A DNA stretch of 64,000 bases from Pseudomonas serboccidentalis (GTDB taxonomy: Bacteria; Pseudomonadota; Gammaproteobacteria; Pseudomonadales; Pseudomonadaceae), in NCBI RefSeq assembly GCF_028830055.1, contig NZ_CP101655.1, forward strand, positions 1,078,132 through 1,142,131. Reading direction: 5' to 3'. The notes beneath the pieces are model-generated. The model was not told the origin of the DNA. It searched no databases and saw only the letters and a list, made by a program, of their open reading frames with translations. The translations under genes were made by a program, and so were the position numbers. This document shows, piece after piece, positions 1-64,000 of the stretch; positions within the stretch are counted from its first letter, which is position 1; every line of letters starts with the position of its first letter.

Positions 1-308
1 TCGAGGTGCTCTGGCCCAAGCAGCGGATTCTTGAGGTGTACCTGAACAGCGTCGAGTGGGACGACGGTGTGTTTGGCGCCGAAGCGGCCGCGCGCCATCA
101 CTTCGGCGTGAGCGCCAAATCGCTGTCGCGTCAGCAGGCGAGTTATCTGGCGGCAGTCTTGCCTAATCCTCGGGTATGGAGCGCCAGCCATCCGACGGCG
201 TATGTGTCGCGTCGGGCCGGGTGGATTCGGCAGCAGATGAGCCAGCTGGGTGGGACCAGTTATTTGCTGGGGCTGGATGATTCGCGTCGGGCGCCTTGGG
301 CGCAGTGA
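1..308 (+). CDS. mtgA: Monofunctional peptidoglycan transglycosylase, C-terminal part
   Basis: The gene is cut by the left window edge; about 100 C-terminal residues are visible. The segment with [20 protein letters not shown], then the FGVSAKSL and [11 protein letters not shown] blocks, is characteristic of GT51 glycosyltransferases. The ending soon after a QLGG segment, with no transpeptidase domain, matches the monofunctional MtgA rather than a class A PBP. MtgA polymerises lipid II into glycan strands at the inner membrane. The catalytic glutamate and the membrane anchor would lie upstream, outside the window. The gene converges on rpoH, with a REP pair and a shared terminator between them. 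Confidence 0.9.
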
Positions 309-316
309 TTAAAAGC

Positions 317-393
317 AAAAGATCGCAGCCTTCGGCAGCTCCTACAGGTGAAATGCAATCCCATGTAGGAGCTGCCGAAGGCTGCGATCTTTT
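317..393. repeat. REP pair (GTAGGAGCTGCCGAAGG family)
   Basis: Two perfect 30-base inverted arms (317-346 and 364-393) carry the AGGAGCTGCCGAAGGCTGCG core and end in TTTT. This is a Pseudomonas REP doublet lying between the converging genes mtgA and rpoH. The same unit recurs at 10384, 16878, 27021, 29825, 39140, 42920 and 54560. Confidence 0.9.
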
Positions 394-406
394 GATCTTC
401 TAAATG

Positions 407-442
407 AAAACGCCCCGATCATCGCTGATCGGGGCGTTTTTT
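407..442. terminator. Bidirectional terminator between mtgA and rpoH
   Basis: A stem AAAACGCCCCGATCA / TGATCGGGGCGTTTT with a short TCGC loop is flanked by A and T runs. It can work as an intrinsic terminator on both strands, serving the converging genes mtgA and rpoH. Confidence 0.85.
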
Positions 443-458
443 GTTGCCTGAGCGCCGG

Positions 459-1313
459 TTATGCGGCGATCGACAACTTGAGCTTGTTCATCGCGCTCTT
501 CTCGAGCTGACGGATCCGCTCGGCCGACACGTTGTACTTCTGCGCCAGGTCGTGCAGCGTGGCTTTCTCTTCTGCCAGCCAGCGCTGGTAGAGGATGTCG
601 CGGCTACGTTCGTCCAGCACTTCCAGCGCTTCGTGCAGGTTGTGGTTGGAGTTGTCGCTCCAGTCGGCATCTTCCAGTTGACGCGCCGGGTCGTACCGGT
701 GGTCTTCCAGGTAGTTGGCCGGCGACTGGAAAGCACTGTCGTCGTCCGCTTCCGCGGCCGGGTCGAAGGCCATGTCATGGCCGGTCAGGCGACTTTCCAT
801 CTCGCGCACTTCCCGCGGCTCGACGCCGAGGCTTTCCGCCACACGGTGGACTTCCTCGTTGTTCAACCATGCCAGACGTTTTTTCTGGCTGCGCAGGTTG
901 AAGAACAGCTTGCGCTGGGCCTTGGTGGTCGCGACTTTCACAATGCGCCAGTTGCGCAGGATGAACTCGTGGATTTCCGCCTTGATCCAGTGCACGGCGA
1001 ACGACACCAGACGCACACCCATTTCCGGGTTGAAGCGCTTCACGGCCTTCATCAGGCCGACGTTACCTTCCTGGATCAGGTCAGCCTGAGCCAGGCCGTA
1101 GCCGGAATAGCTACGGGCAATGTGAACAACAAATCGCAGGTGGGCGAGCACCATCTGCCGAGCCGCCCCCAAATCCTGCTCATAGTAGAGACTCTCGGCC
1201 AGTTCACGCTCCTGCTCCGGCGTCAGCAATGGAATGCTGTTGACGGTGTGCACATAGGCTTCCAGGTTCGCACCCGGAACCAACGCGTACGCAGGTTGCA
1301 AAGAATTGGTCAT
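459..1313 (-). CDS. rpoH: Heat-shock sigma factor RpoH (sigma 32)
   Basis: 284-residue alternative sigma factor that directs RNA polymerase to heat-shock promoters. Region 2 is clear: [19 protein letters not shown], then [17 protein letters not shown] and [20 protein letters not shown]. It is followed by the RpoH box QRKLFFNLR, which binds core polymerase and DnaK/FtsH. Region 4 ends with the helix-turn-helix around [20 protein letters not shown] chose the ATG at 1313 because GGGAGG lies just upstream and the protein then begins [14 protein letters not shown] as in other pseudomonads; a 24-residue in-frame extension has no such support. A possible AlgU promoter lies upstream. The gene follows ftsX on the same strand. 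Confidence 0.98.
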
Positions 1314-1361
1314 GCGAAAAAACCTCCCACTTACATACTCGTGCCTCTCGGCACTGCGAAA

Positions 1362-1389
1362 AATTGACCGGGAATTCAAGTACAAGTTC
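1362..1389 (-). promoter_or_regulatory. Possible AlgU (sigma E)-type promoter of rpoH
   Basis: On the minus strand GAACTT (1384-1389) is followed after exactly 16 bases by TCAATT (1362-1367), 49 bases upstream of the rpoH ATG. This fits the GAACTT-N16-TCnnA pattern of AlgU/RpoE promoters. P. aeruginosa rpoH is known to have an AlgU-dependent promoter. The -10 half is imperfect. Confidence 0.5.
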
Positions 1390-1428
1390 CCAAAAAAACC
1401 GCAAGGTCAATCACGCGCAAAAAAGATT

Positions 1429-2454
1429 CTACTTCGGCGCCAGCTCCCTGAGATGACGTGCGACTGCAATCCATGCACCGATATAACCCAACAGCACCGC
1501 GCCAAGCAAGAGCGACAGACCGTCGGCAACTGGCACTCCGGCCAGCGCGAAATCACTGCCGTACAAGCCGGCCAGTCCAACCACCGCATCGTTCAGCCAG
1601 TTCAGGCCGAACGCCAGCACACCCCAGGACAGAACCCCCGCACCGAAACCATACAACGCGCCCATATAAAGGAAGGGACGACGCACATAACTGTCGGTGC
1701 CGCCGACGAGTTTAATCACTTCTATCTCTGTGCGGCGGTTTTCAATATGAAGACGAATGGTATTGCCTATCACCAAAAGTAATGCAGAAACCAAAAGCAC
1801 CGTCAGACCGAAGACAAACCGGTCACCGAGCTTGAGGATGGCAGCCAGACGCTCGACCCAGACTAGATCAAGTTGCGCCTGTTGTACCTTGGGCAGCTCG
1901 GAAAGTTTTTGTCTTAATGCTTCCAGGGTCGGCTTGTCGACTTCGTTAGGAGTCACCAGCACCACACCCGGCAGCGGGTTCTCCGGCAGTTCGCGCAGGG
2001 CTTCGCCCAGACCCGACTGCTGCTGGAACTCTTCCAGCGCCTGATCGCGACCGACATATTCAGCCTCAGCCACGCCGGGCATGCCTTTGATCTGCTCGCG
2101 CAACGACTCGCCCTGCTCCGGCGTGGCGTCCAGTTGCAGATACAGCGAAATCTGCGCCGCACGCTGCCACGAACCGCCGAGACGCTCGACGTTGTTGATC
2201 AGCAGCGACAGCCCCATTGGCAGGCTCAACGCCACGGCCATCACCATGCAGGTGAAGAAGCTGCCGATCGGCTGCTTGCCGAGGCGACGCAGGCTGTCGA
2301 GCAAGCTGGCGCGGTGACTTTCGATCCACGAATGCAACAGCGTGGAAAAGTCCGGGCCGTCGTCATCGTCGTGTTTTTTCTTCTTCGGCGGTTGCGGGTC
2401 GGCGGCCTTCGGGGCCACGCGCTCGGAAACCTTCGGACTGCGTGTCGCACTCAT
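1429..2454 (-). CDS. ftsX: Cell-division ABC system membrane protein FtsX
   Basis: 341 residues. A charged, proline-rich cytoplasmic N-terminus (PPKKKKHDDDDG near residue 25) precedes a first membrane helix (FFTCMVMAVALSLPMGLSLL). A periplasmic domain of about 100 residues follows, then three more helices in the C-terminal half. This is FtsX topology. With FtsE it forms a divisome complex that controls amidase activation at the septum through EnvC. It overlaps ftsE by 4 bases (ATGA), so translation is likely coupled. The order ftsY-ftsE-ftsX-rpoH is the usual one in gamma-proteobacteria. Confidence 0.96.
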   Translation of the reverse strand: MSATRSPKVSERVAPKAADPQPPKKKKHDDDDGPDFSTLLHSWIESHRASLLDSLRRLGKQPIGSFFTCMVMAVALSLPMGLSLLINNVERLGGSWQRAAQISLYLQLDATPEQGESLREQIKGMPGVAEAEYVGRDQALEEFQQQSGLGEALRELPENPLPGVVLVTPNEVDKPTLEALRQKLSELPKVQQAQLDLVWVERLAAILKLGDRFVFGLTVLLVSALLLVIGNTIRLHIENRRTEIEVIKLVGGTDSYVRRPFLYMGALYGFGAGVLSWGVLAFGLNWLNDAVVGLAGLYGSDFALAGVPVADGLSLLLGAVLLGYIGAWIAVARHLRELAPK

Positions 2455-3122
2455 ACGCCGGCCTCCCCGTCGCCGATCAAGCGGCCGCGTTGCAGGGTCA
2501 GCATGCGGTGACGCATGCGCGCAATCAGGGCCAGGTCGTGACTGGCGATCAGCACGCTGGTGCCCAGCCGGTTGATATCTTCGAACACGCCCATGATCTC
2601 GGCCGCCAGACGCGGGTCGAGGTTACCGGTCGGTTCGTCCGCCAGCAGCAGGGCCGGACGGTGAACGATGGCGCGGGCAATGCCGACGCGCTGTTGCTGA
2701 CCGGTGGACAGGTCGCCCGGGTACAAATCGGTTTTATCCGACAGCGCCACGCGCTCCAGCGCCGAATCGACGCGCTTGGCGATCTCGGCCTTGGACAGCC
2801 CGAGAATCTGCAGCGGCAGCGCGACGTTGTTGAACACCGTGCGATCGAACAGCAACTGGTGGTTCTGGAACACCACGCCGATCTGCCGGCGCAGGAACGG
2901 GATCTGGGCGTTGCTGATGGTGCTCAGATCCTGTCCGGCCAGCAGCAATTTGCCGCTGGTCGGACGCTCCATCGCCAGCAACAGGCGCAATAGCGTGGAT
3001 TTACCGGCACCGGAGTGACCGGTGACAAACAGAAACTCGCCACGACGGACTCGAAAGCTCAGCTCATGCAAGCCGACGTGACCGTTCGGGTAGCGTTTAC
3101 CGACCTGTTCGAAACGAATCAT
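2451..3122 (-). CDS. ftsE: Cell-division ABC ATPase FtsE
   Basis: 223-residue ABC ATPase. Walker A is GHSGAGKST, the Q-loop lies in VVFQNHQLL, the signature is LSTGQQQRVGIARAI, Walker B is LLLADEPTGNLD and the H-loop is IASHDL. The initial block MIRFEQVGKRYPNG is typical of FtsE. It powers FtsX at the septum and overlaps both ftsY and ftsX by 4 bases. Length and motifs are those of the family. Confidence 0.97.
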   Translation of the reverse strand: MIRFEQVGKRYPNGHVGLHELSFRVRRGEFLFVTGHSGAGKSTLLRLLLAMERPTSGKLLLAGQDLSTISNAQIPFLRRQIGVVFQNHQLLFDRTVFNNVALPLQILGLSKAEIAKRVDSALERVALSDKTDLYPGDLSTGQQQRVGIARAIVHRPALLLADEPTGNLDPRLAAEIMGVFEDINRLGTSVLIASHDLALIARMRHRMLTLQRGRLIGDGEAGV

Positions 3123-4609
3123 GAACGCTCCCGCTCGGCAAACAGTGCCTGGACAAAGGGTTCGGCTTCAAAGGTACGCAGATCGTCGATGCCCTCACCG
3201 ACGCCGATGTAGCGGATCGGCAGGCCAAACTGCTTGGCCAGGGCGAAAATCACCCCGCCCTTGGCGGTGCCGTCGAGCTTGGTCAGCGCCAGGCCGGTCA
3301 GTTCGACGGTCTGGTTGAATTGCTTGGCCTGGTTGATGGCGTTCTGACCGGTGCCAGCGTCGAGCACCAGCAGCACTTCGTGCGGCGCGTCGGCGTCGAG
3401 CTTGCCGATTACCCGGCGAACCTTCTTCAGTTCTTCCATCAGGTTGTCTTTGGTGTGCAGACGACCGGCGGTGTCGGCGATCAGCACGTCGATGCCACGG
3501 GCCTTGGCGGCCTGCACGGCGTCGAAGATCACCGAAGCGGAGTCGGCACCGGTGTGCTGGGCGATCACCGGGATCTTGTTGCGCTCGCCCCAGACCTGCA
3601 GCTGCTCGACGGCAGCGGCGCGGAAGGTGTCACCGGCAGCCAGCATGACTTTCTTGCCTTCCAGTTGCAGCTTCTTCGCCAGTTTGCCGATGGTGGTGGT
3701 CTTGCCGGCGCCGTTGACGCCCACCACCAGAATCACGAACGGCTTGTTCTGCGAGGCGATTTTCAGCGGTTGTTCGACCGGTTTGAGCATCGCGGCCAGC
3801 TCGGCCTGCAACGATTTGTACAGCGCGTCAGAGTCCGCCAGCTCCTTGCGCGCAACCTTCTGGGTCAGGCGCTGGATGATTTGCGTAGTGGCTTCGACGC
3901 CAACGTCAGCGGTCAGCAGACGGGTTTCCAGATCATCGAGCAGCTCGTCATCGATGGCTTTCTTGCCGAGGAACAGGCTGGCCATGCCCTCGCCAATGCT
4001 GGCGCTGGTTTTCGACAAGCCTTGCTTGAGGCGGGCAAAGAAGCCGGCCTTGGTTTCTTCGGTGCGCGGGGCCTCGACCGGGGTTTCAGCGACCACGGCA
4101 ACCGGCGCGACTGGAGCAGCGACAACCGGTGCTGGGGCAGGCTGCGGAGCAACCGGAGCAACGAATACCGGCGCAGCGGGTTCAGGGATAACCGGCGCTG
4201 GCTCGACAACCGGTTCCACCAACGGCGCCGGAGCGACTTCAGGGACGAACGCAGCAGGCGCTGGAATCGGCGGCGTCACGTGCGGCGCGGCCTCTTCGAC
4301 CAATGCCACCGGCTCTTCCGCCACTGGCAAAGTCAGCCACGGCTGGGCAGCCGGGGTCAGTGGCAACTCGGCAGCCAACGGGATTTCAGGCTCAGGCTCG
4401 ACCGCCGGTTGCAGCACGGGCTCGGCAATCGGCAGAACGATCGGCGCCGGCTCTTCTTCCAGGGCTGGCGCCGGCGCAGGGGCTGGCTCAGGCATCGCGA
4501 GCGGCTGTTCGACGACGGGTTCCTGCGGTTTCTTACGCAGCCATCCGAACAGGCTTTTCTTCTCGCCAGCCGCAGCTGGGGTCTTCTTGTCGTCGTTGGA
4601 ACCAAACAT
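3119..4609 (-). CDS. ftsY: Signal recognition particle receptor FtsY
   Basis: 496 residues. The first ~185 are a low-complexity acidic A-domain rich in Pro, Ala, Val and Glu, used for membrane and translocon contact. Then comes the four-helix N-domain (near AGFFARLKQGLSKTSASIG) and the G-domain. G1 is GVNGAGKTTTIGKLA, the DTFRAAA block is present, G3 is DTAGRLH and G4 is TKLDGTAKGG. The GTPase pairs with Ffh to deliver nascent membrane proteins to SecYEG. It is the first gene of the ftsYEX operon and starts at the ATG at 4609. The A-domain is repetitive and gives rise to long spurious antisense frames. Confidence 0.97.
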   Translation of the reverse strand: MFGSNDDKKTPAAAGEKKSLFGWLRKKPQEPVVEQPLAMPEPAPAPAPALEEEPAPIVLPIAEPVLQPAVEPEPEIPLAAELPLTPAAQPWLTLPVAEEPVALVEEAAPHVTPPIPAPAAFVPEVAPAPLVEPVVEPAPVIPEPAAPVFVAPVAPQPAPAPVVAAPVAPVAVVAETPVEAPRTEETKAGFFARLKQGLSKTSASIGEGMASLFLGKKAIDDELLDDLETRLLTADVGVEATTQIIQRLTQKVARKELADSDALYKSLQAELAAMLKPVEQPLKIASQNKPFVILVVGVNGAGKTTTIGKLAKKLQLEGKKVMLAAGDTFRAAAVEQLQVWGERNKIPVIAQHTGADSASVIFDAVQAAKARGIDVLIADTAGRLHTKDNLMEELKKVRRVIGKLDADAPHEVLLVLDAGTGQNAINQAKQFNQTVELTGLALTKLDGTAKGGVIFALAKQFGLPIRYIGVGEGIDDLRTFEAEPFVQALFAERERS

Positions 4610-4953
4610 GGAGGACGGCTATCTCACGGTAGCGAAGCGCCATAAGGGCGCCCCGGCAAATAAATATTCGATGCAGAACAGACTGTGTTTCATCCAGCTT
4701 GTTCACGCGCAACATTTTGTCGAGGCGCCAGCGGCACCTCAAAGATTCGTAGTAACGAAGGACTAAACCGGAAAAATCGGCGAAAAAGCGAAGTCTAGTC
4801 GATAAACCGCAGCTTTCTGCCGCCAACCTATACAGCCGTATCGGGCCTGAAAACCTGATAGGCGTGGTCGCCGGTAAAACGGATCAGTATCCTAGCACCT
4901 CCTCGCCCGCCTAGGCTAAGACCAAGCGGGCAGCCCAACAGGTTAAAAAACGA
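4610..4953. other. Divergent intergenic region, ftsY / M16 peptidase
   Basis: 344 bases between two outward-facing genes. It must hold both promoters, but I could not pick convincing -35/-10 pairs. A small hairpin (GCGCC-ataag-GGCGC, 4637-4651) lies in the presumed ftsY leader. No open frame here looks real. Confidence 0.5.
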
Positions 4954-6309
4954 ATGAATGCTCTAGCCCGCCGCGCTGCAGGCCTGCTGCTCAGCACAGT
5001 CTGCCTGCCCCTTTCGGCCCTGGCGGCCGACCCGCAACCGACCCACGAATTCACCCTCGACAACGGCCTCAAGGTCGTCGTGCGCGAAGATCATCGCGCG
5101 CCAGTGGTGGTGTCGCAGGTCTGGTACAAGGTCGGTTCCAGTTACGAAACCCCGGGCCAGACCGGTCTGTCCCACGCGCTTGAGCACATGATGTTCAAGG
5201 GCAGTGAGAAAGTCGGCCCCGGCGAAGCCTCGTTGATCCTGCGTGACCTGGGCGCCGAAGAGAACGCTTTCACCAGCGACGATTACACCGCTTATTACCA
5301 GGTGCTGGCCCGCGATCGTCTGGGCGTAGCGTTTGAACTGGAAGCCGACCGCATGGCCAATCTGCGCCTGCCGGCCGACGAGTTCGCCAAGGAAATCGAA
5401 GTCATCAAGGAAGAGCGCCGCCTGCGCACCGACGACAAGCCGATGTCCAAGGCCTACGAGCGCTACAAGGCAATGGCTTACCCGGCCAGCGGCTACCACA
5501 CGCCGACCATCGGCTGGATGGCGGACCTGGACCGGATGAAGGTCGAGGAGCTGCGGCATTGGTATCAGTCCTGGTATGTGCCGAACAATGCCACATTGGT
5601 GGTGGTCGGCGACGTCACCCCGGACGAAGTGAAGGCCCTCGCCCAGCGCTATTTCGGGCCGATTGCCAAACGCGACGTACCTGCGGCGAAGAAGCCGCTG
5701 GAACTGGCCGAACCCGGCGAACGCCAGATCACTCTGCATGTGCAGACCCAACTGCCCAGCTTGATGCTCGGTTTCAACGTGCCAAGCATCGCCACCGCTG
5801 AAGACAAGCGCTCGGTCAACGCCCTGCGTCTGATCTCGGCGTTGCTCGACGGCGGCTACAGCGGGCGCATCCCGACGCAACTGGAGCGCGGCGAAGAGCT
5901 GGTGTCCGGCGGCTCGTCGAGCTACGACGCCTACACCCGTGGCGACAGCCTGTTCACCCTGTCGGCGACGCCGAATACCCAGAAGAAAAAGACCATGGCG
6001 CAAGCTGAAGCCGGTCTGTGGAAACTGCTGGAACAGCTGAAAACCACCGCACCGTCCGCCGAAGAGCTGGAGCGCGTGCGGGCACAGGTCATCGCCGGCC
6101 TGGTGTTCGAGCGTGACTCGATCACCAGCCAGGCCACCGCCATCGGCCAGTTGGAGACCGTCGGTCTGTCGTGGAAATTGATGGACACCGAACTGGCCGA
6201 TCTGGAAAGCGTGACCCCGCAAGACATCCAGAACGCCGCCAAGCTGTATTTCACCCGCGAACGTCTCAGCGTCGCCCACGTCCTGCCACTGGAGACGACT
6301 CATGAGTGA
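4954..6309 (+). CDS. Periplasmic zinc protease, M16 family (active-type subunit)
   Basis: 451 residues with a signal peptide (RRAAGLLLSTVCLPLSALAA, residues 6-25). The inverted zinc motif HxxEH is present as HALEH at residues 74-78, followed by the EIEVIKEERRLR segment that carries the third metal ligand. The C-terminal half is the second M16 domain (YSGRIPTQLE region). It overlaps the next gene, a motif-less M16 protein, by 8 bases, so the two should be co-translated. This resembles the two-chain arrangement of processing peptidases, in which one subunit is catalytic. The substrate is unknown. The position next to ftsY and rsmD is conserved in pseudomonads as I recall. Confidence 0.93.
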   Translation: MNALARRAAGLLLSTVCLPLSALAADPQPTHEFTLDNGLKVVVREDHRAPVVVSQVWYKVGSSYETPGQTGLSHALEHMMFKGSEKVGPGEASLILRDLGAEENAFTSDDYTAYYQVLARDRLGVAFELEADRMANLRLPADEFAKEIEVIKEERRLRTDDKPMSKAYERYKAMAYPASGYHTPTIGWMADLDRMKVEELRHWYQSWYVPNNATLVVVGDVTPDEVKALAQRYFGPIAKRDVPAAKKPLELAEPGERQITLHVQTQLPSLMLGFNVPSIATAEDKRSVNALRLISALLDGGYSGRIPTQLERGEELVSGGSSSYDAYTRGDSLFTLSATPNTQKKKTMAQAEAGLWKLLEQLKTTAPSAEELERVRAQVIAGLVFERDSITSQATAIGQLETVGLSWKLMDTELADLESVTPQDIQNAAKLYFTRERLSVAHVLPLETTHE

Positions 6310-7789
6310 GCGCAAATCCCCACGCCTGCTGCTCGGCCTGATCGCCGTGGCGGTGATCGGCTCCGCCGCGTTTTATCTGATGCCCGGCGCCAAAACCGGC
6401 GCCAGCGAAGCGCTGGATAACGCCAAGACCACCCAAAAGCTGCAATCGCTGGCCGAACTCGACGGCAAGGCCCCGGCCAGCCGCAAGCTCGACGTGCAGA
6501 CCTGGAACACCGCCGAAGGCGCCAAGGTGCTGTTCGTCGAAGCCCATGAGCTGCCGATGTTCGACATGCGCCTGATCTTCGCCGCCGGCAGCAGCCAGGA
6601 CGGCAACGCGCCGGGCCTGGCGATCCTGACCAATGCCATGCTCAACGAAGGCGTGGCCGGCAAGGACGTCGGCGCCATCGCCCAAGGCTTCGAAAGCCTC
6701 GGTGCGGACTTCGGCAACGGCGCCTACAAGGACATGGCGCTGGCTTCGCTGCGCAGCCTGAGTGCCGCCGAGCAACGTGAGCCGGCGCTCAAGCTGTTCT
6801 GCGAAGTGGTGGGCAAACCGACGTTCCCGGCCGATTCCTTTGCGCGCATCAAAAACCAGATACTCGCCGGTTTCGAATACCAGAAACAGAACCCCGGCAA
6901 ACTCGCCAGCCTCGAGCTGATGAAGCGTTTGTACGGCGACCACCCGTATGCGCACTCCAGCGACGGCAATGCGCAAAGCGTGCCGAAGATCACCCTGGCG
7001 CAACTGCGTGAGTTCCACACCAAGGCTTATGCAGCCGGCAACGTGGTGATCGCGCTGGTCGGCGACCTGTCTCGCGCCGAGGCCGAGGCGATTGCCAATC
7101 AGGTCTCCGGCGCCCTGCCCAAAGGCCCCGCGCTGGCGAAGATCGCCCAGCCGCAGGAACCCAAGGCGAGCATCGGCCACATCGAGTTCCCGTCCAAGCA
7201 GACCAACCTGTTGCTCGCGCAATTGGGTATCGACCGGGACGACCCCGATTACGCAGCGCTGTCGATGGGCAACCAGATCCTCGGTGGCGGTGGCTTCGGC
7301 ACCCGTCTGATGAGCGAAGTGCGCGAGAAGCGCGGCCTGACCTATGGCGTGTACTCCGGGTTCAGCCCGATGCAGGCCCGTGGCCCGTTCATGATCAACC
7401 TGCAGACCCGCGCAGAAATGAGCGAAGGCACCCTGAAACTGGTGCAGGACGTGCTCGCCGACTACCTCAAGACCGGCCCGACCCAGAAAGAACTCGACGA
7501 CGCCAAACGCGAACTGGCCGGCAGCTTCCCGCTGTCCACCGCGAGTAACGCCGATATCGTCGGCCAACTGGGCGCCATGGGCTTCTATAATCTGCCGCTG
7601 AGCTATCTGGATGACTTCATGCGTCAGTCCCAGAGCCTGACCGTCGAGCAGGTCAAGGACGCGATGAACAAACACCTGAGCACGGACAAAATGGTCATCG
7701 TCAGCGCTGGCCCGACCGTGCCGCAAAAGCCGTTACCGGCCCCATCTGATAAACCTGCCGAGCAACCGCTCGGGGTACCGGAGCATTAA
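6302..7789 (+). CDS. M16-family protein lacking the zinc motif (partner subunit)
   Basis: 495 residues. An N-terminal membrane segment (LLLGLIAVAVIGSAAFYL, about residues 9-26) suggests an anchored or exported protein. The fold is M16: LPMFDMRLIFAAGSSQD at the start of domain 1, and the GGGGFGTRLMSEVREKRGLTY motif of domain 2. Where HxxEH should sit, the sequence reads LTNAMLNEG, so zinc binding is lost and the protein is probably a non-catalytic substrate-gripping partner of the upstream peptidase. The C-terminus is proline-rich. It overlaps the genes on both sides (8 bases and 1 base). Confidence 0.92.
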   Translation: MSERKSPRLLLGLIAVAVIGSAAFYLMPGAKTGASEALDNAKTTQKLQSLAELDGKAPASRKLDVQTWNTAEGAKVLFVEAHELPMFDMRLIFAAGSSQDGNAPGLAILTNAMLNEGVAGKDVGAIAQGFESLGADFGNGAYKDMALASLRSLSAAEQREPALKLFCEVVGKPTFPADSFARIKNQILAGFEYQKQNPGKLASLELMKRLYGDHPYAHSSDGNAQSVPKITLAQLREFHTKAYAAGNVVIALVGDLSRAEAEAIANQVSGALPKGPALAKIAQPQEPKASIGHIEFPSKQTNLLLAQLGIDRDDPDYAALSMGNQILGGGGFGTRLMSEVREKRGLTYGVYSGFSPMQARGPFMINLQTRAEMSEGTLKLVQDVLADYLKTGPTQKELDDAKRELAGSFPLSTASNADIVGQLGAMGFYNLPLSYLDDFMRQSQSLTVEQVKDAMNKHLSTDKMVIVSAGPTVPQKPLPAPSDKPAEQPLGVPEH

Positions 7790-8400
7790 TGGCTACTCGT
7801 CCTAAAAAAACTGCGCAGAACGTCCACAACGGTGTGAACCAGCTGCGCATCATCGGCGGCGAATGGCGCAGCCGCAAACTGAGCTTCCCCGATGCGCCGG
7901 GCCTGCGCCCGACGCCGGACCGCGTGCGTGAAACCCTGTTCAACTGGCTCGCACCCTATGTGGCCGGGGCCAAGGTACTCGACCCGTTCGCCGGCAGCGG
8001 CGCGCTGTTTCTGGAGGCATTGTCCCGTGGCGCGGCCATGGGTCAGGCGCTGGATGCCAGCCACGTCGCCGTGTCGAGCCTGAAGGAACACCTCGGCACC
8101 CTGCGCTGCACCAACGGTCAGGTGCAAACCGCTGACGCGCTGCGTTATCTGGAAACCCAGGTCGCCACGCCGTTCGATCTGGTGTTTCTCGATCCACCGT
8201 TCAACCAGAACCTGCTGCCGGCCGTCTGCACCTTGCTGGAAGAACGCCAATGGCTCGCACCCGATTCGTGGATCTACACTGAAAGCGAGACCGCGCCTTC
8301 GACGCTGGGCTTGCCGGGCAACTGGCGCCTGCACCGTGAGCAGAAATCCGGGCGGGTGTACTACGCGCTATGGCAACGTATGGCAGAGATCGCCGGTTAA
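7789..8400 (+). CDS. rsmD: 16S rRNA (guanine966-N2)-methyltransferase RsmD
   Basis: 203 residues. The SAM-binding motif DPFAGSGALFLEA is at residues 65-77 and the amino-methyltransferase motif DPPF at 135-138. The N-terminal QLRIIGGEWRSRKLSFP block is diagnostic of RsmD, which methylates G966 of 16S rRNA in the small subunit. The start codon shares a base with the stop of the preceding M16 gene (TAATG), so it is the last gene of that operon. Confidence 0.96.
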   Translation: MATRPKKTAQNVHNGVNQLRIIGGEWRSRKLSFPDAPGLRPTPDRVRETLFNWLAPYVAGAKVLDPFAGSGALFLEALSRGAAMGQALDASHVAVSSLKEHLGTLRCTNGQVQTADALRYLETQVATPFDLVFLDPPFNQNLLPAVCTLLEERQWLAPDSWIYTESETAPSTLGLPGNWRLHREQKSGRVYYALWQRMAEIAG

Positions 8401-8420
8401 CTGAAAGTTTGCGCTAAATC

Positions 8421-8519
8421 TGTGGCGAGGGAGCTTGCTCCCGCTGGGTCGCGAAGCGGCCCCTTTTGCAGAAGCGAGGCCTGCTGCGCAGTCCAGCGGG
8501 AGCAAGCTCCCTCGCCACA
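8421..8519. repeat. REP pair (TGTGGCGAGGGAGC family)
   Basis: 27-base inverted arms (8421-8447 and 8493-8519) with a GGAGCTTGCTCC core, about 45 bases apart. This is a different REP family from the GCTGCCGAAGGC elements. Related degenerate copies lie at 46627 and 52525. Confidence 0.85.
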
Positions 8520-8562
8520 AAAGCGTGCGTACTCTGCCCCCAAAGCTGCATCGAGAACCATC

Positions 8563-9558
8563 GTGCCCGCTTCTTCAGAACGCTTCACCCCCGCCTTCGG
8601 CCTGGGCAATCCGCACCTGCAAACCTTGTGGGGGCCGCTGTGGCGCAAAACCGTACACCTTGATCGCCAACGCGAGCGCCTGTGGCTGGACGACGGTGAC
8701 TTCCTCGATCTCGACTGGCATGGCCCGCACAGCGCCGAGGCACCTTTGGTGCTGGTGCTGCATGGGCTGACCGGTTCATCCAATTCGCCCTACGTCGCCG
8801 GGATCCAGGCCGCGCTCGCCGCACAGGGCTGGGCCAGTGTCGCGCTGAACTGGCGCGGCTGCTCCGGTGAACCGAATCTGCTGCCGCGCAGTTACCACTC
8901 CGGTGCCAGCGAAGACCTCGCCGAAGCCATCAGACACCTGCGCGCCAAGCGACCACTGGCGCCGCTGTATGCGGTCGGTTATTCCCTCGGTGGCAACGTG
9001 TTGCTCAAGCATCTGGGGGAAACCGGCAGCGACAGCGGCGTGCTCGGCGCGGTGGCGGTCTCGGTGCCGTTTCGCCTTGATCAATGCGCCGACCGGATCG
9101 GCCAGGGGTTCTCCAAGGTCTATCAGGCGCACTTCATGCGCGAGATGGTCGCCTACATCAAGAACAAGCAACGTCAGTTCCAGCATGACGGGCGCGAAGA
9201 TGGCCTGGCGGCACTGGCAGCGCTCGGTTCGCTGGAGAACATGCGCACCTTCTGGGACTTCGATGGCCGGATCACCGCGCCGTTGCATGGTTTCACCGAT
9301 GCCGAGGATTACTATCGGCGGGCGTCGAGTCGCTATTTTCTCGGCGAAATCCGTACGCCGACCCTGATCATTCAAGCCGCTGACGATCCGTTCGTATTCC
9401 CCCACAGTCTGCCGACGGCCGAAGAACTGTCCGCTACCACACAGTTCGAGCTGCAGGCCAAGGGTGGGCATGTCGGTTTTGTCGATGGCACGTTTCACCA
9501 GCCCGGTTATTACCTGGAACGACGTATCCCGCACTGGCTGGCCGGCGTGAAGTCATGA
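8563..9558 (+). CDS. YheT-type alpha/beta hydrolase
   Basis: 331 residues from a GTG start. The oxyanion block VLHGLTGSSNSPY, the RGCSGEPNLLPRSYHSG segment and the nucleophile elbow GYSLGGN (catalytic Ser) are those of the YheT/ABHD1-3 subgroup. The acid and histidine are probably in QAADDPFVFP and KGGHVGFVDG. The substrate is unknown, probably an ester. I prefer the GTG at 8563 over an ATG at 8422 because the longer version would be translated through a REP element. The downstream AraC gene overlaps by 4 bases (ATGA). Confidence 0.88.
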   Translation: MPASSERFTPAFGLGNPHLQTLWGPLWRKTVHLDRQRERLWLDDGDFLDLDWHGPHSAEAPLVLVLHGLTGSSNSPYVAGIQAALAAQGWASVALNWRGCSGEPNLLPRSYHSGASEDLAEAIRHLRAKRPLAPLYAVGYSLGGNVLLKHLGETGSDSGVLGAVAVSVPFRLDQCADRIGQGFSKVYQAHFMREMVAYIKNKQRQFQHDGREDGLAALAALGSLENMRTFWDFDGRITAPLHGFTDAEDYYRRASSRYFLGEIRTPTLIIQAADDPFVFPHSLPTAEELSATTQFELQAKGGHVGFVDGTFHQPGYYLERRIPHWLAGVKS

Positions 9559-10385
9559 GTGATCAGGGCGAGTCGATCCGCTTCTGGCAAACCGCGCCAC
9601 TGGCCGGAATCGAGTTGCTGTCGGCGCGCTACATCGACCATTGCTTCGCCCCGCATGTCCACGACGGGTATGTGATCGGTATGATCATGGCCGGCGCCCA
9701 GCGTTACCGTTATCGCGGCGTCGAACACCTGGCGGGCAGCGGCACCCTGGTGCTGATCAACCCGGACGAATTGCACAACGGCCACAAAGGCACTGAGGAC
9801 GGCTGGCGGTACCGGGCGTTTTACCCCGATACCGCGCAAATCGTTTCGCTGCTGGATGAACTGGAACTGTCCACCACGAACCTGCCGGCGTTCGGCGCCA
9901 CGCTGTATCGCGATGCGGATCTGGTCAACGGGTTTTCCCAGTTGCACCGTTTGCTCGAAAGCCCGGCTACCGCGCTGCAACAGCAGACGGTGTGGCGCGA
10001 GATGATGTTGCGGCTGTTGCAGCGCCACGCGGCAGTGCCGGTGCCCGGACGAGCCGGCAAGGAACACCGCGCGGTGCTGTTGGGCAAAGAACTGTTGCAC
10101 GCACAACTGGCAGCGCCACCGTCACTGGAAGAACTGGCGGCGGCGGTCAATCTGTCGCCGTTCCATTTCGCCCGGGTGTTTCGCCGCGCTACTGGTATGC
10201 CGCCGCACACCTGGCTGATGCAACAGCGCATCGCCCAGGCTCGCGCACTCCTGCAGCACGGCGGCTTGCCGGTGGAAGTCGCCACGCAACTGGGGTTCGC
10301 CGATCAGAGCCATTTGAGCCGGCAGTTCAAGCAGGCTTATGGTGTCGGACCCGCCGCCTACCGTAGCGCCCGGATGGAAAGCTAA
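9555..10385 (+). CDS. AraC-family transcriptional regulator
   Basis: 276 residues. The N-terminal cupin sensor domain (HCFAPHVHDGYVIGMIMAG, residues ~29-47) is followed by a C-terminal double helix-turn-helix (LEELAAAVNLSPFHFARVFRR and VATQLGFADQSHLSRQFKQ). This is the AraC type that senses a small molecule. Its targets are unknown. It overlaps the hydrolase gene by 4 bases, so the pair is co-expressed. The TAA stop lies inside the first REP arm downstream. Confidence 0.92.
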   Translation: MSDQGESIRFWQTAPLAGIELLSARYIDHCFAPHVHDGYVIGMIMAGAQRYRYRGVEHLAGSGTLVLINPDELHNGHKGTEDGWRYRAFYPDTAQIVSLLDELELSTTNLPAFGATLYRDADLVNGFSQLHRLLESPATALQQQTVWREMMLRLLQRHAAVPVPGRAGKEHRAVLLGKELLHAQLAAPPSLEELAAAVNLSPFHFARVFRRATGMPPHTWLMQQRIAQARALLQHGGLPVEVATQLGFADQSHLSRQFKQAYGVGPAAYRSARMES

Positions 10386-10459
10386 AAGATCGCAGCCTTC
10401 GGTAGCTCCGACAGGGAAATGCATTCCAATGCAGGAGCTGCCGAAGGCTGCGATCTTTT
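10384..10459. repeat. REP pair (GCTGCCGAAGGC family)
   Basis: Inverted arms 10384-10413 and 10430-10459, nearly identical to those at 317. It lies between converging genes; the first arm overlaps the araC-type stop codon and the second ends 4 bases from the sseA stop. It may serve as a terminator, but that is inference. Confidence 0.9.
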
Positions 10460-10463
10460 GATC

Positions 10464-11318
10464 TTATTCGCCGGTGGCGATACCGCGCGAAGGCTCGTTG
10501 ATCCACTCACTCCACGACCCGGCATACAGCGACCCCAGCGGATACCCCGCCAGACACAGCGCAAACAGGTTGTGACACGCCGTCACCCCGGAACCGCAAT
10601 ACGCGACCAGGTCCGCTGGCGCACGATCACCGAGCTTCGCGGCAAAACGCTGTTTGAGCTGATCGGCCGGCAGGAAGCGTCCGTCGCTGCCGAGGTTCTC
10701 GGTAAACGCCGCGCATTGCGCGCCGGGAATGTGCCCGGCAATCGGGTCGATCGGCTCCACCTCCCCCTTGAAGCGCGGCAAGGCCCGGGCGTCGAGCAAT
10801 GTCAGCGATGGCTGAGCGAGGCGTTTCTGCAGTTGTTCGGCGCTCAGCAGCAGTTTCATGTCCGGTTGCCCGCTGAAGTTGCCCCGGCTGACCGATGGCG
10901 CATCCAGGCTCAGCGGGAGGCCGGCCGCGTGCCAGGCCTTGAGCCCGCCGTCGAGAATGAACACACCGTCGCGCTTGCCCAGCCACGCCAGCAGCCACCA
11001 GGCGCGGGCCGCATAGGCACCGGGGCCATCGTCGTAGAGAACCACATCGCTGTCGGCATTGATGCCCCACGCTTGCAGGCGTTCGATCAACGCCGCCGGC
11101 TCCGGCAGCGGATGACGCCCGGTCACGCCTTTGATCACCTTGCCACTGAGGTCACGCTCAAGGTCGGCGAAACGGGCACCGGCAATGTGCCCTTCGGCGT
11201 AGCTGCGCTGCCCGTAGTCCGGGTCTTCGAGGGCAAAACGACAATCGAGAATCACCAGCCCCGGTTGCTCCTTGCGGGCATCCAGTGCGTTCGGGCTGAT
11301 CAGTTGCGCAATCGGCAT
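10464..11318 (-). CDS. sseA: Mercaptopyruvate/thiosulfate sulfurtransferase
   Basis: 284 residues made of two rhodanese domains. The N-terminal domain is inactive in type. The C-terminal one has the active loop CGSGVTAC, with Cys241 as the persulfide carrier. CGSGVTA is the 3-mercaptopyruvate sulfurtransferase form, whereas thiosulfate rhodaneses usually have CRKGVT. The enzyme moves sulfur from mercaptopyruvate to an acceptor such as cyanide or thiol. The ATG at 11318 is chosen because AGGAG lies 7 bases upstream and the protein then starts MPIAQLISP; a 30-residue extension would run into laoR. Confidence 0.92.
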   Translation of the reverse strand: MPIAQLISPNALDARKEQPGLVILDCRFALEDPDYGQRSYAEGHIAGARFADLERDLSGKVIKGVTGRHPLPEPAALIERLQAWGINADSDVVLYDDGPGAYAARAWWLLAWLGKRDGVFILDGGLKAWHAAGLPLSLDAPSVSRGNFSGQPDMKLLLSAEQLQKRLAQPSLTLLDARALPRFKGEVEPIDPIAGHIPGAQCAAFTENLGSDGRFLPADQLKQRFAAKLGDRAPADLVAYCGSGVTACHNLFALCLAGYPLGSLYAGSWSEWINEPSRGIATGE

Positions 11319-11349
11319 AACGGACTCCTGTGAGCGACTTCGAAAATGA

Positions 11350-12021
11350 TTAATGCCCTTCCTCCAGGGCCTGGGCCAGCGGCACGTAGAATTCGTCGAA
11401 CAAGGCATTCACCTCTTCGCGGGCCTGATCGGTGACGAACCCGGCTTCCAGCACCAGCACCTGATACACGCCACGCTTGATGGCCTGCTCGCTGAGGTGG
11501 TTGGAGTTTTCCCGGGTGGTGCACAGAAAGCGCACCCAGGAAGTGAGGATGATCCAGGCATTGATCGTCAGGGATTCGATTTGCACCCGATCCATCTTGA
11601 GAATGCCGGCCGCGACGAACCCCTCGTAGATCGCCATGCCCTGGATCACGCAGCGCTGGGAGAAACGCCGGTAGCGCGCGGCGAGGTCCGGGTCGCTGTC
11701 GAGCAGATGTTCCAGATCGCGATGCAAAAAGCGGTAGCCCCACATCGCCGACAGCAGTTCCTTGAGGTAATAGCGCTTGTCTTCAACCGTGGCGGCACGA
11801 CCCTGCGGCGGGCGCAGAAAGCTGTCCACAAGGCTTTCGTACTCACTGAACAGCACGGCGATGATCGCCTGCTTGTTGGGGAAGTGGTAGTACAGGTTGC
11901 CCGGAGAAATCTCCATGTGCGCGGCAATGTGGTTGGTGCTGATGCTGCGCTCGCCCTGCTGATTGAACAGTTCGAGGCTGTTCTGCACGATGCGCTCGCT
12001 GGTTTTTATTCGTGGGGCCAT
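11350..12021 (-). CDS. laoR: TetR-family repressor LaoR
   Basis: 223 residues with an N-terminal TetR helix-turn-helix (STNHIAAHMEISPGNLYYHFPNK, about residues 28-50) and a ligand domain after it. It is divergent from laoC. In P. aeruginosa the orthologous arrangement (LaoABCR) represses oxidation of long-chain aliphatic alcohols until an alcohol or aldehyde inducer binds. An imperfect 12-base inverted repeat in the divergent region is the likely operator. The assignment rests on family plus gene order. Confidence 0.85.
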   Translation of the reverse strand: MAPRIKTSERIVQNSLELFNQQGERSISTNHIAAHMEISPGNLYYHFPNKQAIIAVLFSEYESLVDSFLRPPQGRAATVEDKRYYLKELLSAMWGYRFLHRDLEHLLDSDPDLAARYRRFSQRCVIQGMAIYEGFVAAGILKMDRVQIESLTINAWIILTSWVRFLCTTRENSNHLSEQAIKRGVYQVLVLEAGFVTDQAREEVNALFDEFYVPLAQALEEGH

Positions 12022-12109
12022 GGCTTGAGCTTTAATTCAGAGTGCGGTGAGGGGCATCTTACGACCTAACCGGAAATGGATAAAACAAAGCTGTGTCGGG
12101 AAGTCATTT

Positions 12110-12150
12110 GACTTTCTAGAGCATAGACTCTAAAAAGTCCTCACTATAAT
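12110..12150 (+). promoter_or_regulatory. laoC promoter with LaoR operator candidate
   Basis: An inverted repeat GACTTTCTAGAG (12110-12121) / CTCTAAAAAGTC (12128-12139), 11 of 12 positions symmetric with a 6-base spacer, lies directly before a perfect TATAAT (12145-12150), 16 bases upstream of the laoC ATG. The dyad covers the -35 area, as expected for repression by a TetR protein encoded next door. Confidence 0.65.
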
Positions 12151-12166
12151 AAATCCGGAGCAGACG

Positions 12167-13597
12167 ATGACTGCCGACATTGCTTACCTGCAAACGCTGC
12201 AACAGCCACTGGATGAGCTTGATCGGTTGTTCGCGGCACAGCGCGCCGCCTATGCCGCCAACCCGATGCCACCGGCGGCGCAGCGTCAGCAATGGCTCAA
12301 GGCGTTGCGCAACTTGCTCAGCGATGAGCGTCAGGCCTTGATCGACGCTATCAGTGCGGATTTCAGTCATCGCAGCGCCGATGAAACCCTGCTCGCCGAA
12401 CTGATGCCCAGCCTGCACGGCATTCATTACGCCAGCCGGCATCTCAAGGGCTGGATGAAGTCCTCGCGGCGCAAAGTCGGCATGGCCTTTCAGCCGGCGT
12501 CGGCGAAAGTGGTGTATCAGCCGCTCGGCGTGGTCGGCATCATCGTCCCGTGGAACTACCCGTTGTATCTGGCCATCGGCCCGCTGGTCGGCGCACTGGC
12601 GGCAGGCAACCGGGTAATGCTCAAGCTCAGTGAATCGACCCCCGCCACCGGGCTGCTGCTCAAAGCCTTGCTGGCGCGAATTTTCCCCGAAGACCTGGTG
12701 TGCGTAGTGCTCGGCGAGTCGGACGTCGGCGTGGCGTTTTCCCGTCTGCGCTTTGATCACCTGCTGTTCACCGGCGCCACCAGCATCGGCAAACATGTGA
12801 TGCGCGCCGCCGCGGAAAACCTGACCCCGGTGACCCTCGAACTGGGCGGAAAATCCCCGGCCATCGTCTCCCGCGACGTGCCGCTCAAGGACGCCGCCGA
12901 GCGTATCGCTTTCGGTAAAACCCTGAATGCCGGGCAGACCTGCGTCGCACCCGACTATGTGCTGGTGCCGCAAGACCGCGTCGGCGCGTTCGTCGAAGCC
13001 TATCGTCAGGTGGTCAACAGTTTCTATCCGACCCTCGCCGACAACCCGGACTACACCGCGATCATCAACGAGCGCCAACTGGCCCGGCTCAACAGTTATG
13101 TCAGCGACGCCACCAGCAAGGGCGCGCTGCTGATCCCGCTGTTCGAACAGGGTCAGGGCCGGCGCATGCCACACAGCCTGCTACTGAACGTCAGTGACGA
13201 GATGATCGTGATGCAGGACGAAATCTTCGGCCCGCTGCTGCCGATCGTGCCGTATCAGGACCTCGATCAGGCGTTTGCCTACATCAATCAGCGGCCTCGT
13301 CCTCTGGCCCTTTACTACTTCGGCTACGACAAGCGCGAACAGAACCGCGTGCTGCACGAAACCCACTCCGGCGGTGTGTGCCTGAACGACACCCTGCTGC
13401 ATGTGGCGCAGGACGACATGCCGTTCGGCGGCATCGGCCCGTCGGGCATGGGCCACTATCACGGCCACGAAGGCTTCCTGACCTTCAGCAAGGCCAAAGG
13501 CGTGCTGATCAAGCAACGCTTCAACGCGGCGAAGCTGATCTACCCGCCGTACGGCAAATCGATTCAGAAACTGATCCAGAAGCTGTTCATCCGCTAA
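12167..13597 (+). CDS. laoC: Aldehyde dehydrogenase LaoC (coniferyl aldehyde dehydrogenase-like)
   Basis: 476 residues, class 3 type ALDH. The Rossmann/active-site blocks are PWNYPLYLAIGPLVGALAAG, FTGATSIGKHVM, the general base in LELGGKSP and the nucleophile in GQTCVAPDY (Cys at about 259). PFGGIGPSGMG and the C-terminal extension of about 45 residues after GFLTFSKAKGV are as in CalB-like enzymes that act at the membrane. In the lao pathway it converts long-chain aldehydes to fatty acids. A GGAG site lies 5 bases upstream of the ATG. It is the first gene of laoC-laoB-laoA. Confidence 0.9.
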   Translation: MTADIAYLQTLQQPLDELDRLFAAQRAAYAANPMPPAAQRQQWLKALRNLLSDERQALIDAISADFSHRSADETLLAELMPSLHGIHYASRHLKGWMKSSRRKVGMAFQPASAKVVYQPLGVVGIIVPWNYPLYLAIGPLVGALAAGNRVMLKLSESTPATGLLLKALLARIFPEDLVCVVLGESDVGVAFSRLRFDHLLFTGATSIGKHVMRAAAENLTPVTLELGGKSPAIVSRDVPLKDAAERIAFGKTLNAGQTCVAPDYVLVPQDRVGAFVEAYRQVVNSFYPTLADNPDYTAIINERQLARLNSYVSDATSKGALLIPLFEQGQGRRMPHSLLLNVSDEMIVMQDEIFGPLLPIVPYQDLDQAFAYINQRPRPLALYYFGYDKREQNRVLHETHSGGVCLNDTLLHVAQDDMPFGGIGPSGMGHYHGHEGFLTFSKAKGVLIKQRFNAAKLIYPPYGKSIQKLIQKLFIR

Positions 13598-13625
13598 TCG
13601 TTGTCACCGCCGGGTAATAACAACA

Positions 13626-14171
13626 ATGCACCCAAGCCTGACCGAAACACCTGCCCTGTCGCGCCGTGGCCTGCTGAAATTCAGCCTCGGCGCCACCGCG
13701 TTCCTCGCCACTGCCGGCCTTGGCGCCAGCCTCAGTGGCTGTTCATCGAGTGTCGCGGCCAACGGCTTCGTCACCTTGCGCGACGGCGACCTGTTATTCC
13801 TGCGCGCGTTGATTCCGATCATGCTCGACGGCGCCGTGGCAGCTGAAAAAATGCCTGGTGCCGTCGATGGCACGCTCAAGTCGCTGGACTACAGCCTCGA
13901 TCACTTGTCGCCGGAGATGCTCAAACTCACCCGGCAACTGTTCGACGTGCTCGGCATGGCCGTCACGCGCGGGCCGCTCACCGGCATCTGGGGCAGTTGG
14001 GAAAACGCCAGTCCCGAGGCCATGCGCCACTTCCTCGAACGCTGGCAGAACAGCTCATTGAGCCTGTTGCGCATGGGCCACAGCTCCCTGCAGCAAATGG
14101 TGATGATGGCCTGGTACACCCGGGCCGAGTCCTGGGCGCACTGCGGCTACCCCGGCCCGCCTACCGTTTGA
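13626..14171 (+). CDS. laoB: LaoB, Tat-exported small subunit of alcohol dehydrogenase
   Basis: 181 residues. A twin-arginine signal (LSRRGLLKFSLGA, residues 11-23) leads into a lipobox-like LSGC (Cys39), so this is probably a Tat-exported lipoprotein. The rest is helical and resembles the small gamma-type subunit that accompanies membrane GMC dehydrogenases. It sits 28 bases after laoC and before the GMC gene. Its role is probably to carry the folded LaoA across the membrane, since LaoA has no signal of its own; that is inference. Confidence 0.82.
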   Translation: MHPSLTETPALSRRGLLKFSLGATAFLATAGLGASLSGCSSSVAANGFVTLRDGDLLFLRALIPIMLDGAVAAEKMPGAVDGTLKSLDYSLDHLSPEMLKLTRQLFDVLGMAVTRGPLTGIWGSWENASPEAMRHFLERWQNSSLSLLRMGHSSLQQMVMMAWYTRAESWAHCGYPGPPTV

Positions 14172-14175
14172 AACC

Positions 14176-14235
14176 GAGGCTCGCTCCCACAAGGGAATGC
14201 ATTTCAATGTGGAAGCGAGCTTGCTCGCGAAGGCG
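14176..14235. repeat. Degenerate REP pair (GAGCGAGCTTGCTCGCGAAGG family)
   Basis: Inverted arms: GAGGCTCGCTCCCACA and, downstream, TGTGGAAGCGAGCTTGCTCGCG. The left arm is shortened. It lies between laoB and laoA inside an apparent operon. Confidence 0.7.
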
Positions 14236-14282
14236 CCATCCGCCTCACCACCACACCCAGAATAATAAAGAGAACCTGATCG

Positions 14283-15878
14283 ATGCCCGTACCCGACCCG
14301 TTCCGCGAAGGCCTCGCCCGTGGCTGGAAAACCTATAACGGCGCACAACTGACCGACGACCTGACGCTGCAAGCCGACGTCGCCATCATCGGCAGCGGCG
14401 CCGGTGGCGGCACCACGGCGGAAATCCTCAGCGCCGCCGGCTACAAAGTGCTGCTGATCGAAGAAGGCCCGCTCAAGACCAGTTCCGACTTCAAGATGCT
14501 CGAAGACCAGGCCTACAGCAGCCTCTATCAGGAAGGCATCGGCCGCATGAGCAAGGACGGCGCGATCACCATCCTGCAGGGCCGTGCAGTGGGCGGCACC
14601 ACCCTGATCAACTGGACATCGAGCTTCCGCACCCCGGAGCCGACCCTTGAACACTGGGCCAAAGAACACAACGTCAAAGGTCACAGCCCGGCCGAGATGG
14701 CGCCATGGTTCGAGAAAATGGAGCAGCGCCTGGGCGTCGCGCCATGGATGGTCCCGCCCAATGCCAACAATGACGTAATCCGCAAGGGCTGCGAGCGGCT
14801 CGGCTACAGCTGGCACGTGATCCCGCGCAACGTGCGCGGCTGCTGGAACCTCGGTTACTGCGGCATGGGCTGCCCGACCAACGCCAAACAGTCGATGATG
14901 GTCACCACCATCCCGGCAACCCTGGAAAAGGGCGGCGAACTGCTCTATCTGGCCCGCGCGGAAAAACTGCTGATCAACGGCGACAAGATCTCCGGCCTGC
15001 AGTGCGTGGCGATGGATCAGCGCTGCGTCGCACCGACCGGGCGCACGATTACGGTCAAGGCGCGGCATTACGTGCTGGCCGGCGGCGGCATCAACAGCCC
15101 GGCCCTGCTCTTGCGGTCGGACGCGCCAGACCCGCATCAGCGTCTTGGCAAACGTACGTTCCTGCACCTGGTGAACATGTCCGCCGGGCGCTTCGACGAA
15201 GTGATCAACCCGTTCTACGGCGCACCGCAGTCCATCTACTCGGATTATTTCCAGTGGAAGGACGGCACCAGCGGACCGATGGGCTACAAACTCGAAGTGC
15301 CACCGCTGCACCCGGCGCTGGCGGCAACGCTGCTGGGCGGCTTCGGCACGCAGAACGCCGAACATATGGCTGATCTGCCGCACACCCACGCGATGCTGGC
15401 GCTGCTGCGCGACGGTTTCCACCCGGACAGCCCCGGCGGCAGTGTCGAGTTGCGCGGCGATGGCTCGCCGGTGCTCGACTACCAGGTCTCGCCTTACGCC
15501 TGGGAAGGCTTGCGCCGAGCCTTTCACAGCATGGCCGAGATCCAGTTTGCCGGCGGCGCGAAATCGGTGATGCCGATGCACGCCGATGCGCGTTACGTGA
15601 AAACCCTGACCGAAGCCCGCACGCTGATCGACGATCTGAGCCTTGAGCTGTATCGCACGCGCCTGGGCAGTGCCCACGTGATGGGCGGTTGTGCGATGGG
15701 CGAAGACCCGAAAAACGCGGTCACCGACAGCCTCGGCCGGCACCATCAACTGAGCAATCTGTCGATTCACGACGGCTCGCTGTTCCCCACCAGCATTGGC
15801 GCCAACCCGCAATTGTCGGTGTACGGGCTGACCGCACAGTTGGCAACTGCCCTCGCCGATCGGCTGAGAAATCCGTGA
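14283..15878 (+). CDS. laoA: GMC-family long-chain alcohol dehydrogenase LaoA
   Basis: 531-residue GMC flavoprotein. The FAD dinucleotide motif GSGAGGG is at residues 37-43, then VLLIEEGP, the AVGGTTLINW block, a CGMGCPTNAKQS segment and the C-terminal SIGANPQLSVYGLTAQLA. MGGCAMGEDP near the end is typical of the choline/long-chain alcohol dehydrogenase branch. It oxidises alcohols to aldehydes, probably feeding electrons to the respiratory chain. It follows laoB by 111 bases including a REP. Gene order and partners match LaoABCR of P. aeruginosa. Confidence 0.88.
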   Translation: MPVPDPFREGLARGWKTYNGAQLTDDLTLQADVAIIGSGAGGGTTAEILSAAGYKVLLIEEGPLKTSSDFKMLEDQAYSSLYQEGIGRMSKDGAITILQGRAVGGTTLINWTSSFRTPEPTLEHWAKEHNVKGHSPAEMAPWFEKMEQRLGVAPWMVPPNANNDVIRKGCERLGYSWHVIPRNVRGCWNLGYCGMGCPTNAKQSMMVTTIPATLEKGGELLYLARAEKLLINGDKISGLQCVAMDQRCVAPTGRTITVKARHYVLAGGGINSPALLLRSDAPDPHQRLGKRTFLHLVNMSAGRFDEVINPFYGAPQSIYSDYFQWKDGTSGPMGYKLEVPPLHPALAATLLGGFGTQNAEHMADLPHTHAMLALLRDGFHPDSPGGSVELRGDGSPVLDYQVSPYAWEGLRRAFHSMAEIQFAGGAKSVMPMHADARYVKTLTEARTLIDDLSLELYRTRLGSAHVMGGCAMGEDPKNAVTDSLGRHHQLSNLSIHDGSLFPTSIGANPQLSVYGLTAQLATALADRLRNP

Positions 15879-15906
15879 AAAAAACGATTAATCGCGTCGT
15901 CTATAG

Positions 15907-16498
<592 letters not shown>

Positions 16499-16580
16499 GC
16501 TTTTAAAGATTGCAGTCTCGTGCCCTTGATCGCAGCCGCGTGCACTGCGCTCGCCAATGCGGCACAATTGCGCGCATTGA

Positions 16581-16871
<291 letters not shown>

Positions 16872-16877
16872 CTCGCT

Positions 16878-16953
16878 AAAAAAGATCGCAGCCTTCGGCA
16901 GCTCTACATGGATCGCATTCCTCTGTAGGAGCTGCCGAAGGCTGCGATCTTTT
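16878..16953. repeat. REP pair (GCTGCCGAAGGC family)
   Basis: Inverted arms ~16878-16908 and 16924-16953 between the converging genes fdx and the 107-residue protein gene. The left arm lacks one C of the core CTCCTACA. Confidence 0.88.
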
Positions 16954-16964
16954 GATCTTGCCCT

Positions 16965-17288
16965 TCACTCGCGCTGCTCAAACCCTTCCCCCGTACACCC
17001 CAGACAGCGCACGAACGCCGCTTTCGCCGGGTCGACCACCAACGCCTGCCCCGCATCGCCCACCCCGCCACCCAGCGCGGTAAACGGCAACGACACCATA
17101 AACACCCCGGCACCCAACACCGTCGCCACCACCAGCAACGGGCGGGCGATCAGCAAGTCACCGATCATGGCGTAGGCGGGTGGATTCTGGATGGTGTAGC
17201 GCGGATCGCCGCTGCCGCTTTCCGTGGCCTGAACCGCCAGACTGGAACACAGCAACAGCGCGAAAACGAGGACTTGCAGGGATTTCAT
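16965..17288 (-). CDS. Small exported or membrane protein of unknown function
   Basis: 107 residues. A signal peptide ([18 protein letters not shown], about residues 4-21) is followed by a short polar stretch and a second hydrophobic helix ([25 protein letters not shown], about 46-70). The C-terminal region has a CLGC pair. I do not recognise a functional family. It lies 69 bases downstream of mutM on the same strand and may be co-transcribed. Confidence 0.75.
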
Positions 17289-17357
17289 GGCACGATCCTT
17301 CGGGCTGAACAGTGAGACAACTCACTATAGACCGTAGGACTTTTTCAGCCTTTTGCT

Positions 17358-18170
17358 TCAGGTCTGGCAGCGCGGGCAGAACACACTGGCCCGCTGACCG
17401 AGCTTCACTTCGCGCAGACCGGTGCCGCAGACCTTGCAGTGTTCACCGCCACGGCCATAGACAAACAGTTCCTGCTGGAAATATCCCGGCTGCCCGTCAC
17501 CGCCGATGAAATCGCGCAACGTGGTGCCGCCACGTTCGATGGCGGCGGCGAGGATGCGTTTGATCTCGATCGCCAGCTTCAGATAACGCGCCCGGGAAAT
17601 GCTCTTGGCCTCGCGGCGCGGATCGATTCCGGCGGCGAACAGCGCTTCGGTCGCATAAATGTTACCGACGCCGACCACCACCGCGTTGTCCATGATGAAC
17701 GGCTTGACCGCCATCGAGCGCCCGCGCGACAGCTGGAACAGGCGCTCGCCGTCGAACAGATCGGTCAACGGTTCCGGCCCGAGACGAATCAACAGTTCGT
17801 GATTGAGCGGATCGGTGCTCCACAACATCGCGCCAAAGCGACGCGGATCGGTGTAGCGCAGGGCCAGCCCGGATTCCAGCTCGATATCGACGTGCTCGTG
17901 CTTCAACGCCGGCAGCCCGACCTCCACCAGACGCAGGTTGCCCGACATCCCCAGGTGACTGATCAGCGTGCCGACCTCGGCGTTGATCAACAGGTACTTG
18001 GCCCGCCGTTCGACCAGCACGATGCGCTGCCCGGACAGACGCACATCAAGGTCTTCGGGGATCGGCCAGCGCAGCCGGCGATCACGCACGATTACCCGGC
18101 TGACGCGCTGGCCTTCCAGGTGTGGGGCAATGCCCCGGCGGGTGGTTTCGACTTCCGGCAGTTCAGGCAT
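17358..18170 (-). CDS. mutM: Formamidopyrimidine-DNA glycosylase
   Basis: 270 residues. The N-terminal [13 protein letters not shown] supplies the catalytic Pro/Glu that open oxidised guanine bases. The H2TH region includes [17 protein letters not shown], and the C-terminal zinc finger is CKVCGTG plus CPRC. The enzyme removes 8-oxoguanine and formamidopyrimidines and cuts the strand at the abasic site. The start lies 12 bases after the HDOD gene, so the two are in one operon. Confidence 0.98.
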
Positions 18171-18182
18171 GGCGTCCTCGAA

Positions 18183-19049
18183 TCAATGCGCGCCGAGGTC
18201 GCGGATCGTTTGTTTGAGGGTTTCGAAATCGTAGTCCGACAGGCCCACGTAATCGAGAATCAGCGCCCCGATGCTGTTCCACTCATGGTCTTCGGTCTGA
18301 TTGCCCAAGACCCGATAAGACGCACAGATGTGTTCGGACATCTTGAGAATCGCCAGCAGATTCTTCATCTGGCTGTTACGCGAGGACTCGTCGCTGAAAA
18401 TCGCCAGCGCGTTGTGGTGATTGGCGATGGCGGCGCTGACGTGTTCCGGCAGGCGCCACGACTTGGCGGTGTAGTAACCGACCACCGAGTGGTTGGTGTT
18501 GAACTCGGCGTTCTCGGTGTCCACCACCCGGCACTCGGCGCTGGCATTGGCGTAAGCCGTTTCCAGCACCGACATGTAGTTGGGGAACCGTTGCAGCATC
18601 AACGGCACGCCACAATCGTGGAACAGGCCCAGTGCATAAGCTTCGTCGCCAGCCTGGGTGCCGATGCGCTTGGCCAGGGTCAGACAGGTCATCGCCACGT
18701 CCTGGGCGGTGTCCCAGAAACGGTTGAGGGTGACGATGGTGTCGTCGTTCATCTCGCCCTTGATCGACTGCGCATTGATCAGGTTGATGATCGAACGGCT
18801 GCCCAACAGATTCACCGCACGCTGGATCGAAGTGATCTTGTTGCTCAGGCCGTAATAAGGCGAATTGACGATTTTCAGCAGAGAACCGGACAGGCCGGGA
18901 TCCTGGGAGATCAGCTTGGCGATCACCTCCAGGTCCGGGTCGGGCATGTACTGCTCCATTTGCAGATCCACCATGATCTGCGGCTGCGCGGGCACGCTGA
19001 TGCCCTGCAGGGATTGTTGAATCTGTTCGGTGGTCAGCTCTTGGGACAT
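18183..19049 (-). CDS. HDOD domain protein
   Basis: 288 residues forming one HDOD domain: the opening VDLQMEQYMPDPDLEVIAKLISQDPGLSGSLLK segment, SPYYGLSNKITSIQRAVNLLGSRSI and AYALGLFHDCGVPLML. HDOD domains resemble HD phosphohydrolases but lack the full metal site and act in signalling, often with c-di-GMP or chemosensory systems. No output or GGDEF/EAL domain is attached. It is the upstream gene of an operon with mutM. Confidence 0.92.
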   Translation of the reverse strand: MSQELTTEQIQQSLQGISVPAQPQIMVDLQMEQYMPDPDLEVIAKLISQDPGLSGSLLKIVNSPYYGLSNKITSIQRAVNLLGSRSIINLINAQSIKGEMNDDTIVTLNRFWDTAQDVAMTCLTLAKRIGTQAGDEAYALGLFHDCGVPLMLQRFPNYMSVLETAYANASAECRVVDTENAEFNTNHSVVGYYTAKSWRLPEHVSAAIANHHNALAIFSDESSRNSQMKNLLAILKMSEHICASYRVLGNQTEDHEWNSIGALILDYVGLSDYDFETLKQTIRDLGAH

Positions 19050-19223
19050 AAGTACACACTCTGGGACAGGCGGCGATTCTAACCTCTAAAAACCGCACGA
19101 CGACACACCAGTGGGCAATTGTCAGGAACTTTCATTCACGCCCTGGCTTCGGATTTTGTAATGCCGATCGGACAATCGAGCACCGGCTCGGCGGCAAATT
19201 CCCACAGACTCAGGAGCTTATCG

Positions 19224-19763
19224 ATGGCCACTCCCCTCAACGGCAAACGCGTCGCCATTTTGGTAACAGACGGTTTCGAACAGGTCGAATTGACCGGTCC
19301 CAAGCAAGCACTGGAGCAGGCCGGCGCCCAGGTCGACATTCTTTCCGCCGAGGCCGGTAAGGTCAAAGGCTGGAACCACGACAAACCGGCGGACGACTTC
19401 AAGGTCGACCAGACCTTTCAAGGCGCCAGCAGCGAGCAGTACGACGCGATCGTCCTGCCGGGCGGCGTGCAGAACTCCGACACCATCCGCATCGACCAGG
19501 ACGCCCAGCATCTGGTCAAGACCGGCGCCTCTGCCGGCAAACCGATTGCGGTGATCTGCCACGGCGGCTGGTTGCTGATTTCCGCCGGGCTGGTCAACGG
19601 CAAGACCATCACCAGTTACAAGACGCTCAAGGATGACCTGGTGAATGCCGGGGCCAACTGGGTCGATAAAGAAGTGGTCAAGGACGGTATCCTGATCAGC
19701 AGCCGTCAGCCGGATGATATACCGGCATTCAACAAGGAGTTGATCGACGCGCTGTCTGCGTAG
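19224..19763 (+). CDS. pfpI: PfpI/DJ-1 family protein
   Basis: 179 residues of the DJ-1/PfpI class I glutamine amidotransferase-like fold. The nucleophile elbow is AVICHGG with Cys112-His113, and the acidic residue is likely in DGFEQVELTGP. Family members act as deglycases, glyoxalases or stress-protective proteins rather than true proteases; the exact activity here is not clear. The ATG at 19224 has CAGGAG 7 bases upstream; the longer frame from 19119 is not preferred. Confidence 0.92.
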   Translation: MATPLNGKRVAILVTDGFEQVELTGPKQALEQAGAQVDILSAEAGKVKGWNHDKPADDFKVDQTFQGASSEQYDAIVLPGGVQNSDTIRIDQDAQHLVKTGASAGKPIAVICHGGWLLISAGLVNGKTITSYKTLKDDLVNAGANWVDKEVVKDGILISSRQPDDIPAFNKELIDALSA

Positions 19764-19777
19764 TTCTCAGGACTGCC

Positions 19778-19853
19778 TTCGCGAGCAAGCTCGCTCCCAC
19801 ACTGGTCTGTGCCGGTCACAAATCCCCTGTGGGAGCGAGCTTGCACGCGAAGA
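19778..19853. repeat. REP pair (TGTGGGAGCGAGCTTGCTCGCGAAG family)
   Basis: 25-base inverted arms (19778-19802 and 19829-19853) with one mismatch. This is the third REP family in the window, positioned between pfpI and rlmI. Confidence 0.88.
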
Positions 19854-19935
19854 GGCCATCTGCGTTTCATCGCACTCCAATCCCGGCACCAGCCCCAACA
19901 CGGTATACTCCCGCTCTTTTTTCCGGAGCGACGTC

Positions 19936-21132
19936 ATGTCCCTGCCTAGCCTGCGCCTCAAAGCCAATGCCGACCGTCGCCTGCGCAACGGCCACTTGTG
20001 GGTCTACAGCAACGAAATCGATGTGGCCGCCACGCCACTGCACGGCTTCAAGGCCGGCGATCAGGCGATCCTCGAAGCTGCTGGCGGCAAGCCGCTGGGC
20101 ATCGTCGCCATGAGCCCGAACAACCTGATCTGCGCTCGCCTGCTGTCACGCGACATCAAACTGCCGCTGGACAAATCGCTGCTGGTGCATCGCCTGAACG
20201 TCGCCCTGTCGCTGCGCGAACGCCTGTTCGACAAGCCGTTCTACCGCCTGGTCTACGGCGACTCCGACCTGCTGCCGGGTCTGGTGGTCGACCGTTTCGG
20301 CGACATCCTCGTGGTCCAGATCGCCTCGGCGACCATGGAAGCGCATAAAGATGACGTGATCGCCGCTCTGACCCAAGTGCTCAAGCCAAGCGGCATTCTG
20401 TTCAAGAACGATTCCGCTGCCCGTGATGCCGAAGGCCTCAACCGCTACGTCGAAACCGTGTTCGGCCTGGTGCCGGAGTGGGTCGCCCTGGAAGAAAACG
20501 GCGTGAAGTTCGAAGCGCCAGTGATCGAAGGCCAGAAAACCGGCTGGTTCTACGACCACCGCATGAACCGCGCCCGCCTGGCTCCGTACGCCAAAGGCAA
20601 ACGCGTCCTTGACCTCTATAGCTACATCGGTGGCTGGGGCGTGCAGGCGGCGGCGTTCGGCGCCAGTGAAGTGTTCTGCGTCGACGCGTCGGGCTTCGCC
20701 CTCGACGGCGTTGAGCGCAACGCTGCGCTGAACGGCTTCGCCGACAAGATGACCTGCATCGAAGGCGACGTGTTCGAAGCCCTGAAAGAGCTCAAGGCCA
20801 GCGAAGAACGTTTCGACGTGATCGTCGCCGACCCACCGGCGTTCATCAAGCGCAAGAAAGACATGAAAAACGGTGAAGGCGCCTACCGTCGTCTGAACGA
20901 GCAAGCCATGCGCCTGCTCACCAAGGACGGCATCCTGGTCAGTGCTTCGTGCTCGATGCACCTGCCGGAAGACGATCTGCAGAACATCCTGCTGACCAGC
21001 GCCCGCCACCTGGACCGCAACATCCAGATGCTCGAGCGCGGCGGTCAGGGCCCGGACCACCCGGTCCACCCGGCCATCGCCGAAACCCGCTACATCAAGA
21101 GCATCACCTGCCGCCTGCTGCCTAACAGCTGA
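19936..21132 (+). CDS. rlmI: 23S rRNA (cytosine1962-C5)-methyltransferase
   Basis: 398 residues. An N-terminal PUA domain (LRLKANADRRLRNGHLWVYSNEI, then GIVAMSPNNLICARLLS) precedes a central RlmI-specific region and a Rossmann methyltransferase (KRVLDLYSYIGGWGVQAAAFGASEV). The catalytic block is VADPPAFIKRKKD followed by SASCSMHL (Cys). It methylates C1962 of 23S rRNA. It stands alone, followed by a hairpin terminator, and forms the left border of the accessory island. Confidence 0.94.
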   Translation: MSLPSLRLKANADRRLRNGHLWVYSNEIDVAATPLHGFKAGDQAILEAAGGKPLGIVAMSPNNLICARLLSRDIKLPLDKSLLVHRLNVALSLRERLFDKPFYRLVYGDSDLLPGLVVDRFGDILVVQIASATMEAHKDDVIAALTQVLKPSGILFKNDSAARDAEGLNRYVETVFGLVPEWVALEENGVKFEAPVIEGQKTGWFYDHRMNRARLAPYAKGKRVLDLYSYIGGWGVQAAAFGASEVFCVDASGFALDGVERNAALNGFADKMTCIEGDVFEALKELKASEERFDVIVADPPAFIKRKKDMKNGEGAYRRLNEQAMRLLTKDGILVSASCSMHLPEDDLQNILLTSARHLDRNIQMLERGGQGPDHPVHPAIAETRYIKSITCRLLPNS

Positions 21133-21145
21133 TTGGCAAACAAAA

Positions 21146-21167
21146 CGGGGAGCCCAAGGGCTCCCCG
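21146..21167 (+). terminator. rlmI terminator
   Basis: Perfect 10-bp stem CGGGGAGCCC / GGGCTCCCCG with a 2-base loop, 14 bases after the rlmI stop. The T-tract is weak (CTTGCT). Confidence 0.7.
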
Positions 21168-21222
21168 CTTGCTGTCTGGCGATGCAACGTCGCCGAATAT
21201 CTGCTCTCTCTATGCCGTCCTA

Positions 21223-21286
21223 CCTATAACTTCCCAAACAAGTGAAGGAAATTTCCCTGCGCACTTGATTTACCACCCTATAACTT
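21223..21286. repeat. Two direct copies of CCTATAACTT upstream of the island
   Basis: CCTATAACTT occurs at 21223-21232 and 21277-21286, 54 bases apart (about five helical turns), in the AT-rich region upstream of the putative promoter. The spacing puts both copies on the same DNA face, as for an activator or repressor that loops or forms multimers. No regulator gene lies in the island. Confidence 0.45.
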
Positions 21287-21352
21287 ACAAATATTCTTTA
21301 GTCGTGCGACCACTCCGACAAAATTACTGGAATTTTCCTACTTAATAATCAC

Positions 21353-21380
21353 TTGCCAATAACTCATTACAAACTATGAT
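21353..21380 (+). promoter_or_regulatory. Sigma70-like promoter of the peptide / SagB / AurF operon
   Basis: TTGCCA (21353-21358) and TATGAT (21375-21380) are 16 bases apart, 53 bases upstream of the small peptide ATG. The surrounding DNA is AT-rich (24 of 60 bases are G or C in 21361-21420 by hand count). A CCAC-gag-GTGG dyad lies just downstream, in the presumed leader or operator. Confidence 0.6.
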
Positions 21381-21433
21381 TAAGTTGTCACCACGAGGTG
21401 GCACTCACTATCACTGAACATGGAGTTCACACT

Positions 21434-21505
21434 ATGAAAGCAATTACTCTGGAAGCTAACAAAATCGCAAACCTGGCTTTTCTGGTTGCCCCTAAAACCC
21501 GCTAA
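21434..21505 (+). CDS. 23-residue peptide, putative RiPP-type precursor
   Basis: A tiny frame, ATG to TAA, of 23 codons. It starts MKAITLEANK and ends LVAPKTR. GGAG (21422-21425) sits 8 bases before the ATG, a good ribosome binding site, and a promoter-like pair lies upstream. It stands directly before a SagB-type dehydrogenase gene and an AurF-type oxygenase gene, with a strong hairpin between. That layout (short precursor, attenuator, modifying enzymes, exporter) is that of a ribosomally made, modified peptide, in the way PqqA precedes the PQQ enzymes. It has no Cys, Ser or Tyr; the candidate residues for modification are Thr, Asn, Lys, Pro and Arg near the C-terminus. It does not match PqqA, mycofactocin MftA or any precursor I know. 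It is too short for ordinary gene callers. Real translation is unproven. Confidence 0.7.
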   Translation: MKAITLEANKIANLAFLVAPKTR

Positions 21506-21512
21506 GTAAGGT

Positions 21513-21544
21513 GGACGCTGGGGAGTGCCGGCACCCCAGCGTCC
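21513..21544 (+). terminator. Hairpin attenuator between peptide and sagB-like gene
   Basis: A perfect 11-bp stem GGACGCTGGGG / CCCCAGCGTCC with a 10-base loop lies 7 bases after the peptide stop, followed by TTTCGACTTT. The T-tract is short, so partial termination is likely. That would give more peptide mRNA than enzyme mRNA. Confidence 0.7.
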
Positions 21545-21574
21545 TTTCGACTTTGTCCAGAGCGAAGAGCTAAC

Positions 21575-22648
21575 ATGCACATCAATCCTTATTTATTCAT
21601 ACTGCCGCGCACGCCCGGACTTATTGTCTGGAACTACAAAGAACACATTCAATATGAGCTCGATATCGACTACTCATCGAGACTCGCCAAACTTATTCAC
21701 GACCCGAACCAGTTTGACAGCCGGAACACCATAGACATACAACTATTAAACACCAACATACTGACCATTACTAAAATAGACAGTCCCGAATGGGGCTGGG
21801 ATGAACTATCGAAGATTTATCATATCGGCACACAGAACATTCCCTGTGAACAAGTGCCGCAGAATATCCATGAGTGGTCCCGACAATACCTGGATCACTG
21901 CAACGAAGTACTGGCCGCAGAAGCGCCTGACACGGAGCGCCCGGCTCAGAGCGTCGAACGGCGCATCATGCTGCCTGCCCCCATCACATTGACCGAAAGC
22001 AGCCTGGGCAATGCACTGCTGCAGCGAAAGACCTGCCGCTCCTTTACCGGTGAAGCCATCACCCTCGAAACCGTTGCCACGTTGCTGTACCTCTCGCTCG
22101 GTTATCTCGACGAACGGGAAAATGATCGCGATGCGAGCATCGTCCCAGGCCTCGGCGCCCGGCGTAGCAGCCCCTCGGGTGGCGGGTTGAACGCCTGCGA
22201 AGGTTTTGTTCTGGCGCAGAACGTCAGCGGCCTGGAACCCGGCATTTACGCCTATCACCCGGCCGAGCATGCCTTGACGCCGGTCGGCCCTCTGCCCGAG
22301 CCGGCGCTGGGTCATCTGCTGGCCGGGCAACACTTCATCAACAACTTGCCGTTGGGGCTGTTCATCACAGCGCGCTTCGACAAGCTCTGGTGGAAGTACC
22401 AACACTCGCGGGCCTACCGCATGGCCTTCGTCGAAGCCGGCCACCTTTCACAGTCATTCCAGCTGGTGGCCACGGCCCTGGGCCTCAACACCTGGCTGAC
22501 AGGGGCATTCGGTGATCATCAGGTCGAAACCCTGCTGGGTATCGAAGGCAGCGCCGAACAACCGCTGTTCTTTGTCGGCTGTGGCGCGAGCGAAGGCCAG
22601 GCGATGTGTCAGGAAATGCAGGATCTGCTCCGGGAGACGCAAGCATGA
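21575..22648 (+). CDS. SagB/McbC-type flavin dehydrogenase (nitroreductase fold)
   Basis: 357 residues. An N-terminal ~130 residues (LILPRTP..VWNYKEHIQYELD style) match the extra domain of SagB-type proteins, and the FMN nitroreductase fold follows. Marks of the SagB group are RKTCRSF (151-157), RRSSPSGGGLNACEGFV (196-212), GIYAYHPAEHAL (223-234) and the FVEAGHLSQSFQL helix (285-297). Characterised members oxidise azolines in thiazole/oxazole peptides with FMN. No YcaO cyclase is encoded nearby, so the substrate must differ, perhaps the peptide just upstream. The first ~280 bases are AT-rich (21 of 60 G+C in 21721-21780) whereas the rest of the gene is typical of the genome. It overlaps the next gene by 4 bases (ATGA). 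Confidence 0.82.
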   Translation: MHINPYLFILPRTPGLIVWNYKEHIQYELDIDYSSRLAKLIHDPNQFDSRNTIDIQLLNTNILTITKIDSPEWGWDELSKIYHIGTQNIPCEQVPQNIHEWSRQYLDHCNEVLAAEAPDTERPAQSVERRIMLPAPITLTESSLGNALLQRKTCRSFTGEAITLETVATLLYLSLGYLDERENDRDASIVPGLGARRSSPSGGGLNACEGFVLAQNVSGLEPGIYAYHPAEHALTPVGPLPEPALGHLLAGQHFINNLPLGLFITARFDKLWWKYQHSRAYRMAFVEAGHLSQSFQLVATALGLNTWLTGAFGDHQVETLLGIEGSAEQPLFFVGCGASEGQAMCQEMQDLLRETQA

Positions 22649-23622
22649 CGGCACCACTGGCAGATCCATCTCCGGCACCCGTTTCCTGGGCGCACCGATT
22701 TACCCTCGGCGACTGGAACAGCCACGCCTCGGTACGCGCCAGCCACCACGACTACCTGTTGCCACCCGACGTGCAGCAACAGCTGCAAACCCGTTTCTGG
22801 TTCCCGCCGGCCTTTCTGCCGTACTTGGCGCACCCTGCCATCCAGGCCGCAGGTGCAACTGTCATGCACCGCCTGACCGCTAATCATCTGGTGCATTTTC
22901 TCGACTACACCACCCTGCTCGAACACCGCATCGTCAACCGGGCGGTGGAAACCATCGTCCACGGCGAATTGCCTGTCTACGTCCCGCCACGGATGAAAAC
23001 TGCAGCGCTGCAGCTCTATACGGATGAGGGCTACCACGCACTGTTTTCTGATCGACTCGCCAGCCAGATCGCTGACTTGCACGGTTTCAGCGCACGTCCG
23101 GTGATGCCTTTGCGAATCACCCGAATGAACGCCCTGATTGCCCGCACTGCCGAAAACAACCGCCCGCTGGCATGGTTTCTGCTCGGCTTCGTCTCGGAAA
23201 CCATCATCGCCCGGGAGCTGCTGGAGGTCTGCCGCGAAACGCTGGTCACCAGCGTGAACGACATGCTGCGCGATCACCTGAGTGATGAGGCCCGCCACAG
23301 TCGCTACTTTTGCGAGGTGTTCCATTATCTGTGGCTGACCCTGAACAGCCGCCAGCGCACCTTCACCGCCCGAACCCTGGTGGATGTCATCGGGATTTTC
23401 TTCGAAGTCGATGAACGCTGGCTGCGGCAGAGCCTGCGGGACGCCGGCATTGCCGACGTCGACGTGGCGCAGATCGTCGGCGGTCTGGCGACCGCGCAGG
23501 CCAACCGGCAACGAGCACGATCAGGTGCCGGCGCCACGCTGCAGGCACTGGAGAAGGCAGGTTTCTTTGCGCTGCCACATAACCGCAAACTTTTTGCCAA
23601 GGCAGGACTGATCGATGAATAA
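22645..23622 (+). CDS. AurF-type diiron oxygenase
   Basis: 325 residues. All seven iron ligands of p-aminobenzoate N-oxygenase AurF can be placed with matching spacing: Glu93 (LLEHR), Glu128 and His131 (TDEGYH), Glu185 (VSETII), and His211, Glu215 and His218 (HLSDEARH). AurF-like enzymes use a peroxo-diiron centre to oxidise amines to hydroxylamines or nitro groups, or to hydroxylate C-H bonds. The true start is the ATG at 22645, inside the sagB stop; an upstream ATG at 22606 would overlap more. It overlaps the MFS gene by 8 bases. In this operon it may act on the 23-residue peptide or on a piece of it; that is inference. Confidence 0.85.
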   Translation: MTAPLADPSPAPVSWAHRFTLGDWNSHASVRASHHDYLLPPDVQQQLQTRFWFPPAFLPYLAHPAIQAAGATVMHRLTANHLVHFLDYTTLLEHRIVNRAVETIVHGELPVYVPPRMKTAALQLYTDEGYHALFSDRLASQIADLHGFSARPVMPLRITRMNALIARTAENNRPLAWFLLGFVSETIIARELLEVCRETLVTSVNDMLRDHLSDEARHSRYFCEVFHYLWLTLNSRQRTFTARTLVDVIGIFFEVDERWLRQSLRDAGIADVDVAQIVGGLATAQANRQRARSGAGATLQALEKAGFFALPHNRKLFAKAGLIDE

Positions 23623-24847
23623 CCGAGCGCACACAGGCAATGCCCGACAACGCCGCGGCGCCGTCAGTCTGCTGCTGGCCATGGTCCTGCTTGGGGTGTT
23701 CCCGCTGGACGTGCTGCTGCCCTCGTTCCCTGCATTGGCCGAACACTTTCGCAGCACCCCGTCGGACATTGCGCTGTCGATCAGCCTGTTCGCCGTGGGG
23801 ATTGCGTTTGCACAGCTGTTGATCGGGCCACTCTCCGATGTGATCGGGCGCAAAGGCCTGCTGCTCGCAGGCATGGGGGTGTCGATGCTGGGAGCACTCG
23901 GCTGCACCATGACCCGCGACTACACCCTGTTCCTGGCCTTCAGGTTGTTGCAGGCACTGGGTTGCGGCTGCTTCGTGCTGTCTCAGGCGCTGGTCCAGGA
24001 CCTGTTCGACGGCGAGGAGCGCGATCGCTTGCGCATCCTGATGGTGACCGCGACGGGGATCTTCATTTCAGTGTCGCCGCTGGCCGGCACCTTTCTGCAG
24101 GCCACTCTCGGCTGGCGTGGCAGTTTCTGGGTGTTCACCGCACTGGCAGCGGCGGTGCTGATCAAGGCCTGGTTTTTTCTGGATGACAGTCATCGCGTCG
24201 TCCGCAACACGCCCCTGAACTTCCTCAATGCGTATCGCCGGGTGCTGGGCGATTTCGAGTTCGTCGGTTACTGGCTCATTTCCGCGTTTGCGTTTGCCTG
24301 CCACTTCTCCTTCATCGTCATCTCACCGCTGATTTTCATGGATCAACTGCAGCTGTCGGCCTATGAGTTCTCGCTGATTCTGCTGGTCTATGGTGCGGCC
24401 TATATCGTTGGCGGTATTGCCGCTGCGCTGTTGAGCCGACGTATCAGCTCCGTGCAACAGATCGTCGCGGGGTTGAGCCTGATCCTGCTGGCGGGGCTGG
24501 TGATGCTGTTCATGACACAGCACTTCGCGCTCTCGCCAGCCACGGTGCTGATTCCGATGCTGATCTGTACCGCCGGCACCACTATTGCGCGGCCGGCCGC
24601 CACCTCTCGAGCCATGGGCCTGTTCCCGGAAAACGCCGGTACTTGCGCCTCGGCCGGCAGCACGATCATTTTCATCTGCGGCGGATTGATCAGCGCGCTG
24701 ATCAGCCTGAGCCCGAGCAACCTGCAAGCGACCCTCGGGTACTGCTTTGTCCTGCTCAGTTGCATCGCACTGGCCTTGAACAAGCGAATCAGCCAGCGCG
24801 CCAGAGTCCTCGAAAGCAGCGCCAACGCCACCACGACCGGCGATTGA
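23615..24847 (+). CDS. MFS drug-resistance type exporter (Bcr/CflA-like)
   Basis: 410 residues with about 12 membrane helices. MFS motif A appears as GPLSDVIGRKGLLLAG (71-86) and the DVLLPSFPALAEHF segment after TM1 is typical of the Bcr/CflA 12-TM drug:H+ antiporter group. It overlaps the oxygenase gene by 8 bases, so it is the last gene of the island operon and the probable exporter of its product, or self-resistance. A short Ser/Ala/Thr-rich tail ends the protein. Confidence 0.87.
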   Translation: MNNRAHTGNARQRRGAVSLLLAMVLLGVFPLDVLLPSFPALAEHFRSTPSDIALSISLFAVGIAFAQLLIGPLSDVIGRKGLLLAGMGVSMLGALGCTMTRDYTLFLAFRLLQALGCGCFVLSQALVQDLFDGEERDRLRILMVTATGIFISVSPLAGTFLQATLGWRGSFWVFTALAAAVLIKAWFFLDDSHRVVRNTPLNFLNAYRRVLGDFEFVGYWLISAFAFACHFSFIVISPLIFMDQLQLSAYEFSLILLVYGAAYIVGGIAAALLSRRISSVQQIVAGLSLILLAGLVMLFMTQHFALSPATVLIPMLICTAGTTIARPAATSRAMGLFPENAGTCASAGSTIIFICGGLISALISLSPSNLQATLGYCFVLLSCIALALNKRISQRARVLESSANATTTGD

Positions 24848-25104
24848 GCCTGCCGGTCGTCATGCCACACGCACCGTCGGCACTGGAACAATGCTTTGCG
24901 CCATTCCCTCCAGACGCCAGCGGTGTAGAATCGGCTGATTCATCGCCATTCATCCCCCGGCGGGTTTATGAGCTCAGGCTGAGGCAAGCGGCGATCCCGC
25001 AAAGTCATCGGCCACTTCCGGACACACGGCCATTTCTGAGTGTTCCAGACGTCAATAGAAGCTCACTTCCCTTTTGATACCTGATTAGCCGCCCGGAGTG
25101 CTCC
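24848..25104. other. Region upstream of ilvD
   Basis: 257 bases without a gene between the island exporter and ilvD. It marks the right border of the accessory island. A TAGAAT at 24926-24931 could be a -10 element but has no good -35. No integrase, IS end or direct repeat was seen. Confidence 0.5.
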
Positions 25105-26946
25105 ATGCCAGATTACCGTTCGAAAACATCCACCCACGGCCGCAACATGGCCGGCGCCCGCGCACTGTGGCGCGCCACCGGGATGAAAGATGACGACTTC
25201 AAGAAGCCGATCATCGCCATTGCCAACTCCTTCACCCAGTTCGTTCCGGGCCACGTGCACCTCAAAGACCTCGGTCAACTGGTGGCCCGTGAAATCGAAC
25301 GCGCCGGTGGCGTCGCGAAAGAATTCAACACCATTGCCGTGGACGACGGCATCGCCATGGGCCACGACGGCATGCTCTATTCGCTGCCGAGCCGCGAGAT
25401 CATCGCCGACTCCGTCGAGTACATGGTCAACGCCCACTGCGCCGACGCCATCGTCTGCATTTCCAACTGCGACAAGATCACCCCGGGCATGCTGATGGCG
25501 GCTCTGCGCCTGAATATTCCGGTGATCTTCGTGTCCGGCGGTCCGATGGAAGCCGGCAAGACCAAACTCGCTTCCCACGGCCTCGACCTCGTCGACGCCA
25601 TGGTGATCGCCGCCGACTCCAGCGCTTCTGACGAGAAAGTCGCCGAGTACGAGCGCAGCGCCTGCCCGACCTGCGGTTCGTGCTCCGGCATGTTCACCGC
25701 CAACTCGATGAACTGCCTGACCGAAGCCCTGGGCCTCGCCCTGCCAGGCAACGGTTCGACCCTGGCCACCCACAGCGACCGCGAACAGCTGTTCCTGCAG
25801 GCCGGCCGCACCATCGTCGAGCTGTGCAAGCGTTACTACGGCGAGAACGACGAATCGGTGCTGCCACGCAACATCGCCAACTTCAAGGCGTTCGAAAACG
25901 CGATGATGCTCGACATCGCCATGGGCGGTTCGACCAACACCATCCTGCACTTGCTGGCTGCCGCCCAGGAAGCCGAGATCGATTTCGACCTGCGCGACAT
26001 CGACCGTCTTTCGCGCAGCGTGCCGCAACTGTGCAAGGTCGCGCCGAACATCCAGAAGTACCACATGGAAGACGTGCACCGCGCCGGCGGCATCTTCAGC
26101 ATTCTCGGTTCGCTGGCCCGTGGCGGCCTGCTGCACACCGACCTGCCGACCGTGCACAGCCGCAGCATGGAAGAAGCCATCGCCAAGTGGGACATCACCC
26201 AGACTACCGATGAAGCGGTGCACCACTTCTTCAAGGCAGGCCCTGCCGGCATCCCGACCCAGACGGCGTTCAGCCAGTCGACCCGTTGGGAAACCCTGGA
26301 CGATGACCGTGAAAACGGCTGCATCCGCAGCTTCGAACACGCTTACTCGAAAGAAGGTGGCCTGGCCGTGCTGTACGGCAACATCGCCCTCGACGGCTGC
26401 GTGGTGAAAACCGCCGGCGTCGACGAGTCGATCCACGTCTTCGAAGGCAACGCGAAGATCTTCGAAAGCCAGGACAGCGCCGTGCGCGGCATCCTCGCCG
26501 ACGAAGTGAAGGAAGGCGACATCGTCATCATTCGCTACGAGGGTCCGAAAGGCGGCCCGGGCATGCAGGAAATGCTCTACCCGACGTCGTACCTGAAATC
26601 CAAAGGTCTGGGCAAAGCTTGCGCACTGCTCACCGACGGTCGTTTCTCCGGCGGTACTTCGGGCCTGTCCATCGGTCACGCTTCGCCAGAGGCTGCGGCC
26701 GGCGGCGCAATCGGTCTGGTGCAGGACGGCGACAAAGTGCTGATCGACATTCCGAACCGCTCGATCAACCTGTTGGTCAGCGATGAAGAACTGGCTGCAC
26801 GCCGGGTCGAGCAGGACAAGAAAGGCTGGAAACCGGTCGAGCAGCGTCCACGCAAAGTGACCACCGCCCTCAAGGCCTACGCCCTGCTGGCGACCAGCGC
26901 CGACAAGGGTGCCGTGCGTAACAAGGCGATGCTCGACGGGCTGTAA
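25105..26946 (+). CDS. ilvD: Dihydroxy-acid dehydratase
   Basis: 613 residues, long IlvD form. Fe-S ligands and motifs are [30 protein letters not shown] and the substrate-binding [20 protein letters not shown] near the C-terminus. It dehydrates 2,3-dihydroxy-isovalerate and -methylvalerate to the 2-keto acids in valine and isoleucine synthesis. It is followed by a strong terminator. The opening [19 protein letters not shown] is the standard N-terminus. Confidence 0.98.
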
Positions 26947-26964
26947 GCCTTAAGCGTCGAACAC

Positions 26965-26998
26965 AAAAATGCCCCGCCAATGTGCGGGGCATTTTTTT
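26965..26998. terminator. ilvD terminator
   Basis: Stem AAAATGCCCCGC / GCGGGGCATTTT with a 6-base loop, ending in a run of seven T. It lies about 20 bases after the ilvD stop. Confidence 0.9.
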
Positions 26999-27020
26999 GC
27001 CTGATGATTGAAACTCAATC

Positions 27021-27105
27021 CCCTGTAGGAGCTGCCGAAGGCTGCGATCTTTTGATCTTGATCTGTAAAGGCAAAAGATCGCAGCCTTCGGCAGCTCCTA
27101 CAGGG
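27021..27105. repeat. REP pair, inverted arrangement (tail-to-tail)
   Basis: 33-base arms 27021-27053 and 27073-27105 are perfect inverted repeats of the GCTGCCGAAGGC family. Here the TTTT ends face inward, opposite to the pairs at 317 and 10384. Confidence 0.9.
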
Positions 27106-27114
27106 ATGGGGGTG

Positions 27115-28176
27115 TTACTGAATCTCTTCAGGCTTGACGATCACCCAGTTCTTGTCCGCCGTCACCGGCAAACCTTCCTTGGCCTGCGCCGCCGCGTGCT
27201 TGGCCATCATGCCGTTGAGCTGAGTCATGTATTTGTCCTTGCGGTTGACCCACAAGTGAATACCGCCCTTGGCCACATCCACATCGTGGAACAGCATGTA
27301 ACCGTCGCTGCTCGGGGTGTCGCCGCCCACCAGTACCGGTTTTTTCCACTCGTCGATGTAGGTCAGGATCGCCGCGTGCTTGCCAGCCATCCAGGTCGCC
27401 GGGGTCCACAGGTACGGGGTCAGTTCGAGGCCGAGGTTGGCCTTCTCGTCATACTTGCCCGCCGTGATCTGCTTGCGCGCAGTGGTCAGCTCGCCGGTTT
27501 CGCGGTTCTTCAGCAACGTGGTCACGCCGATCACGTTTTGCGGTTTGACGTTGTAGCCGTACTTCGGATCAGCCGCGACCATGCGCACCAGCTCTTCGGA
27601 GGCGGCGGTCATCACGTAGACCTCGATGCCGTTCTCCATCAGCTTGTTGTACAGCTCGGCCTGGCCGGTGAAGACTTTCGGTGGCTGCACGTCGAGATTC
27701 TTCACCACATCGCCATCGTAATAAGTCGCCGGCACCGGTTTACCCGACGCCATCAACTCATCGACGTAGCCTTTGAGTTCCTTGAGGGTGAAGCCGGAGA
27801 ACACCTGCGCCACCCACGGGTAGCAGACCATGTCGTCGACTTCACACAGGCGATAGTAGTAGCTGAACAGGCTTTCCTTGTGGTCGGCGGTGTCCTTGAA
27901 TGGCATCAGTTTCAGGGAGGGATCGAGCTTGTCGCGGGTGATCAGACCCTTGTTTTCCATGAACGGCAGCAACGACTCTTCGAGGTCGTAGCGGTAACTG
28001 GTGTTGTCCATGTCGAACACCGCGTAGTTACCCTTGTTGGCGTTGGCCGCGATCATCGCGTCCAGTGCCTTGGCCTGATCCGCCGGCCAGTGTTTCAGGT
28101 CGGTGGCGAACGCCTGACCCGCCAGACCCAACCCTAACGTCAGTGCGACAGCGAGAAACTTCGGTGCAAACTTCAT
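27115..28176 (-). CDS. pchP: Phosphorylcholine phosphatase
   Basis: 353 residues with a signal peptide (LAVALTLGLGLAGQAFA, cleavage after Ala24). HAD motif I is FDMDNTSYRYD with Asp55 and Asp57, i.e. 31 and 33 of the mature protein, the numbering known for P. aeruginosa PchP. Motif II is TAASEE and motif III GGDTPSSDG. It is a periplasmic HAD phosphatase that frees choline from phosphorylcholine, downstream of phospholipase C, and uses Mg or Zn. No choline regulator is nearby. Confidence 0.9.
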   Translation of the reverse strand: MKFAPKFLAVALTLGLGLAGQAFATDLKHWPADQAKALDAMIAANANKGNYAVFDMDNTSYRYDLEESLLPFMENKGLITRDKLDPSLKLMPFKDTADHKESLFSYYYRLCEVDDMVCYPWVAQVFSGFTLKELKGYVDELMASGKPVPATYYDGDVVKNLDVQPPKVFTGQAELYNKLMENGIEVYVMTAASEELVRMVAADPKYGYNVKPQNVIGVTTLLKNRETGELTTARKQITAGKYDEKANLGLELTPYLWTPATWMAGKHAAILTYIDEWKKPVLVGGDTPSSDGYMLFHDVDVAKGGIHLWVNRKDKYMTQLNGMMAKHAAAQAKEGLPVTADKNWVIVKPEEIQ

Positions 28177-28418
28177 TGGCGCTTTCTCCCCTGATGTAAA
28201 GACATCGACGCTAACAAATAAGTGTGACAGTCCTCGTCTGTCAGCGACCGCTCGCGTCCCTATCGCGCCATTTGCATTCCTGAGAACGACTCGCGCTTAT
28301 TCCAAAAGCGACTATCACCATGCGTTTTCGGTATTAATTCATTGGAAATCAAGCTGTTAGGCTTACCGGTTCGCAGTTGCCCCAGAAGGCGACTGGCACA
28401 AGTCTTATCGGAGTGTTC

Positions 28419-29810
28419 ATGAATCTGCCGCTGATCCTCAATCTGCTGGTGTTCCTTGCCCTGCTCTTCGGTCTGGCGCAAACCCGCCACACCACCTGGA
28501 GCCTGGCGAAAAAAGTCCTGCTCGCGCTGGGTCTGGGCGTGGCGTTCGGTGTGGCCCTGCACAGCATCTATGGTGCCGGCAATCCGGTACTGAAAGCCTC
28601 GATCGGCTGGTTCGATCTGGTCGGCAACGGCTACGTGCAATTACTGCAAATGATCGTCATCCCGCTGGTGTTCGCCTCGATCCTCAGCGCGGTCGCGCGC
28701 CTGCACAATGCCTCGTCGCTGGGCAAGATCAGCTTCCTGACCATCGGCACCCTGCTGTTCACCACTGCGATTGCGGCGCTGATCGGCATCGGCCTGACCA
28801 ACCTGTTCGGCCTGACCGCCGAAGGCCTGGTCGCCGGCACTCAGGAAATGGCCCGCCTGCAAACCATTCAGACCGACTACGCCGGCAAGGTCGCCGACCT
28901 GAATGTGCCGCAGCTGCTGCTGTCGTTCATCCCGCAGAACCCGTTTGCTGACCTGGCCCGGGCCAAACCGACCTCGATCATCAGCGTGGTGATTTTCGCC
29001 GCGTTCCTGGGGGTTGCTGCGCTGCAGCTGCTCAAGGATGACGTCGAAAAAGGTCAGAAAGTGATCAACGCCATCGACACCCTGCAAGCCTGGGTGATGC
29101 GTCTGGTGCGTCTGGTGATGAAGCTGACCCCGTACGGCGTGCTGGCACTGATGACCAAAGTGGTCGCCGGTTCCAACCTGCAGGACATCATCAAGCTTGG
29201 CAGTTTCGTCGTGGTCTCGTACCTCGGCCTGGGCCTGATGTTCGTGGTGCATGGCCTGCTGGTGTCGGTGGCCGGGATCAACCCGCTGCGTTTCTTCCGC
29301 AAGATCTGGCCGGTGCTGACCTTCGCGTTCACCAGCCGCTCCAGCGCGGCGAGCATTCCGCTGAGCATCGAAGCGCAGACCCGTCGGCTGGGGATTCCGC
29401 AGTCGGTGGCGAGTTTCGCCGCTTCGTTCGGCGCGACTATCGGACAAAACGGCTGCGCCGGCCTGTACCCGGCGATGTTGGCGGTGATGGTTGCGCCAAC
29501 GGTGGGCATCAACCCGCTGGATCCGCTGTGGATCGCGACGCTGGTGGCGATTGTGACCTTGAGTTCGGCCGGTGTGGCCGGTGTCGGTGGCGGCGCGACG
29601 TTTGCCGCACTGATCGTACTGCCGGCGATGGGTTTGCCGGTGTCACTGGTGGCGTTGCTGATTTCGGTGGAGCCGCTGATCGACATGGGTCGTACGGCGT
29701 TGAACGTGAGTGGTTCGATCACGGCGGGCGCGATTACCAGTCAAGTGATGCAGCAGACGGATAAAGAACTGCTGGATGCGGATGAGCATGCGGAGCTTGC
29801 TCAGGCTTGA
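28419..29810 (+). CDS. tcyP: L-cystine/dicarboxylate-type sodium symporter (TcyP-like)
   Basis: 463 residues of the DAACS (SLC1-like) family. There are several N-terminal helices, then the hairpin-loop region with [21 protein letters not shown], the [19 protein letters not shown] segment and the substrate-binding [24 protein letters not shown]. This set is closest to the L-cystine transporters (TcyP/YdjN) rather than DctA or GltP. It imports cystine at the inner membrane. The ATG at 28419 has GGAG 5 bases upstream; a 14-residue extension is less likely. Confidence 0.85.
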
Positions 29811-29824
29811 TGTAAAGCAAGATC

Positions 29825-29902
29825 AAAAGATCGCAGGCTTCGCCAGCTCCTACAGGGGAAATGCGTAAACCTTGTAGGAGCTGCCGCAGGCTGCGATCTT
29901 TT
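29825..29902. repeat. REP pair overlapping the folA stop codon
   Basis: Arms 29825-29854 and 29873-29902 of the GCTGCCGAAGGC family. The second arm runs into the folA stop codon (TTA at 29901-29903 on the plus strand). It lies between converging genes. Confidence 0.88.
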
Positions 29903-30413
29903 AAGCTTTTTCCCAGACTTCGAAGTTGTACGCAGGCTTGTCGCCCTCAGCCGGATTCGGCACGTTCGACACCAGTTTCCACTGGTTCAGATCAAACTCC
30001 GGAAACCACGCATCGCCCTCCGGGCTCAGCGCCACACGAGTCAGGTACAGACGATCGGCCTGCGCCAGCCCTTGCGCATACAACTGCGCGCCACCAATCA
30101 GCATCAGCTCATCGACACCCTGCGCTTTCGCCCATTCCTCGGCGCGAATCACGGCGGCTTCCAGTGACGGATACACCTGCGCCCCTTCCAGCACCAGGTC
30201 TGGCTGACGGCTGACCACGATGTTCAAACGGCCCGGCAACGGACGACCGAGGGAATCCCAGGTCTTGCGGCCCATGATGATCGGCTTGCCGAGGGTCGTG
30301 GCCTTGAAGTATTTGAAGTCCCCCGGCAGGTGCCAGGGCATGCTGTTGTCGACGCCGATCACCCGGTTTTCACCGAGGGCTGCGATCAGGCTGAGGGGGA
30401 GTGATTTAGTCAT
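29901..30413 (-). CDS. folA: Dihydrofolate reductase
   Basis: 170 residues. Hallmarks are LIAALGENRVIGVDNSMPWHLPGDFKYFKATTLGKP, with the catalytic acidic residue in the PWHLPGDFK loop, GRKTWDSLGRPLPGR for NADPH binding and LMLIGGAQLYAQGL. It reduces dihydrofolate to tetrahydrofolate, replenishing the cofactor used by ThyA (encoded 13 kb away). I chose the ATG at 30413; the much longer open frame upstream is antisense to the next gene. Confidence 0.97.
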   Translation of the reverse strand: MTKSLPLSLIAALGENRVIGVDNSMPWHLPGDFKYFKATTLGKPIIMGRKTWDSLGRPLPGRLNIVVSRQPDLVLEGAQVYPSLEAAVIRAEEWAKAQGVDELMLIGGAQLYAQGLAQADRLYLTRVALSPEGDAWFPEFDLNQWKLVSNVPNPAEGDKPAYNFEVWEKA

Positions 30414-30498
30414 GCCGGCGAGGATACCAGAGCCTCGCTTGACCCGATAAGCGCCACAGCGGTTATGCTCACGGCTCAATTGAGCAACGGAATAGCGC

Positions 30499-31872
30499 GT
30501 GACTGAACTGACTCCACTGCAAAACCTCTGGCTGACCGAAACCATTCGCCTGCGCGAAGAACACGCCGGGCCGCTGGAGGACCTGGAAGCCAATCGTCTG
30601 GCCCGCGCGGCCGGCGGCGATCTGCCGAGCCGCATTCAACGCCGGGCGACATGGCTGGCCGAGCGCGACGGACTGAGCGCTGCGCTGACTCACTGGCTCC
30701 AAGGCGCACGTCTGGCGCTGGTGCTGCTGATGGCCTTCGCGGTACTGAGCGGCGCCGGACTGGCCTTCGCCGCACTGAGTCAGACACCGGTCAATGTGTT
30801 CTGGGCCTTGGGCAGCCTGCTCGGGCTGAATCTGATTCTGCTGCTGAGCTGGGCGCTGGGACTGATCTTCGCCGGCGAACACGGCGCCACTCTTGGCCGC
30901 TTGTGGCTGTGGCTCAGCGAAAAATTCGCCCGTGACACCAAAGCCGCACAACTGGCACCGACCCTGCTGTTGATGCTGCAACGCAAAAAACTCAACCGCT
31001 GGGCGCTCGGCACACTGGTCAACGGTTTGTGGCTGCTGGCGATGCTCAGCGCGCTGGTGTTGCTGCTGACGCTGATGGCGACCCGGCGCTACGGCTTCGT
31101 CTGGGAAACCACCATTCTCAGCGCCGACACCTTCATCAACATGACCCAGGCCCTCGGCACGTTGCCGACGCTGCTCGGGTTCAACGTGCCGACTGTGGAG
31201 ATGATCCGCGCCAGTGGCGACGCCGCGCTGGGCATCGAAAGTGCGCGTCAGGCCTGGGCGACCTGGCTGGTCGGCGTGCTGGTGGTCTACGGCGTATTGC
31301 CGCGCCTGCTGCTGGCCGTGTTGTGTTTCTGGCGCTGGCGTCGCGGCAAAGCCGCGCTGAGCCTGGACCTGAACCTGCCCGGCTACGCCCAGTTGCGCGA
31401 ACGACTGATGCCGACCAGCGAACGCCTCGGCATCAACGACGCGGCGCCGGAACAGTTGCATCGAGTCGAAAGCCACGTCAGCGAACATGCGAGCGACGGC
31501 GCCCTGCTGGTGGCCATCGAACTCGACGACCAGCGCCCATGGCCACCGGCCCTGCCGAAAACCGTGAGCAACGCCGGGATTCTCGACAGCCGCGAATCGC
31601 GCAACAAACTGCTCGAACAACTCAGCCGCTTCCCTGCGGCGCGCCTGTTGATCGCCTGCGATCCTCGGCGCTCGCCGGATCGCGGCAGCCTCGCGCTGAT
31701 CGCCGAACTGGCGCGCAACGCCAGCGCCACCCGTGTCTGGCTGCTGCAAGCGCCGCCCGGTGAAGCGCTGGACAGCGCCCGCCTCGGCGACTGGCATGTG
31801 GCGCTGCAACAGCTTGAGCTGGAGTTTGCCGATTGCGCGCCGTTGAACTGGCTGGAGAGCGGTCATGACTGA
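30499..31872 (+). CDS. DUF2868 membrane protein
   Basis: 457 residues, GTG start. The N-terminal WLTETIRLREEHAGPLEDLEANRLARAAGGD block is the DUF2868 signature. About four membrane helices follow (near residues 75-95, 98-120, 175-200 and 255-280) and a C-terminal soluble half of ~170 residues contains FPAARLLIACDPRRSPDRG. It overlaps the GTPase gene by 8 bases, a pairing found in many pseudomonads. Function is unknown; the pair may form a membrane-bound GTPase unit. Confidence 0.87.
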   Translation: MTELTPLQNLWLTETIRLREEHAGPLEDLEANRLARAAGGDLPSRIQRRATWLAERDGLSAALTHWLQGARLALVLLMAFAVLSGAGLAFAALSQTPVNVFWALGSLLGLNLILLLSWALGLIFAGEHGATLGRLWLWLSEKFARDTKAAQLAPTLLLMLQRKKLNRWALGTLVNGLWLLAMLSALVLLLTLMATRRYGFVWETTILSADTFINMTQALGTLPTLLGFNVPTVEMIRASGDAALGIESARQAWATWLVGVLVVYGVLPRLLLAVLCFWRWRRGKAALSLDLNLPGYAQLRERLMPTSERLGINDAAPEQLHRVESHVSEHASDGALLVAIELDDQRPWPPALPKTVSNAGILDSRESRNKLLEQLSRFPAARLLIACDPRRSPDRGSLALIAELARNASATRVWLLQAPPGEALDSARLGDWHVALQQLELEFADCAPLNWLESGHD

Positions 31873-33241
31873 TGCCCGTAAAGCGCCGCTGAAACTTGCG
31901 GTGGTCGGCCACACCAACGTCGGCAAGACCTCGCTGCTGCGCACCCTGACCCGCGATGTCGGTTTCGGCGAAGTCTCGCATCGCCCGAGCACCACCCGGC
32001 ATGTCGAGGGTGCGCGATTGTCGGTGGACGGCGAGCCGTTGCTCGATCTCTACGACACGCCCGGGCTGGAAGACGCCATCGCTCTGCTGGATTTCCTGGA
32101 GCGTCTGGAGCGCCCCGGCGAACGCCTCGACGGCCCGGCGCGACTGGCACGGTTTCTCGACGGCAGCGAGGCGCGCCAGCGTTTCGAACAGGAAGCGAAA
32201 GTGCTGCGGCAACTGCTCGCCTCTGACGCCGGACTCTATGTGATCGACGCCCGCGAACCGGTGCTGGCCAAGTACCGCGACGAACTCGAAGTGCTCGCCA
32301 GTTGCGGTAAACCACTGCTGCCGGTGCTCAATTTTGTCAGCAGCGCCAGCCATCGCGAACCGGATTGGCGCGAAGCGTTGGCGCGGCTCGGCCTGCATGC
32401 GCTGGTGCGCTTCGACAGCGTTGCACCGCCGGAGGACGGCGAGCGGCGCCTGTACGAAAGCCTCGCGTTGCTGCTGGAAAACGCCCGGCCGCAACTGGAG
32501 CGGCTGATCGCCGATCAACAGGCCCAGCGTCTGGCGCGCCAGCAAAGTGCGGCACGCTTGATCGCCGAACTGCTGATCGATTGCGCCGCGTGCCGGCGCA
32601 GTGTGGTCAGCGACGCCGAACAGGAACAGCAAGCAATCAGCGAACTGCGCAAAGCCGTGCGTCAACGTGAACAGAAATGCGTCGAGGCATTGCTCAAGCT
32701 CTATGCGTTTCGCCCGCAAGATGCGGCAGCCAGTGATCTGCCGTTGCTCGACGGGCGTTGGGGCGATGATTTGTTCAACCCGGAGACCTTGAAGCAACTG
32801 GGAGTGCGCGTCGGCGGCGGGATTGCGGCAGGCGCCGCCGCCGGGGCTGGCGTGGATTTGCTGGTGGGCGGCATTACCCTCGGCGCTGCGGCTTTGGCCG
32901 GTGCAATCGCTGGCGGCGCGCTGCAGACCGCGCGCAGTTATGGCAGCCGCTTGCTGGGCAAGATCAAGGGCCAGCGGGAATTGACCGTAGATGACGGCGT
33001 GTTGCGGTTGTTGGCATTGCGTCAGCGGCAGCTGTTACTGGCGCTCGATCAGCGCGGGCATGCGGCGATGGACGCGGTTCAGGTGGCAACACCGCAGGAC
33101 AAGACCTGGCGCGAGGGCAAGTTGCCGGATGCGCTGAGCAAGGCGCGGGCGCATCCGCAGTGGTCTTCGCTCAATCCGCATGCGAAGTTGAATCAGGCGG
33201 AGCGGCAGGAGCAGATTGATTTGCTGGCAGCAGATTTGTAG
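31865..33241 (+). CDS. DUF3482 GTPase-like protein
   Basis: 458 residues. An Era/TrmE-type N-terminal GTPase has G1 GHTNVGKTS (15-23) and G3 YDTPGLED. The usual G4 NKxD is not visible: the equivalent strand reads VLNFVSSA, so guanine specificity may be weak. The C-terminal DUF3482 half contains a glycine-rich hydrophobic stretch (GGGIAAGAAAGAGVDLLVGGITLGAAALAGAIAGGA) that could insert in membrane. It is translated together with the DUF2868 gene. Function is unknown. Confidence 0.88.
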   Translation: MTDARKAPLKLAVVGHTNVGKTSLLRTLTRDVGFGEVSHRPSTTRHVEGARLSVDGEPLLDLYDTPGLEDAIALLDFLERLERPGERLDGPARLARFLDGSEARQRFEQEAKVLRQLLASDAGLYVIDAREPVLAKYRDELEVLASCGKPLLPVLNFVSSASHREPDWREALARLGLHALVRFDSVAPPEDGERRLYESLALLLENARPQLERLIADQQAQRLARQQSAARLIAELLIDCAACRRSVVSDAEQEQQAISELRKAVRQREQKCVEALLKLYAFRPQDAAASDLPLLDGRWGDDLFNPETLKQLGVRVGGGIAAGAAAGAGVDLLVGGITLGAAALAGAIAGGALQTARSYGSRLLGKIKGQRELTVDDGVLRLLALRQRQLLLALDQRGHAAMDAVQVATPQDKTWREGKLPDALSKARAHPQWSSLNPHAKLNQAERQEQIDLLAADL

Positions 33242-33257
33242 CGTCTGATCTGGCGCC

Positions 33258-33322
33258 ATCGCGAGCAGGCTCACTCCTACAATGGATCGCGTTCACCTTG
33301 TAGGAGTGAGCCTGCTCGCGAT
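33258..33322. repeat. REP pair (GTAGGAGTGAGCCTGCTCGCGAT family)
   Basis: 24-base perfect arms, 33258-33281 and 33299-33322, between converging genes. This is the fourth REP family of the window. Confidence 0.9.
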
Positions 33323-33344
33323 AGCCGTAACTCGGTCCAGAGAC

Positions 33345-33902
33345 TCAAACTACCAGCAGCCGCGCCGCTTTCTCCTTCAATACCCCAAGATCCATCACCG
33401 GCACCCCCATCTCCTTGGCCAACTCATCCCACTGCCGCATACGCAAACTCACGGCACAAAGCGGATCACGCTCAAACGCATCCGCCTCGGCCTCAGTCAT
33501 CACCCCGCCCTGATACTCCAGCGTGCGACGACTGGCTTCACTCAACCGCTCAAAGTACCCAGGCTCGCGCAAGGTCAGATAGCGCTTGGCCTGCACGTGA
33601 TATTCCACCAGCCGCGCCAGGCGCTCGCTGAAACCCGCCTCACGCAAATAATCCGCCCCCAGCCGCTCATGGCTGACCACGCCATAACCGCCCATGTTCT
33701 GCGCGCCCTCGGCACACAAATGGCCGATGTCATGGAAGAACGCCGCCAGTACCACTTCGTCGTCGAAGCCTTCGGCGATCGCCAGTTCGGCGGCCTGGGA
33801 CATGTGTTCGATCTGCGACACCGGTTCGCCGATGTAATCGCGGGTGCCGAAGCGCTCATACAACCCGAATACCCAGGCGACGACTTGTTGGTGATCTGCC
33901 AT
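33345..33902 (-). CDS. PhnZ-like HD-domain diiron oxygenase (phosphonate degradation)
   Basis: 185 residues. All six metal ligands known from PhnZ can be placed: His33, His57-Asp58, His78, His102 and Asp159. The substrate-gating pair Tyr23 and Glu26 (YIGEP) is also kept, plus His61 in HDIGH. PhnZ-type mixed-valence diiron enzymes cut the C-P bond of (R)-1-hydroxy-2-aminoethylphosphonate to give glycine and phosphate; the relative TmpB acts on trimethylated substrate. The ATG overlaps the stop of the FAD oxidoreductase gene by 1 base. The matching 2-oxoglutarate hydroxylase (PhnY/TmpA) is not encoded nearby. Confidence 0.9.
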   Translation of the reverse strand: MADHQQVVAWVFGLYERFGTRDYIGEPVSQIEHMSQAAELAIAEGFDDEVVLAAFFHDIGHLCAEGAQNMGGYGVVSHERLGADYLREAGFSERLARLVEYHVQAKRYLTLREPGYFERLSEASRRTLEYQGGVMTEAEADAFERDPLCAVSLRMRQWDELAKEMGVPVMDLGVLKEKAARLLVV

Positions 33903-35035
33903 CAGATTTCCTCCAGCAGCTGCGCGATGTTGCGCTCGGCCAGCGCCGGGCCGACGCTCATGCCGACGCCGGTGTGCATCAACGCCACACTCAGCCCCGG
34001 CGCCGGGCGTAGGAACGAAAACGGCCCCGGCCCCCGTGCACCATAGACGCCCTGCCAGCGCTCGAGCACTTGCACCTTGCAGCCCAATGTCTGCTCGGCC
34101 AGTTCCAGCATCCAGTTGTCGACCTGCTCTGCATTGAACGGTGACGGATCGCTGCCGTAATGGTGCGAGTCGCCGATGATCAGTTCGCCATAAGGCGTCG
34201 GGCTGATCAGCAAGTGAATGCCATTGTCATGCAGGTGCGGTTGCTCGCGCAGGATCTGCGCCTGCACCGCCGCCGCTTCCGGCAAATCGGCAAAGGCGCC
34301 GTAGTGCACGCAGCTCAAACCGGTGAGCAAGGCGTGTTGCAGATTCAGCTCGACTTGCGGTTTGGCGCGGAGCATTTGCAGGCGGCAGATCTGCGGGTCG
34401 AGCGCGGCAATCGGCTCGGCCAGCAGGGTCTGATAATCGTGGCCCGAGCAGACGATGATCTGCTGAGCCGTGAAGCTGCCGGCGGTACTGTGCAGACGCC
34501 CCGGTTCAACGTCGCGCACCAGCGTCGAGAAGTGAAATTCGACGCCGAGGTCGCGGCGCAGATAGTCGATCAGCGCCGGGATGGCTTCGCGCGAGTACAG
34601 CTGTTGATCGTCCATACCGTGCAACGCAGCGCGGTGGTGGCCGAACTGGCCGTGGTACAGATCACACAGGGCAGCGCCGCGCAGCAGCTGGATGTTGTAA
34701 CCGTGTTCCACGGCGCGACCATTGCAGAAGGCTTCCAGCAGATGCTCTTCAGCTTCGGTGCGGGCGAACAGGTAGGAACCGTTGCGCTTGATCTGCAAAC
34801 CGGCGAGTTGCGCCCAGTCGCCCCAGATGTCGCGGCTGGCCTTCGCCAGTTCGAGCATCGGGCCGGGTGGCTGACCGGTGACCAGCGCCTGACCGAAGTT
34901 ACGCACCGAGGCGCCGAGGGGCGTGGCGGTGCGTTCGAATACGCTGACCGTGAGGCCGCGCCTGGCGGCGGCGTAAGCGTGGGACAGGCCGAGGATGCCG
35001 GCGCCGACGATGAGCAGGTCTTTGTGTTGGGTCAT
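33902..35035 (-). CDS. FAD-dependent oxidoreductase of phosphonate operons (DadA-like)
   Basis: 377 residues. The FAD motif VGAGILGLSHAYAAARRG is at ~9-26 and FERTATPLGASVRNFGQ follows, as in DAO/DadA-type amine oxidases. This subgroup (TIGR03364-like) recurs with phosphonate transport genes; some members oxidise aminoethylphosphonate or its N-methyl form to phosphonoacetaldehyde. It is co-translated with the HD oxygenase. The ATG at 35035 is chosen since the longer frame crosses a REP. Confidence 0.87.
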   Translation of the reverse strand: MTQHKDLLIVGAGILGLSHAYAAARRGLTVSVFERTATPLGASVRNFGQALVTGQPPGPMLELAKASRDIWGDWAQLAGLQIKRNGSYLFARTEAEEHLLEAFCNGRAVEHGYNIQLLRGAALCDLYHGQFGHHRAALHGMDDQQLYSREAIPALIDYLRRDLGVEFHFSTLVRDVEPGRLHSTAGSFTAQQIIVCSGHDYQTLLAEPIAALDPQICRLQMLRAKPQVELNLQHALLTGLSCVHYGAFADLPEAAAVQAQILREQPHLHDNGIHLLISPTPYGELIIGDSHHYGSDPSPFNAEQVDNWMLELAEQTLGCKVQVLERWQGVYGARGPGPFSFLRPAPGLSVALMHTGVGMSVGPALAERNIAQLLEEI

Positions 35036-35063
35036 CTGGATTTTTCCTGAATTCAGAACCGCC

Positions 35064-35128
35064 ATCGCGAGCAGGCTCACTCCTACAGGGGAACGCATTC
35101 CAATTGTAGGAGTGAGCCTGCTCGCGAT
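35064..35128. repeat. REP pair (GTAGGAGTGAGCCTGCTCGCGAT family)
   Basis: 24-base perfect arms 35064-35087 and 35105-35128, between the FAD gene and the binding-protein gene within one transcription direction. It may limit 3'-5' decay or lower downstream expression; that is inference. Confidence 0.9.
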
Positions 35129-35153
35129 GAGGCCCTGTCAGTCGATAGAGATC

Positions 35154-36179
35154 TTACTTGGCGGCGACCTTCTCGGACTTGCCGTCATAACGCTTGCGCC
35201 ACTCGGTCAGGATCTCGTCGCGGTTCTTCGAGGCCCAGGCAAAGTCGTTCTTGATCAGGCGCTGCTCGTAGTCGGCCGGCAGTTCGGTCTGCGGCTTGGC
35301 GATGCCCGGCTGGGCGAGGACGGCGAAGTTTTCCTTGTACAGGTCCATCGCCTCGGCGCTGGCAGAGAAGTCCGCGAGTTTCTTCGCCGCTTCTTCATGC
35401 GGCGTGCCTTTGATCACGGCAGTGGCTTCGATCTCCCAGCCCAGGCCTTCCTTCGGCAGGATGATGTCCAGCGGCGCGCCCTGGCGTTTGAGCTGTACAG
35501 CCGGGTATTCGAAGGAAATGCCAATCGGGAACTCGCCCGCAGCGGCCAGTTTGCAAGGCTTGGAACCGGAGTGAACGTACTGGCCGATGTTCTGATGCAA
35601 GCCATCCATGTAGGCCCAGCCCTGCTTCTCGCCAAAGGTTTGCAGCCAGGCGCTGACGTCGAGGAAACCGGTGCCGGACGACGCCGGGTTGGGCATGACG
35701 ATCTTGCCTTTGTACTCAGGCTTGGTCAGGTCCTGCCAGCTCACGGGTTTGCTCAGGCCCTGCTTCTCGGCCTCGACGGTGTTGAAGCAAATGGTCGCGG
35801 CCCACACGTCCATGCCGACCCAGGCTGGCGGGTTGGCGGCGTCGCGGTAGTTCGCGCCGATCTTGCCCAGATCCTTCGGCGCGTAGCTTTGCAGCATGCC
35901 CTGCTGATCGAGGATCGCCAGGCTCGATGCGGCCAGGCCCCACACCGCGTCAGCCTGCGGACGCGCCTTCTCGGCCAGCAGTTTGGCGGTGATGATCCCG
36001 GTGGAATCGCGCACCCACTTGATCTCGACATCCGGGTTGGCCTTCTCGAAAGCGGCCTTGTAAGCGGTCAGTTGCTCGGCTTCGAGGGCGGTGTACACCG
36101 TCAACTCGGTTTTTGCCGCAAAGGCATTCAGGCTGAAAGTAGCGAGCACAGCAGCGGCCAGGGCCATAGGCTTGAACAT
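35154..36179 (-). CDS. 2-aminoethylphosphonate ABC transporter, binding protein
   Basis: 341 residues with a signal peptide (PMALAAAVLATFSLNAFA, cleaved before AKTEL). The mature protein opens LTVYTALEAEQLTAYKAAF, typical of the Fe3+/AEP-type periplasmic binding family, and includes PNPASSGTGFLDVSAWLQ, a segment that binds the anion. It is the last cistron of the importer set ATPase-permease-binding protein. The start at 36179 gives a proper signal peptide; a longer frame does not. Confidence 0.87.
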   Translation of the reverse strand: MFKPMALAAAVLATFSLNAFAAKTELTVYTALEAEQLTAYKAAFEKANPDVEIKWVRDSTGIITAKLLAEKARPQADAVWGLAASSLAILDQQGMLQSYAPKDLGKIGANYRDAANPPAWVGMDVWAATICFNTVEAEKQGLSKPVSWQDLTKPEYKGKIVMPNPASSGTGFLDVSAWLQTFGEKQGWAYMDGLHQNIGQYVHSGSKPCKLAAAGEFPIGISFEYPAVQLKRQGAPLDIILPKEGLGWEIEATAVIKGTPHEEAAKKLADFSASAEAMDLYKENFAVLAQPGIAKPQTELPADYEQRLIKNDFAWASKNRDEILTEWRKRYDGKSEKVAAK

Positions 36180-36226
36180 GATCGTTTTCCTGTAGGTGAG
36201 TTGAGGCTGTGGGGATAAGTCGTCAA

Positions 36227-37951
36227 TCAGTGACCGGGCGCGGTTTGCCGCCAGGCCTGGGAACGGCGCAGCAAGCCGCGCGAAGCCCACGCCAGCAGCA
36301 AGGACACGCCTGCCGAGGTGAACAGAATCAGGGTCGACATCGCTGCCGCGCCGCCGACGTTGCCGGCGTCATCCATGTTCAGCACCGCCACCGCCGCGAG
36401 GATGGTGTCGGGGCTGTAGAGGAAAATCGCCGCCGACACCGTGGTCATCGCCGAGACGAACAGGTAGCGCACGATGTCCAGCAGCGCCGGCAGGCAGATC
36501 GGCACGGTGACGCGCAGGTAGTGCCGGTACAGCGGCGCCTTGAGCGACAGCGCGGCGGCTTCGAACTCGGCGTCGAGCTGGCGCAGCGCGGTGGTCGCGG
36601 TCATTTGCGCAGTAGTCAGGTAGTGCGCAATGGTGCAGACAATCAGCAGGGTCATCGTGCCGTAGAGCACGTGCAGCGGGTTGCCGGTGAGGTTGAAGAA
36701 GAAGACGTAACCCAAGCCGAGCACCAGCCCCGGCACCGCCATCGGGATGAAACTGAGCATGCGCAATGTCAGATTGAGGCCGCGTTGCGTGCGGGTCTTT
36801 TCCATCAGATACGCGCCAGTGAAGATCAGCACACTGCCGATCAGCGCCGTGCCCAGCGCCATCTTCAAGCTGTTGCCGTAGGCCAGCCAGCCGCCGCCGG
36901 CGGTTTCGTTGAACTGGTAATGGTTGAGCGACAGCGCCAGGTTGTACGGCCAGAACTTCACCAGCGAGGAGAACACCGCCATGCCGAACACCAGAATCAA
37001 CGCGGCGCTGATCAGCAGGACAATTGCCAGATAGCAGGCATCACGCCGCTTCGACGGCGTCGGTTTGAACACCTGGGCGCGACCACTCATGGAGTCGCCG
37101 TGACGCCGACGCAACCAGGCATCGACAGCGAAGCTGAACAGCGCCGGCAGCAACAGCACCATGCCGATCAGCGCCCCACGACCGAATTGCTGCTGGCCGA
37201 CCACGGCTTTGTAGGCCTCCAGCGCCAGCACCTGATAGTCGCCACCGACCACCACTGGCACGCCAAAATCGGTGATGGTCAGGGTGAACACCAGACAGAA
37301 CGCGGCGAACACCGCCTGCCGGGTCGCCGGCCAGGTGATGCTGCGAAAGGCTTTCGCCGGACTCGCGCCCATGCTCGACGCGGCATCAAACAGGCGCGCA
37401 TCCGCCAGCGACAGCGCCGACAGCAGAATCATCAACGCATGCGGAAAGGTGTAGATCACCTCACCGAGCACAATCCCCCAAAACCCGTAGATGTTGTCCG
37501 ACAGCAGCCCACGCAACATGCCCTGGTTGCCGAACAGATAGACCAGCGCAATCCCCGGCAGCATCGATGGCGCCATCAATGGCAGCAGGGAAATCCCGCG
37601 CCAGATGCCCTTGGCCGGGATCAGTGTGCGTTGCAGGGCGTAGGCAAACAGGTAGGCCAGCGGTACGACGATGGCCGCGACGCTGAGGGAAACTTTCAGG
37701 CTGTTGCCGAGCAGCCAGTGGAAATTGTCACTGGTCACCAGCTCTTTCGCCGCTAGCCAGCCACCGCCCTGCCCGGCCTCGCTGCTGAAGCCGCGCCAGA
37801 AGATCGCCAGCAAGGGCAACAGCACCGCGACACCGAGCAGCAATAGCAGCAGGAGTTTGCCGCCGAGGACGAAGATCCGGTCACCGACCTCGGCACCGGA
37901 CACCTGCCGCGCCTGCTTGTGCGGTAGCGGCAGTGCGATGTTCGCGCTCAT
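36227..37951 (-). CDS. 2-aminoethylphosphonate ABC transporter, fused permease
   Basis: 574 residues, about 12 membrane helices in two MetI-type halves. The coupling loop in half 1 is around ADARLFDAASSMGASPAKAF and in half 2 around LRQLDAEFEAAALSLKAP. This FbpB-like fused permease is normal for AEP importers of the PhnTU2S2 type. The start ATG shares one base with the ATPase stop (TGATG), so translation is coupled. Confidence 0.87.
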   Translation of the reverse strand: MSANIALPLPHKQARQVSGAEVGDRIFVLGGKLLLLLLLGVAVLLPLLAIFWRGFSSEAGQGGGWLAAKELVTSDNFHWLLGNSLKVSLSVAAIVVPLAYLFAYALQRTLIPAKGIWRGISLLPLMAPSMLPGIALVYLFGNQGMLRGLLSDNIYGFWGIVLGEVIYTFPHALMILLSALSLADARLFDAASSMGASPAKAFRSITWPATRQAVFAAFCLVFTLTITDFGVPVVVGGDYQVLALEAYKAVVGQQQFGRGALIGMVLLLPALFSFAVDAWLRRRHGDSMSGRAQVFKPTPSKRRDACYLAIVLLISAALILVFGMAVFSSLVKFWPYNLALSLNHYQFNETAGGGWLAYGNSLKMALGTALIGSVLIFTGAYLMEKTRTQRGLNLTLRMLSFIPMAVPGLVLGLGYVFFFNLTGNPLHVLYGTMTLLIVCTIAHYLTTAQMTATTALRQLDAEFEAAALSLKAPLYRHYLRVTVPICLPALLDIVRYLFVSAMTTVSAAIFLYSPDTILAAVAVLNMDDAGNVGGAAAMSTLILFTSAGVSLLLAWASRGLLRRSQAWRQTAPGH

Positions 37952-39027
37952 CAGGCGAATACCTGCAGGCTGCGCGGTGGCAAGGCGACCATGATCTGCT
38001 GGGCGCCAAGGCGCGGCATGGCTTCCGGCGCCAGTTCGGCGAGCAGTGCGTGGCCCGGCAGTTGATCGAGTTCGAAGCTCATGCGGCAGCGGTTGCCGAG
38101 GAAGGTGATCTCGCGAACCTTGGCCGGGAACAGGTTCTCTTCGTGCACCACGGGATTGACGTTGATCGCTTCCGGGCGGCAGAACAAACGGCCCGAGGCG
38201 CTGTGTACGCTGCCATCGGCCAGGCGCAGGTTCATCCCGCCGACCTGTGCATGGCTGGCGCTGCTGCGCTGGAACGGCAGCCAGTTGCCCTGACCGACGA
38301 ACTCGGCCACGAACGGCGTGGCCGGGCGGTTGTAGATTTCCTGCGGGGTGGCGTACTGCTCGACCCGGCCGTTGTTCATCACGGCGATGCGGTCGGCCAT
38401 CAGCATGGCTTCGTCCTGATTGTGGGTGACCATCAGGGTGGTGATGCCGAGGTTGCGCTGCAGTTGGCGCAGCTCGGTGCACAGATGCTCCCGCACCCGG
38501 GCATCGAGGGCCGACATCGGCTCATCGAGCAACAACAGCGACGGCGCCGGGGCCAGGGCGCGAGCCAGTGCGACTCGCTGCTGCTGGCCGCCGGACAACT
38601 GGCCCGGGTACTTTTTCTCACTGCCGGTGAGGCCGACCAGCTCCAGCATCTGACCGACACGACGGCGCACTTCGTCGCGACCACTGCCGGCGAGTCCGTA
38701 GGCGATGTTCGCCTCGACCGTCAGATTGGGGAACAGCGCGTAGGACTGAAACAGAATGCCGTAGTCCCGGGCCTGCGGCGCCAGGTGCGAAACGTCGCGA
38801 TCACCGAGGTACAACTCGCCACTGTCCTGCTTCTCCAGCCCGGCGATGCAACGCAGCAGCGTGGTCTTGCCGCAGCCCGACGGGCCGAGCAGGCACACCA
38901 GCTCACCGGCCGCGACATCGAGGGAGACGTTATCCAGCGCGGTGAACGCGCCGAAGCGCTTCTGCACGCCGCGCACTTTCATCGGCGCACCGGGGTTGGT
39001 CAGGGCAGTTGCGATGGCAGGATTCAT
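37951..39027 (-). CDS. 2-aminoethylphosphonate ABC transporter, ATPase
   Basis: 358 residues. Walker A GPSGCGKTTLL, Q-loop ILFQSYALFP, signature LSGGQQQRVALARAL, Walker B LLLLDEPMSALD, H-loop THNQDEA, then a C-terminal TOBE-like regulatory domain. It belongs to the CUT/FbpC-PotA branch. Together with the permease and binding protein it should import aminoethylphosphonate for use as N, C and P source. First gene of the catabolic operon, behind the LysR gene. Confidence 0.88.
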   Translation of the reverse strand: MNPAIATALTNPGAPMKVRGVQKRFGAFTALDNVSLDVAAGELVCLLGPSGCGKTTLLRCIAGLEKQDSGELYLGDRDVSHLAPQARDYGILFQSYALFPNLTVEANIAYGLAGSGRDEVRRRVGQMLELVGLTGSEKKYPGQLSGGQQQRVALARALAPAPSLLLLDEPMSALDARVREHLCTELRQLQRNLGITTLMVTHNQDEAMLMADRIAVMNNGRVEQYATPQEIYNRPATPFVAEFVGQGNWLPFQRSSASHAQVGGMNLRLADGSVHSASGRLFCRPEAINVNPVVHEENLFPAKVREITFLGNRCRMSFELDQLPGHALLAELAPEAMPRLGAQQIMVALPPRSLQVFA

Positions 39028-39139
39028 GGACAGACCTCATCAAGCAGATGGGGCCAATCCTAGAGTTGTAATGCGTCCGTCATGTGGCAGTGAGGCAAAA
39101 ACGGCCGATAGTGGTATTCGGGGATTTTGGTTGGAGATC

Positions 39140-39215
39140 AAAAGATCGCAGCCTTCGGCAGCTCCGACATTGGAATGCGTCCCCCTGTAGGAGCTGCCGA
39201 AGGCTGCGATCTTTT
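39140..39215. repeat. REP pair (GCTGCCGAAGGC family)
   Basis: Arms 39140-39169 and 39186-39215 between the LysR stop and the ATPase gene, in the same orientation as the pair at 317. Confidence 0.9.
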
Positions 39216-39220
39216 GGTCT

Positions 39221-40084
39221 TCAAGCCGGAGACATTTCCTGGGCCAACCCCAGAAACGCCGCCGGCAACCGCGCGCCCTTGCGCTCCTTGAGGCAATACA
39301 GATACTCGGGAATCTGCGGCGCGTTCTCGATGGTCAGCACCCGCAATTGCGGATCGTGCGGCACTTCCTGACGGGCAATGATGCTGATGCCGATGTTGCG
39401 CAGCACTGCCTCACGGATCGACTCGCGGCTGCCGATCTCCAGCAATGGGCCGAAACTGACCCCGGCGCTGGCCAGCAACGCCTCGGTCAGACGCCGGGTG
39501 GTCGAGCCGGTTTCACGCATCAGCAAGGTATGCCCGGCCAATGCGCTCAACGCCACATGCTCCTGGGCCGCCAGCGGGTGGTTGCGATGCACCGCCAGCA
39601 CCAGCGGGTCCGTGCCCAGCACCCGGCGAATCAGCCGCGCATCCTCAAGCAACTGCGACGACGCCGCAACGTCCACCCGGTAATCTTCCAGCGCTTCGAG
39701 TACCTGTTGCGAGTTGCCGATTTCCACCGACACTTCCACCTGCGGCAGGCGCTCGCGGAAGGTCTTCACCAGATCGAGAATGTAATACGGCGCAGTGGCG
39801 GCGATGCGCAACGTGCCCTGCACCTGCCCGCTGTTGCGCAGGAAGAACTCGATGTCCGCCTCCTGCTGCAACAGCGCCTTGACCATCGGCAGCAACCGCG
39901 CGCCTTCGTCGCTGACACTCAGACGCCGACCGCCACGGTAGAACAGTTCCACCGAATACTGGCTTTCCAGATTGCGGATCTGCGTGGTCACGGTCGGTTG
40001 GCTGAGGCCGAGCTTTTTCGCCGCCAGCGTAATGCTGCCCAGACGGGCGACCATATAAAACGCTTTCAGCTCGGCACTCAGCAC
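39221..40084 (-). CDS. LysR-family regulator of phosphonate catabolism
   Basis: 287 residues. N-terminal helix-turn-helix ARLGSITLAAKKLGLSQPTVTTQIRNLE, followed by a LysR co-inducer domain (LRIAATAPYYILDLVKTFRERLP). I prefer the GTG at 40084, 4-5 bases after GAGGGG, giving MLSAELKAFY; a GTG at 40090 is an alternative. Position next to the AEP importer suggests it controls that cluster, as for the LysR proteins tied to aminoethylphosphonate genes. The stop lies just beside a REP. Confidence 0.85.
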   Translation of the reverse strand: MLSAELKAFYMVARLGSITLAAKKLGLSQPTVTTQIRNLESQYSVELFYRGGRRLSVSDEGARLLPMVKALLQQEADIEFFLRNSGQVQGTLRIAATAPYYILDLVKTFRERLPQVEVSVEIGNSQQVLEALEDYRVDVAASSQLLEDARLIRRVLGTDPLVLAVHRNHPLAAQEHVALSALAGHTLLMRETGSTTRRLTEALLASAGVSFGPLLEIGSRESIREAVLRNIGISIIARQEVPHDPQLRVLTIENAPQIPEYLYCLKERKGARLPAAFLGLAQEMSPA

Positions 40085-40100
40085 AACCACCCCTCATCGT

Positions 40101-42368
40101 TTACTTGCGCAACAGGCGCAAGCCGTTGAACACCACCAACAGGCTCACGCCCATGTCGGCGAACACCGCCATCCACATGGTGGCGAGCCCGGCGAAGGTT
40201 ACCCCAAGAAAGATAGCCTTGATCACCAGGGCCAACGCGATGTTCTGTTTCAGGATGCTGGCGGTGTTGCGCGACAGGCTGATGAACGCAGGAATCTTGC
40301 GCAGATCGTCGTCCATCAGGGCGACATCGGCGGTTTCAATCGCGGTGTCGGTGCCGGCCGCCGCCATGGCGAAACCGATCTCGGCGCGGGCCAGTGCCGG
40401 GGCGTCATTGATGCCGTCGCCGACCATGCCCACGCGATGCCCCTGTGCATAAAGCTCTTCGATGGCTTGCAGTTTGTCGGTAGGGAGCAAGTCGCCCTTG
40501 GCCTGGTCGATACCGACCTGCGCGGCAATCGCCTGCGCGGTGTGTACGTTGTCGCCGGTGAGCATCAGGGTTTTCACGCCCAAGGCATGCAACTGGCGGA
40601 TCGCTTCGCGGCTGGTTTCCTTGACCGTGTCGGCCACAGCAAACAGCGCCAACGGGCCAGAGCTGTCGAGCAGCAGCACCACGGACTTGCCCTGCTTCTC
40701 CAGGGCGAACAGTTTTTCTTCCAGTTGCGCCGAGCACAGACCCAGCTCTTCAACCAGACGGTGATTACCCAAGTGATAGGTCTGGCCGTTGACTTGCCCC
40801 TTCACGCCACGCCCGGCCAGTGCTTCGAAGTTATCCACACTCAGCACGGCGAGGTTTTTATCCACAGCCGCATTGGCGATCGCCAGCGACACCGGGTGAT
40901 CGGAACGCCCGGCCAGCGCGGCGGCAATCGCCGGAGCCATGGCATCGGCGGTCGGGTCCAGCGACAGGTAATCGGTCTGCACCGGTTTGCCGTGGGTGAT
41001 GGTCCCGGTCTTGTCCAGCGCCAGATAGTCGAGCTTGAAACCGCCCTCCAGGTACACGCCGCCCTTGACCAGAATGCCTTTGCGCGCCGCTGCCGCGAGG
41101 CCGCTGACGATGGTCACCGGGGTGGAAATCACCAGTGCACACGGGCACGCGACCACCAGCAGCACCAGCGCACGGTAGATCCAGTCGAACCACACCGCGC
41201 CCATGAACAGCGGCGGGATGATCGCCACGGCCAGCGCCAGGACAAACACCACCGGGGTGTAGATTTTCGAGAACTGATCGACGAAGCGTTGGGTCGGAGC
41301 GCGAGCACCCTGAGCCTGCTCGACGGCGTGGATAATCCGCGCCAGGGTCGAGTTGTTCGCTGCGGCGGTCACAGTGTATTCCAGCGAACCTGCCTGGTTG
41401 ATGGTGCCGGCGAAGACTTTGTCACCGACGGTCTTCTCCACCGGTAGACTTTCGCCAGTGATCGGTGCCTGGTCGATGGTCGAACTGCCGCTGACCACTT
41501 CGCCGTCCAGCGCGATACGCTCGCCGGGTTTTACCCGCACGCGGGCGCCGAGTTCAACGCTTTTAACCTCTTGTTCGATCCAGTTGCCGTCGGCTTGCTG
41601 CACGGTGGCCTGTTCCGGGGTCATCTGCATCAGGCCGCTGATCGCGTTACGGGCGCGATCCAGCGAGCGCGCCTCGATCAGCTCGGCCACGGTGAACAGG
41701 AACATCACCATCGCCGCTTCCGGCCACTGTCCGATCAACACCGCACCGGTTACAGCGATGCTCATCAGCGCGTTGATGTTGAGGTTGCGGTTCTTCAGGG
41801 CGATCCAGCCCTTTTTATAGGTGGTCAGGCCACCGCTGAGGATCGAGATCAGCGCAATGATCGCCACCACCCAGGTTGGCGCGGCGTTAGTGAAGTGGAT
41901 CACTTCGGCGGCGAGCGCACCGACACCGGACAGCGCCAGCGGCCACCAGTGTTTTTTCACTGGCGCCGGGGCTGGCGCTTCGACGCCCGCCTCCAGCGGT
42001 TCGGCGTGCATGCCCAGGGACGTGATCGCTTCGGTGATCGGCGCGGTGTCCGGCAGATTGTGGGTGACGCCGAGCACGCGGTTGATCAGGTTGAATTCCA
42101 GTTGCTGCACGCCGGCCAGTTTGCCGAGCTTGTTCTGGATCAGCGTCTGCTCGGTCGGGCAGTCCATCGCTTCGATGCGGAAGCTGCTCAACCGGGCGTC
42201 AGCGCTGGTCTTTTCGCTCAGTTGCACCAACGCAGGCGCAGCGGCTTTAGACGAGCAGCAGGAGTCGCCGCCATGTGAATGCTTATGCACAGGCTGCAAT
42301 TTGTGGCTGTGATCGTGCCCGTCGCCCGGCTTGTGGGAGTGGGGGTGGTTGTGCTGGGAATCGCTCAT
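40101..42368 (-). CDS. cadA: Heavy-metal P1B-type ATPase (Cd/Zn/Pb efflux)
   Basis: 755 residues. A His-rich N-terminus (HNHPHSHKPGDGHDHSHK and a CC pair near 37) precedes a degenerate metal domain (MDCPTEQ). Membrane and catalytic motifs are CPCALVISTPVTIVSG (CPC), DKTGTITHG (phosphorylated Asp), the HP-locus SDHPVSLAI and GDGINDAPALARAEIG. This is the CadA/ZntA class. It pumps Cd, Zn and Pb out. It is divergent from cadR and its promoter has MerR-type spacing. Confidence 0.95.
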   Translation of the reverse strand: MSDSQHNHPHSHKPGDGHDHSHKLQPVHKHSHGGDSCCSSKAAAPALVQLSEKTSADARLSSFRIEAMDCPTEQTLIQNKLGKLAGVQQLEFNLINRVLGVTHNLPDTAPITEAITSLGMHAEPLEAGVEAPAPAPVKKHWWPLALSGVGALAAEVIHFTNAAPTWVVAIIALISILSGGLTTYKKGWIALKNRNLNINALMSIAVTGAVLIGQWPEAAMVMFLFTVAELIEARSLDRARNAISGLMQMTPEQATVQQADGNWIEQEVKSVELGARVRVKPGERIALDGEVVSGSSTIDQAPITGESLPVEKTVGDKVFAGTINQAGSLEYTVTAAANNSTLARIIHAVEQAQGARAPTQRFVDQFSKIYTPVVFVLALAVAIIPPLFMGAVWFDWIYRALVLLVVACPCALVISTPVTIVSGLAAAARKGILVKGGVYLEGGFKLDYLALDKTGTITHGKPVQTDYLSLDPTADAMAPAIAAALAGRSDHPVSLAIANAAVDKNLAVLSVDNFEALAGRGVKGQVNGQTYHLGNHRLVEELGLCSAQLEEKLFALEKQGKSVVLLLDSSGPLALFAVADTVKETSREAIRQLHALGVKTLMLTGDNVHTAQAIAAQVGIDQAKGDLLPTDKLQAIEELYAQGHRVGMVGDGINDAPALARAEIGFAMAAAGTDTAIETADVALMDDDLRKIPAFISLSRNTASILKQNIALALVIKAIFLGVTFAGLATMWMAVFADMGVSLLVVFNGLRLLRK

Positions 42369-42398
42369 TGGTCGCGTCCATGAAGGTGCCTGTTGCCA

Positions 42399-42429
42399 AG
42401 TAAAGACCCTGTAGCCACTATAGGGTCAA
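42399..42429 (-). promoter_or_regulatory. cadA promoter with CadR operator (19-bp spacer)
   Basis: On the minus strand TTGACC (42424-42429) and TTTACT (42399-42404) are separated by 19 bases, longer than the usual 17, as MerR-family promoters need. Between them lies the dyad ACCCTATAGTGGCTACAGGGT (42406-42426), nearly identical to known CadR/PbrR/ZntR-type operators. Confidence 0.85.
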
Positions 42430-42452
42430 GCACCCTTTTGGAGATTGCCGTC

Positions 42453-42902
42453 ATGAAGATCGGAGAACTGGCCAAGCTGACCGATTGCGCCGTGGAAACC
42501 ATCCGCTACTACGAGCGCGAGAACCTGCTGCCGGAACCGGCGCGCAGCGACGGCAACTACCGCGTCTACACCCAGGCCCACGCCGAACGCCTGACCTTTA
42601 TCCGCAACTGCCGCACCCTCGACATGACCCTCGAAGAGATCCGCAGCCTGCTGACCTTGCGCGACAGCCCGCAGGATCAATGCGAAAGCGTCAATGCGCT
42701 GATCGACGAACACATCCAGCATGTGAAGGCGCGAATCGACGGGTTACTGGCCTTGCAGACACAACTGCTCGACCTGCGCCAACGTTGTAGCGAAGGGCCG
42801 GGGGCGGATCAGTGCGGGATCTTGCAGCGGCTGGAGGTGAGTGGCGGGGTTGTGGCGACGGAGGTGGAACATTCACATGTGGGCCGTAGCCACGGCCATT
42901 GA
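42453..42902 (+). CDS. cadR: MerR-family cadmium-responsive regulator CadR
   Basis: 149 residues. N-terminal MerR helix-turn-helix (IGELAKLTDCAVETIRYYERENLLPEP), a dimer helix, and metal-binding cysteines Cys77, Cys112 and Cys121 as in Cd/Pb sensors. The C-terminal tail HSHVGRSHGH is a His-rich feature of Pseudomonas CadR. Bound metal untwists the cadA promoter and activates it. Start ATG at 42453; the 20-residue upstream extension lies within the promoter region. Confidence 0.93.
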   Translation: MKIGELAKLTDCAVETIRYYERENLLPEPARSDGNYRVYTQAHAERLTFIRNCRTLDMTLEEIRSLLTLRDSPQDQCESVNALIDEHIQHVKARIDGLLALQTQLLDLRQRCSEGPGADQCGILQRLEVSGGVVATEVEHSHVGRSHGH

Positions 42903-42919
42903 GAACACCCCAAACCTAA

Positions 42920-43000
42920 TGTAGGAGCTGCCGAAGGCTGCGATCTTTTGATCTTGCTGTTTATAAGATCAAAAGATCGCAGCCTTCGGCAGCTCATACA
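42920..43000. repeat. REP pair, tail-to-tail (GCTGCCGAAGGC family)
   Basis: 36-base arms 42920-42955 and 42965-43000 with one mismatch and a 9-base centre, between the converging genes cadR and thyA. The TTTT ends face inward. Confidence 0.9.
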
Positions 43001-43022
43001 TAGGGGTACTGCGTATTGCTTG

Positions 43023-43994
43023 TCAGACCGCCATCGGCGCGGTCATTGGCGCATGGTGCTCGTAACCTTCCAGCGAGAAATCGCTTGGCTCCACCAGCTC
43101 CAGCCATTCCGGCTGATACACACCCGTCTTGGCAAACTCCGGCACGCGGTCGGAGATTTTCAGCTTCGGCATGGCGAACGGCTCGCGCTTGAGCTGTTCG
43201 TTGAGCATGTCCAGGTGGTTCTCGTAGACGTGCGCATCACCGATGAAATAGGTGAACCAGCGCGGCGTGTAGCCGGTCAGGCGACCGATCAGGCTCAGCA
43301 GCGCAGCGCCTTCGGTGAGGTTGAACGGCGTACCCAGACCCAGATCGTTGGAACGGATGTAGAGGGTCAGGGAGATCTCTTTGGTCTCGACATTCGGGTG
43401 GAACTGGTACAGCAGGTGGCACGGCGGCAACGCCATTTCATCGAGCTGGGCGACGTTCCAGCCGTGGAACAGAATACGGCGGCTGCCCGGGTCCTTGATG
43501 ATCGTGTCGACGCACTGGCGCACCTGATCGATGGCTTTGTACAGCACCACGTAGGCCTGGCCATCTTCTTCGCCCTGGGCGATCTGCTTGTAGCCGTTGC
43601 TCAAGGTTTGTTCGATGGCCGCCAGGTTGCTCAGCGGGATCTGCTTGTACGCCGGCCACTTGCGCCATTGCACGCCGTAGATTTCGCCGAGGTCGTCCTC
43701 GCCCTGACGGAACGGGTTGGCCAGCCACTGCGCGTTTTCGTTGGCGTTCTGGTCCCAGACCTTGCAGCCCAGCGCACGGAATTCAGCGGCGTTGTTCACG
43801 CCCCGCAGAAACCCGCACATCTCACCGATGGCTGATTTGAAGGCCATTTTGCGGGTGGTGATCGCCGGGAAACCTTCCTGCAGATCGAAACGCAGCATCG
43901 CCCCCGGGAAACTGATGGTGTTGATGCCGGTACGGTTGGCCTGTTTGGTGCCGTTCTGGATGACGTGCGAGACCAGTTCGAGATATTGCTTCAT
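43023..43994 (-). CDS. thyA: Thymidylate synthase (long form)
   Basis: 323 residues. The nucleophile is Cys192 in [12 protein letters not shown], with phosphate-binding Arg in RTGINT and [10 protein letters not shown], and FNLTEGAAL as folate-site block. E. coli ThyA has 264 residues with Cys146; the extra ~50 residues lie between about 83 and 165 (the small-domain insert seen in some firmicute enzymes). It methylates dUMP using methylene-tetrahydrofolate. It follows lgt in the same direction, with a GC-rich hairpin between. Confidence 0.95.
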
Positions 43995-44015
43995 GAGTTA
44001 CCTGTGTCCTTTGAG

Positions 44016-44036
44016 CCCCGGCGTCGCGCGCCGGGG
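44016..44036 (-). terminator. Hairpin between lgt and thyA
   Basis: CCCCGGCG / CGCCGGGG with a 5-base loop, 8 bases after the lgt stop. No T-run follows, so it may be a processing or pause site rather than a full terminator. Confidence 0.5.
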
Positions 44037-44044
44037 TTCGTAGT

Positions 44045-44860
44045 TTAAGCGGTCGGCGCAACCGGCGCTGCCGGCGCACGACGATAGGCCAGCCAGATCA
44101 GGAACAGTCCGCCGACGATCATCGGCACGCACAGCACTTGCCCCATGGTCAGCCAGTTCCAGGCCAGATAGCCCAGTTGCGCGTCCGGTACACGGACGAA
44201 CTCGACGATGAAACGGAAGATGCCGTAGAACAGCGCGAACATGCCCGATACCGCCATGGTCGGACGCGGCTTGCGCGAGAACAACCACAGGATCAGGAAC
44301 AGCGCGACGCCTTCGAGCGCGAACTGATACAGCTGCGAGGGGTGACGCGGCAGCTGCGCCGGATCGCTGAACGGCGGGAAGACCATGGCCCACGGCACGT
44401 CGGTGGCTTTACCCCACAACTCGGCGTTGATGAAGTTACCGATGCGCCCGGCGCCCAGGCCAATCGGCACCATCGGCGCAACGAAGTCCATCAGTTGGAA
44501 GAACGACTTGCCGTTACGCTTGCCGAACCACAACGCGGCCAGCATCACGCCGATGAATCCGCCGTGGAACGACATGCCGCCCTTCCACACCTCGAAAATC
44601 AGCGTCGGGTTGGCGATGTAGGCGCTCAGGTCATAGAACAGCACGTAACCCAGACGTCCACCGACAATCACCCCCATCGACAGCCAGAACACCAGGTCGG
44701 AGAGTTTCTCCCTGGTCCAGGTCGGGTCGAAACGGTTGAGCCGGCTCGACGCCAGCAGCCATGCGCCGCCGATGCCGACGAGGTACATCAGGCCGTACCA
44801 GTGGATTTTCAGCGGACCGATGGCCAGAGCCACCGGGTCGATCTGCGGGTAAGGCAGCAT
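44045..44860 (-). CDS. lgt: Prolipoprotein diacylglyceryl transferase
   Basis: 271 residues with about seven membrane helices. The Lgt signature [18 protein letters not shown] is intact, and the essential HGG is in MSFHGGFIG. It moves diacylglycerol from phosphatidylglycerol to the lipobox cysteine of prolipoproteins (LaoB here may be a client). It is in the same direction as thyA, as in most gamma-proteobacteria. Confidence 0.97.
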
Positions 44861-44953
44861 TGCGACTCCTCGTTAGAGTTGAAACCAAAATTCCCGGGCG
44901 ACGCTGCCACCTCAGGATTAAGCCAGGATTGCGGCCCGTTCCGACCCAGAAAA

Positions 44954-45736
44954 TCAGAGCAGGAAATTCAGGCCCACGCAGAACAGCAAAGCGGCGAACA
45001 GCCGTTTCAGCAAGCGCGGTGACAACTTGTGCGCCAGACGCGCGCCGAGGCGGGCGAAGACCATGCTGGTCAGGGCGATGCCCAGCAGCGCCGGTAAATA
45101 GACAAAACCGAGACTATGCGGTGGCAACAACGGATCATGCCAGCCCAGAATCATGAAACTTGATGCACTGGCCACGGCAATCGGCAAGCCGCAGGCCGAC
45201 GAGGTCGCCACTGCTTGCTGCATCGGCACGCTGCGCCAGGTCAGGAACGGCACGGTCAGCGAACCGCCGCCAATCCCGAAAATCGCCGAGGCCCAGCCAA
45301 TCACACTGCCGGCCACGGTCAGACCGAGTTTACCCGGCACCGTTCGACTGGCCTTGGGTTTGACCTCCAGCGCCAGCTGCACGGCGATCACCAGGGCGAA
45401 CACACCGATGATCTTCTGCAGGTGGGGCCCGGAGATCGCCTCAGCCGTCAGCGCACCGAAACCGGCGCCGAGCAGAATGCCCACGGTCATCCACATGAAA
45501 ATCGGCCAGCGCACCGCACCGCGTCGATGGTGCTCGCGCACGGCATTGACCGAAGTGAAGATGATGGTGGCCAGCGATGTCCCTACCGCCAGGTGCGTGA
45601 GGATCGACTGATCGAATCCCTGCAAGGTAAAACTGAACACCAGCACCGGGACAATGATGATCCCGCCGCCAACCCCGAACAGCCCGGCCAGCACGCCCGC
45701 ACAGGCGCCCAACGCCAGATAGAGCAGAAATTCCAT
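44954..45736 (-). CDS. TSUP-family permease (sulfite exporter TauE-like)
   Basis: 260 residues, about 8 membrane helices. The duplicated TSUP motifs are GLFGVGGGIIIVPVL near the N-terminus and SAIFGIGGGSLTVPFLTW in the second half. Substrates of this family are small sulfur or carbon anions; this one is not known. The ATG at 45736 is used; the frame continues upstream as a 40-residue extension without a signal or similarity. Confidence 0.87.
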   Translation of the reverse strand: MEFLLYLALGACAGVLAGLFGVGGGIIIVPVLVFSFTLQGFDQSILTHLAVGTSLATIIFTSVNAVREHHRRGAVRWPIFMWMTVGILLGAGFGALTAEAISGPHLQKIIGVFALVIAVQLALEVKPKASRTVPGKLGLTVAGSVIGWASAIFGIGGGSLTVPFLTWRSVPMQQAVATSSACGLPIAVASASSFMILGWHDPLLPPHSLGFVYLPALLGIALTSMVFARLGARLAHKLSPRLLKRLFAALLFCVGLNFLL

Positions 45737-45866
45737 GACCGTCTCCCAGACGCATCCCCAAAACCGGAGCGGCATGGTAACGGATGCATGCCCTCCGGCG
45801 GAACTGGCGATGGATGCACGGGCGACGACTGCGTAGAGTGAGCAGAAAACACACAAGGATCACCTT

Positions 45867-46613
45867 ATGTGCCTGATTGTTTTTGCCTGGCGCCCGGGCC
45901 ATGCCCAGCCGCTGATCGTCGCGGCCAACCGTGACGAGTTCTATGCCCGGCCCAGCCTGCCGCTGGCGCAATGGCCGCAAGCGCCGCACGTGCACGCCGG
46001 TCGCGATCTGGAAGCGGGCGGCACGTGGCTGGGGATCGGCGCCAACGGGCGTTTTGCCGCGCTGACCAATATCCGCGATCCGCACCAGCCGCCGGCGCGC
46101 AAGTCGCGGGGAGAATTGGTGGCGCGGTTTCTCGCGGGCAATGCGTCACTGGATGATTATTTGCGCGATGTGGTCGATCGATCACCGGAGTACGCCGGGT
46201 TCAACCTGCTGCTGGGCAATGCCCACGAGCTGTGGCACTTCAATGCGCGCACGTCCGAGCCGGTAATGCTGGCGTCCGGGGTCTACGGGCTATCGAATGC
46301 CGGGCTGGACACACCGTGGCCGAAACTGCTCAAGGCGAAGGCGGCGCTAAGCGCGGTGCTGGATGATCCGCAGCCGGCGCGACTGCTGGAGTTACTGGGC
46401 GATGCGCAGACCGCGCCGTTTGCCGAGCTGCCGGACACCGGGGTCGGGCTGGCGACTGAATCACTGTTGTCGAGTGTGTTTATTGCCAGCCAGAGTTACG
46501 GGACGCGGGCGAGTACGGCGTTGATCGTACAGGCGGACGGGACGCGGCGGATGGTTGAGCGCAGCTTTGGGCCGTATGGCGGGCATTTGGGGGAAGTTGA
46601 GATCAATACCTGA
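45867..46613 (+). CDS. NRDE (TANGO2-like) family protein
   Basis: 248 residues. It opens MCLIVFAWRPGH and has VAANRDEFYARP, the Asn-Arg-Asp-Glu that names the family, close to the N-terminus. The N-terminal cysteine could be a nucleophile (Ntn-like fold). Bacterial function is not settled; the eukaryotic homologue TANGO2 is linked to heme or lipid handling. It is divergent from the TSUP gene. Confidence 0.87.
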   Translation: MCLIVFAWRPGHAQPLIVAANRDEFYARPSLPLAQWPQAPHVHAGRDLEAGGTWLGIGANGRFAALTNIRDPHQPPARKSRGELVARFLAGNASLDDYLRDVVDRSPEYAGFNLLLGNAHELWHFNARTSEPVMLASGVYGLSNAGLDTPWPKLLKAKAALSAVLDDPQPARLLELLGDAQTAPFAELPDTGVGLATESLLSSVFIASQSYGTRASTALIVQADGTRRMVERSFGPYGGHLGEVEINT

Positions 46614-46626
46614 AGCGACAACCCAT

Positions 46627-46736
46627 GTGGCGAGGGTGCGAAGCAGCCGCATCCAGCCAATGCGATTTCTCTGAAGAACCTCATTGACCGAATTGGGAGC
46701 GCTCCGCGCCCAGCGGGAGCAAGCTCCCTCGCCACA
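46627..46736. repeat. Degenerate REP pair (TGTGGCGAGGGAGC family)
   Basis: Outer ends TGTGGCGAGGG and CAAGCTCCCTCGCCACA are complementary, but the left core is mutated and the centre is enlarged. It lies between the converging genes NRDE and ptsP. Confidence 0.7.
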
Positions 46737-46750
46737 GGGCCTGCAGCCTT

Positions 46751-49030
46751 TTAGAGAGCCTTGTTGACCGCTGGCGGATTCATCTTCGTCAACCCGAGAT
46801 TCTTCAGCGCCAGTTGCAGCGAGCTGTGGATAACTTGCGGGTTATCGATGGTCATCAGTTCCGCCAGCAGATCCTTGGCCTTGCTCAGGTTGATCTGACG
46901 CAACATCCACTTGACCTTCGGCAAGTTGGTGGCGTTCATCGACAGGCTGTCGAAGCCCATTGCCATCAACAGCACCGCCGCCGCAGGATCACCGGCCATT
47001 TCACCGCAGATGCTCACCGGTTTGCCTTCGGCATGCGCATCGCGCACCACGGTTTGCAGGGCTTGCAGCACCGCCGGGTGCAAGTAGTCGTAGAGATCGG
47101 CTACCCGCGGGTTGTTGCGGTCTACCGCCAGCAGGTACTGGGTCAGGTCGTTGGAGCCGACCGACAGGAAGTCCACCTGCCGCGCCAGTTCCTTGGTCTG
47201 GTACACCGCTGCCGGAATCTCGATCATCACGCCGATGGGCGGCATCGGAACGTCGGTGCCCTCGTCGCGCACTTCGCCCCAGGCCCGGTGGATCAGGTGC
47301 AGGGCTTCTTCGAGTTCGTGGGTGCCGGAGATCATCGGCAGCAGGATCCGCAGGTTGTTCAAGCCTTCACTGGCCTTGAGCATGGCGCGGGTCTGCACCA
47401 GGAAGATTTCCGGGTGGTCGAGGGTCACGCGAATCCCGCGCCAGCCGAGGAACGGGTTGTCTTCCTTGATCGGGAAGTACGACAGCGACTTGTCACCGCC
47501 GATGTCCAGGCTGCGCATGGTTACCGGTTGCGGGTGGAAAGCGGCGAGCTGCTCGCGGTAGATCGCCAGTTGTTCCTTTTCGCTCGGGAAGCGCTGGTTG
47601 ATCATGAACGGCACTTCGGTGCGGTACAGGCCGACACCTTCGGCGCCGCGCTTCTGTGCGCGCGCCACATCGGCCAGCAGGCCGGTGTTGACCCACAGCG
47701 GCATGCGGTGACCGTCGAGGGTCACGCACGGCAGATCGCGCAGGGAGTCGAGACCCAGCGCCAGTTGTTTCTCTTCTTCCACCACCTCGGCGAACTGCTT
47801 GCGCAGCACGTCGCTGGGGTTGGTGTAGACCTCGCCGCGATGCCCGTCGACGATCATCTCGATGCCGTCGACCTTGGCGTACGGCAGGTCGACCAGGCCC
47901 ATCACCGTCGGGATGCCCATGGCCCGGGCCAGGATCGCGACGTGGGAGTTACCCGAACCGAGTACCGAAACCAGACCGACCAGCGTGCCTTCCGGCACCT
48001 CGCCGAGCATCGCCGGCGTCAGCTCTTCGCTGACCAGAATGGTTTTTTCCGGGTAGACCAGGTTCTGCTGCCGCTCTTCCTGCAGGTACGCCAAGAGGCG
48101 GCGGCCGAGGTCTTTGACGTCTGACGCACGTTCGCGCAGGTAGGCGTCGTCCATCAGTTCGAAACGATTGACGTGATCGGTAACCACTTGGCGCAGCGCG
48201 CCCTGGGCCCATTGGCCGGTCTTGATCACGGTGGTGACTTCGCTGCCCAGCGAGGCATCGTCGAGCATCATCAGGTAAACGTCGAACAGCGCGCGCTCTT
48301 CCGGGCGCAGCTGGGTCGCCAGTTTGGCCGACAACGCGCGCATATCGGCACGCACGCCTTCGATGGCAGTCTTGAACAGCGCCAGTTCGGCGTCGATGTC
48401 GGTGATGTGCTTGTCCGGGACGACGTCCAGGTCCGCCGGCGGCAACATCACCACCGCCGTACCGACGGCGGCACCCGGCGAACCCGGCACACCGACGAAC
48501 TTGGCCTCCTGAATGCCCTTGCCCTGACGGCCCAGGCCACGGATCGAACCGGTGGCCTCGGCATGGGCGATAACCCCGGCAAGCTGCGCACTCATGGTCA
48601 CGAGGAAGGCTTCTTCACCTTCATCGAACTGGCGGCGTTCTTTCTGCTGGATGACCAACACGCCGACGACGCGGCGATGGTGAATGATCGGCGCCCCGAG
48701 GAAGGAGGCGTAGCGCTCCTCACCGGTCTCGGCGAAGTAGCGGTAGCGCGGGTGATCCGCGGCGTTTTCGAGGTTCAGGGGTTCTTCACGCGTGCCGACC
48801 AGACCCACCAGACCTTCGTTGGGTGCCATGCTGACCTTGCCGATCGAGCGCTTGTTCAAGCCCTCGGTGGCCATCAGGACGAAGCGGTTGGTCTCGGGAT
48901 CAAGCAGGTAGACCGAGCAGACCTGGCTGCCCATGGCCTCTTTGACGCGCAACACAATAATCCCCAACGCCGCCTTGAGATCCTTGGCGGAGTTAACTTC
49001 CTGGACGATCTTGCGCAGCGTATTGAGCAT
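46751..49030 (-). CDS. ptsP: Nitrogen-PTS enzyme I (PEP-protein phosphotransferase)
   Basis: 759 residues. An N-terminal GAF domain (about 1-165) precedes the EI part: a phospho-histidine block GSGNSHVAILARAMGIPTVMG, and the C-terminal PEP-binding barrel with LYRTEVPFM, GGDKSLSYFP and the SVGSNDLTQYLLAVDR motif. It passes phosphate from PEP to NPr and EIIA-Ntr, linking nitrogen and carbon status to regulation, not sugar uptake. The gene begins 22 bases after rppH and is co-transcribed with it. Confidence 0.96.
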   Translation of the reverse strand: MLNTLRKIVQEVNSAKDLKAALGIIVLRVKEAMGSQVCSVYLLDPETNRFVLMATEGLNKRSIGKVSMAPNEGLVGLVGTREEPLNLENAADHPRYRYFAETGEERYASFLGAPIIHHRRVVGVLVIQQKERRQFDEGEEAFLVTMSAQLAGVIAHAEATGSIRGLGRQGKGIQEAKFVGVPGSPGAAVGTAVVMLPPADLDVVPDKHITDIDAELALFKTAIEGVRADMRALSAKLATQLRPEERALFDVYLMMLDDASLGSEVTTVIKTGQWAQGALRQVVTDHVNRFELMDDAYLRERASDVKDLGRRLLAYLQEERQQNLVYPEKTILVSEELTPAMLGEVPEGTLVGLVSVLGSGNSHVAILARAMGIPTVMGLVDLPYAKVDGIEMIVDGHRGEVYTNPSDVLRKQFAEVVEEEKQLALGLDSLRDLPCVTLDGHRMPLWVNTGLLADVARAQKRGAEGVGLYRTEVPFMINQRFPSEKEQLAIYREQLAAFHPQPVTMRSLDIGGDKSLSYFPIKEDNPFLGWRGIRVTLDHPEIFLVQTRAMLKASEGLNNLRILLPMISGTHELEEALHLIHRAWGEVRDEGTDVPMPPIGVMIEIPAAVYQTKELARQVDFLSVGSNDLTQYLLAVDRNNPRVADLYDYLHPAVLQALQTVVRDAHAEGKPVSICGEMAGDPAAAVLLMAMGFDSLSMNATNLPKVKWMLRQINLSKAKDLLAELMTIDNPQVIHSSLQLALKNLGLTKMNPPAVNKAL

Positions 49031-49052
49031 GGCTCGGGGTCGAACTCCGTCG

Positions 49053-49532
49053 TCAGTCGCGCGCTAAAAGGCGCGGGGCAAGCTCTTTGAGGGCGCGTCG
49101 ATACACCTCGCGCTTGAATGTCACCACCTGGCCCAACGGATACCAATAACTGACCCAGCGCCAGCCATCGAACTCCGGTTTACCGGTCAAATCCATCCGC
49201 ACCCGCTGCTCGTTGGAGATCAGGCGCAGGAGAAACCATTTCTGCTTCTGGCCGATGCACAGCGGTTGGCTGTGAGTACGCACCAGACGTTGCGGCAAAC
49301 GATAGCGCAACCAGCCCCGGGTACAGGCCAGTATTTCAACATCTTCACGTTCCAGGCCAACTTCTTCGTTCAGCTCGCGGTACAAGGCGTCTTCCGGCGT
49401 CTCCTCGGGATTGATTCCCCCCTGCGGAAACTGCCAGGCATCTTGATTGATACGGCGAGCCCATAGCACCTGGCCGGCGTCATTCGTCAGAATGATCCCG
49501 ACATTGGGGCGGAAACCATCGGGGTCGATCAC
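49053..49532 (-). CDS. rppH: RNA pyrophosphohydrolase
   Basis: 159 residues. Nudix box [23 protein letters not shown] (residues 38-60) intact. It removes pyrophosphate from 5' ends of mRNA to trigger RNase E decay. Starts with GTG at 49532 behind GAGG, giving [12 protein letters not shown], the typical N-terminus. The longer frame from 49592 is not supported. Operon with ptsP as in most proteobacteria. Confidence 0.96.
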
Positions 49533-49675
49533 GGCAACAACCTCGCAAACGCATGTCGCCGCATTGTTCCACAAAGGTTGATAAGGCGGCAACGAAGGTT
49601 CCTACCTTATGTGCACTCTTGTGAAAAGACCGTATTCTTGTCGCCTTTTTACTGACTTTTCAGCGGGTAACTGCA

Positions 49676-50332
49676 ATGCGCCTGGCTCTATTCGATTTGG
49701 ACAACACCCTTCTGGGCGGCGACAGTGATCACGCCTGGGGCGATTATCTGTGCGAACGCGGCTTCCTCGATCCGGTGGCGTACAAGGCGCGCAACGACGA
49801 GTTCTACCAGGATTACCTGGCCGGCAAGCTGGATAACGCCGCGTACCTGAACTTCTGCCTGGAAATCCTCGGCCGCACCGAAATGGCCGTGCTCGATCAG
49901 TGGCACAACGATTACATGCGCGACTGCATCGAGCCGATCGTGCTGCCCAAGGCCCTGGACCTGCTGAAACAGCACCGTGACGCCGGCGACAAACTGGTGA
50001 TCATCACCGCCACCAACCGCTTCGTGACGGGACCGATTGCCATGCGTCTGGGCGTCGAAACCCTGATCGCCACCGAATGCGAAATGATCGACGGCCGCTA
50101 CAGTGGGCGCAGCACCGACATTCCGTGCTTCCGCGAAGGCAAGGTGACACGCCTCAATCGCTGGCTGGATGAGACCGGGCATTCGCTGGATGACAGCTAT
50201 TTCTACAGCGATTCGATGAATGACCTGCCGCTGCTGGAGCAGGTGGCGAACCCGGTCGCTGTCGATCCGGACCCGAATCTGCGCGCTGAAGCCGAGAAGC
50301 GTGGCTGGCCGGTTATCTCGCTGCGGAGCTGA
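49676..50332 (+). CDS. HAD-IB family phosphatase
   Basis: 218 residues. Motif [14 protein letters not shown], motif [15 protein letters not shown], Lys in motif III and motif [15 protein letters not shown]: a complete SerB-like HAD (TIGR01490-type) enzyme. The P. aeruginosa gene in the same place has been linked, as I recall, to histidinol-phosphate dephosphorylation; that identity is uncertain here. It is divergent from rppH. Confidence 0.88.
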
Positions 50333-50338
50333 TATCGC

Positions 50339-50419
50339 TATCGCGAGCAGGCTCACTCCGACAATTGACCGAGTTCCAACTCTGGAATGCGGTCACTGCA
50401 GGAGTGAGCCTGCTCGCGA
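50339..50419. repeat. REP pair (GGAGTGAGCCTGCTCGCGA family)
   Basis: Arms from 50339-50362 and 50397-50419, with a 34-base centre. Between converging genes. Confidence 0.82.
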
Positions 50420-50443
50420 ATGGGGTCAACGCGGTCTCCAGCC

Positions 50444-50869
50444 TTAAACAGGCTTGGCCCCCATCAACCCGGCAATGGCGATAAAGCAGACAAAACTGAA
50501 CAACGCCAAGGCAAAGCTGAACCGCCCCACCCCACCCGGCGCCTTGCGCAGGCGATTCAAACGCACCAGCAGCCAGAACCACGCCAGCGCCGCCACGGTG
50601 TACAGCACGCTGGAGGCCAGCAGCCAGGTCTGCCCCAGCGGCCAGCCCACCAGATGCACCATCCCCCAGCCGGTGAACGGCATGCTCAACAGCGCCAGCC
50701 CCATCAACAGCCAGATGAACACCCGGGGCCGTTGCAAGGTACGGCTTCCCGCTGTTGCATCACCTTTGCGCTTCGCCAGAAAAACCCAGATCCCCAGACC
50801 CAGTGCACTGGCCAGCAACACCACCGTCGCCACCATGTGCGCCACTTTCAGGGCGGTTAACGTTTCCAT
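50444..50869 (-). CDS. DUF2269-like membrane protein
   Basis: 141 residues with four hydrophobic helices (about 10-30, 50-68, 80-100 and 115-135). The opening KVAHMVATVVLLASALGLGIW is typical of the DUF2269 group. Function unknown. It lies downstream of ilvA on the same strand with a gap of 39 bases, so it may be co-transcribed. Confidence 0.8.
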   Translation of the reverse strand: METLTALKVAHMVATVVLLASALGLGIWVFLAKRKGDATAGSRTLQRPRVFIWLLMGLALLSMPFTGWGMVHLVGWPLGQTWLLASSVLYTVAALAWFWLLVRLNRLRKAPGGVGRFSFALALFSFVCFIAIAGLMGAKPV

Positions 50870-50908
50870 TGTTCGATTTCCTTATGGCCTGCCCATCAGC
50901 GTAGCCGC

Positions 50909-52423
50909 TCAGCCAAGAAACAGCTGATAGGCCGGGTTCTCGCTTTCATCCCAGTACGGGTAGCCGATTTCTTCAAGCGCCGCCGGTACCAGATGACGCT
51001 CGTCGTGCGGTACTTGCAGACCGGCAACCACCCGGCCATCCGCCGCGCCGTGGTTACGGTAATGGAACATCGAAATGTTCCAGCGCCCGCCGAGTTTGTT
51101 GAGGAAGTTGAACAGCGCACCCGGGCGCTCCGGGAACTCGAAACGGAACACCACTTCATCGATGACATGCGCCGCATGCCCGCCGACCATGTGCCGAATG
51201 TGCAATTTGGCCAACTCGTTGTCGGTCAGATCGAGCACCGGGAAACCTTGCTCGGTCAGGCTTGCCAGCAACGCGCTGCGCGGGTCGTTTTCCGGGTGAG
51301 TCTGCACACCGACGAAGATGTGCGCTTCGCTGCCGGTGTTGTAGCGGTAGTTGAATTCGGTGATCTGGCGTTTGCCAATGGCTTCGCAGAACGCCTTGAA
51401 GCTGCCGGCCTGCTCAGGAATGGTCACAGCGATGATCGCTTCGCGGCCCTCGCCCAGCTCGGCGCGTTCGGCGACGTGGCGCAAACGGTCAAAATTGACG
51501 TTGGCCCCGGAGTCGATGGCCACGAAAGTCTGGCCGCTGACACCGCGCAACTCGACGTACTTCTTGATCCCGGCTACGCCCAAGGCGCCGGCAGGTTCGG
51601 TGATCGAGCGGGTATCGTCGTAGATATCCTTGATTGCCGCGCAGATCTCGTCAGTGCTGACGGTGATCACTTCGTCGACGTAGTCCTTACAGATGTCGAA
51701 GGTGTGCTGGCCGATCTGCGCCACTGCCACGCCGTCGGCAAAGATGCCCACGGTTGGCAGCACCACGCGCTCACCGGCAGCCATGGCCGCTTGCAGGCAG
51801 TTGGAGTCGTCCGGCTCGACGCCGATGACCTTGATGTCCGGGCGCAGGTATTTCACATACGCCGCGATACCGGCAATCAGACCGCCGCCACCGACCGGCA
51901 CGAAGATCGCGTCCAGCGGTTGCGGGTGCTGACGCAGAATTTCCATCGCCACGGTGCCCTGCCCGGCAATGGTGTGCGGATCATCGTACGGGTGGATGTA
52001 GACGTAGCCCTTTTCATCGACCAGTTTCAGCGAGTAGGCCAGCGCTTCCGGGAACGAATCGCCGTGCAGTACCACTTTGCCGCCGCGCGAACGCACGCCC
52101 TCGACCTTGATCTCCGGGGTGGTCTTGGGCATCACGATGGTCGCTTTCACGCCCAGCACTTTCGCCGCCAGCGCCAGCCCCTGCGCATGGTTGCCCGCCG
52201 ACGCGGTGACCACGCCACGGGCGCGCTCTTCGTCGGTCAGTTGGGTCAACTTGTTGTAGGCGCCACGAATCTTGAACGAGAACACCGGCTGCAAGTCTTC
52301 ACGCTTGAGCCAGATGTCATTGCCCAGCCGCTCGGAGAGCTGGCGAGCGTTCTGCAGCGGGGTTTCTACGGCAACGTCATAAACGCGCGAGGTGAGGATC
52401 TTTTTGACGTACTGTTCGAGCAT
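50909..52423 (-). CDS. ilvA: Biosynthetic threonine dehydratase
   Basis: 504 residues. The PLP lysine is in SFKIRGAYNKL, the glycine-rich phosphate loop is PVGGGGLIAG, and two ACT-like regulatory domains follow (from about residue 325). The two-ACT form is the isoleucine-inhibited biosynthetic enzyme that makes 2-oxobutanoate from threonine. It complements IlvD, encoded 25 kb away. Confidence 0.97.
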   Translation of the reverse strand: MLEQYVKKILTSRVYDVAVETPLQNARQLSERLGNDIWLKREDLQPVFSFKIRGAYNKLTQLTDEERARGVVTASAGNHAQGLALAAKVLGVKATIVMPKTTPEIKVEGVRSRGGKVVLHGDSFPEALAYSLKLVDEKGYVYIHPYDDPHTIAGQGTVAMEILRQHPQPLDAIFVPVGGGGLIAGIAAYVKYLRPDIKVIGVEPDDSNCLQAAMAAGERVVLPTVGIFADGVAVAQIGQHTFDICKDYVDEVITVSTDEICAAIKDIYDDTRSITEPAGALGVAGIKKYVELRGVSGQTFVAIDSGANVNFDRLRHVAERAELGEGREAIIAVTIPEQAGSFKAFCEAIGKRQITEFNYRYNTGSEAHIFVGVQTHPENDPRSALLASLTEQGFPVLDLTDNELAKLHIRHMVGGHAAHVIDEVVFRFEFPERPGALFNFLNKLGGRWNISMFHYRNHGAADGRVVAGLQVPHDERHLVPAALEEIGYPYWDESENPAYQLFLG

Positions 52424-52723
52424 CGGAAAGCATCACTGAGCGGTTGGGCAGGGCCAAGGAGTCTAACCCGGCTTTCAGCCGGACGACCACACTAAACAGG
52501 TGGTTTTAGCCCGTGGAACGCCATTGTGGCGAGGGAGCTTGCTCCCGCTCGGCTGCGCAGCAGTCGTAAACCTGAGCATGGGATGTGCCTGGAAGAATGC
52601 AAAGGACCGCTTCGCGCTCCAACGGGGGCAAGCCCCCTCACCACAGGGTGTTTCCCCCTGCACTGCTGCGCGGCCTATAATGCCGGCCTTTCGTTCCCCC
52701 CTCTTCGGCACCTCGGAGCCCGC
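52424..52723. repeat. ilvA-rpiA divergent region with degenerate REP pair
   Basis: 300 bases between divergent ilvA and rpiA. A REP of the TGTGGCGAGGGAGC family (left arm 52525-52549, degenerate right arm about 52620-52645) sits in the middle. That is unusual because the promoters of both genes must be placed around it. No other gene-like frame. Confidence 0.75.
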
Positions 52724-53398
52724 ATGACCCAGGATCAACTCAAACAGGCAGTGGCTCAGGCCGCCGTCGACTTCATCCTTCCGAAACTCGACGACAAGAG
52801 CATCGTCGGGGTCGGCACCGGCTCCACCGCCAACTGCTTCATCGATGCACTGGCCCAGCACAAGGGCGCGTTCGATGGCGCGGTCGCCAGCTCCGAAGCC
52901 ACCGCTGCGCGCCTCAAGGGCCACGGCATTCCGGTGTATGAACTGAACACCGTCAGCGACCTGGAGTTCTACGTCGACGGCGCCGATGAAAGCGATGAGC
53001 ACCTGAACCTGATCAAGGGCGGCGGCGCGGCCCTGACCCGCGAGAAGATCGTCGCGGCGGTGGCCAAGACCTTCATCTGCATCGCCGACGCCAGCAAACT
53101 GGTACCGGTGTTGGGCGAATTCCCCCTGCCGGTCGAAGTGATCCCGATGGCCCGCAGCCACGTGGCCCGTCAGCTGGTGAAACTGGGCGGCGACCCGGTG
53201 TACCGCGAAGGCGTGCTGACCGACAACGGCAACATCATCCTCGACGTGCACAACCTGCAGATCACCAACCCGGTGGAACTGGAAGCGCAGATCAACGCGA
53301 TCGTCGGCGTGGTCACCAACGGCCTGTTCGCGGCGCGTCCGGCGGATCTGCTGTTGCTGGGCACCAGCGAAGGCGTGAAAACCCTTAAGGCTGAGTAA
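52724..53398 (+). CDS. rpiA: Ribose-5-phosphate isomerase A
   Basis: 224 residues. [16 protein letters not shown], then [27 protein letters not shown] with the active-site acid and lysine, are diagnostic of RpiA. It interconverts ribose-5-P and ribulose-5-P in the pentose phosphate pathway. The ATG at 52724 has GGAG 8 bases upstream. Longer frames upstream cross the REP and are rejected. Confidence 0.97.
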
Positions 53399-53439
53399 GC
53401 CAAGACTGCCCCCACCTTATGGGCAGATGAAATCCCCCC

Positions 53440-53529
53440 TGTAGGCGTGAGCCTGCTCGCGATAGCGGCCTGTCAGTTGATATTGATGTCGACTGACACA
53501 CCGCTATCGCGAGCAGGCACACGCCTACA
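53440..53529. repeat. Long REP pair with conserved centre
   Basis: Arms 53440-53477 and 53492-53529. Beyond the usual core GTAGGCGTGAGCCTGCTCGCGAT, complementarity continues through GCGG..TGTCAGT / ACTGACA..CCGC. Copies with the same centre are at 55740 and 60626. Confidence 0.88.
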
Positions 53530-53547
53530 TTGGTTTTTGGGTGCTGG

Positions 53548-54465
53548 TTAGTTTTGCGCAGGCTTCTTGAAGACGTAAAACAGGTTCGGCTCACTCACCA
53601 GATACAGCGTCCCGTCATCATCCATTGCAATGCCCTCAGCCTGCGGCACGCGTTTCTGCAAGCCCTGCCGACCCTTGTTCAGGGACAAGGTACTCAGCGG
53701 GCGCCCGTCCACGTCCAGTTCCAGAATCAGCCCCGACTCGTCAGACAGCGCCAGCAAATGACCGCTGCGCTCGTCGTATTGCAGGCTCGACAGATCGCGC
53801 ACGAACATCCCGGCATCGCGCTTGGGGTTGTTGATCACGTGTACCGCGTAGGACTTTTCCGGATTGAAGTGCGGGAAACCGTGCACTTCATAAATCAGCA
53901 TCGGGTCACGCTCCTTGGCCACGAACAGACGCTTGCCCACCGAATCATACGCCAGGCCTTCGAAGCCCTTGTTGCCGCTCATGTGCACGCCGAGGGTCAT
54001 TTGCTCAGCGTCCGCCGCATCGAGGAAAGCGGTGTCCTGCTCCAGATGGACCTTGATCAGACGTTGCTGGCGCTCGTCGGTGATCACGTATGTGTCGGCG
54101 CTGATGAACTCCACCGCTTCCGGATCGCCGAAACCGATCAGCGCGATACGCCGCAGGATCTTGCCTTCGAGCGACAGTTCGACCAGTTCGGCATTCTTGT
54201 TGGTCACGGTGAACAAGCTGTGGCGCACCGGGTCGTAGGTCAGCGCCGAGACATCGTCGTTCAGACCATCGATGACCCTGGCTTCGACCTCAACCCGGTA
54301 CTGATCCAGGCCGATGGCCTGGCTGCTCAACGGCTGCCACAGGGTGTGCAAATTGAACCAGGCGCGCTCGAACAGGCGCAGGCATTGGCCGATCGCGATC
54401 AACGCGATCAGGGCCATCACTGACAGGATGACAAACAGGGGCTTGGGACGGGCAAGTCGACGCAT
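53548..54465 (-). CDS. SdiA-regulated-type beta-propeller protein, copy 1
   Basis: 305 residues. An N-terminal membrane anchor (LFVILSVMALIALIAIGQCL, 9-28) leads into repeated blades such as DDVSALTYDPVRHSLFTVTN, NKGFEGLAYDSVGKRLFVAKE and RDLSSLQYDERSGHLLALSDE, matching the SdiA-regulated (PF06977-like) family. The ending LYLVSEPNLFYVFKK is shared with copy 2. The protein likely faces the periplasm. Function unknown. ATG at 54465 preferred because it gives the anchor directly; the frame upstream enters a REP. Confidence 0.82.
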   Translation of the reverse strand: MRRLARPKPLFVILSVMALIALIAIGQCLRLFERAWFNLHTLWQPLSSQAIGLDQYRVEVEARVIDGLNDDVSALTYDPVRHSLFTVTNKNAELVELSLEGKILRRIALIGFGDPEAVEFISADTYVITDERQQRLIKVHLEQDTAFLDAADAEQMTLGVHMSGNKGFEGLAYDSVGKRLFVAKERDPMLIYEVHGFPHFNPEKSYAVHVINNPKRDAGMFVRDLSSLQYDERSGHLLALSDESGLILELDVDGRPLSTLSLNKGRQGLQKRVPQAEGIAMDDDGTLYLVSEPNLFYVFKKPAQN

Positions 54466-54559
54466 TCGGGCAGGCTCGGGATCAAAACAGGCGGATGAAA
54501 TATCACGCCTGTCTGAACTGAAGCTTAATGGCCACTTGCCCTTCGCCACAACAGAACCG

Positions 54560-54643
54560 TGTAGGAGCTGCCGAAGGCTGCGATCTTTTGACGTTGATTC
54601 TAAAAACAAAATCAAAAGATCGCAGCCTGCGGCAGCTCCTACA
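54560..54643. repeat. REP pair, tail-to-tail (GCTGCCGAAGGC family)
   Basis: Arms 54560-54589 and 54614-54643, one mismatch (CCTGCGGC), between the two SdiA-regulated-type genes. Confidence 0.88.
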
Positions 54644-54663
54644 TGAGGACCGGTGAAAGGCTT

Positions 54664-55587
54664 TTATTTCTGCTTTTCGAAGCGGTAGAACAGGTTCGGC
54701 TCGCTGACCATGTACAGCGTACCTGCGTCGTCCATGGTCACGCCTTCGGCGCGGGGAATGGTGCTCTTCAAACCATTGAAGCCGCCGAGCAGGGTCATGA
54801 AGCTGACCTGATCGCCCTTCTCGTCCAGCTCCAGCAGCAGGTGCGAGTCGGCGGACAGCACCAGGGTGTGGCCCGTACGCGGGTCGATTGCCAGCGCCGA
54901 GAGGTTGCGGATATCCAGTTCATCACTGGCCAGCTTCTGCTTGTCGCCCTTGAGCGTCTGGCTGCCGTCGCTTTTCCAGGTGAACAGTGCCGGGGGCCGC
55001 TCTTCGCCCAGCAGCAACTGCTGGTTAAGCGGATCCCAAGTGATCGCTTCGAACGCCTTGTTCTGGTTCTTCGACGGGCCGAGGTCGTATTTGGGGAAGT
55101 CGGCGATATTCAGTTCACGGGTGTTGGCATCGACCTTGACGATGGTCAGCAGGTGTTCGCGCTCATCGACGATCGCCAGCAGGCCATTTTCCATCACGGT
55201 CACGCCTTCCGGGTTGCTCCAGCCCACCAGCGGCATCTTGCGCAGCACATCACCCTGGAGGGTCAGCTCGACCAGGAACGGATTCTTGCCCATCACTGAA
55301 AACAGGGTTTTGGTCTGCGGGTTGTAGGACAGGTCCGAAGCCTCGTCCTTTTCCATGCCCGGCAGCAATTTGCCGTCGATGACCGCCCGATAATCCGGCA
55401 ACCAGATGCTCGCCTTCTGCTCGGTCTGGCTCTCGAAACGCTCACGCACCCAGAGCAGGCCACGGTCATCCCAATGCATGGCAAACGCCAGGCCATAAGC
55501 GGCGGCGAGCACCAGCAACAGCCAGACATACCAGCGCAGGGCAAAACGTGAGCGACGAGGAGGATTGAGCTGAGTTTGAGCTGACAT
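54664..55587 (-). CDS. SdiA-regulated-type beta-propeller protein, copy 2
   Basis: 307 residues. N-terminal membrane helix (WYVWLLLVLAAAYGLAFAM, about 19-37), then the same blade pattern as copy 1: EASDLSYNPQTKTLFSVMG, NKAFEAITWDPLNQQLLLGEE and RNLSALAIDPRTGHTLVLSAD, ending LYMVSEPNLFYRFEK. It is clearly a tandem duplicate of the downstream gene, well diverged. Both have the same direction, with a REP between. Confidence 0.82.
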   Translation of the reverse strand: MSAQTQLNPPRRSRFALRWYVWLLLVLAAAYGLAFAMHWDDRGLLWVRERFESQTEQKASIWLPDYRAVIDGKLLPGMEKDEASDLSYNPQTKTLFSVMGKNPFLVELTLQGDVLRKMPLVGWSNPEGVTVMENGLLAIVDEREHLLTIVKVDANTRELNIADFPKYDLGPSKNQNKAFEAITWDPLNQQLLLGEERPPALFTWKSDGSQTLKGDKQKLASDELDIRNLSALAIDPRTGHTLVLSADSHLLLELDEKGDQVSFMTLLGGFNGLKSTIPRAEGVTMDDAGTLYMVSEPNLFYRFEKQK

Positions 55588-55739
55588 CAGGGACGCGTTC
55601 CGAAAATTCAGGCTATGGGTAATAGCACAAAGAGGCCGGCTCAGACGCCAGAATGAGAGGAATTATCCGGACAGGATGTGAAAAAAACGGCAAATGGCGG
55701 GATTGTCGTGCGGCTTTGCGAGCCGCGACACAGAACAAC

Positions 55740-55829
55740 TGCAGGAGTGAGCCTGCTCGCGATGGCGTCGGGTCAGTCGACATTTTCGTTGACTGACAGA
55801 CCGCTATCGCGAGCAGGCTCACTCCTACA
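55740..55829. repeat. Long REP pair with conserved centre
   Basis: Arms GCAGGAGTGAGCCTGCTCGC and its inverted copy enclose GGTCAGTCGACATTTTCGTT and GACTGACA, almost the same centre as in the element at 60626. Confidence 0.88.
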
Positions 55830-55844
55830 GGGGTATTACGTGAA

Positions 55845-56510
55845 TCAGCGTACGCTGCTGGTGAAGCTGCTCGCGCCAACCAGTTCGAGGACGATGTCAT
55901 CGCCCACGTTCAGCGGCCCGACGCCCACCGGCGTACCGGTGAGGATCACGTCGCCGGCCTGCAGCGAGAAGCAGCCGGCCATGTGCTGGATCATCGGCAC
56001 GATCGGGTTGAGCATCGCGCTGCTGTTGCCGTCCTGACGCACTTCGCCGTTGATGGTCAGGCGGATACCAATGTCGGCCAGGTCGGCGAAGGTGCTGCCG
56101 ACCACGAACGGTGCAATCACCGCCGCGCCGTCGAACGATTTGGCGATTTCCCACGGCAGGCCCTTGGACTTGAGCTCGGCCTGTTTGTCGCGCAGGGTCA
56201 GGTCCAGCGCCGGGGCAAAACCGGAGATCGCGTCCAGCACTTCTTCGCGGCTCGGCTTGGTCGACAGTGGCTTGCCGATCAATACGGCGATTTCCGCCTC
56301 GTAATGCACCGAACCGCGCGCGGTCGGAATGCTGAAACCACCTTCCAGCGGCACCACACAACTGCCCGGTTTGATGAACAGCAACGGCTCGGTAGGCACC
56401 GGATTGTCCAGTTCCTTGGCGTGTTCGGCGTAATTACGGCCAATGCACACCACTTTCCCGATCGGGAAGTGAATGCGCGTGCCGTCGACATACTGGTGCT
56501 GATAGCTCAT
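55845..56510 (-). CDS. Fumarylacetoacetate hydrolase (FAH)-family protein
   Basis: 221 residues. IVCIGRNYAEHAKE-type opening (here VVCIGRNYAEHAKEL), SVHYEAEIAVLIGKPL with the metal-binding acids, and DVILTGTPVGVGPL define the FAH fold. Related enzymes are oxaloacetate tautomerases/decarboxylases or acylpyruvase (FAHD1-like). The size and motifs fit the YcgM/FAHD1 group; the substrate is not certain. It lies 39 bases downstream of the D2HGDH gene on the same strand. Confidence 0.88.
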   Translation of the reverse strand: MSYQHQYVDGTRIHFPIGKVVCIGRNYAEHAKELDNPVPTEPLLFIKPGSCVVPLEGGFSIPTARGSVHYEAEIAVLIGKPLSTKPSREEVLDAISGFAPALDLTLRDKQAELKSKGLPWEIAKSFDGAAVIAPFVVGSTFADLADIGIRLTINGEVRQDGNSSAMLNPIVPMIQHMAGCFSLQAGDVILTGTPVGVGPLNVGDDIVLELVGASSFTSSVR

Positions 56511-56549
56511 TTACCGACTCCTGCCTTCATTGATTCAAGTGATTGCCAA

Positions 56550-57944
56550 TCAAACCGCGAAAATCTTGCCCGGGTTCATGATGCCGTTCGGGTCGAACAC
56601 CGCTTTGACGGCTTTCATGTATTCGATCTCGACCGGCGAGCGGCTGTAGGTCAAGTAATCGCGCTTGGTCATGCCCACGCCATGCTCGGCGGAGATCGAA
56701 CCGTTGTACTTCTCGACGGTTTCGAACACCCACTTGTTGACGGTCGCGCACTTGGCGAAGAACTCGTCCTTGCTCAGGTTATCCGGCTTGAGGATGTTCA
56801 AGTGCAGGTTGCCGTCGCCAATGTGGCCGAACCAGACAATTTCGAAGTCTGGATAGTATTCGCCGACGATCGCGTCGATTTCCTGCAGGAATGCTGGCAC
56901 TTTCGACACGGTGACCGAGATGTCGTTCTTGTACGGTGTCCAGTGCGAGATGGTTTCGGAGATGTACTCGCGCAGCTTCCACAGGTTCTGCAGCTGGGTT
57001 TCGCTCTGGCTCATCACACCGTCCAGCACCCAGCCCTGCTCGACGCAGTGCTCGAAGGTTTCCAAGGCGCTGTTGGCCACTTCTTCGGTGGTCGCTTCGA
57101 ACTCCAGCAGCGCGTAGAACGGGCAGTCGGTTTCGAACGGCGCCGGCACATCGCCACGGCCCAGCACTTTGGCCAGGGCCTTGTCGGAGAAGAATTCGAA
57201 CGCGGTCAGGTCGAGCTTGCCCTGGAACGCATGCAGCACCGGCATGATCGAGTCGAAATCGGTGGTGCCGAGGACCATCGCAGTGAGGTTTTTCGGTGCG
57301 CGATCAAGACGCATGGTCGCTTCAACCACGAAACCGAGGGTGCCTTCGGCGCCGATGAACAACTGGCGCAAGTCGTAACCGGTGGCGTTCTTGATCAGGT
57401 CCTTGTTCAATTCCAGCACATCGCCCTTGCCGGTGACCACTTTCATGCCGGCCACCCAGTTACGGGTCATGCCGTAGCGAATCACCTTGATTCCGCCGGC
57501 ATTGGTGCCGATATTGCCGCCAATCTGGCTGGAACCGGCCGAAGCGAAATCCACCGGGTAGTACAGGCCGTTTTCCTCGGCGACGTTCTGCAAGTGCTCG
57601 GTGACCACACCCGGCTGACAAACGGCGGTGCGGTCGGTGAGGTTAACGTCGAGAATCTGGTTCATGTAGTCGAACGACACCACCACTTCGCCATTGGCGG
57701 CCACGGCGGCGGCAGAAAGCCCGGTTCGCCCGCCGGATGGCACCAGCGCCACCTTGTGGGTGTTGGCCCAACGGACGATGGCCTGCACCTGTTCGATGGT
57801 CTTGGGAAACACGATGGCGCTCGGCGCGGGGGCGAAGTGCTTGGTCCAATCCTTGCCGTACGCATTCAGGGAGTCGGCGTCGGTCAGGACCTTGCCAGGC
57901 TCGACCAGGGTCTTCAGTTCATCAATCAGGACAGGATTGGTCAT
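56550..57944 (-). CDS. D-2-hydroxyglutarate dehydrogenase (FAD)
   Basis: 464 residues. FAD-binding PCMH domain (VPSGGRTGLSAAAVA, GSSQIGGNIGTNAGG) and C-terminal metal-binding FAD-oxidase domain with HIGDGNLHLN and ISAEHGVGMTKRDYL. The family covers D-lactate, glycolate and D-2-hydroxyglutarate dehydrogenases. Its place divergent from serA fits D2HGDH, which in Pseudomonas oxidises the D-2-hydroxyglutarate made by SerA while SerA recycles its NADH. ATG at 57944 is chosen by homology; two upstream ATG codons (57968, 57974) are possible. Confidence 0.88.
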   Translation of the reverse strand: MTNPVLIDELKTLVEPGKVLTDADSLNAYGKDWTKHFAPAPSAIVFPKTIEQVQAIVRWANTHKVALVPSGGRTGLSAAAVAANGEVVVSFDYMNQILDVNLTDRTAVCQPGVVTEHLQNVAEENGLYYPVDFASAGSSQIGGNIGTNAGGIKVIRYGMTRNWVAGMKVVTGKGDVLELNKDLIKNATGYDLRQLFIGAEGTLGFVVEATMRLDRAPKNLTAMVLGTTDFDSIMPVLHAFQGKLDLTAFEFFSDKALAKVLGRGDVPAPFETDCPFYALLEFEATTEEVANSALETFEHCVEQGWVLDGVMSQSETQLQNLWKLREYISETISHWTPYKNDISVTVSKVPAFLQEIDAIVGEYYPDFEIVWFGHIGDGNLHLNILKPDNLSKDEFFAKCATVNKWVFETVEKYNGSISAEHGVGMTKRDYLTYSRSPVEIEYMKAVKAVFDPNGIMNPGKIFAV

Positions 57945-58150
57945 CGACAGAACTCTCGAACTATTCATGGTCATCCTGAAGACGCTTCACGTCGCAGGAA
58001 TGAGTGTTTCGCGGGGTGGCTATGCTAGCATACCGACCCCGCAGGCCAGTGCCCAAGGCCAGTTCTGCGGTGACGACATTCTTGTCGTCCGGGTCAGCTC
58101 CAGGCTGCTCCCCTCCCTGCCATTTTTCTCCGGGATACAGGTTTACGCAG

Positions 58151-59380
58151 ATGAGCAAGACTTCTCTCGATAAGAGCAAGATCAAGTTCCTTCTTCTCGA
58201 AGGCGTCCACCAATCGGCTGTCGACGTCCTCAAGGCGGCGGGCTACACCAGCATCGAATACCTGACAGGCTCCCTGCCGGAAGCCCAGCTCAAGGAAAAG
58301 ATCGCTGACGCTCACTTCATCGGCATTCGATCGCGCACCCAACTGACCGAAGAGATCTTCGATCACGCGAAGAAGCTGGTAGCGGTCGGTTGTTTCTGCA
58401 TCGGCACCAACCAGGTTGACCTGAGTGCTGCCCGCGAGCGCGGTATCGCCGTGTTCAACGCGCCGTACTCCAACACCCGTTCCGTAGCGGAACTGGTGCT
58501 GGCCGAAGCCATCCTGCTGCTGCGCGGCATCCCTGAGAAAAACGCTTCCTGCCACCGTGGCGGCTGGATCAAGTCCGCAGCCAACTCCTTCGAGATCCGT
58601 GGCAAGAAACTGGGCATCGTCGGCTACGGCTCGATCGGTACGCAGCTGTCGGTTCTGGCTGAAGGCCTGGGCATGCAGGTGTTCTTCTATGACACCGTGA
58701 CCAAGCTGCCGCTGGGCAACGCCACTCAGGTCGGCAACCTGCACGAGCTGCTGGCCATGTCCGACATCGTTACCCTGCACGTTCCGGAAACCGCTGCCAC
58801 TCAGTGGATGATCGGCGAGAAGGAAATCCGCGCCATCAAGAAGGGCGGCATCCTGATCAACGCCGCGCGCGGTACCGTGGTCGAGCTGGACGCCCTGGCG
58901 GACGCGATCAAGGACAAGCACCTGATCGGCGCGGCCATCGACGTGTTCCCGGTGGAGCCACGCTCCAACGACGAAGAGTTCGAAAGCCCGCTGCGTGGCC
59001 TGGACAACGTGATCCTGACCCCGCACATCGGTGGCTCGACCGCCGAAGCGCAAGCCAACATCGGTCTGGAAGTGGCGGAAAAACTGGTCAAGTACAGCGA
59101 CAACGGTACCTCCGTTTCGTCGGTGAACTTCCCGGAAGTGGCCCTGCCGGCTCACCCTGGCAAGCACCGCCTGCTGCACATCCACGAGAACATCCCGGGT
59201 GTGATGAGCGAGATCAACAAGGTCTTCGCCGAAAACGGAATCAACATCTCCGGTCAGTTCCTGCAGACCAACGAGAAAGTCGGTTACGTGGTGATCGACG
59301 TCGACGCCGAGTACTCGGAGCTGGCGCAAGAGAAGCTGCAACACGTCAACGGTACTATCCGTAGCCGTGTACTCTTCTAA
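58151..59380 (+). CDS. serA: D-3-phosphoglycerate dehydrogenase
   Basis: 409 residues. NAD domain GYGSIGTQLSVLAEGLGMQVFFYD, catalytic Arg in INAARGTVV, acid in DVFPVEP and His in LTPHIGGST, then a C-terminal ACT domain (LLHIHENIPGVMSEINKVFAENGINI) for serine feedback. Starts serine synthesis from 3-phosphoglycerate and also reduces 2-oxoglutarate to D-2-hydroxyglutarate. The ATG at 58151 follows a CAGGTTTACGCAG leader. E. coli SerA type (410 residues). Confidence 0.97.
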   Translation: MSKTSLDKSKIKFLLLEGVHQSAVDVLKAAGYTSIEYLTGSLPEAQLKEKIADAHFIGIRSRTQLTEEIFDHAKKLVAVGCFCIGTNQVDLSAARERGIAVFNAPYSNTRSVAELVLAEAILLLRGIPEKNASCHRGGWIKSAANSFEIRGKKLGIVGYGSIGTQLSVLAEGLGMQVFFYDTVTKLPLGNATQVGNLHELLAMSDIVTLHVPETAATQWMIGEKEIRAIKKGGILINAARGTVVELDALADAIKDKHLIGAAIDVFPVEPRSNDEEFESPLRGLDNVILTPHIGGSTAEAQANIGLEVAEKLVKYSDNGTSVSSVNFPEVALPAHPGKHRLLHIHENIPGVMSEINKVFAENGINISGQFLQTNEKVGYVVIDVDAEYSELAQEKLQHVNGTIRSRVLF

Positions 59381-59391
59381 GAGCAGCTACA

Positions 59392-59430
59392 AGCCTCAAG
59401 TTACTAGCGGCAAGTGTTTAACTTGAGGCT
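59392..59430. repeat. Inverted repeat after serA
   Basis: AGCCTCAAGTT (59392-59402) and AACTTGAGGCT (59420-59430) are exact inverted repeats, followed by more AGCTTGAAGCTTGCAGC motifs. Such GCTTGAAG-rich units recur in Pseudomonas intergenic DNA. It precedes the serA terminator. Confidence 0.7.
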
Positions 59431-59453
59431 GGCAGCTTGAAGCTTGCAGCGAT

Positions 59454-59488
59454 AAAAAAGGGAGCCCCGAAAGGGCTCCCTTTTTTTA
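59454..59488. terminator. Bidirectional terminator between serA and DUF4399
   Basis: AAAAAA then GGGAGCCC (59460-59467), loop CGAAA, GGGCTCCC (59473-59480) and seven T. It serves both converging genes; the T run touches the stop codon of the minus-strand gene. Confidence 0.92.
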
Positions 59489-59911
59489 TTCGACGTTGAC
59501 GGTGACTTTCTTCGAGACGATTGGCGGATCGAACGGCATGTGACCACTGTCGCCCAGCTCCAGCTGCAGGGTGTGCTTGCCCGGTGCCAGTTTGATCGTG
59601 GCCTCGGTCTGCGCCTTGCCGAAGTGCATGTGGTTCGCGTCATTCGGGATCGGCGCACTCGCCGCCGGCAGCTTGTCGACGTCGATCAGCAAGTGGTGGT
59701 GGCCGGTGTTTTTGGTGACATCACCGGCCGGTGCCAGCGCGATGTCCTTGACGCCGAACTTGACCTTGAACTCCTGAGACACCGTGGCCCCATCCTCGGG
59801 AGAAACGATGAACACTTCGGCGCCTTTCGGGGCCGGTGTGGCGGCACTGGCCAACACCGAAACACCCATCAGCACACCCGCCAACGCTGCACGTGACATA
59901 AAGCTTTTCAT
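59486..59911 (-). CDS. DUF4399 exported protein
   Basis: 141 residues with a signal peptide (AALAGVLMGVSVLASA, before ATPAPKG). The domain reads VFIVSPEDGATVSQEFKVKFGVKDI, NTGHHHLLIDVDKLP and HMHFGKAQTEATIKLAPGKHTLQLELGD. The GHHHLLID and HMHFGKAQTE stretches are strongly conserved in DUF4399 and could bind metal. Periplasmic, function unknown. Confidence 0.88.
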   Translation of the reverse strand: MKSFMSRAALAGVLMGVSVLASAATPAPKGAEVFIVSPEDGATVSQEFKVKFGVKDIALAPAGDVTKNTGHHHLLIDVDKLPAASAPIPNDANHMHFGKAQTEATIKLAPGKHTLQLELGDSGHMPFDPPIVSKKVTVNVE

Positions 59912-60045
59912 TTTCTTCTCCAGTTTTTCCGTAAAATCCGCGTGGTCATGACAACTTCATGACCATTCGTTGTCGAAGGCACTCGTCAACCATAGCAAAG
60001 CGCGCCAGAAAAACCGGCCGCCATAATGATTTCAAAGGAGTGACC

Positions 60046-60615
60046 ATGCGTTTTCTGCCTGGCCTGATCTGCCTGCTACCCCTTTTGAGCCCTTTGGCTC
60101 ACGCCGAACTGATTGATGACGTCAACGACCGTGGCGAGTTGCGCATTGCCCTTGAGGCTAATACACCGCCCTTCAATTTCAAGGATGGCGACACACTCAC
60201 GGGGTTCGAGGTCGAGCTGGGGCAACAATTGGCCAACGAACTGGATGTGCGTGCCGACTTCATCGTCACTGACGAAGCAGACTTGCTCCAGGGCGTTGAA
60301 AGCGGCAAGTACGACGTTGCGCTCAATCACATAGCACTGACACCTGAACTCAAGGATCGTTTCGATTTCAGCGAGGCGTACGGCAAGGTCGACTCACAGC
60401 TGCTGGCGAAAAAGGACGAGCAGCCACGACCTATGGTGCTGGTGCAGGCGTTGACGCAAGAGAAGCCGAAAGAGAGTACGCCAGTGGAGTTGGCGATTCC
60501 GTTTCAGAAGGGTAATCCGGCGTTTCAGGCCAGCCTTGCGGGTGCGTTGCAGCGGATCAAGGCCGACGGACGCCTGGCGGCGTTGTCGGAGAAGTGGCTC
60601 ACCAAACCCGAGTGA
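60046..60615 (+). CDS. Short periplasmic solute-binding protein (family 3 type)
   Basis: 189 residues with a signal peptide (FLPGLICLLPLLSPLAHA). The first lobe is normal: LRIALEANTPPFNFKDGDTLTGFEVELGQQLA and SGKYDVALNHIALTPELKDRFDFSEAYGK. Instead of a full second lobe it has a short linker (KKDEQPRPMVLV..KPKES) and then PFQKGNPAFQASLAGALQRIKADGRLAALSEKWL. Family members are ~230-260 residues, so roughly 50 residues of lobe 2 are missing. It may bind an amino acid loosely or have another role. AAAGGAG lies 5 bases upstream of the ATG. No ABC genes are adjacent. Confidence 0.85.
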   Translation: MRFLPGLICLLPLLSPLAHAELIDDVNDRGELRIALEANTPPFNFKDGDTLTGFEVELGQQLANELDVRADFIVTDEADLLQGVESGKYDVALNHIALTPELKDRFDFSEAYGKVDSQLLAKKDEQPRPMVLVQALTQEKPKESTPVELAIPFQKGNPAFQASLAGALQRIKADGRLAALSEKWLTKPE

Positions 60616-60625
60616 ACTCAACACC

Positions 60626-60715
60626 TGTAGGAGTGAGCCTGCTCGCGATGGCGTCAGGTCAGTCGACATAATCGTTAACTGACACACCGCCATCGCGAGC
60701 AGGCTCACTCCTACA
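60626..60715. repeat. Long REP pair with conserved centre
   Basis: Starts TGTAGGAGTGAGCC and ends in its inverse GGCTCACTCCTACA; centre GGTCAGTCGACATAATCG / TTAACTGACAC is nearly the same as in the 55740 element. Confidence 0.88.
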
Positions 60716-60734
60716 TGAGATTTGCGGTGGGCTT

Positions 60735-61220
60735 TTAGTCGAGTTGCGTCAGGGCCCGTGCGGCTTGCAGTAACTCCAGTTCGCTGAAGACTTGCACCCC
60801 ATGGCGTTTGAGCAGCGCCGCCGTCACGCCCTCACCGGAGACCTTCACCCCACTGAACGTCCCGTCATAGGTCAACAAATTCCCGCAAGAGGGACTGTTG
60901 GCCTTGAGCACCGCAACCCGAATGCCGTGCTTCTGCACCAACGCCAGCGCCTGCCGCGCGCCATCGAGAAACTGTGCGCTGACGTCTTCACCCTCGGTGG
61001 TGATCACCGCTGCCTTGCCATCAAGCACTTCAGCGCCCTGCCCGCCCGGGATTTCCGCCGCTGCACGTGGGGTTGGCAGACCACCGGCGACTTCCGGGCA
61101 CAGCGGCACCACGCGCCCTTCGCCGATCCACTGTTCGAGCAGATCGAACGGCCCGCTGGCCCCGCCGTCGTAACGCACGCGGTGGCCCAGCAGGCAGCGG
61201 CTGACCAGAATCTTCTGCAT
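60735..61220 (-). CDS. DUF523 family protein
   Basis: 161 residues. VSRCLLGHRVRYDGG, LCPEVAGGLPTPRAAAEI and KANSPSCGNLLTYDG are the three conserved DUF523 blocks, each with a cysteine, suggesting an Fe-S or redox site. Function unknown. The ATG at 61220 follows the hydroxylase stop by one base, so the two are co-translated. Confidence 0.87.
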   Translation of the reverse strand: MQKILVSRCLLGHRVRYDGGASGPFDLLEQWIGEGRVVPLCPEVAGGLPTPRAAAEIPGGQGAEVLDGKAAVITTEGEDVSAQFLDGARQALALVQKHGIRVAVLKANSPSCGNLLTYDGTFSGVKVSGEGVTAALLKRHGVQVFSELELLQAARALTQLD

Positions 61221-61221
61221 C

Positions 61222-61854
61222 TCAGAACGGCTCGTTGCCACGGCGACGGAACCAGCCGGTCAGCGACAGGCGTTCGCGGTTCGCCGGCAGCACTTCATGC
61301 GGCACTTCGCCAGAGAGGAACACCACCAGACAGCCGCCGGTGGGTTGCACGTCATGGACCCGGTCTTCGCCCAGATACATGCGCAACTGGCCACCGTCTT
61401 CCGGCAGCCAGCCGTCATTGAGGTAGATCACCGCCGAGACCATGCGCCGATCGTCGTCGCGGAAGCGGTCGACGTGTTTGCGGTAAAACGCGCCCGGCGG
61501 ATAGAGGGCGAAATGGCACTCGAAATCCTCAAGCCCCAGGAACAACCCGCGATTGAGCGCCTCGCGCAGGCTGTCCATGAGGTTCAGATAACGGTCGCTG
61601 GCTTCGGCCTGCCCCGGGTCGATCCACTGGATGTGGTCGCCACGAATCCCCTCGCGAATCTCCGAAAACGGCCCACGGCCCACCGCCGCCGGTGCCAGCT
61701 CACCCTCGGCCTCACGTTTGCGGCACTCGGCCGCCAGCTCACGGGTCAAACCCGCGGGCAGGAAAATGTTCTGCTGCGACCAGCCATGTTCGGCCAGGTC
61801 GTCGACGATGCGTAACAGCAGCGGGTGTTCAGAGGATATTTGCATGGCGCGCAT
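61222..61854 (-). CDS. PHD2-like 2OG/Fe(II) prolyl hydroxylase
   Basis: 210 residues. Iron ligands are His127 and Asp129 (YRKHVDRF) and His186; the 2-oxoglutarate Arg is 195, nine residues later, in HEVLPANRER, strikingly like HEV..A...R of human PHD2. FALYPPGAFYRKHVD matches the metal-strand region. P. putida PPHD, of this type, hydroxylates a proline in elongation factor Tu and links oxygen and iron to translation and virulence traits. It is likely the same enzyme. M4 (61845) is an alternative start. Operon with DUF523. Confidence 0.87.
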   Translation of the reverse strand: MRAMQISSEHPLLLRIVDDLAEHGWSQQNIFLPAGLTRELAAECRKREAEGELAPAAVGRGPFSEIREGIRGDHIQWIDPGQAEASDRYLNLMDSLREALNRGLFLGLEDFECHFALYPPGAFYRKHVDRFRDDDRRMVSAVIYLNDGWLPEDGGQLRMYLGEDRVHDVQPTGGCLVVFLSGEVPHEVLPANRERLSLTGWFRRRGNEPF

Positions 61855-61962
61855 AGTATGCCCGCGGCAAGAAATCCGACAGAGCCACGCAGCGGCTTGC
61901 TACGAATTCTCGACAAGTACCGGCACCGCACGGAGAATAGTCCGCTGCTGACAGGAGTCCCT

Positions 61963-62715
61963 ATGCGCCGTTTGCTTTTTTCACTGTTGATGTTCTGCGT
62001 TTTGCCCGCCTGGGCGGACGGCCACGATCAGCTGTACAAGATCGCCGGCTGGCCAGATCAACGTGCGCATTTCAATGATGCCCTGAGCGCCGCGCAACAG
62101 CGCTACCAGAACAACCTGCCGCCTGCGGTGTTTCAAGCCCTGGTCAACAACAGCAACCAGCGCTTCGCCCCCCAGGCCATGGATCAGCGTGCCGAAGCGC
62201 AGCTGCGCCAGCACCTTGCCGATCCACAACCGGCGCTGACCTTCTTCCAGTCACCGCTGGGCCGCAAGATCGTCGCTGCCGAGCTGCTGGCAACCCGGCG
62301 CGATCAGTTGGCGAAAAACGCCAAAGGCCTGCCGAAGATGCAAGCCAGCGACAGCCGCCTGCTGATCATCGGCCATCTGGCGCAAGCGCTGCCGGCGCGC
62401 GAGGCCGGCGCCGAAGTCAGCCTGGCGATTGCCGGCGTGGCGGCGGACAGTTTGAGTTCGATGATTCCCGGCCTGCTCGGCGGTGGTCAGGCGCAAGGCA
62501 TGCTGAACGGTCAGCGTCAGCGCCTGATGGATCAGATCGGCGCTGACATGAACAACACTTTGCTCTACGTTTATCGTGATCTGTCGGATGACGAACTCGA
62601 GCAGTTCGCGACATTTGCCGAGTCCACCGAGGGCAAGGCTTATTATCAGGCGGCGCTGGCGGCGATTCGGGCGGGACTGGCGGTGGGGCAAAGCTCTTCG
62701 AGCCTGGGTCAGTGA
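61963..62715 (+). CDS. DUF2059 exported protein
   Basis: 250 residues with a signal peptide (LLFSLLMFCVLPAWA, 4-18). Two helical repeats carry the DUF2059 pattern, the later one reading LSDDELEQFATFAESTEGKAYYQA (DUF2059 core). A glycine-rich loop MIPGLLGGGQAQG joins them. Periplasmic, function unknown. ACAGGAG lies upstream of the ATG at 61963. Confidence 0.82.
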   Translation: MRRLLFSLLMFCVLPAWADGHDQLYKIAGWPDQRAHFNDALSAAQQRYQNNLPPAVFQALVNNSNQRFAPQAMDQRAEAQLRQHLADPQPALTFFQSPLGRKIVAAELLATRRDQLAKNAKGLPKMQASDSRLLIIGHLAQALPAREAGAEVSLAIAGVAADSLSSMIPGLLGGGQAQGMLNGQRQRLMDQIGADMNNTLLYVYRDLSDDELEQFATFAESTEGKAYYQAALAAIRAGLAVGQSSSSLGQ

Positions 62716-62737
62716 TCTTTATCGCCTGACAGGGCCC

Positions 62738-62806
62738 TATCGCGAGCAGGCTCACTCCTACATTTGATCGCGGTCTCCTGTGGGCGCGAGCTTGCTCGCG
62801 AAGAGG
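62738..62806. repeat. Chimeric REP pair
   Basis: The left arm TATCGCGAGCAGGCTCACTCCTACA is of the GGAGTGAGCC family, whereas the right arm TGTGGGCGCGAGCTTGCTCG belongs to the GGAGCGAGC family. They share only the GCGAGC core. Confidence 0.8.
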
Positions 62807-62815
62807 CCCTCGGAA

Positions 62816-63766
62816 TCACTGAAGATTCCGCCCTCTGATCCGCTTGTTCAGAAACTCGAAATACTCTTCACGCATCTCCAGCGTCTCGTTCGCCAGATGA
62901 TGTCGCGCCTGCGGCAGCAACAGAATCTGTGGCCGGTCGAACTTCCATTTCATCACCTGCAAATTGTGCTGCCAGTCCACGGTCATGTCCGCCTGCCCCT
63001 GAATGATCAGTGGCCGTCGCGGACTTTTTTTCGCGTGTTCCACACGGATGATCCACCGCGACAGTGCGCCGACCCACGCCGTCGGCAAGCGTTTGGGCTG
63101 CAACGGATCGGCCTGCAGGAACGGCAGGAAGGCCGGGTCGTTGGAGTTTTCGCTGAAGCGCCGGGTGACGCCCCGCACGAAAGGTCTCAGCAGGTAATAA
63201 CTGAGCTGCGACCAACCCCACGCACGCGGACGCACCAGCGGCGCCAACAGAATCAAATGACCTTGCGCCGGACTGTGCTCGCCATGGTTGAGCACATGGT
63301 CGACAACGATCGCACCACCGGTGCTTTGCCCGCACAGGTGCCAGGGTTGCGGCAGGGCAATCGAGTTGGCCTCGGCGAACAACGCCTGCAGCGCGTCCTG
63401 ATATTCGGAGAAATCGCGAATGCTCGCCCGCGCTCCGCTCGACAGGCCATGCCCCGGCAAATCGCAGGCGATCACGGCAAAATCCTGATCCAGCGCCCAC
63501 TCGATCACATGCCGATAGAGCCCGGTATGGTCGTAAAAACCGTGCAGCAGAAACAGTGTGCCCTTGACCTTTTCCGGCCACCAGCAATGGCTGACCAGTT
63601 CATAACCGTCCACCTCGAAACGGCCCATGCCGCGCCAGACATCACGCTCGGGGAAGTCGGTCTGGTAGAACCGCTGATACGCCTTCGCCTCGTCCGACAA
63701 CGGCTGCCACTGGGCCAAAGGCTTGAGGCTGGCGCGTAAATGATCGGCATCGAAAGTGTCAGGCAT
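62816..63766 (-). CDS. Alpha/beta hydrolase, monoacylglycerol lipase-like (S33)
   Basis: 316 residues. Oxyanion block LFLLHGFYDHTGLYRHVI, CDLPGHGLSSGARASIRDF, nucleophile in CGQSTGGAIV, acid in IIQGQADMTVDW and His in PQARHHLANE. This is the Hydrolase_4 group of lysophospholipase or monoglyceride lipases. No signal peptide, so cytoplasmic. The substrate is unknown. Confidence 0.88.
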   Translation of the reverse strand: MPDTFDADHLRASLKPLAQWQPLSDEAKAYQRFYQTDFPERDVWRGMGRFEVDGYELVSHCWWPEKVKGTLFLLHGFYDHTGLYRHVIEWALDQDFAVIACDLPGHGLSSGARASIRDFSEYQDALQALFAEANSIALPQPWHLCGQSTGGAIVVDHVLNHGEHSPAQGHLILLAPLVRPRAWGWSQLSYYLLRPFVRGVTRRFSENSNDPAFLPFLQADPLQPKRLPTAWVGALSRWIIRVEHAKKSPRRPLIIQGQADMTVDWQHNLQVMKWKFDRPQILLLPQARHHLANETLEMREEYFEFLNKRIRGRNLQ

Positions 63767-63865
63767 GCGGGTATTCCAGAGCGGTAAACAGACTTTATCG
63801 GTCTGCGATATTCATCTGTTGCGGCAAGCATGGCAAGCTAGCCCACCTCTTCGGGATCGAAAACC

Positions 63866-64000
63866 ATGCGCTCGCCCTACCGCACCGCACTGTTTGCCAG
63901 CCTGCTCGCGCTTGTGTGTGCCGGGGTGCTGTGGGCGGCGTACGACTGGTTTCAAGGGCGTTATCTGCGCGCGTTCAGTCAGCACACGGCGGTGTTTTCC
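63866..64000 (+). CDS. N-terminal part of a membrane or exported protein
   Basis: 45 codons are visible, running off the right edge. The start MRSPYRTALFASLLALVCAGVLWAAY has a signal peptide or membrane anchor. The rest is too short to place in a family. Confidence 0.6.
   Translation, partial: MRSPYRTALFASLLALVCAGVLWAAYDWFQGRYLRAFSQHTAVFS

Follow-up and report, generated by a model that had tools for sequence, protein, structure and literature searches.

A conserved 23-codon peptide gene beside SagB-type and AurF-type enzymes suggests a RiPP-type pathway in Pseudomonas

What is produced by an operon in which a frame of 23 codons precedes genes for a SagB-type dehydrogenase, an AurF-type oxygenase and an MFS protein? 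The four genes are located between rlmI and ilvD in a 64-kb stretch of Pseudomonas serboccidentalis DNA (the window). The SagB and AurF genes overlap by 4 bases and the AurF and MFS genes by 8 bases, which bears out a preliminary description of the locus as a single operon with three overlapping genes, and the promoter-like pair, 23-codon frame, ribosome site and hairpin of that description were all found again (Table 1). The operon probably specifies a RiPP-type pathway in which SagB docks and oxidises the peptide, AurF oxygenates it and the MFS protein exports the product, with no YcaO, radical-SAM or MNIO enzyme at the locus.

Table 1. Features of the operon, in positions of the window.
Feature	Position	Strand	Basis or detail
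Sigma-70-like promoter pair TTGCCA-16-TATGAT	21353..21380	+	sequence scan
Palindrome TGTCACC-ACGA-GGTGGCA at presumed transcript start	21386..21403	+	5′ UTR hairpin or operator
Ribosome-binding GGAG	21422..21425	+	sequence
23-codon precursor-like peptide gene, MKAITLEANKIANLAFLVAPKTR	21434..21505	+	profile, linkage, pN/pS
Covarying hairpin, loop AGTGCCGGCA	21513..21544	+	stem 21513-21523 paired with 21534-21544
SagB/McbC-type FMN dehydrogenase, 357 aa; Lys274-Tyr275	21575..22648	+	profiles, fold
AurF/CmlI-type diiron N-oxygenase-like protein, 325 aa	22645..23622	+	PF11583, fold, ligand positions
Bcr/CflA-like MFS exporter, 410 aa; probable self-protection	23615..24847	+	profiles, enzyme-less loci

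Conservation of the peptide frame is at the protein-coding level and exceeds chance. For the 23-codon form, represented by 87 different nucleotide sequences, pN/pS was 0.40 in frame vs 1.01 and 2.99 in the two alternative frames, and a genome-wide search with the peptide profile yielded 107 matches at E ≤ 9.4e-6, the next match having E = 0.008. Matches were present in 105 of 398 Pseudomonas genomes, and 103 of these 105 also carry the AurF gene; peptide and AurF therefore occur together in ~26% of the sampled genomes (103/398). The three genomes that mismatch for peptide and AurF contain decayed operons. The preliminary description had named homologous gene pairs without a conserved short frame as the finding that would tell against its proposal, which survived this check as the frame was present at 126 of 128 loci. 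The loci and the AurF linkage together support a RiPP-type precursor role well, and this part of the earlier reading stood, whereas its attenuator and its conserved PKTR end did not. Instead of that end, Glu-7 and Asn-13 are invariant in the peptide alignment and the C-terminus is the most variable part. Although the pattern used to search the loci for the short frame itself required E and N at positions 7 and 13, it did not create this invariance because only two of the 128 loci (L041 and L046) were missed. L046 is the sole E7-to-Q case seen and its SagB is broken; the argument for an essential E7 is weakened as this is a single case and as Gln occupies the equivalent place in all four peptides of a sister operon type (type B, below). 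Overall, a gene-encoded precursor-like peptide under protein-level selection lies beside modification enzymes, as expected of a RiPP system.

The gene identities proposed previously for SagB, AurF and the MFS protein are backed by Pfam and NCBIfam matches. SagB matches nitroreductase/SagB families and passed TIGR03605 (117.4 bits vs a cut-off of 78.4). It was below the cut-off of TIGR04511 (170.8 vs 240 bits, with the first 115 residues unaligned), a family of SagB-related dehydrogenases annotated for peptide maturation in putative systems. The best Foldseek matches were the ThcOx-type structures 5lq4 and 8pz5 (E 3.6e-16 to 8e-16). ThcOx and the SagB/McbC dehydrogenases of TOMM systems have, as here, an FMN nitroreductase-fold oxidase and a WKY motif, and they carry one or more N-terminal RRE-type domains, of which SagB has a putative counterpart. 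The predicted N-terminal domain of SagB (~residues 1-65) has a beta3-alpha topology that is alignable to ThcOx and BmdC with an rmsd of 16-18 Å, and so resembles the leader-binding (RRE-type) domains of these proteins. The PqqD family PF05402 matched the PqqD locus of the same genome and not this domain, and Pfam searches with four N-terminal pieces of SagB gave nothing at cut-off and only DUF6819 at E 0.04-0.08; the RRE assignment consequently draws on the predicted topology and these large-rmsd alignments.

The substrate of ThcOx is an azoline made by a YcaO enzyme. ThcOx systems employ YcaO, whereas the Pseudomonas operon has neither a nearby YcaO nor a Cys/Ser core: the window peptide contains two Thr, no Cys and no Ser, and lacks the Cys/Ser/Thr-rich core of a TOMM or linear azole precursor. 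The sole YcaO match in the genome is ~4 Mb distant (C1:5129223), the two MNIO (DUF692) matches are outside the window and at least 345 kb away (C1:621214 and C1:1446705), and none of the 16 radical-SAM matches falls in the 64-kb window, the nearest being ~25 kb from the operon. These genome profile searches confirm at the locus the reported lack of YcaO, radical-SAM and DUF692 enzymes. A search of the genome for LanB gave no matches, and its controls were likewise silent. PqqD and a radical-SAM gene occur together at C1:898285-899008, ~200 kb from the operon, where a PQQ-type arrangement of PqqE with PqqD adjoining the peptide was not found.

AurF scored 64.3 bits against PF11583 (cut-off 29.6) and agrees with this family in fold and in the positions of its diiron ligands as well; the ligand set is E93, E128, H131, E185, H211, E215 and H218, by comparison with the ligand residues of AurF. 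The catalytic residues are intact in both SagB and AurF, and both proteins are predicted to have kept their folds. The score against NF045603 (4-aminobenzoate N-oxygenase AurF) was 64.7 bits, below the cut-off of 620. AurF and CmlI act on arylamines. The operon protein is 19-24% identical to these enzymes, and no arylamine substrate is evident here. That chemistry would suit enzymes acting on a free metabolite, with the peptide serving SagB or AurF as a microprotein subunit or as an activator, and the strict linkage of a short, highly conserved peptide without a Cys/Ser-rich core to the enzymes is consistent with such a role. We nevertheless regard this explanation as improbable. The C-terminus is free to drift, the position of the peptide in a 5′ cassette that has a separate hairpin would suit production in excess, and the nearest SagB relatives of the same architecture, ThcOx and BmdC, accept ribosomal or carrier-bound peptides (PMC8795117, available part). 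The bacillamide oxidase BmdC (7ly4/7ly7) has, like SagB by prediction, a single RRE-like domain plus an Ox domain, and is of similar length; its substrate is an NRPS-bound thiazoline, and its RRE-like domain is called a likely relic in the available part of that report (PMC8795117).

The peptide gene lies 55-88 nt upstream of SagB across the loci, with the hairpin between. Folding of 21380-21600 gave z = -3.7, and 9 of 11 stem pairs covary when counted for a named structure on 36 hand-chosen rows. An RNAalifold consensus of 45 sequences, out of 106 distinct intergenic stretches in all, had only 3 pairs and no covariation. Nine of these 45 rows were dropped before the count on 36: the most diverged (L034, L038, L040 and L042), two with an extra loop base (L107 and L117) and three near-duplicates (L053, L076 and L082). 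The most diverged operons possess a hairpin of different sequence, which is why the wider alignment fails for them. The loop AGTGCCGGC is not rare, with 2 occurrences in the window vs 1.42 expected, and there was no Rfam match in 20500-25500. Upstream, 2 promoter-like pairs were found on both strands of 21100-21700 where 0.5 were expected, and among 107 distinct upstream sequences 104 have a loose TTGNNN/TANNNT pair, a count made without a shuffle control, and 102 have GGAG within the last 16 bases. For the palindrome at the presumed transcript start, 95 of 97 different sequences from this region offer a stem of at least 5 pairs, as a best-of-scan value without a chance control.

This layout could also accommodate a regulatory leader peptide, at which stalling or attenuation with the hairpin would set expression of a SagB/AurF small-molecule pathway; T runs behind the stem in some relatives are in keeping with the idea, as is the second palindrome, located where the transcript presumably begins. 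Yet the conserved residues E7 and N13 are in the middle of the peptide, away from the C-terminal end where stalling would occur, the length varies (21-26 aa here, 33-58 aa in the sister types), the codon table reveals no run of one regulatory codon, and the RRE-like domain of a RiPP-type SagB would be coincidental. Moreover, the scan of 21100-21700 detected no terminator-like site and no U-tract terminator. The leader explanation thus appears rather unlikely, and of the earlier hairpin/attenuator claim the hairpin is upheld by folding and covariation, whereas the attenuator label is unsupported, the scan having detected no U-tract terminator.

Two sister SagB operon types, B and C, have a carbamoyltransferase in place of AurF and conserved peptides of their own; one such operon is in the same genome as the window. 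Like those of type A, the form described here, their peptides begin with M-[KR]-x-[AIV]-x-[LIM]-[EQ] and contain an [AS]-Asn; against the type A profile they were not significant (best rank 13, 1.8 bits). A short conserved peptide with oxidative enzymes might conceivably serve as a scaffold for a small molecule built at its C-terminus, as in pearlin-type (3-thiaglutamate) systems, which occur in Pseudomonas. This is very improbable, as the C-terminal residues are the most variable and, by inspection, the frames from rlmI to ilvD include no peptide aminoacyl-tRNA ligase-like gene.

In the RiPP-type pathway, the peptide would be a precursor translated from a short piece of transcript that has the hairpin on its 3′ side. 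Its I-x-L-E box (residues 4-7) may dock on the RRE-like domain in strand form, and the SagB FMN dehydrogenase would oxidise the peptide at or beside Asn-13: Asn is the core feature common to the three operon types, and SagB is their only common enzyme. The AurF-like diiron enzyme might then oxygenate a nitrogen, perhaps of the Asn-13 amide, which is the weakest step. No protease gene was seen in the operon, and a housekeeping protease is assumed to trim the product. The MFS protein, which passed PF07690 (MFS_1) and was below the cut-off for TIGR00710 (Bcr/CflA; 192.1 vs 200.9 bits), would export it and protect the producer. Self-protection is probable and is consistent with the finding that, of 20 sampled loci lacking the enzymes, 18 retain an open MFS frame on its own at this position; alternatively, the enzymes could have been added beside an old resident exporter.

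No published description of this operon was found in the literature searched, and neither 'Pseudomonas' nor 'AurF' occurs in the main text of an RRE survey (PMC12710340). In the gvg cluster of P. fluorescens WH6, which directs 4-formylaminooxyvinylglycine (FVG) synthesis, the small frame gvgB is needed for activity and adjoins gvgC, with a heme-oxygenase domain, and the NodU-type carbamoyltransferase gene gvgF, together with exporters, a make-up that recalls types B and C (PMC8064604, PMC8067088). It was rejected as the same system: gvgB is lysine-rich and the gene table, as far as the available parts of these reports extend, names no SagB and no AurF. The OS3 cluster of Pseudomonas sp. Os17 has a SagB-type protein by a small precursor, and its authors found no sagC or sagD homologue (PMC7726476). 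It also was rejected: the available part of the report describes an 85-aa folded precursor, a 650-aa SagB protein, an acetyltransferase, an HEXXH protein and no AurF (PMC7726476).

The SagB profile matched 26 of 369 class-level genomes at E ≤ 1e-20, the own genome included; 24 of the other 25 matches start only at profile position 117, that is, in the catalytic domain. The best 80 of 143 AurF loci are all named Pseudomonas, and a distribution beyond the genus is possible. More tentatively, the three operon types may constitute a new RiPP class in which an RRE-fused SagB acts alone at a conserved Asn with interchangeable tailoring, by the type A AurF as a peptide N-oxygenase (yielding, for example, N-hydroxylated or further oxidised Asn) with methyl- or carbamoyltransferases taking this part in types B and C. 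The compound made would be a secreted inhibitor, and many pseudomonads would keep only the exporter as resistance.

If the RiPP-type reading is correct, a cassette in approximately a quarter of the sampled Pseudomonas would make its compound through peptide chemistry for which we have found no description, and a ribosomal peptide would be acted on by SagB together with an enzyme of the arylamine-oxygenase type. As the cassette is tiny, substrate, enzyme order and product are directly testable, with the sister operons of the genus, one of them in the same genome, as parallel test cases. Strains with the exporter only would then predict which pseudomonads resist the compound.

Each operon element claimed in the preliminary description, namely a promoter-like pair, a 23-codon peptide frame with its ribosome-binding site, a hairpin and genes for a SagB flavin dehydrogenase, an AurF diiron oxygenase-type protein and an MFS exporter at 21172..24847, was found in the window sequence. 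In profile searches SagB exceeded the TIGR03605 cut-off, AurF that of PF11583 and the exporter that of PF07690. Of 483 relatives, 120 were listed, and the named SagB proteins in this list mostly bear the titles 'SagB family peptide dehydrogenase', 'SagB-type dehydrogenase family enzyme' or 'SagB/ThcOx family dehydrogenase'; the closest named AurF relative among the matches listed was from P. koreensis DSM 16610 (94% identity), which places the host genome close to that group within Pseudomonas. Among the named loci examined (the best 80 of 143), 79 hold SagB, AurF, MFS and both flanking genes; in the one exception (L095) the sequence stops ahead of the downstream gene. The claim that YcaO, radical-SAM and MNIO (DUF692) enzymes are absent near the operon also held: the host genome (5,997,322 bases, one contig) produced one YcaO, two MNIO and 16 radical-SAM matches, all outside the window; ~25 kb separates the operon from the closest of them, a radical-SAM match. 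A LanB search gave no match, its controls being silent as well. No paper recognized as a description of the operon was listed in the SagB-, AurF- and RiPP-related literature searched, which held few subscription papers.

Features of the operon region (window positions)
Feature	Position	Strand	Remark
rlmI	19936-21132		one flank of operon; named by reading of the protein
Palindrome TGTCAC...GTGACA	21386-21403		at presumed transcript start
Peptide	21434-21505	+	23 codons
SagB	21575-22648	+	
AurF	22645-23622	+	
MFS	23615-24847	+	
ilvD	25105-26946		other flank of operon; named by reading of the protein

The 300 bases 5′ of SagB were inspected in 128 loci that hold an AurF relative (L003-L132, excluding L033 because it lacks AurF and L051 because it lacks a SagB match). 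A frame matching the pattern of the first loci was present in 126 of these, which are not independent as the collections overlap and which comprise 68 distinct peptides. The pattern was missing from L041, where the contig edge cuts it, and from L046 (G006:C95:25000-31000), in which SagB is broken and which has the sole peptide seen with Gln replacing Glu7. Of the 126 loci, 114 carry the 23-codon form, which comes in 87 distinct nucleotide versions. Across these versions, pN/pS was 0.40 in the peptide's reading frame, and the two other frames gave 1.01 and 2.99. In an alignment of 30 of the 68 peptides, picked for diversity, M1, E7 and N13 were invariant and K2 and A12 almost so, whereas both sequence and length varied freely beyond residue 18. 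The conserved short frame predicted upstream of SagB/AurF pairs was recovered, but its conserved part is not the expected end in PKTR or similar. The main rival explanation, that the peptide is a regulatory leader peptide, is disfavored because of where this conservation sits.

The spacer between peptide and SagB is 55-88 nt and formed a hairpin in 22 of 22 loci folded singly. In 36 aligned rows, 9 of 11 pairs showed changes on both sides and 90.9% of cells pair; the covariation score was reached by none of 500 shuffles and fell from 0.396 to ≤0.151 when the partner was shifted by 1-3 columns. An earlier fold on 45 rows of the spacer alignment found nothing, and a scan of the window detected no U-tract terminator. 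The hairpin may be a transcript-end or processing element that would let the precursor outnumber the enzyme. The palindrome at the presumed transcript start recurs in the upstream stretches of relatives with some compensating changes, and may be an operator or a 5′ hairpin.

A profile from the 30 peptides was searched across 398 genomes and gave 107 matches at E ≤ 9.4e-6, the next match appearing only at 0.008. Some of the searched genomes had contributed peptides to the profile, so that part of the matching is built in; this does not account for the scarcity of orphan peptides. AurF relatives (E < 1e-20) were present in 104 genomes, any AurF-family match at E ≤ 0.001 being found in 275. Peptide and AurF occurred together in 103 genomes, the peptide alone in two, AurF alone in one, and neither in 292, and AurF lay within 2.6 kb of 104 of the 107 peptide matches. 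The mismatching genomes reflect operon decay: G159 retains peptide and MFS with a SagB match spanning just 123 residues and no AurF; G308 retains peptide and MFS without a match to either enzyme; and G031 retains MFS and an AurF remnant. The peptide also persists beside broken enzymes in two further loci of the 126 (L042 and L044). One further peptide match lies on a 50,911-base contig (G189:C6, locus L041) that starts with AurF and MFS and has the peptide close to its other end, which suggests that the operon spans the ends of a circular plasmid; this genome also has a chromosomal copy of the operon, which is broken (L042).

A second SagB operon in the host genome (L033:4183-10163; G000:C1, ~5321180-5327160) encodes a short peptide, SagB, a TPR-methyltransferase, a NodU-type carbamoyltransferase and MFS (type B). 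Its SagB, near C1:5321400, is 33-36% identical to that of the AurF operon (type A) and, as query against the 398 genomes (E ≤ 1e-62), detected 10 genomes: four with type B, two with type C (G067 and G236), and four matching via type A SagB. The type C operon (L174:2500-6663; L175:2893-7100) comprises a 56-58-residue peptide frame, SagB, carbamoyltransferase and MFS. Pfam confirmed the partner genes in all six type B and C loci. In each of them a short frame lies 5′ of SagB, has a ribosome site and is conserved within its type (MRKANLQTRLTALSNDAY... and MKRVTIEPTLNNQSNDAY..., for example). The type A profile gave no significant score on these peptides. Peptides of all three types begin with M-[KR]-x-[AIV]-x-[LIM]-[EQ] and have [AS]-N further along. 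This combined pattern, which was composed after the peptides were seen, occurred in none of 2974 background short frames, and its leader part by itself in one.

Nisin-type leaders carry an FNLD box, which the I-x-L-E box of the operon peptide resembles. The three operon types have in common SagB, an MFS gene and a peptide with a putative N-terminal docking box and Asn. On the simplest reading, SagB would dock the N-terminal box and oxidize the peptide at or near the Asn, and the remaining enzymes would tailor it; as a first guess, AurF might N-oxygenate the Asn amide.

Relatives of the exporter (E ≤ 1e-75) were found in 214 of the 398 genomes, the weaker end of the list probably including paralogues. 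Twenty loci from genomes without peptide and AurF were hand-picked from its upper part (55-66% identity), several others being skipped. MFS stands alone between rlmI and ilvD, without a SagB or AurF match, in 18 of these (L192 and L195-L211); L193 has an AurF remnant and L194 lacks the flanks. The MFS frame is open in all 20 (396-453 residues). In a tree of 61 MFS rows, 38 from operons and 23 from these loci plus G031, G159 and G308, the operon label switches seven times, at least six switches being forced by supported branches. Two histories are possible: repeated loss of the enzymes while the exporter stayed, or arrival of the enzymes next to an exporter that was already in place. As both scenarios point to it, these data suggest that the exporter is useful in the absence of the enzymes, as resistance would be.
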